A stretch of 50,063 nucleotides of DNA from Candidatus Eremiobacterota bacterium (GTDB taxonomy: Bacteria; Vulcanimicrobiota; CADAWZ01; Ess09-12). The first letter of the stretch is position 1, and every line of letters begins with the position of its first letter. Below are positions 1 through 50,063 of this stretch, piece by piece. A program made the position numbers and the translations under genes. Under the pieces are notes generated by a model. It saw nothing but the letters and a program-made list of their open reading frames with translations, did not search any database and was not told the DNA's origin. Location of the stretch: the NCBI GenBank assembly GCA_031082125.1, contig JAVHLM010000002.1:303012-353074 (forward strand), read 5' to 3'.

Positions 1-2160
1 CTCATCGATGATGTGGTAGCCATATTTCATCGCGACGGTGCAGAACTGCACGGTTCTCACGCCCAGGGCCAGGAAGTTGGCGGCTTCCAGGTAGTCCATG
101 GGGCCTCCGTTTCCCGAGATATGAACACCCAGATGGGCCACCTTGGCAAGCGTCAGGTTGCTGATGGGCGTGACACCCCTGCCGCTCATGCCTACGATGA
201 TCCCCTCTTCCCACTCCTTTTTAAGACCTTTCCTGAAAAAGAGCGTGGGGAACGTGTTGGCCAGGGTGATGCCAGCCTTTTTGCCGGAGTGCTTTTCAAT
301 GACCTCCTTGATGGCCATCACGATGGCGGCAATGGAGGTGACCTGGGCGGTGAGCTTGAAGAGCTTGGGAATGTCGGGGCTGCTCACCTCGAGGATCCAG
401 TCCGTGATCTTTGCCGTGAGGGCGGCGTTCTGCGACACGATGTCGCCCTCGGTGCCGTCGCCTCCCTGGGGGCATGAGAGGCTGTATTCGATGGCCATGG
501 CCCCTGCGTTTTCCAGAGTTTTCGTGTTTTTCTGCCACTGCTTCCTGTCGGATTCATCATTTCCCGTCACAGGGCCTCCCGTAGAGGCTATGGTGAGCCT
601 GTCAGGGAACTCACGCACCAGGGCTTCCACTTCTTTGCAGACCCGCGAGAGGGGGTGGCCCGACACGTTGTCGCAGTTCCCGTAGGTAAGGGGGCTGAAA
701 GCGTGCATGTACTCCGAGGGGATATGGATGGCCACGTCGTCAAAGGCCGTTTTCATGATGCCGCCTGCCCAGCCGGCCTCGTAGGCCTTCTTCATCTGCT
801 GGTAGCCGTCGGTGGGCGGCGCTGCCGAGAGAATGAAGGGCGATATGAGGGTCCTCCCGAAGAAGTCCGTGGCGAGGGGGACTGGAAGGTACCTGTAGCC
901 GTCAACGGGCACGAGGCTCTTCACCGGCTTGGGGAACGAGGGCTTCTCGCCGCCTGAGAGAGAGGCGTGGACCAGGAGTGCGGCGTTCTTGCCTGCCGCC
1001 ACGGCCTCTACCACCGTAGTGGGCCCGTTGGCGCAGTCGCCTGCATAGAAGAGGCCCCGGTGCTCCTCTCTCTTTATCCCCGCTCGGTTTCCGATGGCCA
1101 CTACCACGTGGTCAAAGCCGTCGCGGGCCACTTCGGTGCCGGCCACCTCGGCGATGTCTCTCAGGTTGAAGGCCGTGCCTTCAGGGAGGGTCACCTTGAC
1201 GGTCTTAAGTCCCGTAATCTTCCCGTTCCGGGTTATGAGGGCCGTGACGCGCTGGCGTGTGCTCACATCAATGGCGTGCTCCATGAGCTCCATGCGCTCG
1301 CGCTTCGTGAGGGGCATTTCATCGAGGCGCTCGAGCACGAACATCTCCACCCGGGCGGCGCCATGGCGTTTCGCGGTCACGGCGCAGTCGGTGGCTGTGG
1401 CTCCGCCGCCTATGACGGCAACGTTGCCTTTCATGGGGCGGGAGGAAGGGCTGTCAAGATACTCGGTGCCCATGAGGGCCTGTTCTTCGCCCGGTATGCC
1501 CAGCCTGATGGGGGTTGGAAGGCCTGTGGCCACTATGACGGCATCGAAGCCTTCCTTCAGGAGCGCTGCAAAATCGGTAATTTCCTTCCCCTTCTCAAGG
1601 GTGATGAGCTCATGGGAGAGGGTGAAGTCGAGATCGCTCGTGATGACCTCTCTGGGGAGTCGGTGCTCGGGGATCCAGTTGCAGGCGCCGCCCGCCTTCC
1701 CGGACTTCTCAAATAACTTCACGGTGTAGCCTTTCTGGGCAAGGAGTAATGACGCTCCTATTCCTGCGGGACCTGCGCCGACGACAGCGACCTTCTTCCC
1801 GTTGGGCTTTCCTTTTTCAAGAGGGGGCAACGCCTTGAGAGTCTTGGCTCTCTCTATTATTGAGGCCTGTACCGCCGGAATGTTGATAGGGTTGTCAAAT
1901 TTCAGCCTCGTGCAGCCGCTTATGCAGTGCTTCTCAGGGCACACAAGCCCGCAGATTCCCCCCAGGGGATTGGCAGTCATGATCTCGGCGGCGGCGCGTC
2001 TGAAGTCAAAGGCTTCACCACGCCGGGTCGCCATGATGAAATCGCAGGGAGAGCAGTTTGCGGGGCACGACGAGCGGCATGGCTTCTCCTCGCAATACTC
2101 GCAGCGCTCAAGCTCAGAGGTGAGCTGGGCATCGGTGAGAAAATGAGACTCGTTATTCAA
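1..2160 (-). CDS. Dihydropyrimidine dehydrogenase-like FAD/NADPH + DHOD-fold oxidoreductase (C-terminus cut by window edge)
   Basis: The frame is open for 720 codons and runs off the left edge. The TTG start at 2160 is chosen because GGAGGT lies 6 nt upstream, whereas the first in-frame ATG is about 40 codons in. Residues 20-83 carry many Cys residues (ERCEYC, CPANCSPC, CGLVCPEKHC), the Fe-S pattern of the GltD-like amino-terminal module. FAD motif GAGPAG is at 128-133 and the NAD(P)H motif GGGATATD at 251-258, followed by YAGDCANGPTTVVEA. From about residue 420 the sequence changes to a dihydroorotate-dehydrogenase-like barrel with YSLSCPQGG, whose Cys563 matches the catalytic Cys of pyrimidine dehydrogenases. 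The order (GltD-like, then DHOD-like) is that of mammalian DPYD, whereas many bacteria split it into PreT and PreA. Likely role: NAD(P)H-dependent reduction of a pyrimidine or similar ring; the substrate is inferred. A carboxy-terminal ferredoxin domain would lie outside the window. Confidence 0.85.
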   Translation of the reverse strand, partial: MNNESHFLTDAQLTSELERCEYCEEKPCRSSCPANCSPCDFIMATRRGEAFDFRRAAAEIMTANPLGGICGLVCPEKHCISGCTRLKFDNPINIPAVQASIIERAKTLKALPPLEKGKPNGKKVAVVGAGPAGIGASLLLAQKGYTVKLFEKSGKAGGACNWIPEHRLPREVITSDLDFTLSHELITLEKGKEITDFAALLKEGFDAVIVATGLPTPIRLGIPGEEQALMGTEYLDSPSSRPMKGNVAVIGGGATATDCAVTAKRHGAARVEMFVLERLDEMPLTKRERMELMEHAIDVSTRQRVTALITRNGKITGLKTVKVTLPEGTAFNLRDIAEVAGTEVARDGFDHVVVAIGNRAGIKREEHRGLFYAGDCANGPTTVVEAVAAGKNAALLVHASLSGGEKPSFPKPVKSLVPVDGYRYLPVPLATDFFGRTLISPFILSAAPPTDGYQQMKKAYEAGWAGGIMKTAFDDVAIHIPSEYMHAFSPLTYGNCDNVSGHPLSRVCKEVEALVREFPDRLTIASTGGPVTGNDESDRKQWQKNTKTLENAGAMAIEYSLSCPQGGDGTEGDIVSQNAALTAKITDWILEVSSPDIPKLFKLTAQVTSIAAIVMAIKEVIEKHSGKKAGITLANTFPTLFFRKGLKKEWEEGIIVGMSGRGVTPISNLTLAKVAHLGVHISGNGGPMDYLEAANFLALGVRTVQFCTVAMKYGYHIIDE

Positions 2161-2329
2161 GAGAACACCTCCAGATTTCCCGGGTGGGTAGTTTTGTCTG
2201 CCTATGTCTTCTCCCAGAAGGGGGAAAAAATCCTGCCTTGAGGGGAGAGGGTATTTGTCACGCCGTGTCAAAAGAGAGTCCGGGGGCTTACCCTCCCCGG
2301 GAATCATAACAAGACAAGGAGTGAACGGC

Positions 2330-2812
2330 ATGTTTGATAAGAACATAGTGCTTGAGACCACCCAGGGTACCATCGAGATAAAGCTCATGCCCTACGTGGC
2401 GCCCAAGGCCTGCGAGAATTTCACTACCCACGTGGAGAAGGGCTACTATGACGGAATACTCTTTCACCGTGTCATCAAGGGCTTCATGCTCCAGGGAGGC
2501 GACCCCGAGGGGAACGGCACGGGGGGAGCGTCAATCTGGGGGAAGCCCTTTGAGGACGAAGTGAGCACCTCGGTGAAGTTTGACCGCCCCGGCCTCGTGG
2601 CGATGGCAAACAGGGGTCCCAACACCAACCAGAGCCAGTTTTTCATCACCACCTCGACGCCGGCGCACCTGAATATGCGCCATACCATCTTCGGCGAGGT
2701 GATTTCAGGCTATGACGTGGTGCAGAAGATCGAGAGTGCCGAAACGTCAGGGAAGCCTTACAACCGCCCCCTCACCGATCAGAAGATACTGAAGGCGACA
2801 GTGAAGAAGTAG
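2330..2812 (+). CDS. Peptidyl-prolyl cis-trans isomerase, cyclophilin type
   Basis: This is a 160-residue single-domain cyclophilin without signal peptide, so probably cytoplasmic. ATG 2330 follows AAGGAGTG by 6 nt; the frame is open further upstream but without a ribosome site. The catalytic segment FHRVIKGFMLQGGDP (45-59, Arg47) and the substrate-cleft motif NTNQSQFFIT are present. The position usually held by the cyclosporin-contacting Trp (WLDGKH in eukaryotic enzymes) reads HLNMRH, so cyclosporin sensitivity is unlikely. It catalyses proline isomerisation during protein folding. It stands alone between the divergent flavoprotein gene and tRNA-Trp. Confidence 0.93.
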   Translation: MFDKNIVLETTQGTIEIKLMPYVAPKACENFTTHVEKGYYDGILFHRVIKGFMLQGGDPEGNGTGGASIWGKPFEDEVSTSVKFDRPGLVAMANRGPNTNQSQFFITTSTPAHLNMRHTIFGEVISGYDVVQKIESAETSGKPYNRPLTDQKILKATVKK

Positions 2813-2863
2813 CCCCACCTGCAAAGTCTTCAAATAATCAGGGCTGTATCAGGTTCGCGAGTC

Positions 2864-2892
2864 TTGACATGCGGAATGAAATCGTGTATATT
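2864..2892 (+). promoter_or_regulatory. Sigma-70 type promoter of tRNA-Trp
   Basis: TTGACA (2864-2869), a 17-nt spacer and TATATT (2887-2892) end 11 nt before the mature tRNA 5' end, which places the start of transcription near 2899. Consensus -35, near-consensus -10 and ideal spacing make this one of the best promoters in the window. Confidence 0.85.
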
Positions 2893-2903
2893 CATTACGT
2901 CAT

Positions 2904-2975
2904 GGGGCAGTAGTTCAGTGGTAGAACGTCGGTCTCCAAAACCGAATGTCGTGGGTTCAAGTCCTGCCTGCCCCG
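2904..2975 (+). tRNA. trnW: tRNA-Trp (CCA anticodon)
   Basis: A 72-nt cloverleaf can be folded by eye. Acceptor stem GGGGCAG (2904-2910) pairs with CTGCCCC (2968-2974), with discriminator G2975. Anticodon stem TCGGT/ACCGA encloses loop CTCCAAA, with anticodon CCA at 2936-2938. The T-arm contains GGGTTCAAGTCC. The 3' CCA is not encoded and must be added after transcription. Confidence 0.97.
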
Positions 2976-2981
2976 CTTGAA

Positions 2982-3022
2982 AAAAGCCCGTCACAATGAG
3001 AAAAGACGGGCTTTTAATTTTT
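2982..3022 (+). terminator. Rho-independent terminator after tRNA-Trp
   Basis: AAAAGCCCGTC (2982-2992) and GACGGGCTTTT (3005-3015) form an 11-bp stem with a 12-nt loop. The second arm runs into TTTTAATTTTT. It begins 6 nt after the tRNA. Confidence 0.92.
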
Positions 3023-3398
3023 CTCAAGAAGAGACCGGCCACCCCCTCCCCCGGGGATACCGCCCCACTCACGCCTGAATATATATACACCCCGCCCCTC
3101 ACCATATGGAGGGCCTCTGCGGTAAGATCCTTCGTCATAAAAGAAAGAGACCCCAGCCTCGGCCAGAGCCTCCATAGGCAAAGGAACAATGAACCATCTA
3201 TCCTGGATATGACCCGAGGAAAGCTGCGGGTGAGAGATAACAAATGGGGCATCCTTTTTGGATCCCACCATTGCCGGAGAACACTCTGGTAATCATCTTT
3301 TCCACCTCCTCTTATTACTGCCTTCTATAATTATTTTATACTCATGTTATGAACAATCCGAGAAGTTTCCGTGAAGAAACAGTGAATAAAGCGTCATC
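3023..3398. other. Intergenic stretch with only a marginal minus-strand ORF
   Basis: No convincing gene. On the minus strand an 85-codon ORF (3271 to 3014) lacks a ribosome site. A strong AGGAGG with ATG 7 nt later (start 3292) opens a different frame that stops after 32 codons. Joining the two by a frameshift near 3263 would give a glycine-rich protein of roughly 95 residues, so a broken or frameshifted small gene is possible. I recognise no family. Confidence 0.3.
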
Positions 3399-3427
3399 TT
3401 TACACTTATTTTTTCTTCCTGTATAAT
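3399..3427 (+). promoter_or_regulatory. Sigma-70 type promoter upstream of the integrase remnant and mutT
   Basis: TTTACA (3399-3404), a 17-nt spacer and a perfect TATAAT (3422-3427). Transcription would start near 3434 and run through the 39-codon remnant into the Nudix gene, leaving a leader of about 290 nt before mutT. Confidence 0.75.
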
Positions 3428-3537
3428 GGAAGGGAAGGCAAAGGAGAGGAATTACAAGGTGCCTGTGTAAGATATTTTTTCTTCGACCCGGAGGAGAAAA
3501 TCAGAAGGCAGCAAGAAGATCACTTCCATGAGCAGGT

Positions 3538-3657
3538 GTGAAAAAATTGAAGAGCAGCCTCTGCAAGAGAGGCAAGGAATACTTCATCAAGTATCGAGAC
3601 TTCGCAGGCAATCAGCGCCAGGAGCGCTCAGGTCATATCAAAAGCGAGGCAATATAG
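3538..3657 (+). pseudogene. Probable remnant of a tyrosine integrase amino-terminus
   Basis: A GTG-started 39-residue frame reads KRGKEYFIKYRDFAGNQRQE. This resembles the opening strands of the Arm-DNA-binding domain of tyrosine integrases, which typically begin with a KRG...Y.IKY...G.QR.ES.GT pattern. It stops at TAG 3655. No catalytic domain follows in any frame before mutT, so if it is an integrase only the first tenth is left. It lies about 560 bp downstream of tRNA-Trp, a usual type of integration site. An alternative is a short unrelated peptide; the match is by eye only. Confidence 0.4.
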
Positions 3658-3723
3658 AAATTATACGTGTTATGGGCCAGGAGATGAGGATAAGTTTCGC
3701 CCATGGCGCGAAGAGATAGTCAT

Positions 3724-4146
3724 ATGAAAAAAGACGTCACGGCGGCCATCATTGAAAAAGAAGGAAGGGTGCTGATCGCCAGGAGGAAGCATGGCTTCCA
3801 TCTCCAGTATAAATGGGAATTCCCCGGCGGCAAGATAGAGCAGGGAGAAACGCCGGAGTGCTGCCTGGCGAGGGAACTGAAGGAGGAATTCGGCATAGAA
3901 TCAACTATTGGTGAATTCGTGTGCCGCAGTGAATATGATTATGGTGACAGAACGATAGAGCTTCTTGCCTTTCGTGTCACTCATGTGGCGGGAGATTTTC
4001 ATCTTGACAGCCATGAGGAGATACAATGGGTATTCCCTCAAGATATGGCGGGATTTGATTTTGCCGAAGCAGATAAGCCGATAGTGGAGAAATTACTCCA
4101 GGAGTCTGAAAAAGCCCCGGAATCCCGGGATAAAAAGGCCATGTGA
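3724..4146 (+). CDS. mutT: MutT-type Nudix hydrolase (8-oxo-dGTP diphosphatase)
   Basis: A 140-residue protein with a complete Nudix box GX5EX7REUXEEXGU at residues 36-58 (RELKEEFGI at its end). The opening MKKDVTAAII and the substrate-loop segment RRKHGFHLQYKWEFPGG are typical of MutT. It hydrolyses oxidised dGTP to the monophosphate and so protects against transversion mutations; closely related CTP or other NTP pyrophosphatases cannot be excluded. ATG 3724 is preferred because family members start there; an in-frame ATG at 3703 would add seven residues. Neither start has a strong Shine-Dalgarno. A promoter lies at 3399-3427. Confidence 0.88.
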   Translation: MKKDVTAAIIEKEGRVLIARRKHGFHLQYKWEFPGGKIEQGETPECCLARELKEEFGIESTIGEFVCRSEYDYGDRTIELLAFRVTHVAGDFHLDSHEEIQWVFPQDMAGFDFAEADKPIVEKLLQESEKAPESRDKKAM

Positions 4147-4252
4147 TGACAAAAGAATGGCGGCCCGGCTATTTCTCCTGGGCGACTGGAGCCACGGAAA
4201 GGGCGCGCCCGGTCTGCGATCAAAGCCTTCTCTTTTCCCACCGGGGAAAAAA

Positions 4253-4261
4253 TGCTATACT
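4253..4261 (+). promoter_or_regulatory. Extended -10 promoter for the 4312 gene
   Basis: TG (4253-4254), one base and TATACT (4256-4261) match an extended -10 element 51 bp before the start codon. The -35 region (CTTTTC-like) is poor, as is usual for extended -10 promoters. Confidence 0.5.
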
Positions 4262-4311
4262 AGAGGGAGCGCAGTACCACCACCGGCACGACGACGCCAT
4301 GAGGAGACCCG

Positions 4312-5874
4312 ATGGAATCGATTTTTTTTGACGCCAACCCCTCGCTCAGGCAGCTCACCGACAATGCCTCGAAGGCGAACGACATGCTTCAGCGGGCTCA
4401 GCAGAAAGAGCTGAAGAAGGTAAAGACCACGAAGACGGCGCCTGTTGACAGTGCGGATCTTTCCACTGAGACGGAGTTTATGGGCGACGATATGATGGGC
4501 TCCATGGACCCCGATGACTTTGGCGGCGGGCGCTCGAAGCACTATTTCTCCGCAGATGAGGAGGAGTTTTCCGAGGAGCGCCGCGAGCGCCTCATGGAGG
4601 AGAAGGCGCGCCGCGAAGAGGAGGAAAAGGAGGAGAGCCAGAGGAAGCTCTCAAGCTTTATCAAGACCCTCAAGGGCGAAGATGCCGGAAGGCCTGCCGC
4701 TGCCCGGGAACGAGCAGGCGCTCCCCCCTCTTCCTCCGGTGAATCCGGCGAGTCTCCTGAAGAAGGCGGTGCAGAGACCGCGATGGCAGCTATGAGCCCC
4801 AGCATCCTCGATGATGAGAGCCCTCCAGGGCACGGAGAGGCGCCTCCCGTTCCTTATCCCGACGCCCCGGCGATGGAGACGATGAAAGCTCCCCCGGTGT
4901 TCCGTGAAGGAGCGGCGGGGGCCGGGAGCACCGGTGAGAGCGCGGTGCCTCCCGAAGAGGGCGGGATTGAAAAACCGCCGGAGCTCAAAAGCAGGGAAGA
5001 CGTGACCCTTTCCCGGGAAGCACGGAAGGCTCCGGGGAAAACGACTGCTCCCGCGGGAGAGGCGGAGAAAAAGCCACCTCCCGCTGAGCAGCAGGGGTGG
5101 ACCTCCCTGCTTGCCTGGGATGAGGGCTTCATTATCGCCGAGCCGCAGAAGAAAGTGGAGCAGGCCGAAGAGGCAGCGGAGGCACAGATGGTCTATGAGG
5201 CGCTTGATCTCCCCGAAGAGAGCGCTGAAGCCCTCGCCCTCGGGAAAATCATCGAGGCGATGCTTGTCTCCCCCCTTGAGGCACCGTTATTCTCCCTCGT
5301 CAAGGAGGCCCTTGCCCCCTTGGGCGACAGGGTCCTCAAGGTGTGCCGCGATTTCGGCACCAGAATTGCCGTGCTTGGAGAGGGTGAGTCGATCCTGCCA
5401 TATCTTCCTGCCATGGCCGAGAACGGGCAGTACGGCCACCTCAGGGCCGCCTATATCCCCGGGGAGAAGCTCTGCATCTTTGGCGCCGAGGAGCTCCGGG
5501 GAAAGGGTGAGTTCTTCCCCCCGCGCCTTTATTTCGCCCATGCTTTTGACCATGCCCTTGGGAAGGATGAGTTCGCCTCCCTGAAGTCGGCGGCGGTGCA
5601 GAGCAGTTACCGGGCCTGCATGGCCTGCGAGGCAGGCCACCTGAGTGCCGATCTCTTCTCCCTGGTGAGCCCTGTCCATTATTTCGCCCAGGCCGTTGAG
5701 AGCTATCTCCGGGAGGGAAGACCCGGCGGCGCCTTTTTCACCCGTGATGAGCTCTACGACTATGATCGCTCAATGTACCATTACGTGGAATACCTGTTCA
5801 GGGAGATCAACAAGGAGCCTTCCCGTCCAGCCGGGGAACAGGGCGGGGCGGCGCAGGAGGGTGCAGGCTCGTGA
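4312..5874 (+). CDS. Acidic disordered protein with a degenerate anthrax-lethal-factor-like zincin domain
   Basis: 520 residues in two parts. Residues 1-300 are low complexity: a charged coiled-coil stretch around 84-112 and long Pro/Ala/Glu-rich linkers. Residues 310-510 are folded-looking and resemble the ATLF metallopeptidase domain, which carries HEFGHA and, about 45 residues later, E.FFAEAF. Here the first motif is HAFDHALG (410-417), with the catalytic Glu replaced by Ala411. The later motif is SPVHYFAQAVESYL (453-466), with the zinc-binding Glu replaced by His456. The overall frame is intact, so this looks like a pseudo-enzyme, not a decayed gene. No signal peptide. GTGA couples its stop to the next gene. 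Function unknown; the family assignment is by motif only. Confidence 0.75.
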   Translation: MESIFFDANPSLRQLTDNASKANDMLQRAQQKELKKVKTTKTAPVDSADLSTETEFMGDDMMGSMDPDDFGGGRSKHYFSADEEEFSEERRERLMEEKARREEEEKEESQRKLSSFIKTLKGEDAGRPAAARERAGAPPSSSGESGESPEEGGAETAMAAMSPSILDDESPPGHGEAPPVPYPDAPAMETMKAPPVFREGAAGAGSTGESAVPPEEGGIEKPPELKSREDVTLSREARKAPGKTTAPAGEAEKKPPPAEQQGWTSLLAWDEGFIIAEPQKKVEQAEEAAEAQMVYEALDLPEESAEALALGKIIEAMLVSPLEAPLFSLVKEALAPLGDRVLKVCRDFGTRIAVLGEGESILPYLPAMAENGQYGHLRAAYIPGEKLCIFGAEELRGKGEFFPPRLYFAHAFDHALGKDEFASLKSAAVQSSYRACMACEAGHLSADLFSLVSPVHYFAQAVESYLREGRPGGAFFTRDELYDYDRSMYHYVEYLFREINKEPSRPAGEQGGAAQEGAGS

Positions 5875-6215
5875 GCATCAAGATGGTCATCTATCCTCTT
5901 CTTAAATCTTCAAGAGGGTATCATCCCGCCGAGTTTGAAGTGGCCGAGGTGACGCTCTCGGAAGGCGAGCTCGTAATCCACTGCCCTGACGGTGCCCTGC
6001 GTGAGAAGATCGCCGAGATTTTCTCCATGCCCCTGAGGGTAAGAAGGTCCGAAGGCCCAATCCCGCACATTTTTTCCCATGGGTACGAGGAAGTAGCGCC
6101 CCGCACGGAACGCTTTCTGCGGGAGATGAGCTGCAGGCTCCGCGCTTTCAACCTCCACGGCGTGCTAAAGGGCGGCCTGGCAGAAGCCCGTCAGAGCAGG
6201 GGCCCCCTCGCATAG
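5871..6215 (+). CDS. Conserved hypothetical small protein coupled to the zincin-like gene
   Basis: A 114-residue soluble protein starting at GTG 5871, which overlaps the TGA stop of the preceding gene (GTGA), so translation is likely coupled. Alternating strands and a helical tail are suggested (EFEVAEVTLSEGELVIHCPD), but no family is recognised. The last 25 bp overlap the convergent DUF4127 gene. It probably acts with, or is stoichiometric to, the zincin-like protein. Confidence 0.7.
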   Translation: MSIKMVIYPLLKSSRGYHPAEFEVAEVTLSEGELVIHCPDGALREKIAEIFSMPLRVRRSEGPIPHIFSHGYEEVAPRTERFLREMSCRLRAFNLHGVLKGGLAEARQSRGPLA

Positions 6216-7780
6216 CGGAGGGTAAAGTCGCAGAACGCGTCAATCTCAAATATCCTGGGCCATGGAAGACGTATCTGGCAGGTGAAGGGCTCTTCAACAC
6301 TGACCTTTGCAGGCCTTGAAGAAAAGAGAGGAAGGATGTACTGGCCCCCGAGGATTTTGTGAAAGAGGGCTTCGGCACGCCTCACCACCACGCCGTCAAT
6401 GAGATGCTCCACCCTCTGGTGAAAGCTCCCCAGGTCATAGGTGGAGATATTTTCATGGGTGCAGAATTTCTTCACCTTTTCCCTCACTTCTGACTGGTAG
6501 ATCCAGTCATCGAGAAACCTCGAGAACGTAAAGGCCAGGTGGGCTTTCTCGGCCATGGCGGGATTTGAGATGAGGTGGCGGAACCTGAGGGAGAGCCACC
6601 TCAGGGCGGACTGAGAGATAACGGTCCCTATGGTGTTGCCCGCAGTGTTCCAGGCAGCATAGGCGGCAAGGGAAGGTATCCTGAACCGCGAGGTGAGGAG
6701 CTCGGCCAGCGTGCAGTCGGCGCCATTTGCGTAAGCTACGTCTGCCACGGCTGCCAGCCTGTCCATCGAGAGGCTCTCCTCTATCTTCTGCATGAAAGGC
6801 ATAAGCCTCTGGCGGGGCGTTCTCCCCAGGACCTGGAAGCCGGCTTCCTGCTGCCCATGGGGATTGAGGTGCACGAAAAGATCGATAGATTCCTCTTCCC
6901 GCGGGCATTCCTCGAAGGAGAGCATGCCAAAGTATGATGAGATGAGCTCGGGAACGTTCCTGTCCTCGTAAAGGGTGGGCCTGTTTTTCCCCCTCGTCGA
7001 GCTGTACAGGACGTGGTAGCGGGGCTTTTCCCCGAAGCGCTCACAGGCAAGGCGCGTCAGCAGCATGAGGGCCATCTCGTCGGTGCCGGGATAAATAAAA
7101 GCATTGTCCAGTGATTCATCCCTGATAAATTTTTCAAGGAGCGTCTTCTCATAGAGGTTGAGGCCCCTGGTCACTACGTCATCGAGGCCCAGCAGCAGGC
7201 AGTCGAGGAGCCCCTCCTTTCTCCAGAGGAGGCACTGCCTGTTCACTTCGTGGTTCCGCCTGCGCACGTCGAAATATTCTCCCGAGATGGCTCCCTTAAG
7301 GGTTTTTTTTGCCTTCTCTATCTCTTCTGCGAGTCTTGCGGGCTTCTTCAGGGAGATCTCATGGAGTGATTTCACTATCTTCAGGAAACGCGGAGCCTCC
7401 TTGGCGATGTCAGACGATGAGGAGGTGGGCATGGTTCTCATGATGACGTTATAGCTCGCCACCATGGGCACCCGCCTCCTCCTGAGCCATTCTCCAAGGT
7501 GCTTCAATGTGCGCGCTGTTTCATGAGCAGTGTGATAGGACCCTCTTGAGGCGATGAGGCCGCCATGGACGAGCATGTCTATTGAGATAAGGGCCGCATC
7601 GGCCCGTGACTCCATATCGCCAAGCCATGAGAAAAGCTTTCTGGTGTTCCCCGGGAGAAAGTAGTTCCCCAGGTACTCGGCGGGAGGGGTGAGGAGCGTG
7701 AAGTTCACCATCGAGGCCAGGGCCTCGGGGTAGTTCATGGTGCAGGGCCTGTTGTCGAGAGGAATGAAAAGAATGTTCAT
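6191..7780 (-). CDS. DUF4127 family protein
   Basis: 529 residues, the usual size of this uncharacterised family. Diagnostic features are the opening ILFIPLDNRP (PLDNRP at 7-12), the TPPAEYLGNY segment at 31-40 and DMLVHGGLIASR at 68-79. No signal peptide or membrane segment is seen. The conserved Asp/Arg-rich motifs suggest an enzyme, perhaps acting on sugar-like ligands, but no activity is established to my knowledge. It is last in a three-gene minus-strand cluster (arrestin-fold gene 17 bp upstream, TIM-barrel gene before that) and overlaps the 3' end of the convergent 5871 gene by 25 bp. Confidence 0.88.
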   Translation of the reverse strand: MNILFIPLDNRPCTMNYPEALASMVNFTLLTPPAEYLGNYFLPGNTRKLFSWLGDMESRADAALISIDMLVHGGLIASRGSYHTAHETARTLKHLGEWLRRRRVPMVASYNVIMRTMPTSSSSDIAKEAPRFLKIVKSLHEISLKKPARLAEEIEKAKKTLKGAISGEYFDVRRRNHEVNRQCLLWRKEGLLDCLLLGLDDVVTRGLNLYEKTLLEKFIRDESLDNAFIYPGTDEMALMLLTRLACERFGEKPRYHVLYSSTRGKNRPTLYEDRNVPELISSYFGMLSFEECPREEESIDLFVHLNPHGQQEAGFQVLGRTPRQRLMPFMQKIEESLSMDRLAAVADVAYANGADCTLAELLTSRFRIPSLAAYAAWNTAGNTIGTVISQSALRWLSLRFRHLISNPAMAEKAHLAFTFSRFLDDWIYQSEVREKVKKFCTHENISTYDLGSFHQRVEHLIDGVVVRRAEALFHKILGGQYILPLFSSRPAKVSVEEPFTCQIRLPWPRIFEIDAFCDFTLRYARGPLL

Positions 7781-7797
7781 AGGCTCTTTCCTTATGG

Positions 7798-8631
7798 CTA
7801 AATGAGGCGGTTGACAGTGAGGCTTTTCTCCAGGCTCAGCTCTTTTCTGTTAAAGGTCCTCACGGTGACGCGGAACTCCCAGGTGATCTCAAAAGTGTTC
7901 CAGCGGTGGGAAAAGGGAGCGTCGGGAGGCGTGGGAAACTCGAAGTTCGCCACAAGGTATCCTGTCTGCTCGTCTTTTATGGAGCTTTCCCTTGTGAGGC
8001 TCCAGATGGTCCTGTCAAGGGTGTATGACTCGTCGAGGGACTTCTCCCTTGCACGGATCTCGAAAGAGATCTCCTCAGGCACCTCCTGGGGGATATATTC
8101 CATGGAAAGAGAGCCGGTGAGGGTTTCACCGGCCATGAGGGAATCCTTTTCAAGCTCAATGCGCATCTTTATGGATTCCTCCTCAAGCACCAGGGCCACG
8201 GGCTCGGGGGGCTTTTCCCGGGGCGCATAGGGAATCACGGTGATGTGCATTTTTTCGATTATGTCGCGGGCCCAGGGGATCGAGACCTGCCCCTTGATGA
8301 AGTAAAGGCACTTGACGACCTCGCTCGCATAGGAGGGAGGCAGGGTGTCGGGGATTCTGAATTCTATCGGGAAGGATGAGGGTGGCGTCCCTTCGGGAAT
8401 ACTTTCGTGCTGCCCTTCGTCCCTGGAAAGCACCACGTGCTGCTCATTGACAAGGGGCATGACCACTGAGCGGGTAATGCTGTTTGCGCCAAGAATTTCT
8501 TCTCCCTGGAGCGACAGTATAATCTTGTCAATGGTGAGCTTTTCCTGCAGGTTGAAATGAATTTTTCCAGTGATATGCTCCCCGGGGCGAAAGATCTGCC
8601 TGTCAAGCTCGATCTCTAGAGTGCTTTTCAT
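7798..8631 (-). CDS. Arrestin-fold (Spo0M-like) protein
   Basis: 277 residues of beta-strand-rich sequence in two similar halves. Residues 1-135 begin with LEIELDRQIFRPGEHITGKI; the second half (about 150-277) has IELEKDSLMAGETLTGSLSM. The recurring pattern of a strand, Pro/Ala-Gly-Glu turn and (T/L)xG is typical of arrestin amino- and carboxy-terminal sandwiches, seen in bacterial Spo0M and eukaryotic arrestin-domain proteins. No signal peptide or catalytic motif; a scaffold or adaptor role is inferred. It lies between the TIM-barrel gene (23 bp upstream) and the DUF4127 gene (17 bp downstream), so co-transcription is likely. Confidence 0.8.
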   Translation of the reverse strand: MKSTLEIELDRQIFRPGEHITGKIHFNLQEKLTIDKIILSLQGEEILGANSITRSVVMPLVNEQHVVLSRDEGQHESIPEGTPPSSFPIEFRIPDTLPPSYASEVVKCLYFIKGQVSIPWARDIIEKMHITVIPYAPREKPPEPVALVLEEESIKMRIELEKDSLMAGETLTGSLSMEYIPQEVPEEISFEIRAREKSLDESYTLDRTIWSLTRESSIKDEQTGYLVANFEFPTPPDAPFSHRWNTFEITWEFRVTVRTFNRKELSLEKSLTVNRLI

Positions 8632-8654
8632 GAGAATGCATCTCTCCTCTGGGC

Positions 8655-9362
8655 TTAGTTGTTGCTGCGAAGAAGCATCCTGTCAATTGCCGTCCTGAAC
8701 TCAGCCGTCACCTCCGCGATGCGCTCCCTCTCCTTACCTGTCACCACGGCCCCTATGGCAATTCCACCGGCTCCTGCCCTGTGGAGATAGGGTATGTCCT
8801 GGGGGGATATCTTTCTCTGCGTCGGTATGAAGACAGGCCTTGAAGCCTTTTTGACAAGGGCGCCGTACAATGCCAGGTCCTTGCCGGAGAGGGGCTTCCC
8901 GTAGCCTTCGGGGTGAATCACCGAGGCCTCGATGATGTCGGTGCCTGCCGCCTCCAGGGAGGGTATGTGGTCAAGCGGGAACGTGTAATCGGTGGCGACC
9001 ACCTTGGAGAACTCCCCGAGGCCGAAAAAGGGGCAGGGGATGTGATGGGCAAAGATGTCCAGGAAATCGAAGCCAAGGGCCGCGAGTTCCGCCATTTCCC
9101 CCAGGGAGGCCACCTCTTCCGCACCGGGCACGATACCGACGGGGATGTCCAGCAACCCGGGAAGCTCCGAGATTTTTGATTTCTCCTGTTCCCAGGTGCC
9201 GAAATGGGTCCCTGAGGCACGGTGGTGGCAGTTCAGGTGCACCTTGATGGCGTCGGCACCGGCTTTCTGCACGGCAAGCGCAGTCCGGGCATCATTTTCA
9301 GGGAGGCTCACAATGAGAGTAAAGCGGGTGGTGATGATCTCCTTGAGGGTGTGATTTTTCAT
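8655..9362 (-). CDS. TIM-barrel phosphate-binding enzyme of unknown specificity
   Basis: 235 residues from ATG 9362, which has AGGAG 7 nt upstream; a 30-codon upstream extension is open but lacks a ribosome site. The chain reads as beta/alpha repeats: TLIVSLP (15-21), AGADAIKVHL (34-43), IPVGIVPG (73-80), FDFLDIF (98-104), GTDIIEAS (140-147), RPVFIPTQ (175-182). It ends with GAGGIAIGAVVTG (197-209), a typical phosphate-binding end of a TIM barrel as in NanE, HisA or geranylgeranylglyceryl-phosphate synthase folds. The substrate is not evident. First gene of the minus-strand cluster. Confidence 0.75.
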   Translation of the reverse strand: MKNHTLKEIITTRFTLIVSLPENDARTALAVQKAGADAIKVHLNCHHRASGTHFGTWEQEKSKISELPGLLDIPVGIVPGAEEVASLGEMAELAALGFDFLDIFAHHIPCPFFGLGEFSKVVATDYTFPLDHIPSLEAAGTDIIEASVIHPEGYGKPLSGKDLALYGALVKKASRPVFIPTQRKISPQDIPYLHRAGAGGIAIGAVVTGKERERIAEVTAEFRTAIDRMLLRSNN

Positions 9363-9958
9363 GGTGGTGCTCCTGTGAGGCCGAAGGCATGGTCTGAAGT
9401 ATCCACAACTATTTCTTCCTGGGGGTGAAAAATCCTTTTGAGAGCAGCACATCCTGGAGCCTGGAGCCCCGGCCGGTGCGCATAATCCCCTCCATTCCGA
9501 ATTCTGATTTCGCGGGAAGGTTGAATTGATAAATCTGTTTTTTTATGATAGAATATTTGTGTGGTAAGTGAGGTGCCTGCAATGGCGCCGGGGAGATGAC
9601 AAAAGAAAGAAAAGGATGCCACAGAGGGACTCTGGGGGACTTACGGGTTTTTGTGATTCTGATGAGACGCATCTGTCATTGATGGGACGGGAAAGATAAT
9701 CCTATGCCGGAGCAGTCCGGGGCACCTTCAATGCGGTGCTGCGGAAGCGGCAGGAGAATACTCTATGCCATCAGTGCCCCCCCGGGTACCGCCTGCACCC
9801 TCTTTCGGAGTTGTTTCCCTCAGAGCAATGTTCCATGAAGATTATACGGATTGAAATGCCGAGAAAGGATTTTTGCACGGAAGGGATAATATACTACTCT
9901 AGGAGTGCAGTAAAGCAGGCAGGAAACCGTAAGAAATAAGACAACAGGCGGTGCATTT
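9363..9958. other. 596-bp intergenic region with a plus-strand promoter and long leader
   Basis: No gene is supported here. Open frames on either strand are short, lack ribosome sites and have no recognisable similarity. A promoter at 9526-9554 would give the downstream GGDEF gene a leader of about 400 nt. I looked for a cyclic-di-GMP riboswitch (GEMM core GGCAAACC and GACGCAAAGC) and did not find it. Confidence 0.5.
9526..9554 (+). promoter_or_regulatory. Sigma-70 type promoter, possible leader of the GGDEF gene
   Basis: TTGATA (9526-9531), a 17-nt spacer and TAGAAT (9549-9554). Predicted start near 9561, about 400 nt before the TTG start at 9959. Confidence 0.6.
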
Positions 9959-12388
9959 TTGGAGCAGACTCCTCAGCAAGGAAAAAGTTACACCTTAGTA
10001 TTGACGGTACTGGTGTTTGTTGCATTGTACTTCATTCTGCGTGATTTCTCATGGACGCAAGAGAGGAACATGGGTGTTCTTCTTTTTGGCATTGCTGCAA
10101 TACTTATTGAGCTCTATGCCGTGGAAGTTCCTTATTATGGTTACGCGAGCCTTGGGTTCTGCATCTATTTCTGCTGTATCATAAACCCTCTCCTGGGATG
10201 GCAGGTGGCCTGCGTCATCGCCCCCATCGCGCTCCTTGCAAGAACGCTCATTATCAACAGGCAGCCATGGTGGTACCGCATCAGCGATTTTTCATCAACC
10301 CTTGCCATGACCATGGCGGCCGCCTATGCCTTCAGAATCATCTATCAAGTCCTTGATAAGTCCGAGACTATGATACAGGCCCAATTAAAAGGCGAAGTGA
10401 CGCTGGTATTCTTTGTCGCCATGATTGCCAGCGCTGGCGCCTATTTTCTCGTGGATTTCATCATTGCCACCACCTCGGCAGGCCTTCTGAACGAATCCTT
10501 TCAGAAGACCTGGCATACTGTGCGAAACAAGATAAGGCTCTTCAACGTGATCCTCTTCCCTCTCGGCGTCATCACCTTTTACACTTATCGAGTTTCTCCC
10601 TGGGCGCTCCTGTTTCTTATCCCCCCTCTTGCGGGCCTCCGTCACACCCTCAAGCTGTTCATGGACGAGCTGGTCCTTCTGAACCAGGAAGAGCTTGAGC
10701 TCTCCCTCAAGAACACCCAGAACGATCTTCTCGAGATAAAGTCCAAGAATGAGCAGATCACCGAGGATCTCCAGAAAAAGGTGGACGAGCTCTCCATCGT
10801 CTATGAGATGGGTAAAGCCCTCGGCGCGAGCATCAACCTCGACGGCACCCTGGACATCATCATATCAATGATAAGAAAGCTCATCGTCTACCAGAGCTGC
10901 GTGATCTTTCTATTGGAGAAAGGAAATCTCACCCCTGCCAAGTTCATTACCCCCTACAAGGAGCTCCTGGCCCTCTCGCCCCTCCTGCAGCTTGAGGAGA
11001 CCATTGTGAACCTTGTGGTGCAGAACCGGAAGCCCCTGCTGGTGCCTGACATGCAGACCGTGAACGAGCAGAGGATTTTCAAAGACGAGAAGTGCATCAT
11101 GTGCGTTCCCCTTATCATCAAGGAGCGCATCATAGGCGTCATCTACGTGGGGACCACCAAGCAGGGAACCTACAACGAGGATCACCTCAACATTCTCTCG
11201 ATCCTTGGGAACCAGACGGCAATAGCCATTGAATCGGCGCAGCTCCACGAGGACAAGGAGCAGTCCCTGATGATGACAAGGAGTGTCAACGAGAAGCTTG
11301 AAAAGACCGTCCGCCAGCTCTCGGCCCTCAACGAGCTCGGCAAATCCCTGGGCAGCAGCCTCAAGATGGATGACACCCTTAATTTCATAGGCGAAAAAAT
11401 GAAGCATATCATAGATTTTCAAAGCTTCATCATTTTCACCGTAAAGAAGGATGTGGAGGTGGAGCTCATTCCGCAGCGCTGCGTGAGCCCCTATGCCGAG
11501 CTTTTCAAGAATATCACCATCAAGGTTTCTGAAGGAGTCCTCGGGTGGGTCGTGTCGCAGAAGAAGCCCCTTCTGCTTGAAGACACAAGGGAGTCAAGGC
11601 TCCCCAACGTGGTGGAGCACGAGCGGTCGGCCATTATCGTGCCGATGATCGTGGAGAATGATGTCATCGGGGCCTTCTATGTGGGGAATGCCCAGCCCCA
11701 TTATTATGACGAGGAGAGCCTCAAGCTGGTTTCGACGGTCACCTACCAGACCGCCATGGCAATCAAGAACGCCGAGCTCTTCGAGAGAACCATCGCCCTT
11801 GCCATCACCGACGGTGTCACGGGCCTGTACACTCACCGTTATTTCCAGGAGCGCATCCTGGAGGCCTGCAAGGAATATGAAAGGACCCTCAAGTGCTTCT
11901 CCCTTATCATGCTGGATACGGATCATTTCAAGCAGTATAATGATACGCTGGGCCATCCTGAAGGCGACAAGCTGCTCCGTGAGATCGCGGCTCTGATAAA
12001 GAGCTATACCAGAGATAGCGATCTTGTGTGCCGGTATGGCGGTGACGAATTCTCCGTCATTCTCAAGGAGTCTGACAAGGCCAATGCCATCAAGACGGCG
12101 CAGAGAATAAGGGAGGCCTTCCAGTTCCGCTTCCATACTTACAAAGTCAAGGTGACGGCAAGCATCGGCGTGTCAAGTTTCCCTGAAGACGCCACCACGA
12201 AGGTTGATCTGGTCACGGCAGCAGATGCGGCACTCTATAAATCTAAAAAGGGCGGGAGGAATTCCGTCAATTTCGCTCCATCCCTCAAACAGATGCCGCC
12301 GCAGCAGCCGGGGCCGGGAGCATCGTCATCAACGCTTATGGGTGCCAAGAAGAATGTGCCTTCGGCCCTTACGCCAAAGCCGATATAG
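9959..12388 (+). CDS. Membrane-bound GAF-GAF-GGDEF diguanylate cyclase
   Basis: 809 residues. An amino-terminal region (about 10-225) has six or more hydrophobic segments, then comes a coiled coil (about 230-285). Two GAF domains follow (about 290-430 and 465-605), each introduced by the same pattern (ELSIVYEMGKALGAS, QLSALNELGKSLGSS), so one probably arose by duplication. A GGDEF domain covers about 610-770. The active-site loop RYGGDEF (Gly694-Phe698) is intact, and the product-inhibition I-site RDSD is at 685-688, exactly five residues before GGDEF. It should make cyclic di-GMP from two GTP in response to membrane and small-molecule signals. The TTG start is the first available codon; its ribosome site is weak (GGCGGTG). 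Confidence 0.9.
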   Translation: MEQTPQQGKSYTLVLTVLVFVALYFILRDFSWTQERNMGVLLFGIAAILIELYAVEVPYYGYASLGFCIYFCCIINPLLGWQVACVIAPIALLARTLIINRQPWWYRISDFSSTLAMTMAAAYAFRIIYQVLDKSETMIQAQLKGEVTLVFFVAMIASAGAYFLVDFIIATTSAGLLNESFQKTWHTVRNKIRLFNVILFPLGVITFYTYRVSPWALLFLIPPLAGLRHTLKLFMDELVLLNQEELELSLKNTQNDLLEIKSKNEQITEDLQKKVDELSIVYEMGKALGASINLDGTLDIIISMIRKLIVYQSCVIFLLEKGNLTPAKFITPYKELLALSPLLQLEETIVNLVVQNRKPLLVPDMQTVNEQRIFKDEKCIMCVPLIIKERIIGVIYVGTTKQGTYNEDHLNILSILGNQTAIAIESAQLHEDKEQSLMMTRSVNEKLEKTVRQLSALNELGKSLGSSLKMDDTLNFIGEKMKHIIDFQSFIIFTVKKDVEVELIPQRCVSPYAELFKNITIKVSEGVLGWVVSQKKPLLLEDTRESRLPNVVEHERSAIIVPMIVENDVIGAFYVGNAQPHYYDEESLKLVSTVTYQTAMAIKNAELFERTIALAITDGVTGLYTHRYFQERILEACKEYERTLKCFSLIMLDTDHFKQYNDTLGHPEGDKLLREIAALIKSYTRDSDLVCRYGGDEFSVILKESDKANAIKTAQRIREAFQFRFHTYKVKVTASIGVSSFPEDATTKVDLVTAADAALYKSKKGGRNSVNFAPSLKQMPPQQPGPGASSSTLMGAKKNVPSALTPKPI

Positions 12389-12481
12389 CACGCCATGCAA
12401 TAGTCAGTGCTTGATGAGCCTTGTGTATGCAGGGCTCTTTGCTCTTTATACTCAAGAGCATACCAGACGACATCATTGAAA

Positions 12482-12508
12482 ATGCAGAATTACTCATCAA
12501 TTCTGCAT
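12482..12508. repeat. 10-bp perfect inverted repeat upstream of the response regulator
   Basis: ATGCAGAATT (12482-12491), a 7-nt loop and AATTCTGCAT (12499-12508). No T-tract follows on either strand, so it is not a normal terminator. It ends 72 bp before the response-regulator start and could be an operator for autoregulation or an mRNA hairpin. Confidence 0.55.
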
Positions 12509-12580
12509 CTCTCAGAGGAGGGATCACGTAATTTTCAATGTGCGTCAGTATATCCGAGATGAGCATCAAGGAGGGGACCT

Positions 12581-13285
12581 ATGAACGGGAGAATACTGGT
12601 CGTTGATGACGAAGAGGCCATTGTGGAGTTTGTAGAAATCAACCTTGTGCGGGCCGGATACGAGGTGATCAAGGCCTTCAACGGGAATGACGCGCTGCAT
12701 CTCCTGAAGGAGAAATCTCCCGACCTTGTGGTGCTTGATGTGATGCTTCCCGACATCGACGGCTTTGAGGTCCTCAAGTCGGCCCGGAGCATTTCCGGCG
12801 TCCCTGTCATCATGCTTACGGCCAGGAGTGAGGATATGGACAAGATTGCAGGCCTTGAGCTGGGAGCCGATGACTACATGGTGAAGCCCTTTAATCCCTG
12901 GGAGCTCATTGCCCGTATCCAGGCGATTTTCCGGAGGCTCTCGCCAGCCCGGGAGGCTGAGGCGCAGAAAGTCGCTTTTGGCGATATGACCATTGATCCC
13001 CTGGGAAGGAAGGTGTGGAAAAAAGGTAACCTTATTGAGCTCACCCCGCGGGAATACGATCTTCTCCTGCTGTTTTCCGGCCATCCCGGAAGGATCTTCA
13101 CCCGGGAGGAGGTGCGCAAGATGATATGGGGACACGAATTTATCGAGGAGCGGAGCATTGACGTCCATATCAGGCGCCTGAGGGACAAGATAGAGGACAA
13201 CCCCATGGATCCCACCTACATCCTCACCATATGGGGCGTCGGTTACAAGTCTAATCCGCGCTTTGAAGAGAAAGCCCGTAAATAG
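12581..13285 (+). CDS. OmpR/PhoB-family response regulator
   Basis: 234 residues. The receiver domain (about 1-118) has the acidic pocket DDEE (9-12), phosphoacceptor Asp53 in VVLDVMLPD, a conserved Thr in MLTAR and Lys in VKPF. The winged-helix DNA-binding domain (about 130-228) has ELTPREYDLLLL, the RSIDVHIRRLRDKIE recognition helix and the GVGYK wing. ATG follows AAGGAGG by 7 nt. It forms an operon with the histidine kinase starting 17 bp downstream and presumably is phosphorylated by it. Targets are unknown; the inverted repeat at 12482-12508 may be one. Confidence 0.95.
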   Translation: MNGRILVVDDEEAIVEFVEINLVRAGYEVIKAFNGNDALHLLKEKSPDLVVLDVMLPDIDGFEVLKSARSISGVPVIMLTARSEDMDKIAGLELGADDYMVKPFNPWELIARIQAIFRRLSPAREAEAQKVAFGDMTIDPLGRKVWKKGNLIELTPREYDLLLLFSGHPGRIFTREEVRKMIWGHEFIEERSIDVHIRRLRDKIEDNPMDPTYILTIWGVGYKSNPRFEEKARK

Positions 13286-13302
13286 GTGAGTGGGGGGGCA
13301 GT

Positions 13303-14715
13303 GTGAACAATATCAGAACCAGGCTCTTCCTCACCTACTTCCTTCTTATCCTTTTCACCATCGGTCTCATGGGGACTCTTTTCTATGTCCTTACGAAGGA
13401 GCACCTGCTCAAGAGCAAGGATTCGTATCTGGAAAATGCCGCCGAGTTCTTCCTGAAATTCATCACCCCCTCCGTCAGCAAGGAAGAGGACCTCGGCCCT
13501 GCCACGAGGTTTTTTATCCGGCAGTGCTGGGAGCACATGGACTACCAGCTCCAGGTGATAGACCGCAACGGCGATATCATATCCGATTCAAGCGGGATGC
13601 CGCCCTTCCCCGGGAAGGGGGAAAAGCGGTTCCTCATCGCCCTCAGGGGAAAGCCCTCCTCGTGGACGGAAAAAATCAACGAGGAGCAGCTCCTCGCGAG
13701 GTGTGTTCCCATCAAGATAAGAGGGGAGATTATTGGTGCAGCGAAGCTCTCCATCTCTCTTGAAGAGTTTGACGCCATGTTTGCGGTGCTGAAAAGGGAT
13801 TTCTTTCTCACCTTCTTTCTCTCCCTCTGCGCCGCCCTGGGTATGGCGCTTCTTTTCATAAGGACCCTCATGCGGCCTGTGGCCCGGATAAGGGACACGG
13901 CAAGGCGGATAGCGAGAGGAGATCTCACAAGCCGAGTAAATTATAAGAGCTCAGATGAGCTCGGGGACCTGAGCATGACCATCAACTTCATGGCTGAGGA
14001 GCTCAGGAAGCTGGAACAGGCCCGCTCGGAGTTTCTCGGGAATGTCTCCCATGAGCTCAAGACTCCCCTTACCATCATCAAGGGCTTTGTCATCACCCTC
14101 CTGGGCTCCCCCGATCTCAACAAGGAGTGGGTGCGGTCCCTTGAGATGATAAACAGGGAGGCGGACAGGCTTACGCGGCTTGTGAACGAGCTCCTGGAGC
14201 TCACCAGGCTCAGGAGCGGCAGGGTGGAGCTTCATCTGTTAACCTGCGAGGCAAGGGAGCTCTTCACCAGTGTTCAGGCGCAGATGGAGCCGAAATCCGA
14301 AGCCCTGGGGGTAGCGCTCAGGATGGAGTGCGTCGAAACCGTTCCAAGGCTCTTTATTGATCCCGACAGGTTCAAGGAAGTGCTTATCAACCTTATTGAC
14401 AATGCCCTCAAGTACACTCCGAAGGGAGGCACCGTTGAGGTGAGCGCCCTGGTCCGCCACGAGGCATTTCAGGTGGTGGTGAAGGATAACGGCCCCGGGA
14501 TTTCAGAAGATGAGATCCCCTATATTTTTGAGCGCTTTTTCCGGGGGAGTGCCCGTAATCAGAAAGTGGAAGGCACAGGCCTTGGCCTTGCCATCGTGAA
14601 AGAGATAGTGGCAGCCCACGGAGGAGATATCAAGGTCGAGAGCAAGACCGGTGTGGGCACAATATTCATGGTGACTCTCCCCTTCAGGAGTCCAGGGACT
14701 CTGGGGGATAAATAA
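13303..14715 (+). CDS. Membrane sensor histidine kinase (PhoR/ResE-like)
   Basis: 470 residues. First membrane helix at about 8-29, an extracytoplasmic sensor of about 135 residues, second helix about 165-186, then HAMP (about 187-240). HisKA has phospho-acceptor His250 in NVSHELKTP. The ATPase domain has the N-box NLIDNALKYTP (around 363-373), G1 DNGPGIS and G2 GTGLGLAIVKE. GTG 13303 follows a purine-rich GGGGGGCA. It autophosphorylates and passes phosphate to the upstream regulator. The sensor domain shows no family I recognise. A bidirectional terminator begins right after the stop. Confidence 0.95.
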   Translation: MNNIRTRLFLTYFLLILFTIGLMGTLFYVLTKEHLLKSKDSYLENAAEFFLKFITPSVSKEEDLGPATRFFIRQCWEHMDYQLQVIDRNGDIISDSSGMPPFPGKGEKRFLIALRGKPSSWTEKINEEQLLARCVPIKIRGEIIGAAKLSISLEEFDAMFAVLKRDFFLTFFLSLCAALGMALLFIRTLMRPVARIRDTARRIARGDLTSRVNYKSSDELGDLSMTINFMAEELRKLEQARSEFLGNVSHELKTPLTIIKGFVITLLGSPDLNKEWVRSLEMINREADRLTRLVNELLELTRLRSGRVELHLLTCEARELFTSVQAQMEPKSEALGVALRMECVETVPRLFIDPDRFKEVLINLIDNALKYTPKGGTVEVSALVRHEAFQVVVKDNGPGISEDEIPYIFERFFRGSARNQKVEGTGLGLAIVKEIVAAHGGDIKVESKTGVGTIFMVTLPFRSPGTLGDK

Positions 14716-14716
14716 A

Positions 14717-14738
14717 AAGAGGGGATTGCTCCCCTCTT
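14717..14738. terminator. Bidirectional terminator between the kinase and HU genes
   Basis: AAGAGGGG (14717-14724), a 6-nt loop and CCCCTCTT (14731-14738). On the minus strand the stem is followed by TTTTTATTTA, giving HU a good terminator. On the plus strand the tail is short (TTGG), so it is weaker there. Confidence 0.8.
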
Positions 14739-14760
14739 GGCTACTGGCTTCTTCCGCTAC

Positions 14761-15063
14761 TTACTGTACGGCGTCTTTGAGGGCTTTTCCAGCTTTGAAG
14801 GCCGGTACGTTGCGGGCCTTGATCTGGATCTTGCCGCCAGTTCTGGGGTTTCTGCCGGTGCGGGCTGCACGATGTCTTACCTCAAAGTTCCCGTAGGGGA
14901 TGAGGCGTACAATCATGTTCTTTTTGAGGGCATCTCTGATGGTCTTCCAGAAGGCATCGATTGTGAGTTCGGTGTCCTTCTTTGAGAGCTTGGTGTGCTT
15001 CGCGATGCTCTCGATTATCTCTTTCTTGCCCTGCACCTTCGCTTTTCCTTTGACCGGGGTCAT
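14761..15063 (-). CDS. hup: HU-family DNA-binding protein
   Basis: 100 residues from ATG 15063, with GGAG 9 nt upstream; a longer frame to 15105 is less likely. The HU/IHF fold is clear: an amino-terminal helix pair (KKEIIESIAKHTKLSKKDTELTIDAFW), strands with IPYGNFEVRHRAARTGRNPRTG, and the Lys-rich carboxy-terminal helix (VPAFKAGKALKDAV). The DNA-intercalating arm RTGRNPRTG has the conserved Pro. It carries a short basic extension (MTPVKGKAKVQG) before the usual first helix. It bends and compacts DNA as a nucleoid protein. A palindrome like an SOS box overlaps the candidate promoter. Confidence 0.95.
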   Translation of the reverse strand: MTPVKGKAKVQGKKEIIESIAKHTKLSKKDTELTIDAFWKTIRDALKKNMIVRLIPYGNFEVRHRAARTGRNPRTGGKIQIKARNVPAFKAGKALKDAVQ

Positions 15064-15085
15064 TTCACTCCACTCCTTCCAATGA

Positions 15086-15112
15086 TTTATACTTTTGACG
15101 AACATTTGTTCT
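15086..15112 (-). promoter_or_regulatory. Candidate HU promoter -10 with an SOS-box-like palindrome
   Basis: CGAACATTTGTTCT (15099-15112) contains the perfect palindrome GAACA-TT-TGTTC and matches the Gram-positive LexA consensus CGAACRNRYGTTYC at 12 of 14 positions. On the minus strand TATAAA (15086-15091) lies just downstream as a possible -10, and the palindrome would cover the -10/-35 spacer. LexA binding is inference from one site. Confidence 0.4.
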
Positions 15113-15232
15113 TTGTATGAAAAGGAAACTCCTTCTTTTTATGAAAAAGAAATAAAAATTTTTTTACAGGAGAAGGGAAGGAGGATTGAGGGAAGCCTTT
15201 TTCTTATATGAGGTATCAAAAGAATATGTCAC

Positions 15233-15637
15233 TCACCTGAAAAGCCTTCTCAGGTTGAGATGCCTTGTGAAATACCACAGGACCACGCTCACGATGAGGA
15301 GCCCGCAGAAGCCGAATACAAAGGTGGGGCCATAGTCTTTCTTGGGGCCCTCCGGGAGCGGTGAGGGAGAAGGAGTGGGCGTTATGACGCCAGGGGGTTC
15401 GGGAGTCGGCTCAGAGCCTCCGCCTCCACCCTGAAAGCCTGGGCCCCCGCTTTCGGTCGGGGGGGCTTCCACTGTTTCGCCGGGCAGGGTGGGGGTGGGC
15501 GAAGCGACGATCTCCTTGGTTCTGAGGTTTACGGGAGGCACCTTGGGGCGGTGGGCAGAGAATGAGAAGACCTCCCCGGGTATGAGGGCGATCAGGAGCA
15601 GGGAGAGGACGAAGACAAGGGAACGGGTTATTCGCAT
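15233..15637 (-). CDS. Small secreted or membrane protein with Pro-rich linker, last gene of the pilus operon
   Basis: 134 residues from the ATG at 15637 (GGTGG about 9 nt upstream); a frame to 15781 exists but would overlap the upstream gene and precede the signal peptide. Features: an amino-terminal signal or anchor (MRITRSLVFVLSLLLIALIPG), a Pro/Thr/Gly-rich middle with PTPTLPG, PTPEPPG and PTPSPSPLP, a membrane helix near 105-127 and a basic tail. No family recognised. Position suggests a pilus or secretion accessory protein; a hairpin separates it from the preceding gene. Confidence 0.65.
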   Translation of the reverse strand: MRITRSLVFVLSLLLIALIPGEVFSFSAHRPKVPPVNLRTKEIVASPTPTLPGETVEAPPTESGGPGFQGGGGGSEPTPEPPGVITPTPSPSPLPEGPKKDYGPTFVFGFCGLLIVSVVLWYFTRHLNLRRLFR

Positions 15638-15672
15638 CTCTATCCACCAGAATATTCTTTTCACTGATATTA

Positions 15673-15724
15673 TACGATAAGCGCAGAATTCCTTCAACAC
15701 CCCGGAGGCTCTGCGCTTATCGTA
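15673..15724. repeat. 15-bp perfect inverted repeat in the pilus operon
   Basis: TACGATAAGCGCAGA (15673-15687) and its exact complement (15710-15724) are separated by 22 nt. It lies 17 bp after the stop of the large prepilin-like gene and before the 134-residue gene. There is no U-tract on the minus strand, so it may work as an mRNA-stabilising or attenuating hairpin, or be a repetitive extragenic element. Confidence 0.75.
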
Positions 15725-15740
15725 AACACGGGAGAAAGTG

Positions 15741-18455
15741 CTACAGGTTCTCTTTTGTCTCAGATATGGCGCCCTTGTCAACGAAAGAGAGTATTGACCA
15801 CGAGAGGCGCGCCTGGCTCTGGGCCTTGTTATAGCACGCGGTGGAGAAGAACGGGGCTGACCGGTTCTTCAGGTTGGTGTCATAGCTCATTTTCTGCCAG
15901 TGATAGCCCATGCAGCTCGTGCCGTTGTTAAAGCCGGCGTCGGCCTCCACGTCGGCAAAGCGGGAGATGATGCAGCCGGTGAACTTGAAGATGCCGCCCT
16001 GATAGAGCGTGGCGCTGTTGTTGGTATTATCTTCAAGCTGGAGGGCCCCGTAATTGAAATCCCAGTTGATCTGCGTTCTTCCCTGGTCGGTCATGGCCGT
16101 CCACTTGTCCACGTAGTACTGGCCGTTTTCCTCGAGAAGCCACGAGGGCCTCGTGCCGCCGTTCCCGGTCTTTATTGCCTGGCCGCTCTCAAAGGAGATG
16201 GGGATTTTTCTGACGGTGTCGCCTACGCCCGTGGGAGGATTCGAGGGAACCGTGGCAGGCTTGCCAAAGGGGTTATGGCACATGTTGAAAAAGTCCATGG
16301 TCATGCTGTGGTTCTTGGAGCCTATGGTGGCCGTGACCTCCAGGGTCTGTTTCTGGGTGTGGGCGGGATCGGTGAATCTGCTGTCGGTGGGCGGAATATA
16401 GTCGCTGTCGCTTGGCTTGGGCATCTTGTAGTCATTGAGAAGGACGTGGTTCTTCGCAAGAAGCCCCAGGGAGGGTGCCTGCATGTCCTTGCGGTACACA
16501 AGGTCGCCTACCACCTCGAGGTTTCCTTCAGGCTGCTCGTTTACGGTGGCATCATAGGGAGGGTAGCGGAACTTGAACCGCGTCGGGTTGGCGACGTAGG
16601 TCTCATATTCGCTCTTGGTCATGGACCAGATGGGGCGCTGGGCGCTTGACACTTCGGTTGAGGGGATGCAGTTTATCATCTCGGTGTGCGTGCCGTTCGC
16701 ATCGGTCCATTGCCGCTCCTTGTAGCACTGAAACACGTATTGGCTGGTACTCGTATCATAGACATTGCATGTCGTGAGGCGCTGGTCAAAAAGGCTTGTG
16801 GCGGAGTAAGCCTGGCTTGCGTTGAGGGAATCGGCTTCCCTGTTTGAGCTTGAGTCTGCCACTATGGTGACGGGCGCCGTGAGATGGCCTTTCCCGGGGT
16901 TCCCATCGGCATCCTCGCTGGAATTGGGATTCTTGCCGACGACCTGCACGTTCCCCCCCTTCACATAGATGATGTTTTTAAAGTCAGCATCATCGCTGTA
17001 GAAGGTTTTCGAATAGGCGTCTGTTCCTGAGGCGGCGACGAACTCGCCCGTTGTGGTGTCTCTCCTGAACTTCTGCACGGTATACTTGGTTTTCTGAGGG
17101 TTGTTGCTGGCGTCAAGGACCGGTTCCGTGGTGATCCTGTAAGTGGGAGCCTCTATTTTTTCCCCGGCATAGTGGAGGTCGGGCCTGAGCTCCGAATCAG
17201 CCACTTCTATGAACCACCCTTTTGAGGCGCCGGTGCTTCCGTCCTTGGCGAGGTTGTAAAAGAAGCCGTTCTGGGCGGTGTTTGAAGCGTCAACATAGCT
17301 GAGCTTCTCGGTGCCTCCCGAGGTCTTCCAGATATGCTCATGGATATTCATGGCCGAAGCGCCTGTTTCATAGGGATCCTTGGTATTCTTGAAAATATCG
17401 CCTGACATGAAGTTCCCGGCCCCGTCCTTCATCCCCGTGTGGTACTGGATGCCCACGGCACTCGATGCGGTGGAGGATTTTCCGGATTTCTGCGCGATGG
17501 CCTTGCCGTAAAACTTGGGCCATATGTCGGTATTGCTCGAGTTCGAGCTGTTGAGGAGGTCAAGGTTGATGCTCCCGCTGAAGTCCTGGTTGCTGGGAAC
17601 CCATCCACTTGATACATTAAATGCGGCGCTCACCTGCGGCTTGGCCCATTGAGGTTTCGTAGGATCGTTTATATTCTCTGGGCCGTCAATCTTTATGGCG
17701 CCGTCCCAGTTGAAGTCCTCGCAGACAAAGACCGCGTCGTCGGTGTACTCTTCACGGTTGGGATAGTGGTAGCCTCCGCCGATATCATAGGAGCGGATGT
17801 TCTGATATATTGAGCCGGGGAACTCGTTGCTCAGGCGGGCCAGGACCTCCCGTGACGACACAATATACTCGGGATTGACGGCGGGGTCCTTGTCCTTGGC
17901 GCTCATGATGCGGGCTCTCACAATGACGCGGTAGTTGATGTTGAAAGTATATGCCGCCTCGCCGCTCACCACGACGCTCTGCTCGCTTTCAGGCATTACA
18001 AGGATTCTCCAGTGGCCGTAGAGCTTTGTGTCTAAAAAGCCCAGGTCCTTCAGGTCCGCCTGGGTAACGATGACCATGGCGCCTGAGTTGGTGCCATTGT
18101 AAGGGGCCATATTGAATTCACTGTCGCTTGCCGCGGGGATGATCGTGATTTTCGGCATGATGGAAGAGCTTCCGGGATCGAGGGCGGTGAGGTGCTCCCT
18201 CAGGAAGTTCACTTTGGTGGAGGCGTTGAGGTCCCAGTTATGCGGGTCGCCCATATGGTAGATGGCATAATCTATCCCGGCGTTGGCGTAGGCCACTGCC
18301 ACGGCTTCCTTCTCATAGCCTGCCGATGCCCGGCTGTTGGTGAAGGATATGCCGATATAAGTGACGCCCATGGTGAGAATTGCAAATACGGTGAAAAGGG
18401 CGATCACCAGGGCGATGCCTTTTTCCTTTCCTGCGGGGGTCCTGTATAGTCTCAT
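15741..18455 (-). CDS. Large PilX-like prepilin family protein
   Basis: 904 residues. The amino-terminus has a short basic leader ending KEKG, then the hydrophobic helix IALVIALFTVFAILTMGVTY and AYANAGIDYAIYHM, the pattern of PilX or GspK-type minor pilins, whose helix continues into an AAEAG-like segment. No Glu occurs at +5 after the presumed Gly cleavage, unlike most prepilins. The remaining 840 residues are a large exported domain rich in Asn, Ser, Thr and aromatic residues, with no known domain seen. It is about five times the size of classical PilX. It lies in a minus-strand pilus operon, 144 bp after the PilW-like gene. Likely a pilus-tip or priming subunit with an adhesive domain (inference). 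Confidence 0.75.
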   Translation of the reverse strand: MRLYRTPAGKEKGIALVIALFTVFAILTMGVTYIGISFTNSRASAGYEKEAVAVAYANAGIDYAIYHMGDPHNWDLNASTKVNFLREHLTALDPGSSSIMPKITIIPAASDSEFNMAPYNGTNSGAMVIVTQADLKDLGFLDTKLYGHWRILVMPESEQSVVVSGEAAYTFNINYRVIVRARIMSAKDKDPAVNPEYIVSSREVLARLSNEFPGSIYQNIRSYDIGGGYHYPNREEYTDDAVFVCEDFNWDGAIKIDGPENINDPTKPQWAKPQVSAAFNVSSGWVPSNQDFSGSINLDLLNSSNSSNTDIWPKFYGKAIAQKSGKSSTASSAVGIQYHTGMKDGAGNFMSGDIFKNTKDPYETGASAMNIHEHIWKTSGGTEKLSYVDASNTAQNGFFYNLAKDGSTGASKGWFIEVADSELRPDLHYAGEKIEAPTYRITTEPVLDASNNPQKTKYTVQKFRRDTTTGEFVAASGTDAYSKTFYSDDADFKNIIYVKGGNVQVVGKNPNSSEDADGNPGKGHLTAPVTIVADSSSNREADSLNASQAYSATSLFDQRLTTCNVYDTSTSQYVFQCYKERQWTDANGTHTEMINCIPSTEVSSAQRPIWSMTKSEYETYVANPTRFKFRYPPYDATVNEQPEGNLEVVGDLVYRKDMQAPSLGLLAKNHVLLNDYKMPKPSDSDYIPPTDSRFTDPAHTQKQTLEVTATIGSKNHSMTMDFFNMCHNPFGKPATVPSNPPTGVGDTVRKIPISFESGQAIKTGNGGTRPSWLLEENGQYYVDKWTAMTDQGRTQINWDFNYGALQLEDNTNNSATLYQGGIFKFTGCIISRFADVEADAGFNNGTSCMGYHWQKMSYDTNLKNRSAPFFSTACYNKAQSQARLSWSILSFVDKGAISETKENL

Positions 18456-18599
18456 AACAAGCCTCCTTTGCCCGAAGTCTCTTATCCCTATTATCTCAGA
18501 AAATCAGCTTTTTTTCAAGGACAGGAATGCAAAATCCAGGAATTTGCTCTCCTTGTGATGGGGAGTTCATGGAGGAAACGCGGCGGGGGGCTTCTGAGC

Positions 18600-19436
18600 C
18601 TACCGGAGGCTCACGGCGCATTCAAGAGTCACTTCTTTTTTCCGCAGGCGCGTATAGCTGTTGTCGGCCATGCTGAATCTCTGGCCGTAATTTTTGTGGT
18701 TCTGAATGACGGTGAGCTTGATGTTGAATATCCGGTCGTCATAAAATGCGGTGGAGCCCACCTGGGGATGGGAGGCGGTGAGGGTTATCCTGTCGTTGTC
18801 ATAGGGCAGCTCTATCACGGTGGTCTCGGTATAATGGGTGTCCGTGCTGTCGGGCTCGAATGCTGAGAGGGCGACGGTGAAATTGCCGCTCGTATAATCG
18901 AGGCCTTTCACGGCAGTATTCAGGCTCGTCGAATCATACGCCGACCACGTTCTCCTGAGAAGGCGCGCTTTTTCATTGGCGTCTGTGGAGGTGCGCGGAG
19001 GAAAAACCCTGTACTCCACCAGGCGGTACTGGTTAATGTCGGTCTGGTAGTTGATGTTCGCCGAGGAGTTATAACCAAGGCCGTAAAGCTCCATGAATAT
19101 GATGCGCTCGTTGTCGGTGGTGCCCGTTGAGCCGTTGGTCCACGCGGTATTGGCATCCAGTACCGACGGGTAGAGGACTCCGGAGGTGTACTGGGGGGAC
19201 ATGCCGAGGCGGGGAGGCTTTATGGCCTGGCGAAGCTCCGCCTGGAGTGAGTTCATGGCATTTCTGGCGTTCTGCTGGGCCTTCACCTGGGTTCTTCCCA
19301 GTAACGAGGCATCGCTTGAGCTTTTAAAGAGAGCAAAAGTGATGGTTCCCACAATGACGAGCAGAAACGAGGCAACCAGCACCTCTACGAGCGAGACGCC
19401 CCCGTGCTTTTTCACAGATCTGCCATGGTGTGTCAT
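18600..19436 (-). CDS. PilW-like type IV prepilin
   Basis: 278 residues. The class III signal is KKHGG, cleaved before VSLVEVLVASFLLVIVGTIT, with Glu at +5 of the mature helix. The rest is strand-rich with many Thr/Tyr/Asn residues, as in PilW/GspJ minor pilins. The segment KAQQNARNAMNSLQAELRQA is typical of the helix-to-globular transition in PilW. Start ATG is 13 bp after the PilV-like gene. Expected to be processed by a prepilin peptidase, which is not in the window. Confidence 0.85.
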   Translation of the reverse strand: MTHHGRSVKKHGGVSLVEVLVASFLLVIVGTITFALFKSSSDASLLGRTQVKAQQNARNAMNSLQAELRQAIKPPRLGMSPQYTSGVLYPSVLDANTAWTNGSTGTTDNERIIFMELYGLGYNSSANINYQTDINQYRLVEYRVFPPRTSTDANEKARLLRRTWSAYDSTSLNTAVKGLDYTSGNFTVALSAFEPDSTDTHYTETTVIELPYDNDRITLTASHPQVGSTAFYDDRIFNIKLTVIQNHKNYGQRFSMADNSYTRLRKKEVTLECAVSLR

Positions 19437-19449
19437 GAGCGAGCCCCCC

Positions 19450-20145
19450 TTAGTAGTCCATTTTATTGTCCGTTCTCCATGAAGTGACCGTCACTGATTT
19501 CGGCACAAGGAGCCCCGAAGAGCCTCTGAACTCGATCCAGGCCACGGTGACGCTTATCTTCGCCATACGTGACTGCGTTCCCGAGATATTATCGGGAAAT
19601 TCCGTTGATACATTGAAGTCGGGGAAGACCGTGATGTGTATCCCCGGCAGAGGGTTCTGAGCGGTGGGAGTAGAGCCGCTCACCACATGGGGAAGGTAAA
19701 AGACCTTGGGCGGGTTCTGCTGATCGAGCACGTTGGTCTTGAATGATCTCAGGTTTGCCGGGTCATCATCTCCCCAGCAGTAAACGGGGCAGTTCTGCTG
19801 CCACGTGGTATTGTCGTCTCCGTAGAAATGATAAGGCCAGCAATAAGTATTGGAAAGGGTAGGTGTCCACCCCGCCGTGTTGTTCTTTATGGCGAGCTTC
19901 CAGATGGAGAGGGCATCTATTCCCGAGAGGTTTGAGGTATAGAAGGGGCGCATGTTGATCTCCTCGGCGATGCCCCTTGCGATCTCCGTGGCCTGGTTGG
20001 CCAGCTTGTTGGTCTCATTCAGCTTGTAGCCGCCCGGATACACGCAGGCTGTGGCCATGATCACCATGGCAAGCAGAATGACGGCGATGATAATCTCCAG
20101 GATTGAGAGGCCCCGCTCTCTTGAGAACACTTTTCTTTTCCGCAT
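19450..20145 (-). CDS. PilV-like type IV prepilin
   Basis: 231 residues. Leader MRKRKVFSRERG is followed by LSILEIIIAVILLAMVIMAT, with Glu at +5. The exported part has several Cys (YCWPYHF, NCPVYCWG) that could form disulfides. The position, directly after the PilC/GspF gene with a 13-bp gap and before the PilW-like gene, fits a minor pilin that helps start pilus assembly. Confidence 0.85.
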   Translation of the reverse strand: MRKRKVFSRERGLSILEIIIAVILLAMVIMATACVYPGGYKLNETNKLANQATEIARGIAEEINMRPFYTSNLSGIDALSIWKLAIKNNTAGWTPTLSNTYCWPYHFYGDDNTTWQQNCPVYCWGDDDPANLRSFKTNVLDQQNPPKVFYLPHVVSGSTPTAQNPLPGIHITVFPDFNVSTEFPDNISGTQSRMAKISVTVAWIEFRGSSGLLVPKSVTVTSWRTDNKMDY

Positions 20146-20158
20146 TGGGCTGCACCCC

Positions 20159-21376
20159 CTAAAACTTTGATACGAGCTGGTAGATAGGCAGAAACACGGA
20201 AATCAGCACAAAGCCCACCATACCGCCAAGCACGAAGATCATGATGGGTTCTATCATAGATGCAAAGCCTGTAAGAGCATATTCAACCTCGGTATCGTAA
20301 TAATGGGCAAGTTTTTCCAGCAGTATGGGGAGGTTGCCCGTCTCCTCACCGACGGCTACCATGTGGCCCACGATGGGAGGGAAGAGGCGGTTTTCCTGGA
20401 TGGGCTGGGAGAGGCGCATGCCGGCCTTGAGGGCCATTTTGATCTCGTCGATGATGCCGCTCACCACCTCATTTCCCGCGGCCCTGGACACGATCTCCAG
20501 GGAGTGGACGACGGGCACGCCGCTGGAGATGAGGGTGCCCAGGGTCCTGCAGAACCTGGAGAGAATGACTTTTTTGTTGATCTTCCCGATAAGGGGCAGC
20601 TCCAGCAGGATCCTGTCCTTCTGGCGCTTCCCGAGGGGTGTCTTGGCAAACTGCATCGCGAGAAACCCCAGTACGACGACTCCCCCCACGGTGGGGAAGA
20701 AGATGAGGGGATTCAGGATCCCCTCAGTGATGAAGATGAGAAACTTCGTGCAGGCAGGCATTTCGATGTCAATACCCTGGAAAATGGCGATGAACTTGGG
20801 AAAAATGTAGAACACGAGGCCCAGGGTCACGATAATGGAGAACACGAAGACAAAGATGGGGTATACCATCGAGGCGGCCACTTTTTTACGCAGCGTATTC
20901 TCCTTTTCCATGAGCCCGGCGAGCCTGTCGAGGACCTCGCCCAGGGCGCCGGCCATCTCGCCGGCTTTCACAAGGCTTATGTAGACAGGGGAGAATACGT
21001 CAGGGTGCTTGGACATTGCCTTTGAAAGGGAGAAGCCTGACTTGATGTCGTGTGAGACTGCCATGACGGCATAGCCCAGCTTCTTGCTCATGGTCTGCTT
21101 GGAAAGGGCATCAAGCCCCCTTGTGATGGGGAGCCCGGCGTTAAAAAGCACGGCAAACTGGCGGGTAAAAACTGCCAGCGCGTAGAGGCTTACTCTCTGG
21201 AGCTTGCGCGCTATCTCTCTGGCATAGGAGAGGATGTCGGACTGCTGCTTGATATTGGTGACGGTGTAACGGGAGGTCTTGAGATCCTCTATGACGGTTT
21301 CCAGGTCCGGTGCTTCTACGGTGCCGCTTACCACCCGACCGCGGGCGTCGAGTGCCTCGTATGCGAATTTGGGCAT
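20159..21376 (-). CDS. Type II secretion / type IV pilus inner-membrane platform protein (PilC/GspF)
   Basis: 405 residues, the standard family length. The opening MPKFAYEALDARGRVVSGTVEA is classical. Two T2SSF domains follow: one with FTRQFAVLFNAGLPITRGLDAL (about 65-195) and a second with FCRTLGTLISSGVPVVHSLEIV (about 270-395). Membrane helices lie near 165-190, 215-245 and 375-400. It forms the inner-membrane platform that couples a PilB-type ATPase to pilus assembly. It is first of the minus-strand pilin operon with AGGAGG before ATG. A candidate ATPase is far away at 43613-45361. Confidence 0.95.
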   Translation of the reverse strand: MPKFAYEALDARGRVVSGTVEAPDLETVIEDLKTSRYTVTNIKQQSDILSYAREIARKLQRVSLYALAVFTRQFAVLFNAGLPITRGLDALSKQTMSKKLGYAVMAVSHDIKSGFSLSKAMSKHPDVFSPVYISLVKAGEMAGALGEVLDRLAGLMEKENTLRKKVAASMVYPIFVFVFSIIVTLGLVFYIFPKFIAIFQGIDIEMPACTKFLIFITEGILNPLIFFPTVGGVVVLGFLAMQFAKTPLGKRQKDRILLELPLIGKINKKVILSRFCRTLGTLISSGVPVVHSLEIVSRAAGNEVVSGIIDEIKMALKAGMRLSQPIQENRLFPPIVGHMVAVGEETGNLPILLEKLAHYYDTEVEYALTGFASMIEPIMIFVLGGMVGFVLISVFLPIYQLVSKF

Positions 21377-21479
21377 TGCTATGCCTCCTGAGTCAGGTTC
21401 TTTTCAGCAACATATAAACCAGGCAAGTGGCCAGGGCACCTGCCGGGAAAGTGACCGCTTTTTGCTTACCATAAATATA

Positions 21480-22853
21480 TCACAAAACAATCCCATTTTC
21501 AATTATATGTTCCCTCTTTTCATGGGCGCCTGCCTGCTGGCGCTCCCGGGCCTTTAACCAGAGGGAGCACTCCAGGCGCTTTTTTTGAAGGGCGCAGCCC
21601 AGTTCATCGGGCTTCAGGATGTCTCCATTGAAGAGGAGGGCATTGGCATGACAGCCTCCGCTGCAGTAATAGCGGGCCCAGCATGTCCTGCAGGGCTTCT
21701 TGGAGAGCACAGTGGCATCCAGGAAGGTCTGGCGGAGCTCATCGAAGCGCGGGCTCACTCTCGGTGAGAAGAGGGAGCCCATTGAAAAATCAGCGATCTC
21801 CTGGAGCTGGTGGCAAGGGAATATTTCCCCGCCCGGCGTGATGGAGAGATACTCCACGCCGGCGCCGCACCCGGTGAGCCTTCGTGCCGCGCAGAGGGGG
21901 GAATCAAGATACACCTTGAAATGGAAAAATTCAAAGGGCCTCTTTTCCCTTGAGGAGGTGAGGGCCATCCGGGCAAGGGCCTCGTACTCCCTTTCAAGCA
22001 CCGTGAGGTGCGAGATGTTCACGGCCCACACCTCCTCATCTTTTCCCCTTGCAGGCTCGAGGGAAAAGTTCCTGAAGCCATGGGAGATAAAGAACTCGGC
22101 GATTTTTGTGAGCTCAAGGCCCGAGGGGGTGAAGGTGCCTCTCAGGTAATAGTTGCGGTAGCGGCGTTTTTCGAGAAAGCGCTTTATCGATGCGAGGACC
22201 TCCTCCCACGAGGGCCTGCCGTTGAGGAAAGGCCTGTGGCGGTCATGGAGCTCCCGGGGGCCGTCAATGCTCAGGATGACAGAGAAATCCTCGCTGTCAA
22301 GAAAGGAGGCGATGGCGTCCGTGAGGACGGTGGCATTGGTGGTGACGGTGAACTTGATTTCCTTTCCAGATTTGCGGGCCTTTTTCCGACCATGCTCCAC
22401 GGTCTTGCCGATGACCTCGAAATTGAGGAGGGGCTCCCCTCCGAAAAAATCCACCTGGAGCGAGGCACCCTGCCTTGAGTGCTCAAAGAGAAAGTCGATG
22501 GCCCTTTTCGCCGTGGGGAAGTCCATGATGTCGCGGGGTGTGTCCTTTTTCCTGGCAAAGCAGTAACTGCAGTGCATGTTGCAGTCTGAGGTGACATTGA
22601 GGCAGAGGGCCCTCAAGGTTCTTCCCGGAATTTCAGGAGAGAGCTCGGTATCGTTCTCTTTACGCTCAATGGCTGCCAGTTCCCGGTCAAACTCGGAGAG
22701 GCTCTCACCGCGGAGGTCTGGTGAGCCTTCGCTGCGGCAGAGGGCAGCATAGATGCCATCATCCAGAAGATAAAGCCCTCCCCTGAAGCCTATCAGGAGG
22801 TGGGTGCCCTCCATGCTGAAAAGGTGAAAAAGTCCGGGGTCAAGCTTGTGCAT
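21480..22853 (-). CDS. Radical SAM/SPASM peptide maturase, SCIFF-maturase (CteB)-like
   Basis: 457 residues from the ATG at 22853; the frame is open 174 codons further upstream but that part lies antisense to the 23028 gene and lacks domain features. The amino-terminal HLLIGFRGGLYLLDDGIY is a peptide-recognition-like segment as in SCIFF maturases. The radical SAM triad C91-x3-C95-x2-C98 (CNMHCSYC) is followed by VDFFGGEPLLNF. The later half has RGTFTPSGLEL, FEFFHFKVYL, CGAGVEYLSITPGGEIFPCHQL and CWARYYCSGGCHANALLFNGD, closely the pattern of the thioether-forming maturase CteB and its SPASM auxiliary cluster Cys. It should crosslink Cys residues in a precursor peptide. No Cys-rich SCIFF-type precursor is found beside it. 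Confidence 0.85.
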   Translation of the reverse strand: MHKLDPGLFHLFSMEGTHLLIGFRGGLYLLDDGIYAALCRSEGSPDLRGESLSEFDRELAAIERKENDTELSPEIPGRTLRALCLNVTSDCNMHCSYCFARKKDTPRDIMDFPTAKRAIDFLFEHSRQGASLQVDFFGGEPLLNFEVIGKTVEHGRKKARKSGKEIKFTVTTNATVLTDAIASFLDSEDFSVILSIDGPRELHDRHRPFLNGRPSWEEVLASIKRFLEKRRYRNYYLRGTFTPSGLELTKIAEFFISHGFRNFSLEPARGKDEEVWAVNISHLTVLEREYEALARMALTSSREKRPFEFFHFKVYLDSPLCAARRLTGCGAGVEYLSITPGGEIFPCHQLQEIADFSMGSLFSPRVSPRFDELRQTFLDATVLSKKPCRTCWARYYCSGGCHANALLFNGDILKPDELGCALQKKRLECSLWLKARERQQAGAHEKREHIIENGIVL

Positions 22854-23027
22854 AATGATTCCACGGTGATTCCTGTGAAATGTTTTTCTTCCTTGAGGGA
22901 GTTTTTCCCTCTTTGCCTGCGGTACTTCCCTGAAAAGTGCGTCTTCTGCACGATCCTGAAAGAGGAGATGGAGAATGGAGGAGAGAATTCTCATAGGAAT
23001 AAAAAGCCTTAATGGAGGAATCAAGTC

Positions 23028-23339
23028 ATGTCGTTTCTTGACAGATTGGGCGAGCAGGTGAAGAAAGGGAAGCAGATCGCGCAGAAAGGCAAGGAGCTTG
23101 CCATAAAGAAGGCTGAGCGGACGCTCAAGGTGGAGCGCCTCAAGATAGATATCAACGACCTTCGCAAGAAAAAAGACCGGGATATGAGGACCCTTGCGAG
23201 GAAAGTCTATGAGCTTTACTGCCAGAACCAGCTCGAGAGCCAGGATCTTGTGGCGCTCTGCCAGGAGATAAAGACGACGCAGTGGCAGATTGACGAAAAA
23301 TGGTCGGAAGTAAGCCATTTGAAGGAGCTCAGGGACTGA
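23028..23339 (+). CDS. Short coiled-coil protein of unknown function
   Basis: 103 residues, almost entirely helical and rich in Lys/Glu heptads (KKGKQIAQKGKELAIKKAER; later QEIKTTQWQIDEKWSEV). GGAGG lies 8 nt before ATG. There is no membrane segment. It is separated from rdgB by only 2 nt and is probably co-translated with it. No family recognised; a structural or regulatory coiled coil is possible. Confidence 0.75.
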   Translation: MSFLDRLGEQVKKGKQIAQKGKELAIKKAERTLKVERLKIDINDLRKKKDRDMRTLARKVYELYCQNQLESQDLVALCQEIKTTQWQIDEKWSEVSHLKELRD

Positions 23340-23341
23340 CC

Positions 23342-23947
23342 GTGACGCCCGTGAGAGAGCTGCTCCTTGGAACAAAAAACCGCCATAAGATAGAAGAAAT
23401 CACCACAATCCTCCATGGTGTGCCTTTTGTGATAAAGACGGCCTTTGATGTTCCCGGGATTGCCGATGTAGAGGAAGGATATGCCAGTTACGAGGAAAAT
23501 GCCCGAAAAAAGGCATTTTTTTATGCCTCCCAGGCGGGAATGCCTGCGCTTGCCGATGACTCGGGCCTTGAGATCGCATATCTTGACGGGCAGCCGGGAG
23601 TGAGTTCCGCCCGCTTCATCGATCCCGCCATGACCTTCACCGAGCGGAACATAAGAATTCTTGAAATGATGGAATCCGTAGACGACAGCCTGAGGGCAGC
23701 CCGCTTCGTCTGCGTGGTGGCCCTTGCCCGGCCTGACGGCCTGGTGGCCACTTTCCAGGGAGAGCTGCAAGGCACCATAGCCCGCGCGATGAGCGGGGCC
23801 CACGGGTTCGGCTATGACCCCATATTCTGGCTCCCCGATTTCGGCAGGACCCTTGCCGAGCTTGAGCCCCGGGAGAAAAACCAGATAAGCCACAGGGCAA
23901 GGGCGCTGAAAGCCGCCTATGCCACCCTCGTGGCCCTCTCTGCATAA
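23342..23947 (+). CDS. rdgB: Non-canonical purine NTP pyrophosphatase (RdgB/HAM1)
   Basis: 201 residues. Family signatures are LGTKNRHKIEEI at the start, ADDSGLEIAYLDGQPGVSSARF in the middle, the nucleotide-binding GYDPIFW, and SHRARAL near the end. It hydrolyses dITP, XTP and ITP to monophosphates, keeping deaminated purines out of DNA. GTG 23342 is chosen as the first start after the previous stop; GTG 23351 is equally possible. With MutT at 3724 this is the second sanitising enzyme in the window. Confidence 0.95.
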   Translation: MTPVRELLLGTKNRHKIEEITTILHGVPFVIKTAFDVPGIADVEEGYASYEENARKKAFFYASQAGMPALADDSGLEIAYLDGQPGVSSARFIDPAMTFTERNIRILEMMESVDDSLRAARFVCVVALARPDGLVATFQGELQGTIARAMSGAHGFGYDPIFWLPDFGRTLAELEPREKNQISHRARALKAAYATLVALSA

Positions 23948-23958
23948 GGTGCTCTCAT

Positions 23959-23987
23959 TTGATTTTGTCTGAATTAAGTGCTATAAT
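23959..23987 (+). promoter_or_regulatory. Strong sigma-70 promoter for the 24055 gene
   Basis: TTGATT (23959-23964), a 17-nt spacer and a perfect TATAAT (23982-23987) preceded by TGC, giving an extended -10. Start of transcription is expected near 23994, about 60 nt before the start codon. Confidence 0.85.
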
Positions 23988-24054
23988 TTTCAGTAAGAGT
24001 AATTCTGTACCGTGGCCGCCGCCGGTGAGGCCCGGTTTTTAAGGAGGTATGGCA

Positions 24055-25011
24055 ATGCAGTTTTGGAACTCAGTGGGTATGGGAACGCTTTCTGGTATGA
24101 TGATGGGCTCGAGCCGTGGAATCGGGTCACGCGGCCATCTTGATGCCCTGGGCGCCCGTATCGGCGTAGGAAGGTTTGCCGAAGATGCCCATGGAGACTC
24201 GCCCTTTGACGGCTCTGTCCTCATGGGGAAGGCTCCCCCCTTTCCGTCAAGCTCGATGGATCGCCTCAGGTCCCTGATGTTTGCCCACATGCAGGCCAGG
24301 GAGAACGCCACTAATGAATTCGCCCAGAAGCTCAACGACATGAAAGAGAAATTCTTTGAGTCCCACTCGTATCAGACTGCACCCAATGAAGAGGGGCAGG
24401 CCAAGGTGCTTCTCAACGAGCAGGGGCAGCCTACGCTCATGGAGGGCGGAGAGGATGCGATGCAGCGCGCTTCCCGCCAGGAGTTCGAGGCGTCAACCCG
24501 CCAGGCCCTCAGCGACCTGCATACCAATGAGAAGGAGACCTTTCTGCAGGATGAGAAACAGCAGATCATGAATTTTCTGCAGAACAACAGGAATGAGCTT
24601 GGTAACCCCTCGGTGCAGAGCGAGCTTCAGAAAATGATACTCCTCACTCAGAAAAAGGCGCTGAATCTCCAGAGAACCCAGGAAGAGGAGATTTGGAAAG
24701 TCGATCTCCCCACCGATGAAATGAGAGCCCAGGCCGATGACGAGATGCAGAAGCTCCGCAAGATGGATGATGAGCACCAGAACGTCGAGGATGCATCCCG
24801 GGAAGCCCAGGAGCTTATCATGTACCAGGAAGAGGTCAACGCTTTTCTCCGCGATGAAAAGGAAAAGCTCCAGTTCCAGGAGAAGGATGAGGTCTTCCTG
24901 AAAGGCCCTGATGCCTTTCTGAAGCCGCCTCCGGCGCCGCCGCTCTCGTCGGTCCTTCCTCCCTATCTCACCGAAGCCCTTTACAACATGGGGATATATT
25001 CAATTGACTGA
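24055..25011 (+). CDS. Glutamine/glutamate-rich helical protein, uncharacterised
   Basis: 318 residues. Two in-frame ATGs exist: 24049 touches the AAGGAGGT box directly, while 24055 sits 6 nt after it and is the more likely start. The amino-terminus is Gly/Met/Ser-rich (MGTLSGMMMGSSRGIGSRG); residues 65-270 are long amphipathic helices rich in Gln, Glu and Lys; the tail is Pro-rich (PPPAPPLSSVLPPYL). No signal peptide or membrane helix. The strong extended -10 promoter suggests an abundant product. No family recognised. Confidence 0.75.
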   Translation: MQFWNSVGMGTLSGMMMGSSRGIGSRGHLDALGARIGVGRFAEDAHGDSPFDGSVLMGKAPPFPSSSMDRLRSLMFAHMQARENATNEFAQKLNDMKEKFFESHSYQTAPNEEGQAKVLLNEQGQPTLMEGGEDAMQRASRQEFEASTRQALSDLHTNEKETFLQDEKQQIMNFLQNNRNELGNPSVQSELQKMILLTQKKALNLQRTQEEEIWKVDLPTDEMRAQADDEMQKLRKMDDEHQNVEDASREAQELIMYQEEVNAFLRDEKEKLQFQEKDEVFLKGPDAFLKPPPAPPLSSVLPPYLTEALYNMGIYSID

Positions 25012-25016
25012 AGGCA

Positions 25017-25334
25017 TTACTGGCTGCTCTGCTGAATGAAATTCATCTGCAAGGTCTGCAGAAGTGCCTGGTATTCCTTTTTCTCCTTTTCCTCCATCCA
25101 TGGGCCGAGCTTTTCCGTGAGGGCTTGAGCGCAGTCGATGGCAAGCTTTGCCTGGGTGAGGTCCTTTGTTGTGGTCTTGGTAAAGGGGTTCATGTGAAGG
25201 CCCATGAATATCCATGACTGCTGGGCAAGAGAAGCGATGAGGTATCTCACAAGAGTATAGACATCTTTAGGCATCAGTTCATCGAGAGAGATGTCGCTTT
25301 CAGGAGATGGGGTGCCGCCGGGATTTTCTGCCAT
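25017..25334 (-). CDS. DUF1844 family protein
   Basis: 105 residues from ATG 25334, which has AAGGAG about 8 nt upstream; 18 further upstream codons are open but have no ribosome site. The core YTLVRYLIASLAQQSWIFMG, then NPFTK, DLTQAKLAIDCAQALTEKL and LLQTLQMNF, follows the DUF1844 pattern (hydrophobic helix, NP turn, IDxL helix, LRM.F end). Function is unknown; members are small and often lie near housekeeping genes. It is convergent with the 24055 gene, 5 bp apart. Confidence 0.82.
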   Translation of the reverse strand: MAENPGGTPSPESDISLDELMPKDVYTLVRYLIASLAQQSWIFMGLHMNPFTKTTTKDLTQAKLAIDCAQALTEKLGPWMEEKEKKEYQALLQTLQMNFIQQSSQ

Positions 25335-25562
25335 AGGTGGGCTCCTTTCTGGTCTTTCCCTCAGAGGGGTATGATTTTCAAAAGCCATTGATATTTCTCT
25401 CCCCGGAGCCTCAAGCCCTTTCTTGCCCCGGGAGCTCTTCCGGGAGCAGGTTCACGCTTCGGGAGTGCAGGGCTTGCGTGATGCTGACAGCTCTTTGATC
25501 AGAGGAATTGAAGGTGATGCTCTAGAATTACAGGCTTATGCAGTTATTGGGGGTGGAAGCTT

Positions 25563-25949
25563 ATGGCATCTCTGGTAAGTGAGTTTCTCAGGAGAAAGAT
25601 GGAGGAGAGAAATCTTTCTCTGGAAGGCCTTGCAAGTTCAATGGGAATATCGATTGATCTTACAAGAAAATATCTCTCGGAGTCAGGGAGGTATCTCCCC
25701 TCTGACAGGGTGGCGAAAAAGCTTGCCATGGCCCTCAAGCTCACCAGGGAAGAGGAGAGCGAGCTTCTGCGCCACCTTGAGCAGGACAGGGAGAAGGCCC
25801 TCCCTTCCGATGAGCTGCTTGCTGATGATTTCGTGAAAGGAGCCCCCTGGAAGGGCGCCGTCGGCGCTCTATGGGCGGCCCTGGTGCTCAATCTCATTCT
25901 CACGCTCGCAGCTCTGGGAATAGGCATCATGCTGCTTCTCAGGCAGTGA
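25563..25949 (+). CDS. Membrane-tethered helix-turn-helix protein
   Basis: 128 residues. The amino-terminal half is a XRE/Cro-type HTH: FLRRKMEERNLSLEGLASSMG, then SIDLTRKYLSESGRYLPSDRVAKKLAMAL, then LTREEE. The carboxy-terminal half ends in one membrane helix (about 100-125, ALVLNLILTLAALGIGIMLLL) with two residues after it, so the HTH faces the cytoplasm. It is 50 bp upstream of ftcD in the same direction and might control the histidine/folate genes; this is inference from position. Confidence 0.8.
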   Translation: MASLVSEFLRRKMEERNLSLEGLASSMGISIDLTRKYLSESGRYLPSDRVAKKLAMALKLTREEESELLRHLEQDREKALPSDELLADDFVKGAPWKGAVGALWAALVLNLILTLAALGIGIMLLLRQ

Positions 25950-25999
25950 GAAACAGCGGGCCCTACCCGTCCGCCGGGAAGCCCGGAAGGAGGAATCGC

Positions 26000-26902
26000 G
26001 TGGCAGAGGCAATCGTAGAGTGCATACCAAATTTTTCCGAGGGACAGAGGGATGAGGTGATAAAGGGAATTGCAGAAAAGTTCAGCTCCGTCGCGGGGTG
26101 CAAACTGCTTGACTGCAAGCCTGACAAGGATCACAACAGGACCGTTTATACCATAATCGGGTCGGCGGCGGCGGTGAAAGAGGCAGTCCTCAATGCCATT
26201 GGATATGCCGCGGAGCATATTGACATGGAGTGCCACCGGGGAGAGCATCCCCGTATTGGAGCCTGTGATGTAGTGCCTTTTGTTCCCATTGCCCGGTGCA
26301 CCATGGAGGAGTGTGTAGCCCTCTCAAAGGAGGTGGCCTCCGAGATATGGAAGCGCCATGGCATCCCGGTATATCTTTACGAGGAATCGGCGGCAAAGCC
26401 CGAGAGAAGGAACCTTGCAGACATAAGAAAAGGTGAGTATGAAGTCCTCAAGCGCGAGATTTCGCTGGAAGGCCGCAAGCCTGATGTGGGCGAAGCCAGG
26501 CTTCATCCCAAGGCAGGCGCTGCCGTGGTAGGTGCGAGGAAGGCCCTCATCGCCTATAACATCAACCTCAGCACCTCCAACATCAAGATTGCCAAGGAGA
26601 TTGCAAAGAGGGTAAGGGCACGATCGGGGGGGCTTGCCTATGTGAAGGCGCTTGGAGTCATGCTCAAGGAGAGAAATATTGCCCAGGTCTCAATGAACCT
26701 CACGGACTTTTCAAAGAGCGCTGTCTACACGGTCTTTGAAATGGTCAAGAGCGAGGCGACACGGTATGGCGTCCACCCTGTGGGGAGCGAGGTCATTGGC
26801 CTTCTTCCGCTGGAAGCCCTCGTGGAGGTGGCCCGCTTCTATCTCAGGATTGAGGAGTTTCAGACCGCACAGATTCTGGAGACCCACCTGATGGACCTTT
26901 AG
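26000..26902 (+). CDS. ftcD: Glutamate formimidoyltransferase
   Basis: 300 residues from the GTG at 26000, with AAGGAGG 5 nt upstream; the open frame 43 codons further up overlaps the HTH gene and is rejected. The protein has the formiminotransferase amino and carboxy subdomains: VECIPNFSEGQRDEVI, DCKPDKDHNRTVYTIIG, HRGEHPRIGACDVVPFVP, then LIAYNINLSTSNI and QVSMNLTDF. It transfers the formimino group from formiminoglutamate to tetrahydrofolate, giving glutamate, the last step of one histidine-degradation route. The cyclodeaminase half found in the mammalian fusion is absent and is supplied by fchA two genes on. Confidence 0.95.
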   Translation: MAEAIVECIPNFSEGQRDEVIKGIAEKFSSVAGCKLLDCKPDKDHNRTVYTIIGSAAAVKEAVLNAIGYAAEHIDMECHRGEHPRIGACDVVPFVPIARCTMEECVALSKEVASEIWKRHGIPVYLYEESAAKPERRNLADIRKGEYEVLKREISLEGRKPDVGEARLHPKAGAAVVGARKALIAYNINLSTSNIKIAKEIAKRVRARSGGLAYVKALGVMLKERNIAQVSMNLTDFSKSAVYTVFEMVKSEATRYGVHPVGSEVIGLLPLEALVEVARFYLRIEEFQTAQILETHLMDL

Positions 26903-26929
26903 CAGTACCAGCCTTTCCGGGAGGTTGCG

Positions 26930-28207
26930 ATGAAAGAGCGTGTCGATGTCATCGTGAGAGCCGGGCAGCTTGTGACCTGCAGCCCCGGGGGCGCGCCCCG
27001 CAAAGGAGCGGCAATGAGGGACGTGGCGGTCCTGGCGCCTGGCGCCCTGGCCGTCAGGGATGGGATCATAAGGGCGGTGGGGACGCCGCAGCAGATCGAA
27101 TCATCCTTTGAGGTCTCCTCCGAGGGATTCATTGAAGGGGCTCTTGTCATTCCCGGCCTTGTTGATGCCCATACCCACCCCGTTTTTGCCGGAACAAGGA
27201 TTGATGAGTATTTTCTCCGTGCGCAAGGGGCTACTTACCTGGAGATTCACCGCCAGGGCGGCGGGATACTGAGCACGGTCCGTGCCACCCGTGCAGCCTC
27301 TGACGAGGCTCTGCTGGAGCTTCTTCTTCCCCGGCTCGACATGATGCTCATGCATGGCACCACCACCGCTGAGGCAAAGAGCGGCTACGGCCTGTCAGCC
27401 TCCGAGGAACTGCGGGAGCTCCGCATCCTCAAGGAAGGGGCACGGCGCCATCCCCTGGAGCTGGTGAGCACATTCCTGGGAGCCCACACGGTCCCCTCGG
27501 AGTTCAGCGAAGACCGCGGGGGGTATCTTGACGAGATATGCTCCGTGATGCTCCCTGCGGTAAAACAGCAGGAACTGGCGGCCTTTGTGGATGTCTTCTG
27601 CGAGGAGGGGGCTTTCTCTCTCGAGGAGACAGAGAAGATATTCTGTGCCGCCCGGGATCTCGGCCTCGGGCTCAAGATCCACGCGGAACAGTTCTCCTCG
27701 CGGGGGAGCGCCCTTATGGCGGCACGCATGGGGGCTGTCTCATGCGATCACCTCCTCCGCCTTTCCAGCCAGGATATTGAGGCATTGAGGGGACTCTTTA
27801 CGGTCCTGGTCTTCATGCCGGGGACCGAGCTTTTCCTCAACATTCACGAGTACGGCCCGGCGCGCGAGGCCATTGACAGCGGTCTGGCCGTCGCCCTGGG
27901 GACCGACTTCAACGCGGGGAGCTGCCTCTCGGAGTCAATGCCGATGGCCATGGCTCTCGCGGTGCTGCAGATGAGGCTTGCACCGGGCGAAGCCCTCATT
28001 GCCTCCACCGTCAATTCAGCCCATTCCCTCGGGAAAGGCCACCTCGTGGGGAGCCTTGAGCCCGGGAAACAGGCTGACATGGTCTTCATTGACTGCGGGG
28101 ACTACCGGGAATGGCTTTATCATTTTGGCGTCACCATGGTGAGCCATGTAATGAAAAAGGGCTCCATGGTCTTTACCAGGGGAGCTGTGGCCCGCCCCGG
28201 GGTATGA
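26930..28207 (+). CDS. hutI: Imidazolonepropionase
   Basis: 425 residues. An amidohydrolase-fold enzyme with metal-binding His81 and His83 (DAHTHPVFAGTR), the substrate segment HGTTTAEAKSGYGL, FLGAHTVP, KIHAEQFSSRGS, and the metal-ligand region LGTDFNAGS. It opens the imidazolone ring to give formiminoglutamate, the substrate of the preceding ftcD. GGAGG lies 6 nt before ATG, 27 bp after ftcD. hutH and hutU are not in the window, so either they lie elsewhere or imidazolonepropionate is made another way. Confidence 0.96.
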   Translation: MKERVDVIVRAGQLVTCSPGGAPRKGAAMRDVAVLAPGALAVRDGIIRAVGTPQQIESSFEVSSEGFIEGALVIPGLVDAHTHPVFAGTRIDEYFLRAQGATYLEIHRQGGGILSTVRATRAASDEALLELLLPRLDMMLMHGTTTAEAKSGYGLSASEELRELRILKEGARRHPLELVSTFLGAHTVPSEFSEDRGGYLDEICSVMLPAVKQQELAAFVDVFCEEGAFSLEETEKIFCAARDLGLGLKIHAEQFSSRGSALMAARMGAVSCDHLLRLSSQDIEALRGLFTVLVFMPGTELFLNIHEYGPAREAIDSGLAVALGTDFNAGSCLSESMPMAMALAVLQMRLAPGEALIASTVNSAHSLGKGHLVGSLEPGKQADMVFIDCGDYREWLYHFGVTMVSHVMKKGSMVFTRGAVARPGV

Positions 28208-28247
28208 AGCCCATCGGGGCTTGGAGAATTCCAGTGAAGGAGCAGCC

Positions 28248-28862
28248 ATGTTAAAAGACAAGACCGTAAGTGAGTTTCTGAAAGCTCTTTCCTCTGCTTC
28301 GCCGGCGCCGGGCGGGGGATCGGCCAGCGCCCTCGGGGGGGCGATGGCTGTCGGACTCTTCGAGATGGCCGTGCGCATCACTTATAAAAACGTACCGGAG
28401 CTCATAGATCCCTTTCTTGCGAAGCTTGTCCCTCTCAGGGAACAGGGAGTTTCCCTGATCGACGAGGATACGGAAGCCTTCAGGATAGTCATGGAAGCCT
28501 ACGGGCTTCCCAAGGACGGCGAGGAAGAGAGGAAGGCGCGGAGCGTGAAGATTCAGGCGGCTCTCAGGAGGGCCACTGAGGTTCCCCTCAGGACGGCGGA
28601 AAACAGCCTTGCCCTTATGCAGGGGGGCCAGGAGCTCATTGCGCTCTGCCGTGAAAGCTGCATGTCTGATGCAGCCGTGGGATTTTTCCTTGCCGAGGCG
28701 GCCTTCAAGGGCGCTCTTGCCAACGTGGAGCTGAACCTCTCGTCACTGAAAGACGAGGCCTACGTGGGAGAAGTGCGGGAGAGAGTCCGGGTCATGAGAA
28801 AATGGCATGAGGAACAGGCCGGGGTGGTCCATCTTCTCATCGCCCACAGGCTCGGCTATTGA
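28248..28862 (+). CDS. fchA: Formiminotetrahydrofolate cyclodeaminase family protein
   Basis: 204 residues from ATG 28248, with AAGGAG 6 nt upstream; an in-frame TTG at 28221 is less likely. The amino-terminal SASPAPGGGSASALGGAMAVGL is the hallmark of the cyclodeaminase fold, followed by an all-helical body. It releases ammonia from 5-formiminotetrahydrofolate to form methenyl-tetrahydrofolate, completing the use of the one-carbon unit produced by ftcD. Third gene of the cluster. Confidence 0.93.
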   Translation: MLKDKTVSEFLKALSSASPAPGGGSASALGGAMAVGLFEMAVRITYKNVPELIDPFLAKLVPLREQGVSLIDEDTEAFRIVMEAYGLPKDGEEERKARSVKIQAALRRATEVPLRTAENSLALMQGGQELIALCRESCMSDAAVGFFLAEAAFKGALANVELNLSSLKDEAYVGEVRERVRVMRKWHEEQAGVVHLLIAHRLGY

Positions 28863-28940
28863 GCGCCGGAAGAGAAATATCGCCACACTCCCGCGGGGCG
28901 AGGATCCAGTGCCTCGATCCGGAAAGGGCTGAGGGGATCC

Positions 28941-29216
28941 TCAGGGCTTGGCGGAAGTGTTGAGCTTCTTTACAAGCCTGGATTTTTTCCTGGCTGCCTT
29001 GTTCTTATGGACAATACGCTTTGAGGCGGCCTTGTCGATGGTCACAACGGCTTCCCTGGCAAGCACTTTTGCCTCTTCGTTCTTTCCCTGGGCTATAGCG
29101 GCCTCGGTCTTCTTGAAGGCGGTCTTCACCTTTGATTTGGCGGCCACATTCTTGTCATGGCGCTTCTCTGACTGCTTGATTCTCTTTTCTGATGGTGATT
29201 TCTTGGCGGCAGGCAC
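28941..29216 (-). CDS. rpsT: Small ribosomal subunit protein bS20
   Basis: 91 residues, very Lys-rich and helical, of normal bS20 size. The family patterns KRIKQSEKRHDKNVAAKSKVKT (read in parts), AREAVVTIDKAASKRIVHKN and AARKKSRL are all present. It binds 16S rRNA in the small subunit. GGAGG lies 6 nt before ATG. It has its own promoter at 29289-29317. Downstream an 8-bp inverted repeat (28900-28907 with 28935-28942) begins at the stop codon but has no U-tract. Confidence 0.97.
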   Translation of the reverse strand: MPAAKKSPSEKRIKQSEKRHDKNVAAKSKVKTAFKKTEAAIAQGKNEEAKVLAREAVVTIDKAASKRIVHKNKAARKKSRLVKKLNTSAKP

Positions 29217-29288
29217 GTGTATCCTCCTTTATCCCGTGAAACTTAGGTTCCATGCAGCTTGTAAGGCGTTTTGAAAAAAACCTGATAC

Positions 29289-29317
29289 ATTATAGCATGG
29301 TGCCCGCGAATATGCAA
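29289..29317 (-). promoter_or_regulatory. Sigma-70 promoter of rpsT
   Basis: On the minus strand TTGCAT (29317-29312), a 17-nt spacer and a perfect TATAAT (29294-29289) preceded by TGC form a strong extended -10 promoter. The leader would be about 65 nt. Confidence 0.82.
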
Positions 29318-29438
29318 TATGTTCCCAGGAATTGGGGAGGATTTTTCGCTTCCCCCGGTAAAGCTATTCTTTCCTGTCCTGCAGCGCGGGACCCAATGCC
29401 GCGGGATTCAGGGATTTTGAGACCAGCGAGGCGGAGAG

Positions 29439-31307
29439 ATGAAATCCAGCGTTTTAAGACTCCTCTTACTGTATTTCATTGTTTTTCTGCTCACCGGCCC
29501 CGCCTTTTCAGGGCCGGAAGCGGAAGAGGTTTTCCTCCATGGGGCCGATCTGGCGGGAAAGGGGGCTTATTATTCAGCCTGCGACGAATTTATGAAAGCC
29601 TCCGCCCTCTATGAGGCCGCAGGAGACAGGAACGGTCAGGCACGGGCTCTCTGCGAGGCAGGAAAGGTAATGGCCTTTCTTGGTGAATCATCGAGGGCCC
29701 TCGCGCTTTATAAGGATGCAAGGGCCAGGAGTCCTCAGGGGACAATGGCGGGACTTTACATGGCGGCCCTTGAGCTTGACCTCGGGAGCTATGATGAGGC
29801 TCTGGAGACCCTGCGCTCCTGTGACAAGGAAGCCACCCTCTGCAGGAAATTCCATGAGGGCCTTCTTTATTTTGAGACCGCCAGGGCTCTTGCCGGGAAA
29901 GGGGATAATGCGGGAGGGGCCCGTTATTTTCACAGGGCTCGAGAGGCGGCCCGGACCCGTCCCTGGCCTTTCCTTGAGGGCCTCTCGCTGGCCTTTGAAG
30001 GCACCTGCCGGGGGGACCTCCTTCAGCCCGAAAGAGCCCTTCCCCTTTTCCGCGAGGCCGAGGGATATACCGCCGGCGATCCCAGCCTCAGGGCTCTTGT
30101 TGCCTGGCGTGAGGGCGCGTATTTCCAGTCCCATGGCTCCCCTGAGGGAGCAGTGCTTAATTACCGGCAGGCAGTCGCCGCCGCCGGCGAGGAGGGAGGA
30201 AGGCTCCCTTTTGATGAGGCCCTCCTTTTCCCCTCTCCCGGAAGGGATATTTTCGAGAGCCTCATCATGCTGCTCATGGACGGGGGAAGAGAGGAGGAGG
30301 CTTATTATTACTGTCTTCTCTGCAAGGAGACTGATTTTGGCCTCTTCCTTGAGAGGAGCCTTCCCGGCACGAAAAGGGCCCCGGTAGTCCCTTCGCTTCA
30401 GGAAATCCGCTTTTCCCTGGCCCCCTCGGGGGCTCTGCTGGAATTTTTCACCGGCAGGAAGAGGTCATACTGCTGGTATATAGACAGCGACACTCTCGAG
30501 GGAAGGATCCTTGATCCGGCGAAGGGGGGTGTCGCAGAAGGTGCAGTGAGCCTGATTGCCGCTGCAAAAAGCCCTCTTTTCTTTGTGCCTGATGCGGGCC
30601 TTATTTCCTTTCCCTTTACCGCGCTTGTGGATTCAAAGGGTGTGCCCTATGGGACGAAGGCGACGGTAACCATTGTGCCCTCCACGGCCGAACTTGTTTA
30701 CAGGGTCCCCGGCTCCCCGGCCGGGATGACTGCCTCTCTTCTGTGTGCCCTGGGTGAGTCCCCGGCTCTTCCGCCCCTTCCCGCCTCACTGGAGGAGCTT
30801 GCGGCAGTCTCGCCGTTCTGTGCCCCGAGGATTGTCTTGAGTGCCGGGGAGATGCGCCGTGACAGGGTTATCCCCCCCTTAAAAGATTCGCGCCTCGCTT
30901 TTCTTGCTACATGGACTCTGCGAAGGAACGGTTTTCCCGGGCTGACACTCGCCGACGGCCTCCTTCTTCCCTCTGATATCCTCTCGCTTCCCTCATCCCC
31001 GCCTCTTGTGGTGCTCTCTCTCTACAGCCCTCCCGGGAGCACAAGAAATGAGGGCGATATGCTCTTTTTCGTCAGATCGTTCTGCCGGGCGGGAAGCGCT
31101 GAGGTCTTCCTTGCAAGGGAAGGTGCTTCTCCCCAGGCAAGAAAAACTTTTCTTTCAGCTCTCTTCAAGGCGCTTCGCGACGGAGCCACACCGGATGAGG
31201 CCGTGAGGATGTGGCTTGGCAGGAATCCCGAGAACCGAAAGGATCCCTCCACGTGGAGCCCCTTCGTTCTCTTTTCCGTGTCACCGAAGGCAGGTGCCCG
31301 GCTCTAG
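29439..31307 (+). CDS. Exported TPR protein with a CHAT-like domain lacking the catalytic residues
   Basis: 622 residues. Signal peptide at 1-24 (LLLLYFIVFLLTGPAFSG). Residues 25-260 are TPR-like helical repeats (AYYSACDEFMKASALYEAAGDRNGQARAL style). Residues about 330-620 follow the CHAT (caspase-like) layout: strands, SFPFTALVDSKG, then the terminal STWSPFVLFSVS. In active CHAT domains a His-Gly pair and an LSACET motif hold the catalytic dyad. Here the first site reads LAFLATWTL (486-494) and the second VVLSLYSPPG (524-533), with Tyr529 where Cys is expected. It is therefore probably a non-catalytic binding protein outside the cytoplasm. Tail-to-tail with the 31304 gene (4-bp overlap). Confidence 0.75.
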   Translation: MKSSVLRLLLLYFIVFLLTGPAFSGPEAEEVFLHGADLAGKGAYYSACDEFMKASALYEAAGDRNGQARALCEAGKVMAFLGESSRALALYKDARARSPQGTMAGLYMAALELDLGSYDEALETLRSCDKEATLCRKFHEGLLYFETARALAGKGDNAGGARYFHRAREAARTRPWPFLEGLSLAFEGTCRGDLLQPERALPLFREAEGYTAGDPSLRALVAWREGAYFQSHGSPEGAVLNYRQAVAAAGEEGGRLPFDEALLFPSPGRDIFESLIMLLMDGGREEEAYYYCLLCKETDFGLFLERSLPGTKRAPVVPSLQEIRFSLAPSGALLEFFTGRKRSYCWYIDSDTLEGRILDPAKGGVAEGAVSLIAAAKSPLFFVPDAGLISFPFTALVDSKGVPYGTKATVTIVPSTAELVYRVPGSPAGMTASLLCALGESPALPPLPASLEELAAVSPFCAPRIVLSAGEMRRDRVIPPLKDSRLAFLATWTLRRNGFPGLTLADGLLLPSDILSLPSSPPLVVLSLYSPPGSTRNEGDMLFFVRSFCRAGSAEVFLAREGASPQARKTFLSALFKALRDGATPDEAVRMWLGRNPENRKDPSTWSPFVLFSVSPKAGARL

Positions 31308-32269
31308 TAATAGATGGTCCGTGTCAGGTGGTAGGGGAGGCGGCTCCCCTCCTGTCCCTTTTGCCAGAGAATCCAGTCAATTTCACATGCGCTCAGGGGC
31401 CTCCCCTTCTCATTCAGGCGCTCCTTCAGGCGCTCAACGGCGGTGACCGTGGCAGCTCTTATCTCTACTTCTTCAGGAGAGCCTGCCGGGAGAAAGATAC
31501 GGGTGTCCACCTTACTGGCCAGTGGTGCGGAATAGGAGAGGATCCCGAGGCTCCTCAGCACCTGGGGGATTTTATAGTCGGCAAAGGCAGTGAGGCGCTC
31601 AAGGTTGTGAAAGAAGCCCCATTCCCTGCCGGAAAAAGTTCCGGCAAGGTCGCTCACCAGAATCTGGGCCCTCTTGAAAAAATACACTTTTTCACCACGG
31701 TAAAGGGCCTCGTCGTTGAAGGAGGGAAAGTGCCGTGCAACTTCTCCCGCCAGTGCCAGAGCGTCATGACCGGCCGACTCCACCAGCGCGGCAAAAGACC
31801 CGTCAAAATGCGTGATAAGGGCGGAGCCTGCTTCCCTCAGGTTCTGGAGGCGCTCCCTGAAGAGGGGAATTTCCGCCGTGCCGCCGAGAACCTCCCTGAG
31901 TGCCTCTTCGCTGAGGGTAGAGAGAAAGAGGGGATCCCAGAGGGGGATGCCCTTCAGGAATGCGCAGGTGAGGGCAGCGGCGAGGGCCCAGTAACCGTCA
32001 AGCCATCTATCCCGCCATGGGACTTTCCAGCGCGGCGCGCCGGGGTCGGGGAAAAAGCAGAAATTAAGAGCATCGAGCACCAGCACATACATGAGAGTCT
32101 TCCCGCTGCCGTCATAAAAATGCAGTTCCCTGTCCCATGGGGGCGGAGCAGTTTTGTCAAGGGCCATCCTCTCGGCTATGCCGTCAAGGGCCTTCTCGCT
32201 GATGAAAACATGCTCGGGTCTTGCAGTGACATGGGCGCAGGATTCTGCTATTTTCAGAATTTTTTCCAC
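31304..32269 (-). CDS. Queuosine salvage N-glycosidase family protein (DUF2419/QNG1-like)
   Basis: 321 residues, close to the family length. Recognisable conserved blocks are VLVLDALNFCFFPD, GYWALAAALTCAFLKGIPL, PLFRERLQNLREAGSAL, FPSFNDEA, FFKRAQILVSDL, LTAFADYKIPQVLRSLGIL and EVEIRAATV. This family (eukaryotic and some bacterial members) releases the free base queuine from queuosine 5'-monophosphate for reuse in tRNA; the activity here is inferred from the family. The start is GTG, 8 nt after the kinase stop, with no clear Shine-Dalgarno, so coupling to the kinase gene is likely. No other queuosine gene (tgt, queA) is in the window. Confidence 0.88.
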   Translation of the reverse strand: MEKILKIAESCAHVTARPEHVFISEKALDGIAERMALDKTAPPPWDRELHFYDGSGKTLMYVLVLDALNFCFFPDPGAPRWKVPWRDRWLDGYWALAAALTCAFLKGIPLWDPLFLSTLSEEALREVLGGTAEIPLFRERLQNLREAGSALITHFDGSFAALVESAGHDALALAGEVARHFPSFNDEALYRGEKVYFFKRAQILVSDLAGTFSGREWGFFHNLERLTAFADYKIPQVLRSLGILSYSAPLASKVDTRIFLPAGSPEEVEIRAATVTAVERLKERLNEKGRPLSACEIDWILWQKGQEGSRLPYHLTRTIYY

Positions 32270-32277
32270 GGGAGTGC

Positions 32278-35200
32278 CTATTCTGCCACGATGAGGCCGG
32301 CCTGCTGGATGGAAAAGTCGAACTCCATGGCGATGGTTCTGGGGCTGCCCAGGAGGCCGTTCAGGGTCATGAGGTTCCTGATATCTTCATTGCTCACCGT
32401 TTTCCCCGTGAGCCGGGCCTCTTCTTCGAGGAGCTCTATCGTCTTATCCAGGTCCTTTGCGGCCTCATCTTTCCGCTCGAGCTGTTCCAGGGAGAGGGCC
32501 CGGGCGATATAACCCGGAGTATAGTCGTGCTTGAGGCCGAGACAGCGGTTAAAGAATTTGATGGCGTTCCCGTGCTTCTCCTGACCGGCCAGGGCAAGGC
32601 CCTGGAGAAACCATGCCTTGTGGTACTTTGCATTTATCTCCGCGGCCTTTTCCCCCATGACAAAGGCTTCATCGTGGAATTTCAGGAAATACTGCGTGAT
32701 CCCCCTGTCGATCCAGGCATCTATGAGGGTATAATCGCAGGCGATGCTGGTATCAAAGGCGTTGAGGCTGTCCTCGAACTTGCCTTTTCTCGCGTACCAG
32801 AGGGCCATATTGTACCAGGTAAAGGCATTCTTGCTGTCCAGCGAGAGGGCGATCTTCAAGTCAGCAATGGCGTCTTCGAAACGGCCCACCTTGCAGAGGA
32901 TGATCCCCTTGTTGATGAAGGCCTCGGGAGTCTTGTAGGAGAGCTCTATGGCGCGCTCAAAGCAGGCGAGGGCTTCCTGGGGACGCCTGAGCCGGTCGAG
33001 GAGATATCCCTTGTTTATCCATCCGTTGACGTTCCGTGGCGAGACCTCATGAATGAGCTCGCAGCTTGCCAGGGCCTCTTCAGGCTCATTCTGCATGAAA
33101 TGGCAGAGTGCCTTCAGCGAGAGGGCCTCTTCCTGGAGGCTGTCCAAAGCAAGAAGCCTTGTAATGGTAGTGACGGCGTCCTTGTAAGACTCCAACCGGT
33201 AAAGGAGAAGGGCAAGGTTTTTCAGGGTGCTGACCCGTGCCCCCTCGATCTCAAGGGCTTTCTCGAAGCACCATTTCGCTTCGTTGAAGCGCCTCTGGAA
33301 GCACATGACCAGGCCCTTGGCCTCCCAGGCGTTGGCTGAATCGGGGTTGGATTCCAGGACCTTGTTGTAGTATTCGAGCGCCTCGTTTCCCTGGCCGCTC
33401 TTGTAAAGGCAGAATCCCTTCTTGATGAGGGGAAGCTCATAGTCCGGCCGGTTTTTGAGGGCAAGGTCATAGCATTTCACGGCTTTTTCAAGATCATTGA
33501 GATCTTCATGGGTGATCCCCTGGTAGAAGAATATCTGTGCTTCCTGGGGCCGGTATTTTGAGGCTGTCATGAAGCACTTGAGGGCCGCCTGCCTCTCTCC
33601 CATCCTCGCGAGGGCGTCGCCCTTCTGGATAAGGCAAAAGATGTCCTTCTGGTCCTTCTTGAGGGCAGAGTCAAAAATCTTGACGGCATCTTTCAGGCGC
33701 CCCAGCAGAGCCATGAGAATGCCCCTGTACTTGAGAATCTGTGTTGTTTCCTCAAGGCCGTCAAGCCCATTGAGAAGACTGTGGGCCTTGAGCTGGATCA
33801 GGCAGGCAAGGCCAATCTCCTCCATGAGGGCAAGCTCCCTGATTTTGAGGGTCATATCTTCCGGAGCGAGGGAAATGAGGTGCTGCACGCAGGCAAGGGC
33901 TTCAGAGCGGGTTCCCGGGAGTGCGCGGAGGATCTTGAAAAGCTTCTCCCAGGTCCCGGCAACGGTGGAGCTGTAAGTGAGGGCTTTCTTGTAACACATG
34001 GCGGCGGCAGGCAGGTTCTCATGCTTTGCCAGTATTTCCGCGGCCTGCTCCCATGCCCCGCTGTCATTTCCCCTTATTCTCAGGTACCGTGCAAAATTCC
34101 TGAGGGCGTTGTCATAGTCTTCCTTCTGAAGGGCTTCAACAGCCCTGGCTCTGAGGTCCTCCGGCACCTCGCTCTCTTTTTTCTTGAACATGCCCAGAAG
34201 GCCTTTTTTCTCCTCTTCCACCTGGATGGAGAATTCGGAGGCGGTGGCGAAGAGGTCGGCCACGGCCTTTCCAAGCTGTTCCCGTTCCCGTTCAACAGCT
34301 TTGTGAAGCATGACCACGTTCTGCCTGAAAGCGCTCCGGTAATAGGCGATGAGGCGGTCGCCGGGCCTTGCGAGGAAGGCGTCTTCCATGCATTTTCCCG
34401 CTTCATCGAAATAATAGAGCTCCTGGAGTATGATCCCTTTTTTGTAAAGGGCGCCGCCATGCCGGGGAGACCTGGCAAGAATGAGCTCGTAACACCGCAG
34501 GGCCTCTTCTTTTTCTCCGAGAATGAAGAGGTTGTCGCCCTTGGCCTCAAGAGCCTCGTCGTTGGCGGCATCGAGGGCAAGGAATTTGTCAAGCGTTGCC
34601 AGGGCGTCATGGAACTTTCCCAGCAGGAACTGTGAATCGGCCTTGCCCATGGGAGCCCTCATATCGTGGGGGTCCATTTCCATGACCTTGGAGAAGCTCT
34701 CTATGGCAGCCTCGTAATCTCTCAGCTGATAAGTGATGGATGCCTTGAGAAACCAGGCATCCTTTGAGAGAGGGTTCAGCTCCAGGGCTTTGATGGTGCA
34801 TTCCAGCGCCACATGGAACTCTTCGGCGGCGATATGGCAGAGACCTTTCTCGTACCAGGCGTCGCCAAGCCTGGGGTTGGACGCGAGGGCCCTGTTAAGG
34901 CACTCAAGCGCCTCCTGCTGCGAGCCTATAAGGTTGTAATAAGCCCCTTTCTTGGCCCACACCTCGGCATTTTCAGGGTCCACCTTGAGGGCGTTGTCAT
35001 AGCAGAAAAGGGCTTTCTCGTAATCCCTGAGGAGGAAGAGGGAGTTTCCCCTGCTTATCCATGTGGGCGCGAGCCGGTGGTCGATGAGAAGCGACTTGTC
35101 AAAGCACTGGATGGCCTCATTGTGCAGCGAGAGCGCCGCGAGGGATTCTCCTTTTTTGGCCCACAGCGCGGCGTTTTCCGGCATCTGCTCCAGGGCGCGG

Positions 35201-36672
35201 TCAAAGGGCTTGAGGGCATCATTGTGGCGGCCCAGGGCCGCCAGTGAGAGGGCCTTGTTCCCCCACTCCTCAGCGGTGAGCTCCGTAGCGGCCTGCTCTG
35301 CCTCCATCTCGGTCCCCGTCACTTCCCTGAAGATGAGCTGGAGGGCCTGCTCCACCTCCCTGAAGCTTCCGTAGCGCATGGCGGGGTTTTTCTGCAGGCA
35401 TCGCATCACGACAATCTCGAGATCTGCGGGCACGTCGGGGCTGATATCACCGGGCGGAGGGGCGATATAGGTGGCATGGTTTTTCATGTATTCCATCATG
35501 TCGTTGCCCGGTATGGGCTTCTGGCCGGTGAGCATCTCGTAGAGCATGATCCCGAAGGAATAGATGTCGGCCCTCGTGTCTATTTTTCCCCCGGCCTTGA
35601 AGCTTTCCGGCGCCATGTAAGCGAAGGTTCCCTGGGTCTCTTCATCGTCCGCGGCTTTGGAAGCGGCTTTCCCTTCCCCCTCTTCAGGATCCAGTATTTT
35701 TCCCAGGCCGAAATCGGTGATCTTGAGGGTGAGATCCCTGTCAATGAGGCAGTTGGCGGGCTTGATGTCCCTGTGCACTATGCCCATTTTCTCGTGGGCA
35801 TAAGCCATGCCTGCGCAGAACTGTATGGCGAAGCTGAGGGCTGCCTCTACCTCAAGGGCTCCCTCCTGCAGGTAGCCTTCCAGGTCGCCCCCATCGATAT
35901 ATTCAAGGAAAAGGGCCGGGCATCCCTGGATGGTCTTTACGAAGTAAGCCCGCACGATGTTTTCATGCTTTTCCAGCTCAATCCATATCTGGGCCTCATG
36001 AAAAAACATCTCGTTTACCTTCTTGTCCCAGAGAAACTGTTCCTGGAACATCTTGACGGCATAAGGCTGCGAGGATTCCACGTCCTTCACGATGTAGACG
36101 ACGCCCATGCCGCCCTTGAAGAGCTTGAGCACCTCGTATCGCTCTTCTATGAACTCTCCGGGCGTCCAGACCTTGAGCTTGACGGTGTCTTCCTTTTCCT
36201 CCTCCTTGAATGACTCCTCTTCCTTTTCGTGGCCCTCTACAGTTTCGCGGTATTCAAGGATTTCCCAGATGTTTTTCACCTTGGGCACGAAGGAGAAGCC
36301 TCCCTTGAGGAAGTCTCTCACCGAGATATCTTTGTAGCACGCGGCGCAATTCCTGGTAAAGAGCTCCACAAGGGCCCTGAAAGGATCGTCGGTGCTCTTG
36401 ATATCGCTCGGGGGCTTTCCGGAGAAGAACTCTCTGTAGTTGAAGTGCCGTGCCGGGATAAGATGGACTGCCTGTTCGGCCTGCACGGTAAAGATAAGGA
36501 AGGGCTGATCGGTCTTCTCATCCTTTTTCTGGAGGTTGAGCATATAAAGGCTTGTTATCTTGTCCCAGGGCACCGAGAGAGAGCCATAATCATGGCGTCC
36601 CATGAATTCCTTCTCACCATAGGTGCCCGTTGAGAAACGCCTTATGTCTTTTATATCGCGCTGTAATGTCAT
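32278..36672 (-). CDS. Giant Ser/Thr protein kinase with long TPR array
   Basis: 1464 residues. Residues 1-165 are a unique domain ending in an acidic coil. The kinase spans about 179-450: glycine loop KGGMGVVY (187-193), Lys207 in YAVKMF, HRDIKPAN with catalytic Asp302, DFG (320-322), and MAPES at 353-357 in the activation loop. From about 465 to 1420 there are more than 20 TPRs with the usual W..KG..L..L....A...F..AL spacing; a stretch around 855-885 is a linker with a coiled coil. No membrane helix, so it is cytoplasmic. All catalytic residues are present, so it should phosphorylate protein partners held by the TPR superhelix. It precedes the queuosine-salvage gene and is divergent from a GAF protein. 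Confidence 0.93.
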   Translation of the reverse strand: MTLQRDIKDIRRFSTGTYGEKEFMGRHDYGSLSVPWDKITSLYMLNLQKKDEKTDQPFLIFTVQAEQAVHLIPARHFNYREFFSGKPPSDIKSTDDPFRALVELFTRNCAACYKDISVRDFLKGGFSFVPKVKNIWEILEYRETVEGHEKEEESFKEEEKEDTVKLKVWTPGEFIEERYEVLKLFKGGMGVVYIVKDVESSQPYAVKMFQEQFLWDKKVNEMFFHEAQIWIELEKHENIVRAYFVKTIQGCPALFLEYIDGGDLEGYLQEGALEVEAALSFAIQFCAGMAYAHEKMGIVHRDIKPANCLIDRDLTLKITDFGLGKILDPEEGEGKAASKAADDEETQGTFAYMAPESFKAGGKIDTRADIYSFGIMLYEMLTGQKPIPGNDMMEYMKNHATYIAPPPGDISPDVPADLEIVVMRCLQKNPAMRYGSFREVEQALQLIFREVTGTEMEAEQAATELTAEEWGNKALSLAALGRHNDALKPFDRALEQMPENAALWAKKGESLAALSLHNEAIQCFDKSLLIDHRLAPTWISRGNSLFLLRDYEKALFCYDNALKVDPENAEVWAKKGAYYNLIGSQQEALECLNRALASNPRLGDAWYEKGLCHIAAEEFHVALECTIKALELNPLSKDAWFLKASITYQLRDYEAAIESFSKVMEMDPHDMRAPMGKADSQFLLGKFHDALATLDKFLALDAANDEALEAKGDNLFILGEKEEALRCYELILARSPRHGGALYKKGIILQELYYFDEAGKCMEDAFLARPGDRLIAYYRSAFRQNVVMLHKAVEREREQLGKAVADLFATASEFSIQVEEEKKGLLGMFKKKESEVPEDLRARAVEALQKEDYDNALRNFARYLRIRGNDSGAWEQAAEILAKHENLPAAAMCYKKALTYSSTVAGTWEKLFKILRALPGTRSEALACVQHLISLAPEDMTLKIRELALMEEIGLACLIQLKAHSLLNGLDGLEETTQILKYRGILMALLGRLKDAVKIFDSALKKDQKDIFCLIQKGDALARMGERQAALKCFMTASKYRPQEAQIFFYQGITHEDLNDLEKAVKCYDLALKNRPDYELPLIKKGFCLYKSGQGNEALEYYNKVLESNPDSANAWEAKGLVMCFQRRFNEAKWCFEKALEIEGARVSTLKNLALLLYRLESYKDAVTTITRLLALDSLQEEALSLKALCHFMQNEPEEALASCELIHEVSPRNVNGWINKGYLLDRLRRPQEALACFERAIELSYKTPEAFINKGIILCKVGRFEDAIADLKIALSLDSKNAFTWYNMALWYARKGKFEDSLNAFDTSIACDYTLIDAWIDRGITQYFLKFHDEAFVMGEKAAEINAKYHKAWFLQGLALAGQEKHGNAIKFFNRCLGLKHDYTPGYIARALSLEQLERKDEAAKDLDKTIELLEEEARLTGKTVSNEDIRNLMTLNGLLGSPRTIAMEFDFSIQQAGLIVAE

Positions 36673-36913
36673 AAGCCTTCCGGTGAATCATGCTTTGAGA
36701 ATACAGGCATTGTGCCGGGATTGTCTCTCTTCTCCCCGCTTCATTGTCAATAATATTTTCTTGCTGTGAAGGCAGAAATCCTCTCATGCTCTGCAGTGCT
36801 CTCAGTAGAGGGAAGGCTATGAAAAATTCTTGGTGAAAAGAAGGGTTTCTCTTGTTGAAAGTGAATAACACACTCTAACTATAGAGAGAATGACGCTGAA
36901 AGAGGAGGATTGA

Positions 36914-37438
36914 ATGGACGAAGAAAATCTTGATATATCGCGCATTAACCAGCTTATGGATCAGAGCACGCAGACTCTTGAGAGCCCTGATGAGATTCTT
37001 GAGGACTGTCTCAAGAACATTGTCGAGGCCATTGATGCGGAGCGGGGCTTTATCATGCTCTATGATTCAAATTTTGACGAGCTCAATGTCTTTGCCGCCT
37101 GCAACATAGACCCCGACACGCTCTTCACCACCGCTGAAGTGAGCCAGACCGTGATAAACAACGTGTACGAGGAAGAAAAGTCGGTAATGAGCTCCAATGC
37201 CCTTGATGACCCGAGGTTTTCCGAGAAGTCGAGCGTCGTGATCTCAGGCCTTCGTTCCATTGCCTGTGTTCCCATTCTCATAGAGAGCGGGCTTGTAGGC
37301 CTTATTTATGTGGACAACCGCCTGAGGATAGGCGCTTACGAGCAGAAGCACCTCCAGTTTCTGGAGACCTGCACCAGGAAGCTTGCCGAGGTGATCCTGA
37401 AAGTGTTCCCCGAAACGCAGGCCAAGCCGAGAAAATAG
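36914..37438 (+). CDS. Standalone GAF-domain protein
   Basis: 174 residues. After a 25-residue helix the GAF fold spans about 28-168: ILEDCLKNIVEAIDAERGFIML, NVFAACNID, SVMSSNALDDPRFSE, GLRSIACVPILIESGLVGLIYVD. The SIACVPI segment and ALDDPRF loop are typical of GAF domains attached to FHA, kinase or sigma-54 regulators. No output domain is present, so it likely acts through a partner. It is divergent from the giant kinase gene (241 bp between starts), which may be that partner. AGGAGG lies about 5 nt before ATG; a terminator follows. Confidence 0.9.
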   Translation: MDEENLDISRINQLMDQSTQTLESPDEILEDCLKNIVEAIDAERGFIMLYDSNFDELNVFAACNIDPDTLFTTAEVSQTVINNVYEEEKSVMSSNALDDPRFSEKSSVVISGLRSIACVPILIESGLVGLIYVDNRLRIGAYEQKHLQFLETCTRKLAEVILKVFPETQAKPRK

Positions 37439-37461
37439 CGGCAGTACCCATGTCCCTTCTT

Positions 37462-37491
37462 AAAGAAGCTCCACAGGGTGCTTCTTTTTTT
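37462..37491 (+). terminator. Rho-independent terminator after the GAF gene
   Basis: AAAGAAGC (37462-37469), a 10-nt loop and GCTTCTTT (37480-37487), continuing into a run of T to 37491. It starts 23 bp after the stop. Confidence 0.88.
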
Positions 37492-37528
37492 CGGGGAGGG
37501 GGCCGGGCAGCAATGGAGGGATAATGCC

Positions 37529-38248
37529 ATGAAAGACAGGATTGTGCTTGTCACGGGAGCGAGCTCAGGAATCGGCCTTGCAGCGGCGAAGCGCTTTGCC
37601 CTTGCCGGGGCATCCCTTGTGCTTGTTGCCCGCGGGGAGGAGAGGCTCCAGCGCCTTCGGGGCACCCTCGAGAGCGGCGGGGTCAAGGTTCTTTCCTACT
37701 GCGCCGACGTGGGGAAGGAGGAGGAAGTGCGCCACGTGGTGAGCGACGTGGCAGACCGGTGGGGTGCTCCTGACGTGCTTGTGAACAATGCCGGTGTCGG
37801 ATACCGCGGTGCTGCAGAAGATCTCCCGCCGGCGCGCTTTGACGAGATGCTGGCCACCAACGTGAGGGGGCCCTTCCTCTTTACCAGGCATATCCTTCCC
37901 CTTATGAAAAAGCGCGGTGCCGGCCATATCGTCTATGTTTCATCAGGCGCCGGGAAGAACGGCATCGCGGGCCTTTCAGGCTACTGCGCCTCCAAATTCG
38001 CCCTCATGGGCTTCGCCGAGTCGGTGGCCCTGGAAGCCAAGCCTTTTGACGTGAAGATCTCTGTGGTGGTGCCAGGCTCCACCAATACGGACTTTCACAG
38101 GACAATGGGTTCGGAGCCCTCTCCGGAGGCGAGGAGCTCGATGATTCAGCCGGAAGATATTGCGGAAACCATATATCATGTCGTCACTACGGCAAAGACT
38201 TTCTGGATTTACGAGGTGACCACAAGGGCTCCTCTCATGGGACGGTAA
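37529..38248 (+). CDS. Short-chain dehydrogenase/reductase
   Basis: 239 residues from ATG 37529 with GGAGGG 8 nt upstream. A classical SDR: cofactor motif TGASSGIG (9-16), NNAG (86-89), Asn111, Ser139, Tyr152 and Lys156 (YCASK). The residue after the second strand is Arg35 in VARGEE, which favours NADP over NAD. The substrate cannot be read from sequence; members of this shape include 3-ketoacyl reductases. It lies 35 bp upstream of an exported S9 peptidase in the same direction. Confidence 0.93.
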   Translation: MKDRIVLVTGASSGIGLAAAKRFALAGASLVLVARGEERLQRLRGTLESGGVKVLSYCADVGKEEEVRHVVSDVADRWGAPDVLVNNAGVGYRGAAEDLPPARFDEMLATNVRGPFLFTRHILPLMKKRGAGHIVYVSSGAGKNGIAGLSGYCASKFALMGFAESVALEAKPFDVKISVVVPGSTNTDFHRTMGSEPSPEARSSMIQPEDIAETIYHVVTTAKTFWIYEVTTRAPLMGR

Positions 38249-38283
38249 ACAGCGTCCCCCATTGAGCCCCCAAGGAGGATGAT

Positions 38284-40314
38284 ATGAGGAGAGTTCTGGG
38301 AATATTGCTGTTTCTCCTGATGACGGGATTTTCCTGGGCAGGCGAGGGAAAGGTGCTCACTTTTGAGACGCTCATGCAGTTCAGGAGAATAAGCGCCCCC
38401 ATAGTATCGCCTGACGGGAGCCGCCTGGTCTTCGTGGTCTCACGGGCGGACCTGGAAGCCAATCTTTTCAACAGCGACCTGTGGATTGCCGGGGCTGCCG
38501 GCGGGATGGTGAGGCAGTTTACCCAGGGCTCCGGGAAGGATGGATCACCCGCATGGTCTCCCGACGGGAAGAGAATCGTCTTCGTTTCCGACAGGGGAGG
38601 GAAGGATCAGCTCTATCTTATTGACATCGGCGGCGGCGAGGCCTGGCAGCTCACGAAGCTCAGCACCGGCGCGGCAGACCCTCTATGGTCACCTGACGGC
38701 AAATATATCCTCTTCACGTCCACGGTCTATCCCGAATGCGCCGGTGACGAGGGACAGAAAAAGAAGCTGGAGGAGGAGAAAGCCTCACGCGTCAAGGCAA
38801 AGGTTTATGAGAGCCTTCTCTACCGCCACTGGGATCATTTCCGCAATGGAAAAAGAAGCCATCTCTTCATCGTGTCCGCCGCCGGGGGGACGGAGCGCGA
38901 TCTTACCGCCGGCGCTGACTCTGATGTGCCGCCTCTTGCCCTTGGCGGCAGGCGTGATTTCTGCTTCTCTCCCGACTCAAGGGAGATATGCTACACGGCG
39001 AATACCGACAAGATGCTTACCCTCAGCACCAACAATGATCTCTTCGTGATCCCTGCAGCAGGAGGCAAGGCCAAAAGGATTACCGCCAACGCAGCCAACG
39101 ACAACCAGCCCCTCTATTCACCTGATGGTGCCTTTATCGCTTACAGGGCGCAGATGAAGGCGGGCTACGAATCGGACCGTTACCGCCTCATGCTTTATGA
39201 AAGGGGCACAGGGACAGTGCGGAACCTCACGGAGCCCTTGGACCGCTCCGTCGATGAGGTCATCTGGGCTCCGGACAGCAGGGGCCTTTACTTCACCGCC
39301 ATGGATGAGGGATACTCTTCACTGTACAGGGTTTCCACGAAAGGAAACGATGCGCAGAAGCTTCTGGGAGGCTCTTACAATCACTCTTTTTCCCTCTCAC
39401 CGGACGGGAAGCGTTTTTACTTTCTCAGGGAAAGCTCGGCGCGGCCTGCAGAGATATTCACGGCTCCATCACGCGGTGGCGAGGCAAGGGAACTCACCTT
39501 TCTCAACCAGGGTCTTGTCTCCAGGCTCGCCATGAGAGCGGCCGAAGAATTTTCCTATCCTGGCGCAGGAGGCGCCAGGGTCCACGGCTTTCTTATCAAG
39601 CCGCCCGGTTTTGACGCCGGGAAGAAATACCCCCTGGTGCTCCTGATCCACGGGGGCCCCCAGCAGATGTGGGGCGATACCTTCGGGGCAAGCTGGAACC
39701 CCCAGGTCTTTGCAGCGTGCGGCTTTGTCGTGGCCAAGATCAACCCGAGAGGGAGCGAGGGCTACGGGCAGCAGTTCTGCGACGAGATCAACAGGGACTG
39801 GGGCGGGAAGCCCTATGAAGATCTTATGTCGGGCGTGGACTTTCTCGTATCCCGCTATCCCTTCATAGACCAGAGCCGCCTGGGCGCTGCAGGAGCATCT
39901 TACGGCGGCTATATGGTGAACTGGATCGCCGGGCACACCACCCGCTTCAAGTGCCTCATATCCATAGCCGGGTGCTATAACCTTACGGGCAAATACGGCG
40001 CCACCGATGAGCTCTGGTTTCCCGAGTGGGAGTTCGGAGGGCCTCCCTGGAGTTCAGACGGCCAGTACGAGAAATGGTCCCCCAGTTCTTTTGCCGCGTC
40101 GATAAAGACGCCCACGCTTGTGATCCATGGGCAGCAGGACTTTCGGGTGCCCGTCACCGAGGGCATGGCCATGTTCACCACGCTCCAGAGGCAGGGGATC
40201 CCTTCGCAGTTTCTCTATTTCCCCGACGAGGGACACTGGATTTCAAAGCCCCTGAACCTTGAGCTCTACCTCGCCACGATAAGGAAGTGGCTCGAGCACT
40301 GGCTCGGGAAATAG
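38284..40314 (+). CDS. Exported S9-family serine peptidase (acylaminoacyl / dipeptidyl peptidase type)
   Basis: 676 residues. A signal peptide (1-20, MRRVLGILLFLLMTGFSWA) directs export. A seven-bladed propeller with repeated SPDG(K/S) motifs (about 35-400) covers the active site. The alpha/beta-hydrolase domain (about 430-676) has the nucleophile in GASYGG (Ser539), Asp619 in GQQDFRVP and His651 in DEGHWI, with an oxyanion HGGP motif. It removes dipeptides or acylated residues from short peptides. AAGGAGG precedes ATG. With the two clostripain-like proteases nearby it could form part of an extracytoplasmic peptide-degrading set. Confidence 0.95.
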   Translation: MRRVLGILLFLLMTGFSWAGEGKVLTFETLMQFRRISAPIVSPDGSRLVFVVSRADLEANLFNSDLWIAGAAGGMVRQFTQGSGKDGSPAWSPDGKRIVFVSDRGGKDQLYLIDIGGGEAWQLTKLSTGAADPLWSPDGKYILFTSTVYPECAGDEGQKKKLEEEKASRVKAKVYESLLYRHWDHFRNGKRSHLFIVSAAGGTERDLTAGADSDVPPLALGGRRDFCFSPDSREICYTANTDKMLTLSTNNDLFVIPAAGGKAKRITANAANDNQPLYSPDGAFIAYRAQMKAGYESDRYRLMLYERGTGTVRNLTEPLDRSVDEVIWAPDSRGLYFTAMDEGYSSLYRVSTKGNDAQKLLGGSYNHSFSLSPDGKRFYFLRESSARPAEIFTAPSRGGEARELTFLNQGLVSRLAMRAAEEFSYPGAGGARVHGFLIKPPGFDAGKKYPLVLLIHGGPQQMWGDTFGASWNPQVFAACGFVVAKINPRGSEGYGQQFCDEINRDWGGKPYEDLMSGVDFLVSRYPFIDQSRLGAAGASYGGYMVNWIAGHTTRFKCLISIAGCYNLTGKYGATDELWFPEWEFGGPPWSSDGQYEKWSPSSFAASIKTPTLVIHGQQDFRVPVTEGMAMFTTLQRQGIPSQFLYFPDEGHWISKPLNLELYLATIRKWLEHWLGK

Positions 40315-40475
40315 CCGCGCCTTCCTGAAGGAACCCTCCCTTTTCTGTTGAATATAAGCATGTTTTTTTATCGTTTCATTTACCCGCGGGGGGTGGTGCT
40401 TTTCACCAGGTAATGCCGCGAGACTTTTCCCCGGGCTCTGCCCCGGGTGACGTAAAACTTTAAGGGAGGTATGGA

Positions 40476-42383
40476 ATGAAGAAGAGGACTTTACTCTGGG
40501 GAGGAATGCTGCTGGTGCTGGCCCTCACGGTATGCCTGCTTGCAGGGCCCATGGGGTGCGGCGGATACGGAGGCGATTCAAGCGGCGGATCAGGCAACAA
40601 GTACGGCTGGAATAAATCAACGGGCACGGTGGGCGGCTACTGCTACTCGCCTTCTGCAACAGGCCGCGGTGACATCGTGGTGGCAAAGCAGATCACAAAT
40701 CTCCCTCCCGGATACGTGGCAAAATCGGGCATCAAGGTGAGGGGTACCAACACCAATGCCGAGGCGGTCTCTGATTCCGAAGGGTACTTTGAGCTCCAGG
40801 ACGTGACCGTGGGATATGCCTGCACGCTCTCTTTTTACGAGAACGACGTGCTTATGAGCACCCTCACCGTTGACAATGTGGAGCCCGACTCTGAAGGTGT
40901 TACCCTGGCGACTTCGCAGGGCTATGAGGCGTGTCTCATACCGCCGGCAAAGAAGCCCTGGACCTATATCTGCTATATCGCCGCGGACAACAGCCTGGGT
41001 GCAGCGCAATCAGGCTATCCTCCCTATGCGGAAAATGTCATCGACCAGATGGAGGTGGTAGGCTCCAGCACTGCGGTGAATGTAGTGGCATTCCTGGACG
41101 AGCCGAGCCAGAATTCCAAGATTTATTACGTGATCAAAGATCCCAATTACAAAGTGCTCTACTCGCCTTACCAGGATCTGGGATCCAATGTAGATTCCGG
41201 GGATTACAAGACCTTTGTGCAGTTTGTGCAGAGCGCGATGACCCTTTACCCTGCCGACCATTATGTAGTGGATATATGGAACCATGGGAGCGGCCCTGCT
41301 TACGGGAAGGGGAAGAGACAATTCATCATTGAAAGCGGCTCCCGTGACATCTGTTTTGACGACGTGACCAGCAATCAGATTACCCTTCCCCAGCTGAAGA
41401 CCGCTCTTGCCTCCATCAAGAGCTCGAGCGGCAAGAACGTGGAAATTCTTGTCATGAGCCTCTGTCTCGCGGGAGGATATGAAACCGTCTATGAGATGAT
41501 GGGCTCCGTGGATTACTGCATCGCCTCTCCGCCCTCCATATGGGGGCTGTATACTTTCGACGCGGCAAGCATCCCCTTCCAGCCCTATGACACTTTCCTT
41601 AACAGGATAACGAACAATTACACGGCATCGGTGAAAGACATGGCCATAGGGCTTGCCCAGGACTCTTTCAACCAGCATGTCTCGAGAATGCCGCCGGGAG
41701 AAGAGGTTAACCAAGGCACTTACAAGACCTATGTGGAGCACTGCATAATCTGCCTTGATATCAACAAGATGTCTGTCATCTCGTCGCTCTTCTCCACCTT
41801 TGCCCTTGAATGCTACAATGCCATGATGAATACGACGCAGCCCAAGTATCTCGGCAAGCTCCGCGAGATAAGCACCAATGTGCCCCGGTACTGTCTTGAC
41901 GACCCGGAGCAGAACTTCTATGCCTACCTGAATGACCTTGAAGCCTTCGCCTACCTCATCAGCGTGACATCGACAGGCGATCTTCCCTCATCGCTCCAGA
42001 CCGCCGCCTCGAATCTCATGACTGCCATCGGCTACGGGACGGCAACAAATGAGCTATTCCTTTACAGGAACGCATCGAGCGGCTATACGCCCTATTGGAT
42101 ACAGTGCGGCATGCTGAGCGTGCTCATCCCTTACAACGGCAACTTCACTATTCCCTCGAATTACAAAACCTGCGATTCCTCCAAGGACACCAAGTGGGGC
42201 GATTTCGCCACGGGCCTCTGGCCCCAGTCCTCGCCGAGCGTCCAGCCCTCAGGCTCGCCTTCGATGGCATTCAGCGAGTCCCTGCAGAGCCCAAAGGGCC
42301 AGGCCCACCTTGCATGGGGGCTCCTGCTCATAGCGGCTCTCGCTGGAGTCGTGGTGATAAGGGACAGGAAGAACCTGGGCTAG
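40476..42383 (+). CDS. Membrane-anchored clostripain-family (C11) cysteine peptidase
   Basis: 635 residues. The amino-terminal signal (MKKRTLLWGGMLLVLALTV, Cys near 28 in GPMGCGG) could be a lipoprotein signal, but the lipobox is imperfect. Residues 45-145 look like a carboxypeptidase-regulatory beta domain (SGIKVRGTNTNAEAVSDSEG). The C11 core has His270 in DIWNHGSG and Cys330 in LVMSLCLAGGYE, the expected dyad. A Ser/Pro-rich stretch is followed by a final membrane helix and basic tail (RDRKNLG), the layout of a cell-surface sorting signal. C11 enzymes cut after Arg or Lys and usually autoactivate. A strong terminator follows. Confidence 0.88.
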   Translation: MKKRTLLWGGMLLVLALTVCLLAGPMGCGGYGGDSSGGSGNKYGWNKSTGTVGGYCYSPSATGRGDIVVAKQITNLPPGYVAKSGIKVRGTNTNAEAVSDSEGYFELQDVTVGYACTLSFYENDVLMSTLTVDNVEPDSEGVTLATSQGYEACLIPPAKKPWTYICYIAADNSLGAAQSGYPPYAENVIDQMEVVGSSTAVNVVAFLDEPSQNSKIYYVIKDPNYKVLYSPYQDLGSNVDSGDYKTFVQFVQSAMTLYPADHYVVDIWNHGSGPAYGKGKRQFIIESGSRDICFDDVTSNQITLPQLKTALASIKSSSGKNVEILVMSLCLAGGYETVYEMMGSVDYCIASPPSIWGLYTFDAASIPFQPYDTFLNRITNNYTASVKDMAIGLAQDSFNQHVSRMPPGEEVNQGTYKTYVEHCIICLDINKMSVISSLFSTFALECYNAMMNTTQPKYLGKLREISTNVPRYCLDDPEQNFYAYLNDLEAFAYLISVTSTGDLPSSLQTAASNLMTAIGYGTATNELFLYRNASSGYTPYWIQCGMLSVLIPYNGNFTIPSNYKTCDSSKDTKWGDFATGLWPQSSPSVQPSGSPSMAFSESLQSPKGQAHLAWGLLLIAALAGVVVIRDRKNLG

Positions 42384-42420
42384 CACCGGCAGATCAGGTG
42401 CGGTAAACGTCAGCTCACAG

Positions 42421-42449
42421 GGTCCCCGGGAAATCCCGGGGACCTTTTT
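42421..42449 (+). terminator. Strong rho-independent terminator after the C11 protease
   Basis: GGTCCCCGGGA (42421-42431) and TCCCGGGGACC (42434-42444) form an 11-bp GC-rich stem (the innermost pair or two must open for the loop), followed by TTTTT (42445-42449). Confidence 0.93.
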
Positions 42450-42484
42450 CATGGCCCATCGCCTGTCCGGAAAGAGGAATTGCC

Positions 42485-43609
42485 ATGGGGGAAGAGAAAA
42501 GGATCTCTCCCGGAGGGACTCCCATGGTGAGCTTCAAGGCCCTTGCAAGGCTTGTGAAAGGGAATCATGTCAACAAGCAGGTGCTGGTGCAGTTTTACTC
42601 CCAGCTCTCTACTCTTATCTCGGCGGGATTCAGCATCGTGAAAGCCCTCCGCGTCTGCCGCCAGCAGAGCTCCGACGAGGCCCTCGACAGGATCCTTTCG
42701 AGCGTTGAAGCGGATCTCGAGGGAGGCTCGACGCTCACCGCGGCCTTTGAAAAGTTCCCCACCCTCTTTACGCCCTTTCACATAGGGATGATAAGGACTG
42801 CCGAGATGAGCGGCACGCTCCCCGATATCCTGAAGAGCCTGGCGCTCTATGAGGAGAAGGAGATGAAGCTCATTCAGAGCATAAAGGCTGCCCTTTCCTA
42901 CCCGATCTTCGTCACCATCACGGCTTTCTTTATCGTGATCCTCCTCACGCGGTATCTCACCCCTCTTCTTGATTCCATAAGCTCCATCCTCGGGAGCGAA
43001 AAAATCCCCCTCATCACGAAGGGGCTTATATTCGTAGGGCGCTGCACCACTGACATCCGCTATATCCTTGGCGTGATAATCATATTCCTTGTCATCGTCT
43101 ATGCCATCGGAACACTTAGGACCATCAGGAAGGTGCAGTACTTCTGGGGGCGCTTGAAGCTCCGGATACCTTCCTTCGGGAAGCTCTACAAGAAGGTTAT
43201 CCTCATAAGGATGTGCCGCGTGCTTTCCACGCTGCTTGCCGCCGGCGTACCCTCGGTGCTGGCCCTCAGGCTGGTCGATGAGGTGGCAGAGAATGTCTAT
43301 TTCAGCGAGGCCATCATGAAGAAGATAATATGGGGCGTTGACGAAGGGAAGAACTTCTCCCAGGCCTTCGGGGAGTCGCAGTTCTTCCCCAAGGTCCTTG
43401 TGAACATGCTGGTCGTGGGCGAGCAGACAGGAAAGCTGCCCCTCACCATCGACAAGCTTGCCGACCTCATCGAGATTGATGTGACCCTTTTCCTTGCAAA
43501 TATCGCGAGCATTCTGGAGCCTGTCCTGATCGTGATCCTTGGCGGTGTGACCTTTACCATCCTGCTTGCGGCCTTCATGCCCATCTACGCCATCATGAGC
43601 AGCTTCTGA
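42485..43609 (+). CDS. Second PilC/GspF-type platform protein
   Basis: 374 residues, slightly shorter than the copy at 20159-21376 because the usual amino-terminal F-Y-x-A segment is missing. Two T2SSF domains: FYSQLSTLISAGFSIVKALRVC (about 37-170) and MCRVLSTLLAAGVPSVLALRLV (about 240-370). Membrane helices lie near 140-165, 195-215 and 340-370. It is convergent with a PilB/GspE-type ATPase ending 3 bp away, which is its likely partner. Two divergent copies in one window suggest two pilus or secretion machines. Confidence 0.94.
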   Translation: MGEEKRISPGGTPMVSFKALARLVKGNHVNKQVLVQFYSQLSTLISAGFSIVKALRVCRQQSSDEALDRILSSVEADLEGGSTLTAAFEKFPTLFTPFHIGMIRTAEMSGTLPDILKSLALYEEKEMKLIQSIKAALSYPIFVTITAFFIVILLTRYLTPLLDSISSILGSEKIPLITKGLIFVGRCTTDIRYILGVIIIFLVIVYAIGTLRTIRKVQYFWGRLKLRIPSFGKLYKKVILIRMCRVLSTLLAAGVPSVLALRLVDEVAENVYFSEAIMKKIIWGVDEGKNFSQAFGESQFFPKVLVNMLVVGEQTGKLPLTIDKLADLIEIDVTLFLANIASILEPVLIVILGGVTFTILLAAFMPIYAIMSSF

Positions 43610-43612
43610 AGG

Positions 43613-45361
43613 CTAGGCGGACTGCTGGGCCAGGGTGACGCGCCATATCTCCTCTTCCGACGTGACGCCGCGGGCAACCTTGAGGAGGGCAGCCTCGATG
43701 AGGCTCTTCATCCCCTGCGAGGCGGCCACCTGGGTCACATCGAAAAGTGAGGCATCCTGGAGGATCAGCTCCTTGATCTCGTAGCTCATGATAAGGAGCT
43801 CAAAGAGACCCACCCTTCCCGAGTAGCCTGTATTGCTGCACTTGGGGCATCCCTTCCCTTTCCTTATGTCGGCGGGGTCGTAGGTGATGGCGTACTTCTC
43901 AAAGGCATTGTAGAGGCGCGTGGAATAGGTGAAGTGCTCGCTGCATTGGGGGCAGTTCTGGCGAACAAGGCGCTGGGCCAGCGTGGCAAGGCATGTGGAG
44001 GTGATAAGGCGTGGGTCCACGCTCAGGTCCTTAAGGCGGGTGATGGTCGTCACCGCGTCGTTGGCATGGATTGACGAGAGGACCAGGTGGCCCGTCAGGG
44101 AGGCCTCCACCGCCATGGAGGCCGTGGCCTCGTCGCGGATTTCCCCCACCATGATGATGTCGGGATCGTGGCGGAGGAAGACTCTCAGGGCCTCGTCAAA
44201 GGTGAAGTTCTTGGCGGCATTGGTCTGTGCCTGCACGGCGCCTTCGATGGAATACTCAATGGGGTCCTCGATGGTGAGGGTCTTGCGCTGGGGGTTGTTG
44301 ATGATCTGCATCACGCTGTAAAGGGTGGTGGTTTTTCCGCTCCCCGTGGGGCCCGACACAAGGATGATCCCGTAGGGGCTCTCGATGACCTTCGCAAAGC
44401 GATCAAGGTCCTTGTGCTCGAAGCCGAGCCTGTCCAGCGAGAATGACCCGATCTCCCGGTAATGGATCCTCACTACGACGCTTTCGCCGTGCATCGACGG
44501 GATGATGGAGATGCGCAGGTCAAGGTCCCTGTCGGGGATATAGATCCTGCCGTCCTGGGGCTTTTCACGCTCATCCAGGCGCATGTCCTTTCCCGATGCC
44601 CCCGAGCGGTTCTTGATGATATTGACGATGGCATGGAGGAGCTGCTTGGTGCGCCCCTCCCTGTCGAGGATCACATCTATCTCCCGGTCTTCCTGGAGAA
44701 TGCCGTCTATGCGGTACCGCACCCTCATCCCTGTCTTGCTGGGCTCAATATGGATGTCACTGGCAGAGAGCTCGAGCCCTTTCCTGAAAATGGCGTCCAC
44801 AATGGGACGGAAGGTCATGAGGGCCTCATTCCCCGCGTCTTCAAAGATGCGGGGGCCTTTGATACGGTCCGCAGGCTCCGGTTCCTTCGTCTGTTCCTCG
44901 GGCTTCTCCTCGGTGAAGAAGAGCTCCAGGTCCTGGGCAAGGCAGAGATAGCGGGCTTTAATCTGGCACCCAGTCATATCCTCTATGCTGTGGATGGTCA
45001 TATCGTCAACGGGATTCACCATGGCGATGGCAATGGTGTTTTCCCGTTTCTGGAGACAGATGGCGCCGAGCTTTTTCACGTATTCCCTCGGGATGAAGTC
45101 GGTGGCTTCCTTTTCAAAGTCCTGCCGGTTCTTCACTATGTCGATGGCTTTGAAGCGCTTTCCGAACTCCTCTTCCCTGGCCTTGAGAATGACCTCCCTG
45201 TCGAGGTACTCCAGCAGGACTTTTTCCAGGGGGAGCCCCCCTTCCTCCATCTTCTTCCTTATGGACACCGCCTCGGCGTTGCTCAGGATCTCGCGGCGCA
45301 TCAGGATGAGGATGAGGGGGGGAAACTCATATTCAGGCTTGGAGCCGATTTTTTTCATCAT
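43613..45361 (-). CDS. Type IV pilus / type II secretion assembly ATPase (PilB/GspE)
   Basis: 582 residues. The amino-terminal GspE-N-like domain (about 25-160) is followed by the ATPase: SASDIHIEP (199-207), Walker A GPTGSGKT (337-344), Asp-box TIEDPIEY (363-370), Walker B region DPDIIMVGEIRD (399-410) and the His-box SSIHAND. A zinc-binding tetracysteine is split as CPQC (470-473) and CPKC (505-508), diagnostic of GspE/PilB extension ATPases rather than PilT. It powers pilin polymerisation through PilC/GspF. GGAGG precedes ATG 45361; divergent from the second C11 protease. Confidence 0.95.
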   Translation of the reverse strand: MMKKIGSKPEYEFPPLILILMRREILSNAEAVSIRKKMEEGGLPLEKVLLEYLDREVILKAREEEFGKRFKAIDIVKNRQDFEKEATDFIPREYVKKLGAICLQKRENTIAIAMVNPVDDMTIHSIEDMTGCQIKARYLCLAQDLELFFTEEKPEEQTKEPEPADRIKGPRIFEDAGNEALMTFRPIVDAIFRKGLELSASDIHIEPSKTGMRVRYRIDGILQEDREIDVILDREGRTKQLLHAIVNIIKNRSGASGKDMRLDEREKPQDGRIYIPDRDLDLRISIIPSMHGESVVVRIHYREIGSFSLDRLGFEHKDLDRFAKVIESPYGIILVSGPTGSGKTTTLYSVMQIINNPQRKTLTIEDPIEYSIEGAVQAQTNAAKNFTFDEALRVFLRHDPDIIMVGEIRDEATASMAVEASLTGHLVLSSIHANDAVTTITRLKDLSVDPRLITSTCLATLAQRLVRQNCPQCSEHFTYSTRLYNAFEKYAITYDPADIRKGKGCPKCSNTGYSGRVGLFELLIMSYEIKELILQDASLFDVTQVAASQGMKSLIEAALLKVARGVTSEEEIWRVTLAQQSA

Positions 45362-45485
45362 GGCGTGATCCTCCCGTACACATACTATTCTATGGCTCCG
45401 GGGTTATTCCTCGAGCCTGCCGCAAAGGAGGCGAAAAAGTTACAAATTGTTAATCTCAAGAGGGGATCGGGGCGGGTCTTCGCTG

Positions 45486-45494
45486 TGGTATAAT
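45486..45494 (+). promoter_or_regulatory. Extended -10 promoter for the second C11 protease
   Basis: TG (45486-45487), one base and a perfect TATAAT (45489-45494). The -35 region is GC-rich and unconvincing. It lies about 53 bp before the start codon in the divergent region. Confidence 0.6.
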
Positions 45495-45547
45495 TAAACT
45501 GCAGTGTTTATAGCCATATACAGAGCATATTGGGAGAGGAGCGCATG

Positions 45548-47521
45548 ATGGACCACACGATATCACCTGTCACCCCGAACCTTGCTCACCAGGCAGGACT
45601 CCCCCCCGCGGCCCTTCAAGGCAGTGAAGAAGCGCCTTCCCCGCAGGACGCTTATGAGCCGGGAGCACCGCCGCAGAAGCCCCCCCATGGCTCTCCCGGG
45701 GCTCCTGAAGGCAAGGAGAAGGAATATGTCTTTCTCACGTACCTCGACGGGAGCAACAATCTTGAAGAGTATATCCTTGACGACCTCAAGGAGATGGAGA
45801 GCGTCCCCGCCTCGGAGCACTACTCGGTGGCTGCCCAGTTTTCCCGTTACCACACCTCGACGCTCACGGCGGCCTTTCTTGGCGAGGCTCTTTCCCAGGG
45901 ATTCAGGAGCAGTGAATTCAGGGAGAACCTCCAGGAGATTGTCGGCGATCCCTCCCTTATTGAAAAATACGGCGAGCTCCTTAAGGACAGCTCGATGTGC
46001 CAGCGGATAGCCACGGTCCTTCTCAGGAAAAACCCGGCCCTCCAGGATCGGCTTGACCGCATCGCGGAAAGGAGCGTCCGTGAGGCTGCCGCCGAGCAGA
46101 AGCCCCTCAAGGAGGTCATTGCGGAGACCACCAGCGAGATGCTGGGGCAGATCGCCACGCAGGAAAAGGACCGCAGGAACGCGCAGGCCCTCGCGGGACA
46201 GGGATCGATCTCGACGATGAGCCAGGGCGGAATGGATCTCCCCTCCCTCCTCGGTGACGTGCTGGCGGCTACAGGCGATCTGATCAAGAAGACAGGGGGA
46301 GCAGGCCCTCAGGGGATAGAGCTTTTCTCATCAGCAGGCGCCCGCCAGGCGCCCTCTGATCCCGGCAGGGGTTCCCTTCTCTTCCTTGAGCCCATGGCAG
46401 GCGAGGGAAAACTGAACCACGGAAACTACGGCTCTGTGGCGGGAATGGTTGATTACACCGAGGTGAACAATGAGCCGCTCTGGCGCGGAGCGCGGCGTTA
46501 CGAAGTGTCCCATGACGAAGATCCCTCGAGGATCAACTCGAAGCAGGTAGGCAACATGGGCTTCAGGGACATGTCCAAGGCCGATACGCTTGCGGATTTC
46601 ATCATCTGGGGCATGAAGAAATACCCTGCAAAGCATTATGTAGTGCTCATGAGCGACCATGGCGGAGGCTTTCTCGGCGCCGAGGAGGACCGCGGGAGCA
46701 TGATGAGCCTCCCCGACATAAGGAAGGCCTTTGACAAGGTAAAGGAAAAGACGGGAAAGACTCCCGACATCATAGCCTTCGACTGCTGCCTCATGGCCCA
46801 GGCGGAGGTGGCCTACGAGCTCAAGGACTCGGCGAAGTACCTCGTGGCCTCCGAAGAGGTCATAGGGGGCAACGGCTATCCCTACAAGACCATTCTGCCG
46901 AAGGTGGACAAGGCCCTCTCGGAAGGCGTGACCGATCCCGGTGATATCGCCAGAGTCTTCGTCGAAGAGGCCAAAACGGTGAACCAGCGCTCCACCTTTA
47001 CCCTCTCGGTGATCGATCTCGCCGCAATGGAGCAGGTGGCAAAAGCCGCCGATCAGCTGGCAGGCCATATCCTTGAAGGGAAGGCTGATCTTGATGCCGT
47101 GAGGGCGTCGCTCAGGGAGACGCAGCACTACAGCGTGAGGTCACCGTCCAACCCCTATGACGACTTCAGGGACATGGTGGACATGGTGGACAAGCTGGAG
47201 CATAACCAGGCCATCACCGACGCGGACGTGAGAGCCGATCTGAAGAACCTCCGCGAGGCCGTGGAAAAAGCTGTCGTTGCCGAGCAGCACCAGGCGGACG
47301 AGGACTTTGAGGGCTCCCACGGGATGACGGTATACGCCCCCCGCCGGCAGAAGGATGTAAGCCTCGGGCTCATGAAAGAGTACGAGAAGACGAAAATGGC
47401 GGAGCACAGCCGTTGGGATGAGCTTCTCAAGAAGCTCACCAATTATGACGAGCTTGAGAAGAAAGCCCGCGGCGAAAGCGGCGCAAAGCTTACCATCATA
47501 GAGCTTCCTCAGAGGGGATAA
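45548..47521 (+). CDS. Clostripain-family (C11) peptidase without signal peptide
   Basis: 657 residues. ATG 45548 has AGGAG 6 nt upstream; ATG 45545 is an alternative. No signal peptide; the first 60 residues are Pro/Ala-rich. The C11 fold starts at EYVFLTYLDGSNNLEEYI and is interrupted by an insert of roughly 200 residues that is helical and Gln/Glu-rich, a likely propeptide or regulatory loop. The dyad is His371 in VLMSDHGGG and Cys414 in AFDCCLMAQAEVAYEL. The carboxy-terminal part (about 560-650) is charged and helical. It may act in the cytoplasm or leave by a route without a signal peptide. Paralogous to the 40476 gene but low in similarity outside the core. Confidence 0.88.
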   Translation: MDHTISPVTPNLAHQAGLPPAALQGSEEAPSPQDAYEPGAPPQKPPHGSPGAPEGKEKEYVFLTYLDGSNNLEEYILDDLKEMESVPASEHYSVAAQFSRYHTSTLTAAFLGEALSQGFRSSEFRENLQEIVGDPSLIEKYGELLKDSSMCQRIATVLLRKNPALQDRLDRIAERSVREAAAEQKPLKEVIAETTSEMLGQIATQEKDRRNAQALAGQGSISTMSQGGMDLPSLLGDVLAATGDLIKKTGGAGPQGIELFSSAGARQAPSDPGRGSLLFLEPMAGEGKLNHGNYGSVAGMVDYTEVNNEPLWRGARRYEVSHDEDPSRINSKQVGNMGFRDMSKADTLADFIIWGMKKYPAKHYVVLMSDHGGGFLGAEEDRGSMMSLPDIRKAFDKVKEKTGKTPDIIAFDCCLMAQAEVAYELKDSAKYLVASEEVIGGNGYPYKTILPKVDKALSEGVTDPGDIARVFVEEAKTVNQRSTFTLSVIDLAAMEQVAKAADQLAGHILEGKADLDAVRASLRETQHYSVRSPSNPYDDFRDMVDMVDKLEHNQAITDADVRADLKNLREAVEKAVVAEQHQADEDFEGSHGMTVYAPRRQKDVSLGLMKEYEKTKMAEHSRWDELLKKLTNYDELEKKARGESGAKLTIIELPQRG

Positions 47522-47555
47522 AGAGAATCCTTTTTTTACAGAAGAGGGTTTTCAG

Positions 47556-47603
47556 GGGTAAGATTGAAATATGCAGGATAATCATTCCTATTTCAATTTA
47601 CCC
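47556..47603 (+). promoter_or_regulatory. Hairpin abutting the start codon of the arylsulfotransferase-like gene
   Basis: GGGTAAGATTGAAAT (47556-47570) pairs with ATTTCAATTTACCC (47590-47603): 14 bp with one bulged G and a 19-nt loop. The second arm ends 2 nt before the ATG, and no Shine-Dalgarno is visible there. The structure could control translation or be an operator. Confidence 0.6.
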
Positions 47604-47605
47604 TT

Positions 47606-49057
47606 ATGAACACATCACTTTTCCAGGAGAAATACATCAGGGTAATCTTCTGGATTTTTGTTGTCTTTTGCGGCGCGGCAGGGCTGTTTTTCCTCTTCGG
47701 CGGGGATTTGCAGGACCTTGACTTCTCGATCAATCTGGGCCAGAGGCCCTCTCCACCCGACGCCACGGTGGCGCTGAGCACGCCCTCATTGCAGCCTTCA
47801 GACCCTCCCCCTCCCACGGCAGCACCGGCAGCGACAAAGGCGCCCCGGCCGTCAAAATCACCGCAGGCTCACAAGTCACCTCAAGCCGTGAAGACTCCCC
47901 GGGCATCCAAGGGACCTCCCCCCCTCAAGACGCCTTCCACCGATCAGCAGGCCCAGGAGAAGCGCCTGCTGACCCTTCCCTACGCAGTGAGGGTCCCTGT
48001 CATGAAGCGCGATGCCAACAAGATGGGAGTAGTGACCCACCTCAAGGGAAAATGCCAGGAAGGCCTCAACCTATACTCTTCCAAGACGAACGGCGAGGCG
48101 TATCTTGTGGATATGGACGGGAACTATCTCCACAAGTGGGGAAGCGGCTCCTTTAACGAGTGGGAGAACGTGGAGGTGGAGCCCGACGGTGACCTGTATT
48201 TTCTTGAAGTGGGAATCATGCTGGGGAAAATGGACTGGGACTCCCGCATGCTCTGGACGAGCGACCTGCAATATCATCACTGGCTCTCAGTGGCAAAGAA
48301 CGGTGATATTTACTCAATTGCCTGGAGTCCCTCCGAGGTAGAGTACAAGGGGGTAATGGTGCCGATTCTCAATGATAACATCGTGATCCTCTCCCCCGGG
48401 GGAAAGGTGAAAAAGATCATTTCTCTCTATGACTCCCTGGGAGCCCTTATCCCTGAGCGTGAGTTTGAACTCATACTTCAGATGAACGCTCCCGCCATCC
48501 CCAGCAGCCCTGCCGACGTCTTTCACTCCAACTTTGTCCAGAAGATCGAGCGCACCATCCCCGGGCTCTGCAAGGCCGGGGACATACTTATAAGCTCGCG
48601 GCAGTTAAATAATGTCGCCATTCTTGATCCTCAGAAAAACAGGCTGAAATGGAGATGGGGTGAAAAGGAAGTGCTCAATGTGCACTCCCCTTTCCTTACG
48701 GAAGACAACCACCTCCTTCTTTTTGACAATGGAGACAGGGACCGCCAGTACAGCAGGATCCTGGAAATCGATCCCCTCAGCAGGAAAATAGTCTATGAAT
48801 ACAAGAGTGCCGATCCCGAAGAATTTTTTTCAACGGCAGGCGGCGCAGTCCAGAAGCTCGGCAATGGCAACCTTCTTATTACAGAGACCAACAGGGGCAA
48901 GGTTTTTGAGATTACCCCCCGGAAGAAAATCGTGTGGGAGTTTTTCAACCCCGACATAGAAGGGGGCAGGCGGTCAACCCTCTTCCGCATGACAAGGCTT
49001 TCCCCGGAGCTCTCAAAAAAGCTCATGGAGAAAGTAAAGAGTAGCGGTGGCACCTAA
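47606..49057 (+). CDS. Membrane-anchored arylsulfotransferase-like beta-propeller protein
   Basis: 483 residues. One membrane helix near the amino-terminus (about 11-31), then a Pro/Ser/Lys-rich linker (50-115, PRPSKSPQ-type repeats), then a propeller (about 130-470). Motifs fit the Arylsulfotran_2 family: GLNLYSSKTNGEAYLVDMDG, DVFHSNFV (His307), GDILISSRQLNNVAILD, WRWGEKE, VHSPFL (His360) and LLLFDNGDRDRQYSR. Family enzymes move sulfate between phenolic compounds by way of a histidine; whether this one does is not certain, since PQQ-like non-enzymatic propellers look similar. The tether places the propeller outside the membrane. Initiation is unusual, with a hairpin and no Shine-Dalgarno. 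Confidence 0.8.
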   Translation: MNTSLFQEKYIRVIFWIFVVFCGAAGLFFLFGGDLQDLDFSINLGQRPSPPDATVALSTPSLQPSDPPPPTAAPAATKAPRPSKSPQAHKSPQAVKTPRASKGPPPLKTPSTDQQAQEKRLLTLPYAVRVPVMKRDANKMGVVTHLKGKCQEGLNLYSSKTNGEAYLVDMDGNYLHKWGSGSFNEWENVEVEPDGDLYFLEVGIMLGKMDWDSRMLWTSDLQYHHWLSVAKNGDIYSIAWSPSEVEYKGVMVPILNDNIVILSPGGKVKKIISLYDSLGALIPEREFELILQMNAPAIPSSPADVFHSNFVQKIERTIPGLCKAGDILISSRQLNNVAILDPQKNRLKWRWGEKEVLNVHSPFLTEDNHLLLFDNGDRDRQYSRILEIDPLSRKIVYEYKSADPEEFFSTAGGAVQKLGNGNLLITETNRGKVFEITPRKKIVWEFFNPDIEGGRRSTLFRMTRLSPELSKKLMEKVKSSGGT

Positions 49058-49145
49058 GATACCTCAATGCGGCAGCGGCATGATGCCTTAAAGGAGTATC
49101 CTTTCTTTGAGAGAATCTAATCATGATTCAATTAAGGAGGGATCG

Positions 49146-49976
49146 GTGCTTACAAAGCTCCTCATAGTCGGCGCCCTTGTCATCGTGTGTGCCATTATAG
49201 CTCTCTGTTACAGGAAGATAGGGCCCGGAGAGACTCTCGTGGTCTATGGCCTCGGCTCCTTGATGAAGATAGTCTCCGGCCCCCGGGGGCTTTTTGTCCT
49301 CCCCCTCTTTCAGAAGGGCCTGATCCTCTCACGGGAGATTTTTACCGTCAAGTTCGAAGCCTCCGAGGTCTTTGTGAAGAGCGGAGTCAATGTGACTGTC
49401 TCGGGCACGGCAAGGGTAAGGCTCCGCGACGACGAGGAGTCTCTGAGAAAAGCGGCCCGGAACCTCCTTTCCGCCAATTTCAGGGACAAGCTTCTCCTTG
49501 TCAACTCCATCATAGATGAAGCTTCCAGGAGAGCCTTCAAGGATCTTGAACCGATGAGGCTTATTGAAGATGTCAACGGCTGCGCCGCCCAGGTGAAGGA
49601 CCGCGCCACCTCCGAGCTTGAAAGGCTGGGATATGAGCTCCAGTCTCTCACGATTTCAGATGTCAAGGACAGGATGGGATACCTTTCGACGCTCTCACGG
49701 CGCATCACCGCCGAGGAGAAGGCCCGCCTCGCCATAGAGGAGGCCTATATCACCCGCGAGGGCAGGGCCATCTCCATGCTCATCAAGCGCGATGCCCAGA
49801 TGAAGAGCATAGGCCTGAGCATTGAAGAAAGCAAGGAAAAGAAGCTTGACATGGACAAAGTCCGCCAGAATACCGAGGAATATTTCCGCATCATGAAAGA
49901 GAGGCTCAAGAAGGGGATCAAGGATGCCTCGGATCATCTCTACACCCCGGAGAAGCACGAAGAAAAGGAATCTTGA
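49146..49976 (+). CDS. SPFH/band-7 (flotillin/prohibitin-like) membrane protein
   Basis: 276 residues from the GTG at 49146, with AAGGAGG 6 nt upstream; an in-frame TTG at 49107 is open but lacks a ribosome site. A single membrane helix (3-22, LTKLLIVGALVIVCAII) is followed by the SPFH domain (KIGPGETLVVYGL, GPRGLFVLPLFQ, VFVKSGVNVTVSGTARVRL), then a long charged helix. Such proteins oligomerise into rings or microdomains at the membrane. The final codons lie in a 66-bp tandem repeat, so the tail EKHEEKES is repeat-encoded. Confidence 0.9.
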   Translation: MLTKLLIVGALVIVCAIIALCYRKIGPGETLVVYGLGSLMKIVSGPRGLFVLPLFQKGLILSREIFTVKFEASEVFVKSGVNVTVSGTARVRLRDDEESLRKAARNLLSANFRDKLLLVNSIIDEASRRAFKDLEPMRLIEDVNGCAAQVKDRATSELERLGYELQSLTISDVKDRMGYLSTLSRRITAEEKARLAIEEAYITREGRAISMLIKRDAQMKSIGLSIEESKEKKLDMDKVRQNTEEYFRIMKERLKKGIKDASDHLYTPEKHEEKES

Positions 49977-50063
49977 GAGAGAATCGGGGATGCCCCTGAT
50001 CTGGTCTGCACCCCGGAGAAGCACGAAGAAAAGGAATCTTGAGAGAGAATCGGGGATGCCCCT
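49932..50063 (+). repeat. 66-bp tandem repeat, at least two copies, running off the window
   Basis: Unit 1 is 49932-49997 and unit 2 is 49998-50063. The last 55 bp of each unit (49943-49997 and 50009-50063) are identical; the first 11 bp differ at a few sites. Unit 1 includes the last codons and stop of the SPFH gene. A weaker match just before 49932 (GATGCCTCG against GATGCCCCT) hints at the origin of the expansion. Confidence 0.95.

Follow-up and report, generated by a model that had tools for sequence, protein, structure and literature searches.

A divergent, putative SCIFF maturase gene lies apart from the SCIFF precursor gene and upstream of pilC in Candidatus Eremiobacterota

According to the available parts of PMC8326336 and PMC8102284, SCIFF peptides are widely spread among the Clostridia; effects on sporulation genes and quorum sensing have been reported and the active form is unsettled. 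In the available text of PMC5300114, 234 radical SAM genes were collected on the criterion of a SCIFF gene no more than 500 bp away. Every one was said to score far above the cut-off of the SCIFF maturase profile TIGR03974, and the authors expected an ScfB to accompany every ScfA. The window analysed here, a stretch of 50,063 nucleotides from a Candidatus Eremiobacterota genome (contig JAVHLM010000002.1), carries an scfB-type gene with no such precursor gene next to it. This raises the question whether the enzyme is a SCIFF maturase at all and, if so, where its substrate is encoded. The features discussed are collected in Table 1; G000 is the genome of the window, and G000 to G004 make up its order in our survey.

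Table 1. Features of the scfB locus and of the remote scfA gene (window positions unless another contig is named)
Feature	Position	Strand	Remarks
scfB-type radical SAM/SPASM SCIFF maturase	21480-22853	-	457 aa; ATG at 22853
ScfB cysteines			radical SAM C91/C95/C98; SPASM C329, C347, C388, C391, C397, C401, C420
Intergenic stretch upstream of scfB	22854-23027		no SCIFF-like ORF
103-aa coiled-coil-like protein	23028-23339	+	divergent from scfB
Ham1-family (RdgB-type) protein	23300-23947	+	
Promoter-like site TTGAAA-17-TATATT, TG before -10	21474-21502	-	overlaps scfB 3' end; consensus match only
Terminator-like stem	21422-21444	-	after the promoter-like site, ahead of pilC; consensus match only
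pilC/gspF-like inner-membrane protein	20159-21376	-	T2SSF 203 bits; same strand as scfB, 103 bp downstream of it
Prepilin-like protein of pilC row	19450-20145	-	by N-terminus; relatives beside pilC in G001 and G002
Prepilin-like protein	18600-19436	-	weak match to N_methyl (18.5 bits; cut-off 21.2); G001 and G002 have relatives next to pilC
904-aa protein of pilC row	15741-18455	-	no Pfam match; relatives in G001 and G002
scfA, SCIFF precursor, 53 aa	G000:C3, L001:1474-1635	+	outside the window, on a contig other than that of scfB

The start of scfB agrees with the N-termini of its relatives in an alignment. An original prediction, made from the sequence alone, had pointed to a close likeness to CteB and to a CWARYYCSGGC segment in the SPASM region. 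Among solved structures CteB (5wgg) indeed matched best (309.6 bits, E 3e-91, over residues 8-437), and CRTCWARYYCSGGC was found at residues 388-401. The radical SAM (CxxxCxxC) and SPASM cysteines did not vary in any of the 12 aligned rows; which of these invariant residues serve as cluster ligands is our assumption. TIGR03974 was the best NCBIfam profile with 391.6 bits, short of its cut-off of 425, followed by the sibling family 'not_ScfB' (343.1), nif11-type maturases (244.4), PapB (239.2) and QhpD (220.5). The sulfatase-maturase profile TIGR03942 gave 96.3 bits and did not reach its cut-off of 349.45. TIGR03974 was thus ahead of every listed family except 'not_ScfB' by at least 147 bits. 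The 425 bits are a curated equivalog cut-off, an annotation threshold, and it is also missed by two of the three ScfBs of the phylum that lie next to a SCIFF gene (409.3 bits in G008 and 347.4 in G011). For the window protein we therefore speak of a putative, divergent ScfB that the curated model does not cover. The genome holds 31 stretches that match TIGR03974 at E <= 0.001, and thus many further radical SAM/SPASM-like enzymes; the strongest of the others (191 bits, G000:C12:40566-41813, L003) served as an outgroup.

A phylogeny, proposed as a check in the original prediction, groups the enzyme with SCIFF maturases and away from the one sulfatase maturase included. In a 26-row tree with QhpD, HxsB, this sulfatase maturase and other, plasmid-borne relatives (outgroups L004-L009 and L035 were left out), 16 ScfBs fell on one side of a branch supported at 86/99. 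In the other tree 15 ScfBs were separated from eight outgroups of their own phylum at 93/99; both bootstrap values, 86 and 93, are under the 95 mark. QhpD formed a separate clade (100/100) in the 26-row tree, in which the ScfBs of G000-G004 grouped at 100/99.

No precursor gene was found next to the enzyme. Five ORFs of 25-120 aa with at least five Cys per 45 residues are present in the window and none of them is SCIFF-like; the window is not rich in such ORFs (20 order-2 Markov resamples averaged 7.95). The upstream intergenic stretch, for which the original prediction had noted the absence of a Cys-rich peptide on the minus strand, has no SCIFF-like ORF either. A profile search of the whole genome (7.43 Mb in 69 contigs, 97.6% complete) returned one clear SCIFF, on contig C3, so that we rejected the view of an orphan enzyme without a precursor. 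The peptide passes both TIGR03973 (57.6 bits, cut-off 50) and PF13165 (56.4 bits, cut-off 27), contains six Cys and a standard SCIFF core, and its gene is preceded by an AAGGAG stretch. When the genome was searched with a 15-row SCIFF alignment, the same place was found at E 3e-24 and the next at E 2.9; no second SCIFF-like place better than this was seen by profile or alignment search. The original prediction had left the choice between a remote substrate and a different peptide class. The former is supported by the SCIFF on another contig; the latter finds no support, the core of this peptide being a standard one.

The usual adjacency is absent for this scfB, as the two genes lie on different contigs. 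From the distances to the contig ends, scfB (contig C2) and scfA (C3) are at least 162 kb apart: scfB lies 43 kb inside a contig of 368,660 bases and scfA 119 kb inside one of 365,891 bases, each measured from the nearer end. We rejected a broken assembly as the reason for the split in G000 because both genes are so far from the ends. In the five other genomes with split genes, the genes flanking scfA on both sides were read and none of them is scfB.

The surroundings of scfA were also inspected. An archaemetzincin (M54) gene adjoins scfA in G000 (L036:6162-6785) and in G012 (L044:895-1548), which belong to different families, and an adenylosuccinate synthetase gene stands next to the M54 gene in both. 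A Cys-containing protein of about 100 aa encoded near scfA in the order (L037:6685-6987; G000:C3:243022-243312) is highly conserved and has no Pfam or NCBIfam match; as a pathway partner it was rejected, since 20 of the 28 genomes that encode it, out of 149, lack SCIFF. Rfam at gathering scores gave one tRNA over seven scfA loci, and a hexamer scan revealed no sigma-70-type site shared by scfA and scfB.

We surveyed 149 genomes of the phylum for both components, calling SCIFF at E <= 0.001 and ScfB-grade enzymes at a TIGR03974 match of E <= 1e-50 and 347 bits or more; weaker matches that pass E 1e-50 (191 bits in G000, 177 bits in G010) are second enzymes of genomes already counted. SCIFF was found in ten genomes and an ScfB-grade enzyme (347-573 bits) in nine, all nine being among the ten. 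The TIGR03974 cut-off was passed in two of the 149. There was no ScfB-grade match without SCIFF in any of these genomes, which again agrees with a remote substrate. G012 has SCIFF and no ScfB was found there; the completeness of this genome is 62%, and the contig that carries its scfA measures 3.6 kb. By chance, the overlap would arise with a probability of 1.3e-13 when genomes are counted and of 9e-4 when families are counted (6 and 7 families, with family numbers taken to run to 16), both uncorrected for kinship, and the co-occurrence partly reflects shared descent.

The arrangement of the two genes differs between lineages. They are adjacent in three of the nine ScfB genomes of the phylum (G008, G011 and G013) and in all seven Bacillota loci examined (L019-L024 and L071), with a gap of 81-262 bp in the six that were measured (L024 left out); L025 and L026 were not counted as ScfB loci, having 30-31% identity over part of the query. 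In the remaining six genomes, the five of the order and G010 outside it, scfA and scfB are on different contigs. A SCIFF-like ORF elsewhere in the genome with conserved linkage in relatives had been named in the original prediction as a result that would speak against it. Such an ORF was found, but linkage is limited to G008, G011 and G013, all outside the order, and is lacking in the order's five genomes. The ScfB of G010 joins those of G000-G004 weakly in the 15-ScfB tree (71/60) and this grouping was not recovered in the 26-row tree (AU p 0.166); the split ScfBs may have had one origin or more. SecDF-type genes are expected neighbours of scfA and scfB in Bacillota. None was recognised by eye in the first 60 residues of the ORFs of six loci, with two ORFs run through Pfam. 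Two of the Bacillota loci contain extremely Cys- and Gly-rich short ORFs (L020:3481-3825 and L023:3831-4160), on the opposite strand and about 0.5-0.9 kb upstream of scfA. We found no mention of split scfA/scfB pairs in the available parts of the SCIFF papers PMC5300114, PMC8102284 and PMC8326336.

The core of the peptide is fully kept in all six split genomes. In an alignment of 15 peptides (L021 and L023 were omitted as near copies), residues C27, C30, C34, C38, T40, S41, T43 and C49 of ScfA did not vary. The SCIFF peptides of G008 (L042:870-1001) and G011 (L043:6475-6615) have Ala instead of the fifth Cys (CKTSAT); they are encoded beside their own scfB and score above the TIGR03973 cut-off. 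The leaders fall into two types. Those of all six split genomes and of G012 contain Trp and no Gly before Cys1, while in all eight adjacent-type peptides of the alignment Trp is missing and a Gly precedes Cys1. The association of leader type with arrangement gave a Fisher P of 0.012 within the phylum and 3e-4 with Bacillota included, for rows that are not independent of each other.

The enzyme differs in its N-terminal region as well. The first 38 or so columns match those of adjacent-type ScfBs (hhalign probability 88%), but beyond them the region is shorter and diverged in the order. A peptide-binding amino-terminus like that of CteB, claimed in the original prediction, is partly supported by this match, and the claim is weaker than first thought because the TIGR03974 match begins only at residue 79 (profile position 95). 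A profile of the N-terminal region found no relevant match among solved structures in the PDB. An AlphaFold model built from six sequences had a mean pLDDT of 49.5, and with values of about 28-44 over residues 1-80 it was too poor to judge a leader-binding domain (RRE). The differences in the leader and in the ScfB N-terminus would together look like a matched change, and shared descent gives the same picture. The split genomes offer paired differences of leader and N-terminus that may guide studies of recognition.

On its downstream side, scfB has a pilC/T2SSF gene as its immediate same-strand neighbour in all five split genomes with enough contig (G000, G001, G002, G003 and G010), spanning three families of at least two orders; G004 is outside this count, its contig ending 87 bp after scfB. 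The neighbours are those named in the original prediction, a coiled-coil protein and a pilus operon, and we take the first prepilin-like product downstream of pilC to be such from its N-terminal pattern, its Pfam search giving no match at E 0.01. The other flank of scfB varies: coiled-coil and Ham1 genes in the window, ribosomal S20 in G001-G003 (identity checked on the copy of G001) and a 161-aa gene in G010. In each of the four order genomes G000-G003, a promoter-like site of the same type (TTGAAA-17-TAnATT, with TG) separates scfB from pilC, and G010 has a looser match at a different position. Given this site, the two genes may be transcribed separately. A terminator-like stem ahead of pilC is also present in G001 (L050 5883-5904, minus strand). 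By eye, similar stems were seen ahead of pilC in G002 and G003, and the element might be a leader-RNA element of pilC.

The idea that pilC travels only with scfB was rejected, as relatives at 53-59% identity occur in nine genomes without ScfB or SCIFF. Eleven of the 16 PilCs in the orthologue clade are from such genomes. Of 12 scfB-less loci that were read around the pilC orthologue, the same eight have relatives of both the coiled-coil and the Ham1 gene of the window close to it; the five other scfB loci have none. We conclude that the row of genes around scfB in the window is inherited. In the scfB-less loci an aminotransferase-III gene (checked on the copy of G144) is often found between pilC and this pair. 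The PilC of G010 groups with those of the scfB-less genomes G131 and G132 (90/91), and the tree speaks against uniting the five scfB-linked PilCs in a single clade (AU p 0.037). The scfB-pilC pairing is therefore either old, that is ancestral and followed by losses, or it arose or moved more than once. Pilus/type II secretion-like genes are unusually numerous in G000, where the PilC-like protein has 29 matches.

These data bear on what the enzyme works for. If scfB had been recruited to the pilC row, the SCIFF peptide or a prepilin-like second substrate would serve a type IV pilus or type II secretion-like machine. The same-strand adjacency in 5/5 split genomes across three families and at least two orders fits such a recruitment, as does the constancy of the pilC side against a changing other flank. 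It is opposed by the promoter-like site between the genes in 4/4 order genomes and the terminator-like stem in G000 and G001, by the many PilCs of the orthologue clade from genomes without ScfB or SCIFF, and by the scattering of scfB-linked PilCs over more than one clade. The prepilin-like and 904-aa products are moreover poor in Cys, with 1, 4 and 8 Cys in 278, 231 and 904 aa, respectively. Recruitment became slightly less likely once the row around scfB proved inherited, and we regard it as improbable. Equally doubtful is its extended version, in which the SCIFF pathway split in one lineage, the maturase was kept by pilC in at least two orders since the peptide serves pilus/T2S-like surface machinery, and leader and N-terminus changed together. 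The pilC neighbourhood of scfB is a testable hint at function and no more than that.

The enzyme might instead have left the SCIFF system and modify a different peptide, with the remote SCIFF as a relic. A TIGR03974 score under the cut-off, the diverged N-terminus and the lack of a linked precursor are what this would produce. However, the core of the peptide is intact in all six split genomes, ScfB never occurs without SCIFF among the 149 genomes, and neither the genome profile search nor the window yielded a second SCIFF-like candidate, these searches covering the SCIFF class. We consider such a departure very unlikely. We give hardly any probability to the view that the protein is a sulfatase maturase or of the QhpD type and stands outside the SCIFF branch of peptide maturases. 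Both profiles do match it, but they trail TIGR03974 by the margin given above, the enzyme nests with ScfBs in the tree, and the three QhpD genes compared sit in peaA-peaB-qhpC rows, which is not the case for the window gene.

Our preferred reading is that the divergent ScfB would act in trans on the single remote SCIFF peptide ScfA and form a Cys-Thr thioether in it, to which we assign a probability of roughly 0.85. The pairing has its basis in the sequence relationship, the conserved metal-ligand Cys, the presence of one remote precursor, the phylum-wide co-occurrence and the conserved split. Set against it are the TIGR03974 score under the cut-off that the 234 enzymes of PMC5300114 were said to pass with ease, the bootstrap of 86 for the ScfB branch, the shortening of much of the presumed leader-binding region, the share of common descent in the co-occurrence, and G012, where SCIFF was found and ScfB was not. 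In the activity that we infer, the N-terminal region of ScfB would capture the ScfA leader, and the radical SAM cluster would make a 5'-deoxyadenosyl radical that takes a hydrogen from the side chain of a Thr in the core CKTSCT. The presumed donor is the fourth Cys, C38, which would be held at the SPASM auxiliary [4Fe-4S] cluster and form the thioether, making the product a ranthipeptide. In the available part of PMC8326336, CteA is crosslinked between Cys32 and Thr37 or between Cys32 and Thr34. The distances from C38 to T43 and to T40 correspond to these two spacings, and all three residues are invariant in the 15 aligned peptides, which suggests one of these positions for the crosslink. The fifth Cys is an unlikely donor because Ala is found there in G008 and G011. 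In the order, the pathway would thus be encoded by separated genes, with scfB ahead of the pilC gene row.

That the two genes are split in nature suggests that ScfB does not need their linkage to find its substrate. Genome mining that demands an adjacent precursor will then call such enzymes orphans. The scfB-pilC neighbourhood is worth an expression check.

Compared with known systems, the finding is a relocated form, a new arrangement, of the SCIFF system: on the best reading enzyme and substrate are of known kinds, and what varies is their split and the neighbourhood of pilC. With CteB/ScfB (TIGR03974; PDB 5wgg and 5why) the enzyme shares the radical SAM and SPASM cysteines and its best structural match, but it scores below the curated cut-off, has a shorter, diverged N-terminal region and is encoded beside pilC. 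The precursor has the SCIFF core with the Cys/Thr spacing reported for CteA/ScfA (TIGR03973, PF13165), whereas its leader contains Trp and no Gly before Cys1, and its gene is remote where that of CteA is adjacent to CteB. PapB-type ranthipeptide maturases (NF047865) belong to the same superfamily and the ranthipeptide class, but the 239.2 bits of the window enzyme are below their cut-off of 340 and far below its TIGR03974 score, and the precursor here is a SCIFF. The NF040492 'not_ScfB' orphan maturases provide the second-best profile and a similarly orphan-looking locus; the 343.1 bits are nevertheless far below the 855-bit cut-off of that family, and SCIFF is present in the genome of the window. 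QhpD/PeaB (TIGR03906), described in the available part of PMC8326336 as a thioether-forming radical SAM/SPASM relative, is likewise related to the window enzyme at 220.5 bits, but forms a separate clade and is encoded in its own peaA-peaB-qhpC row.
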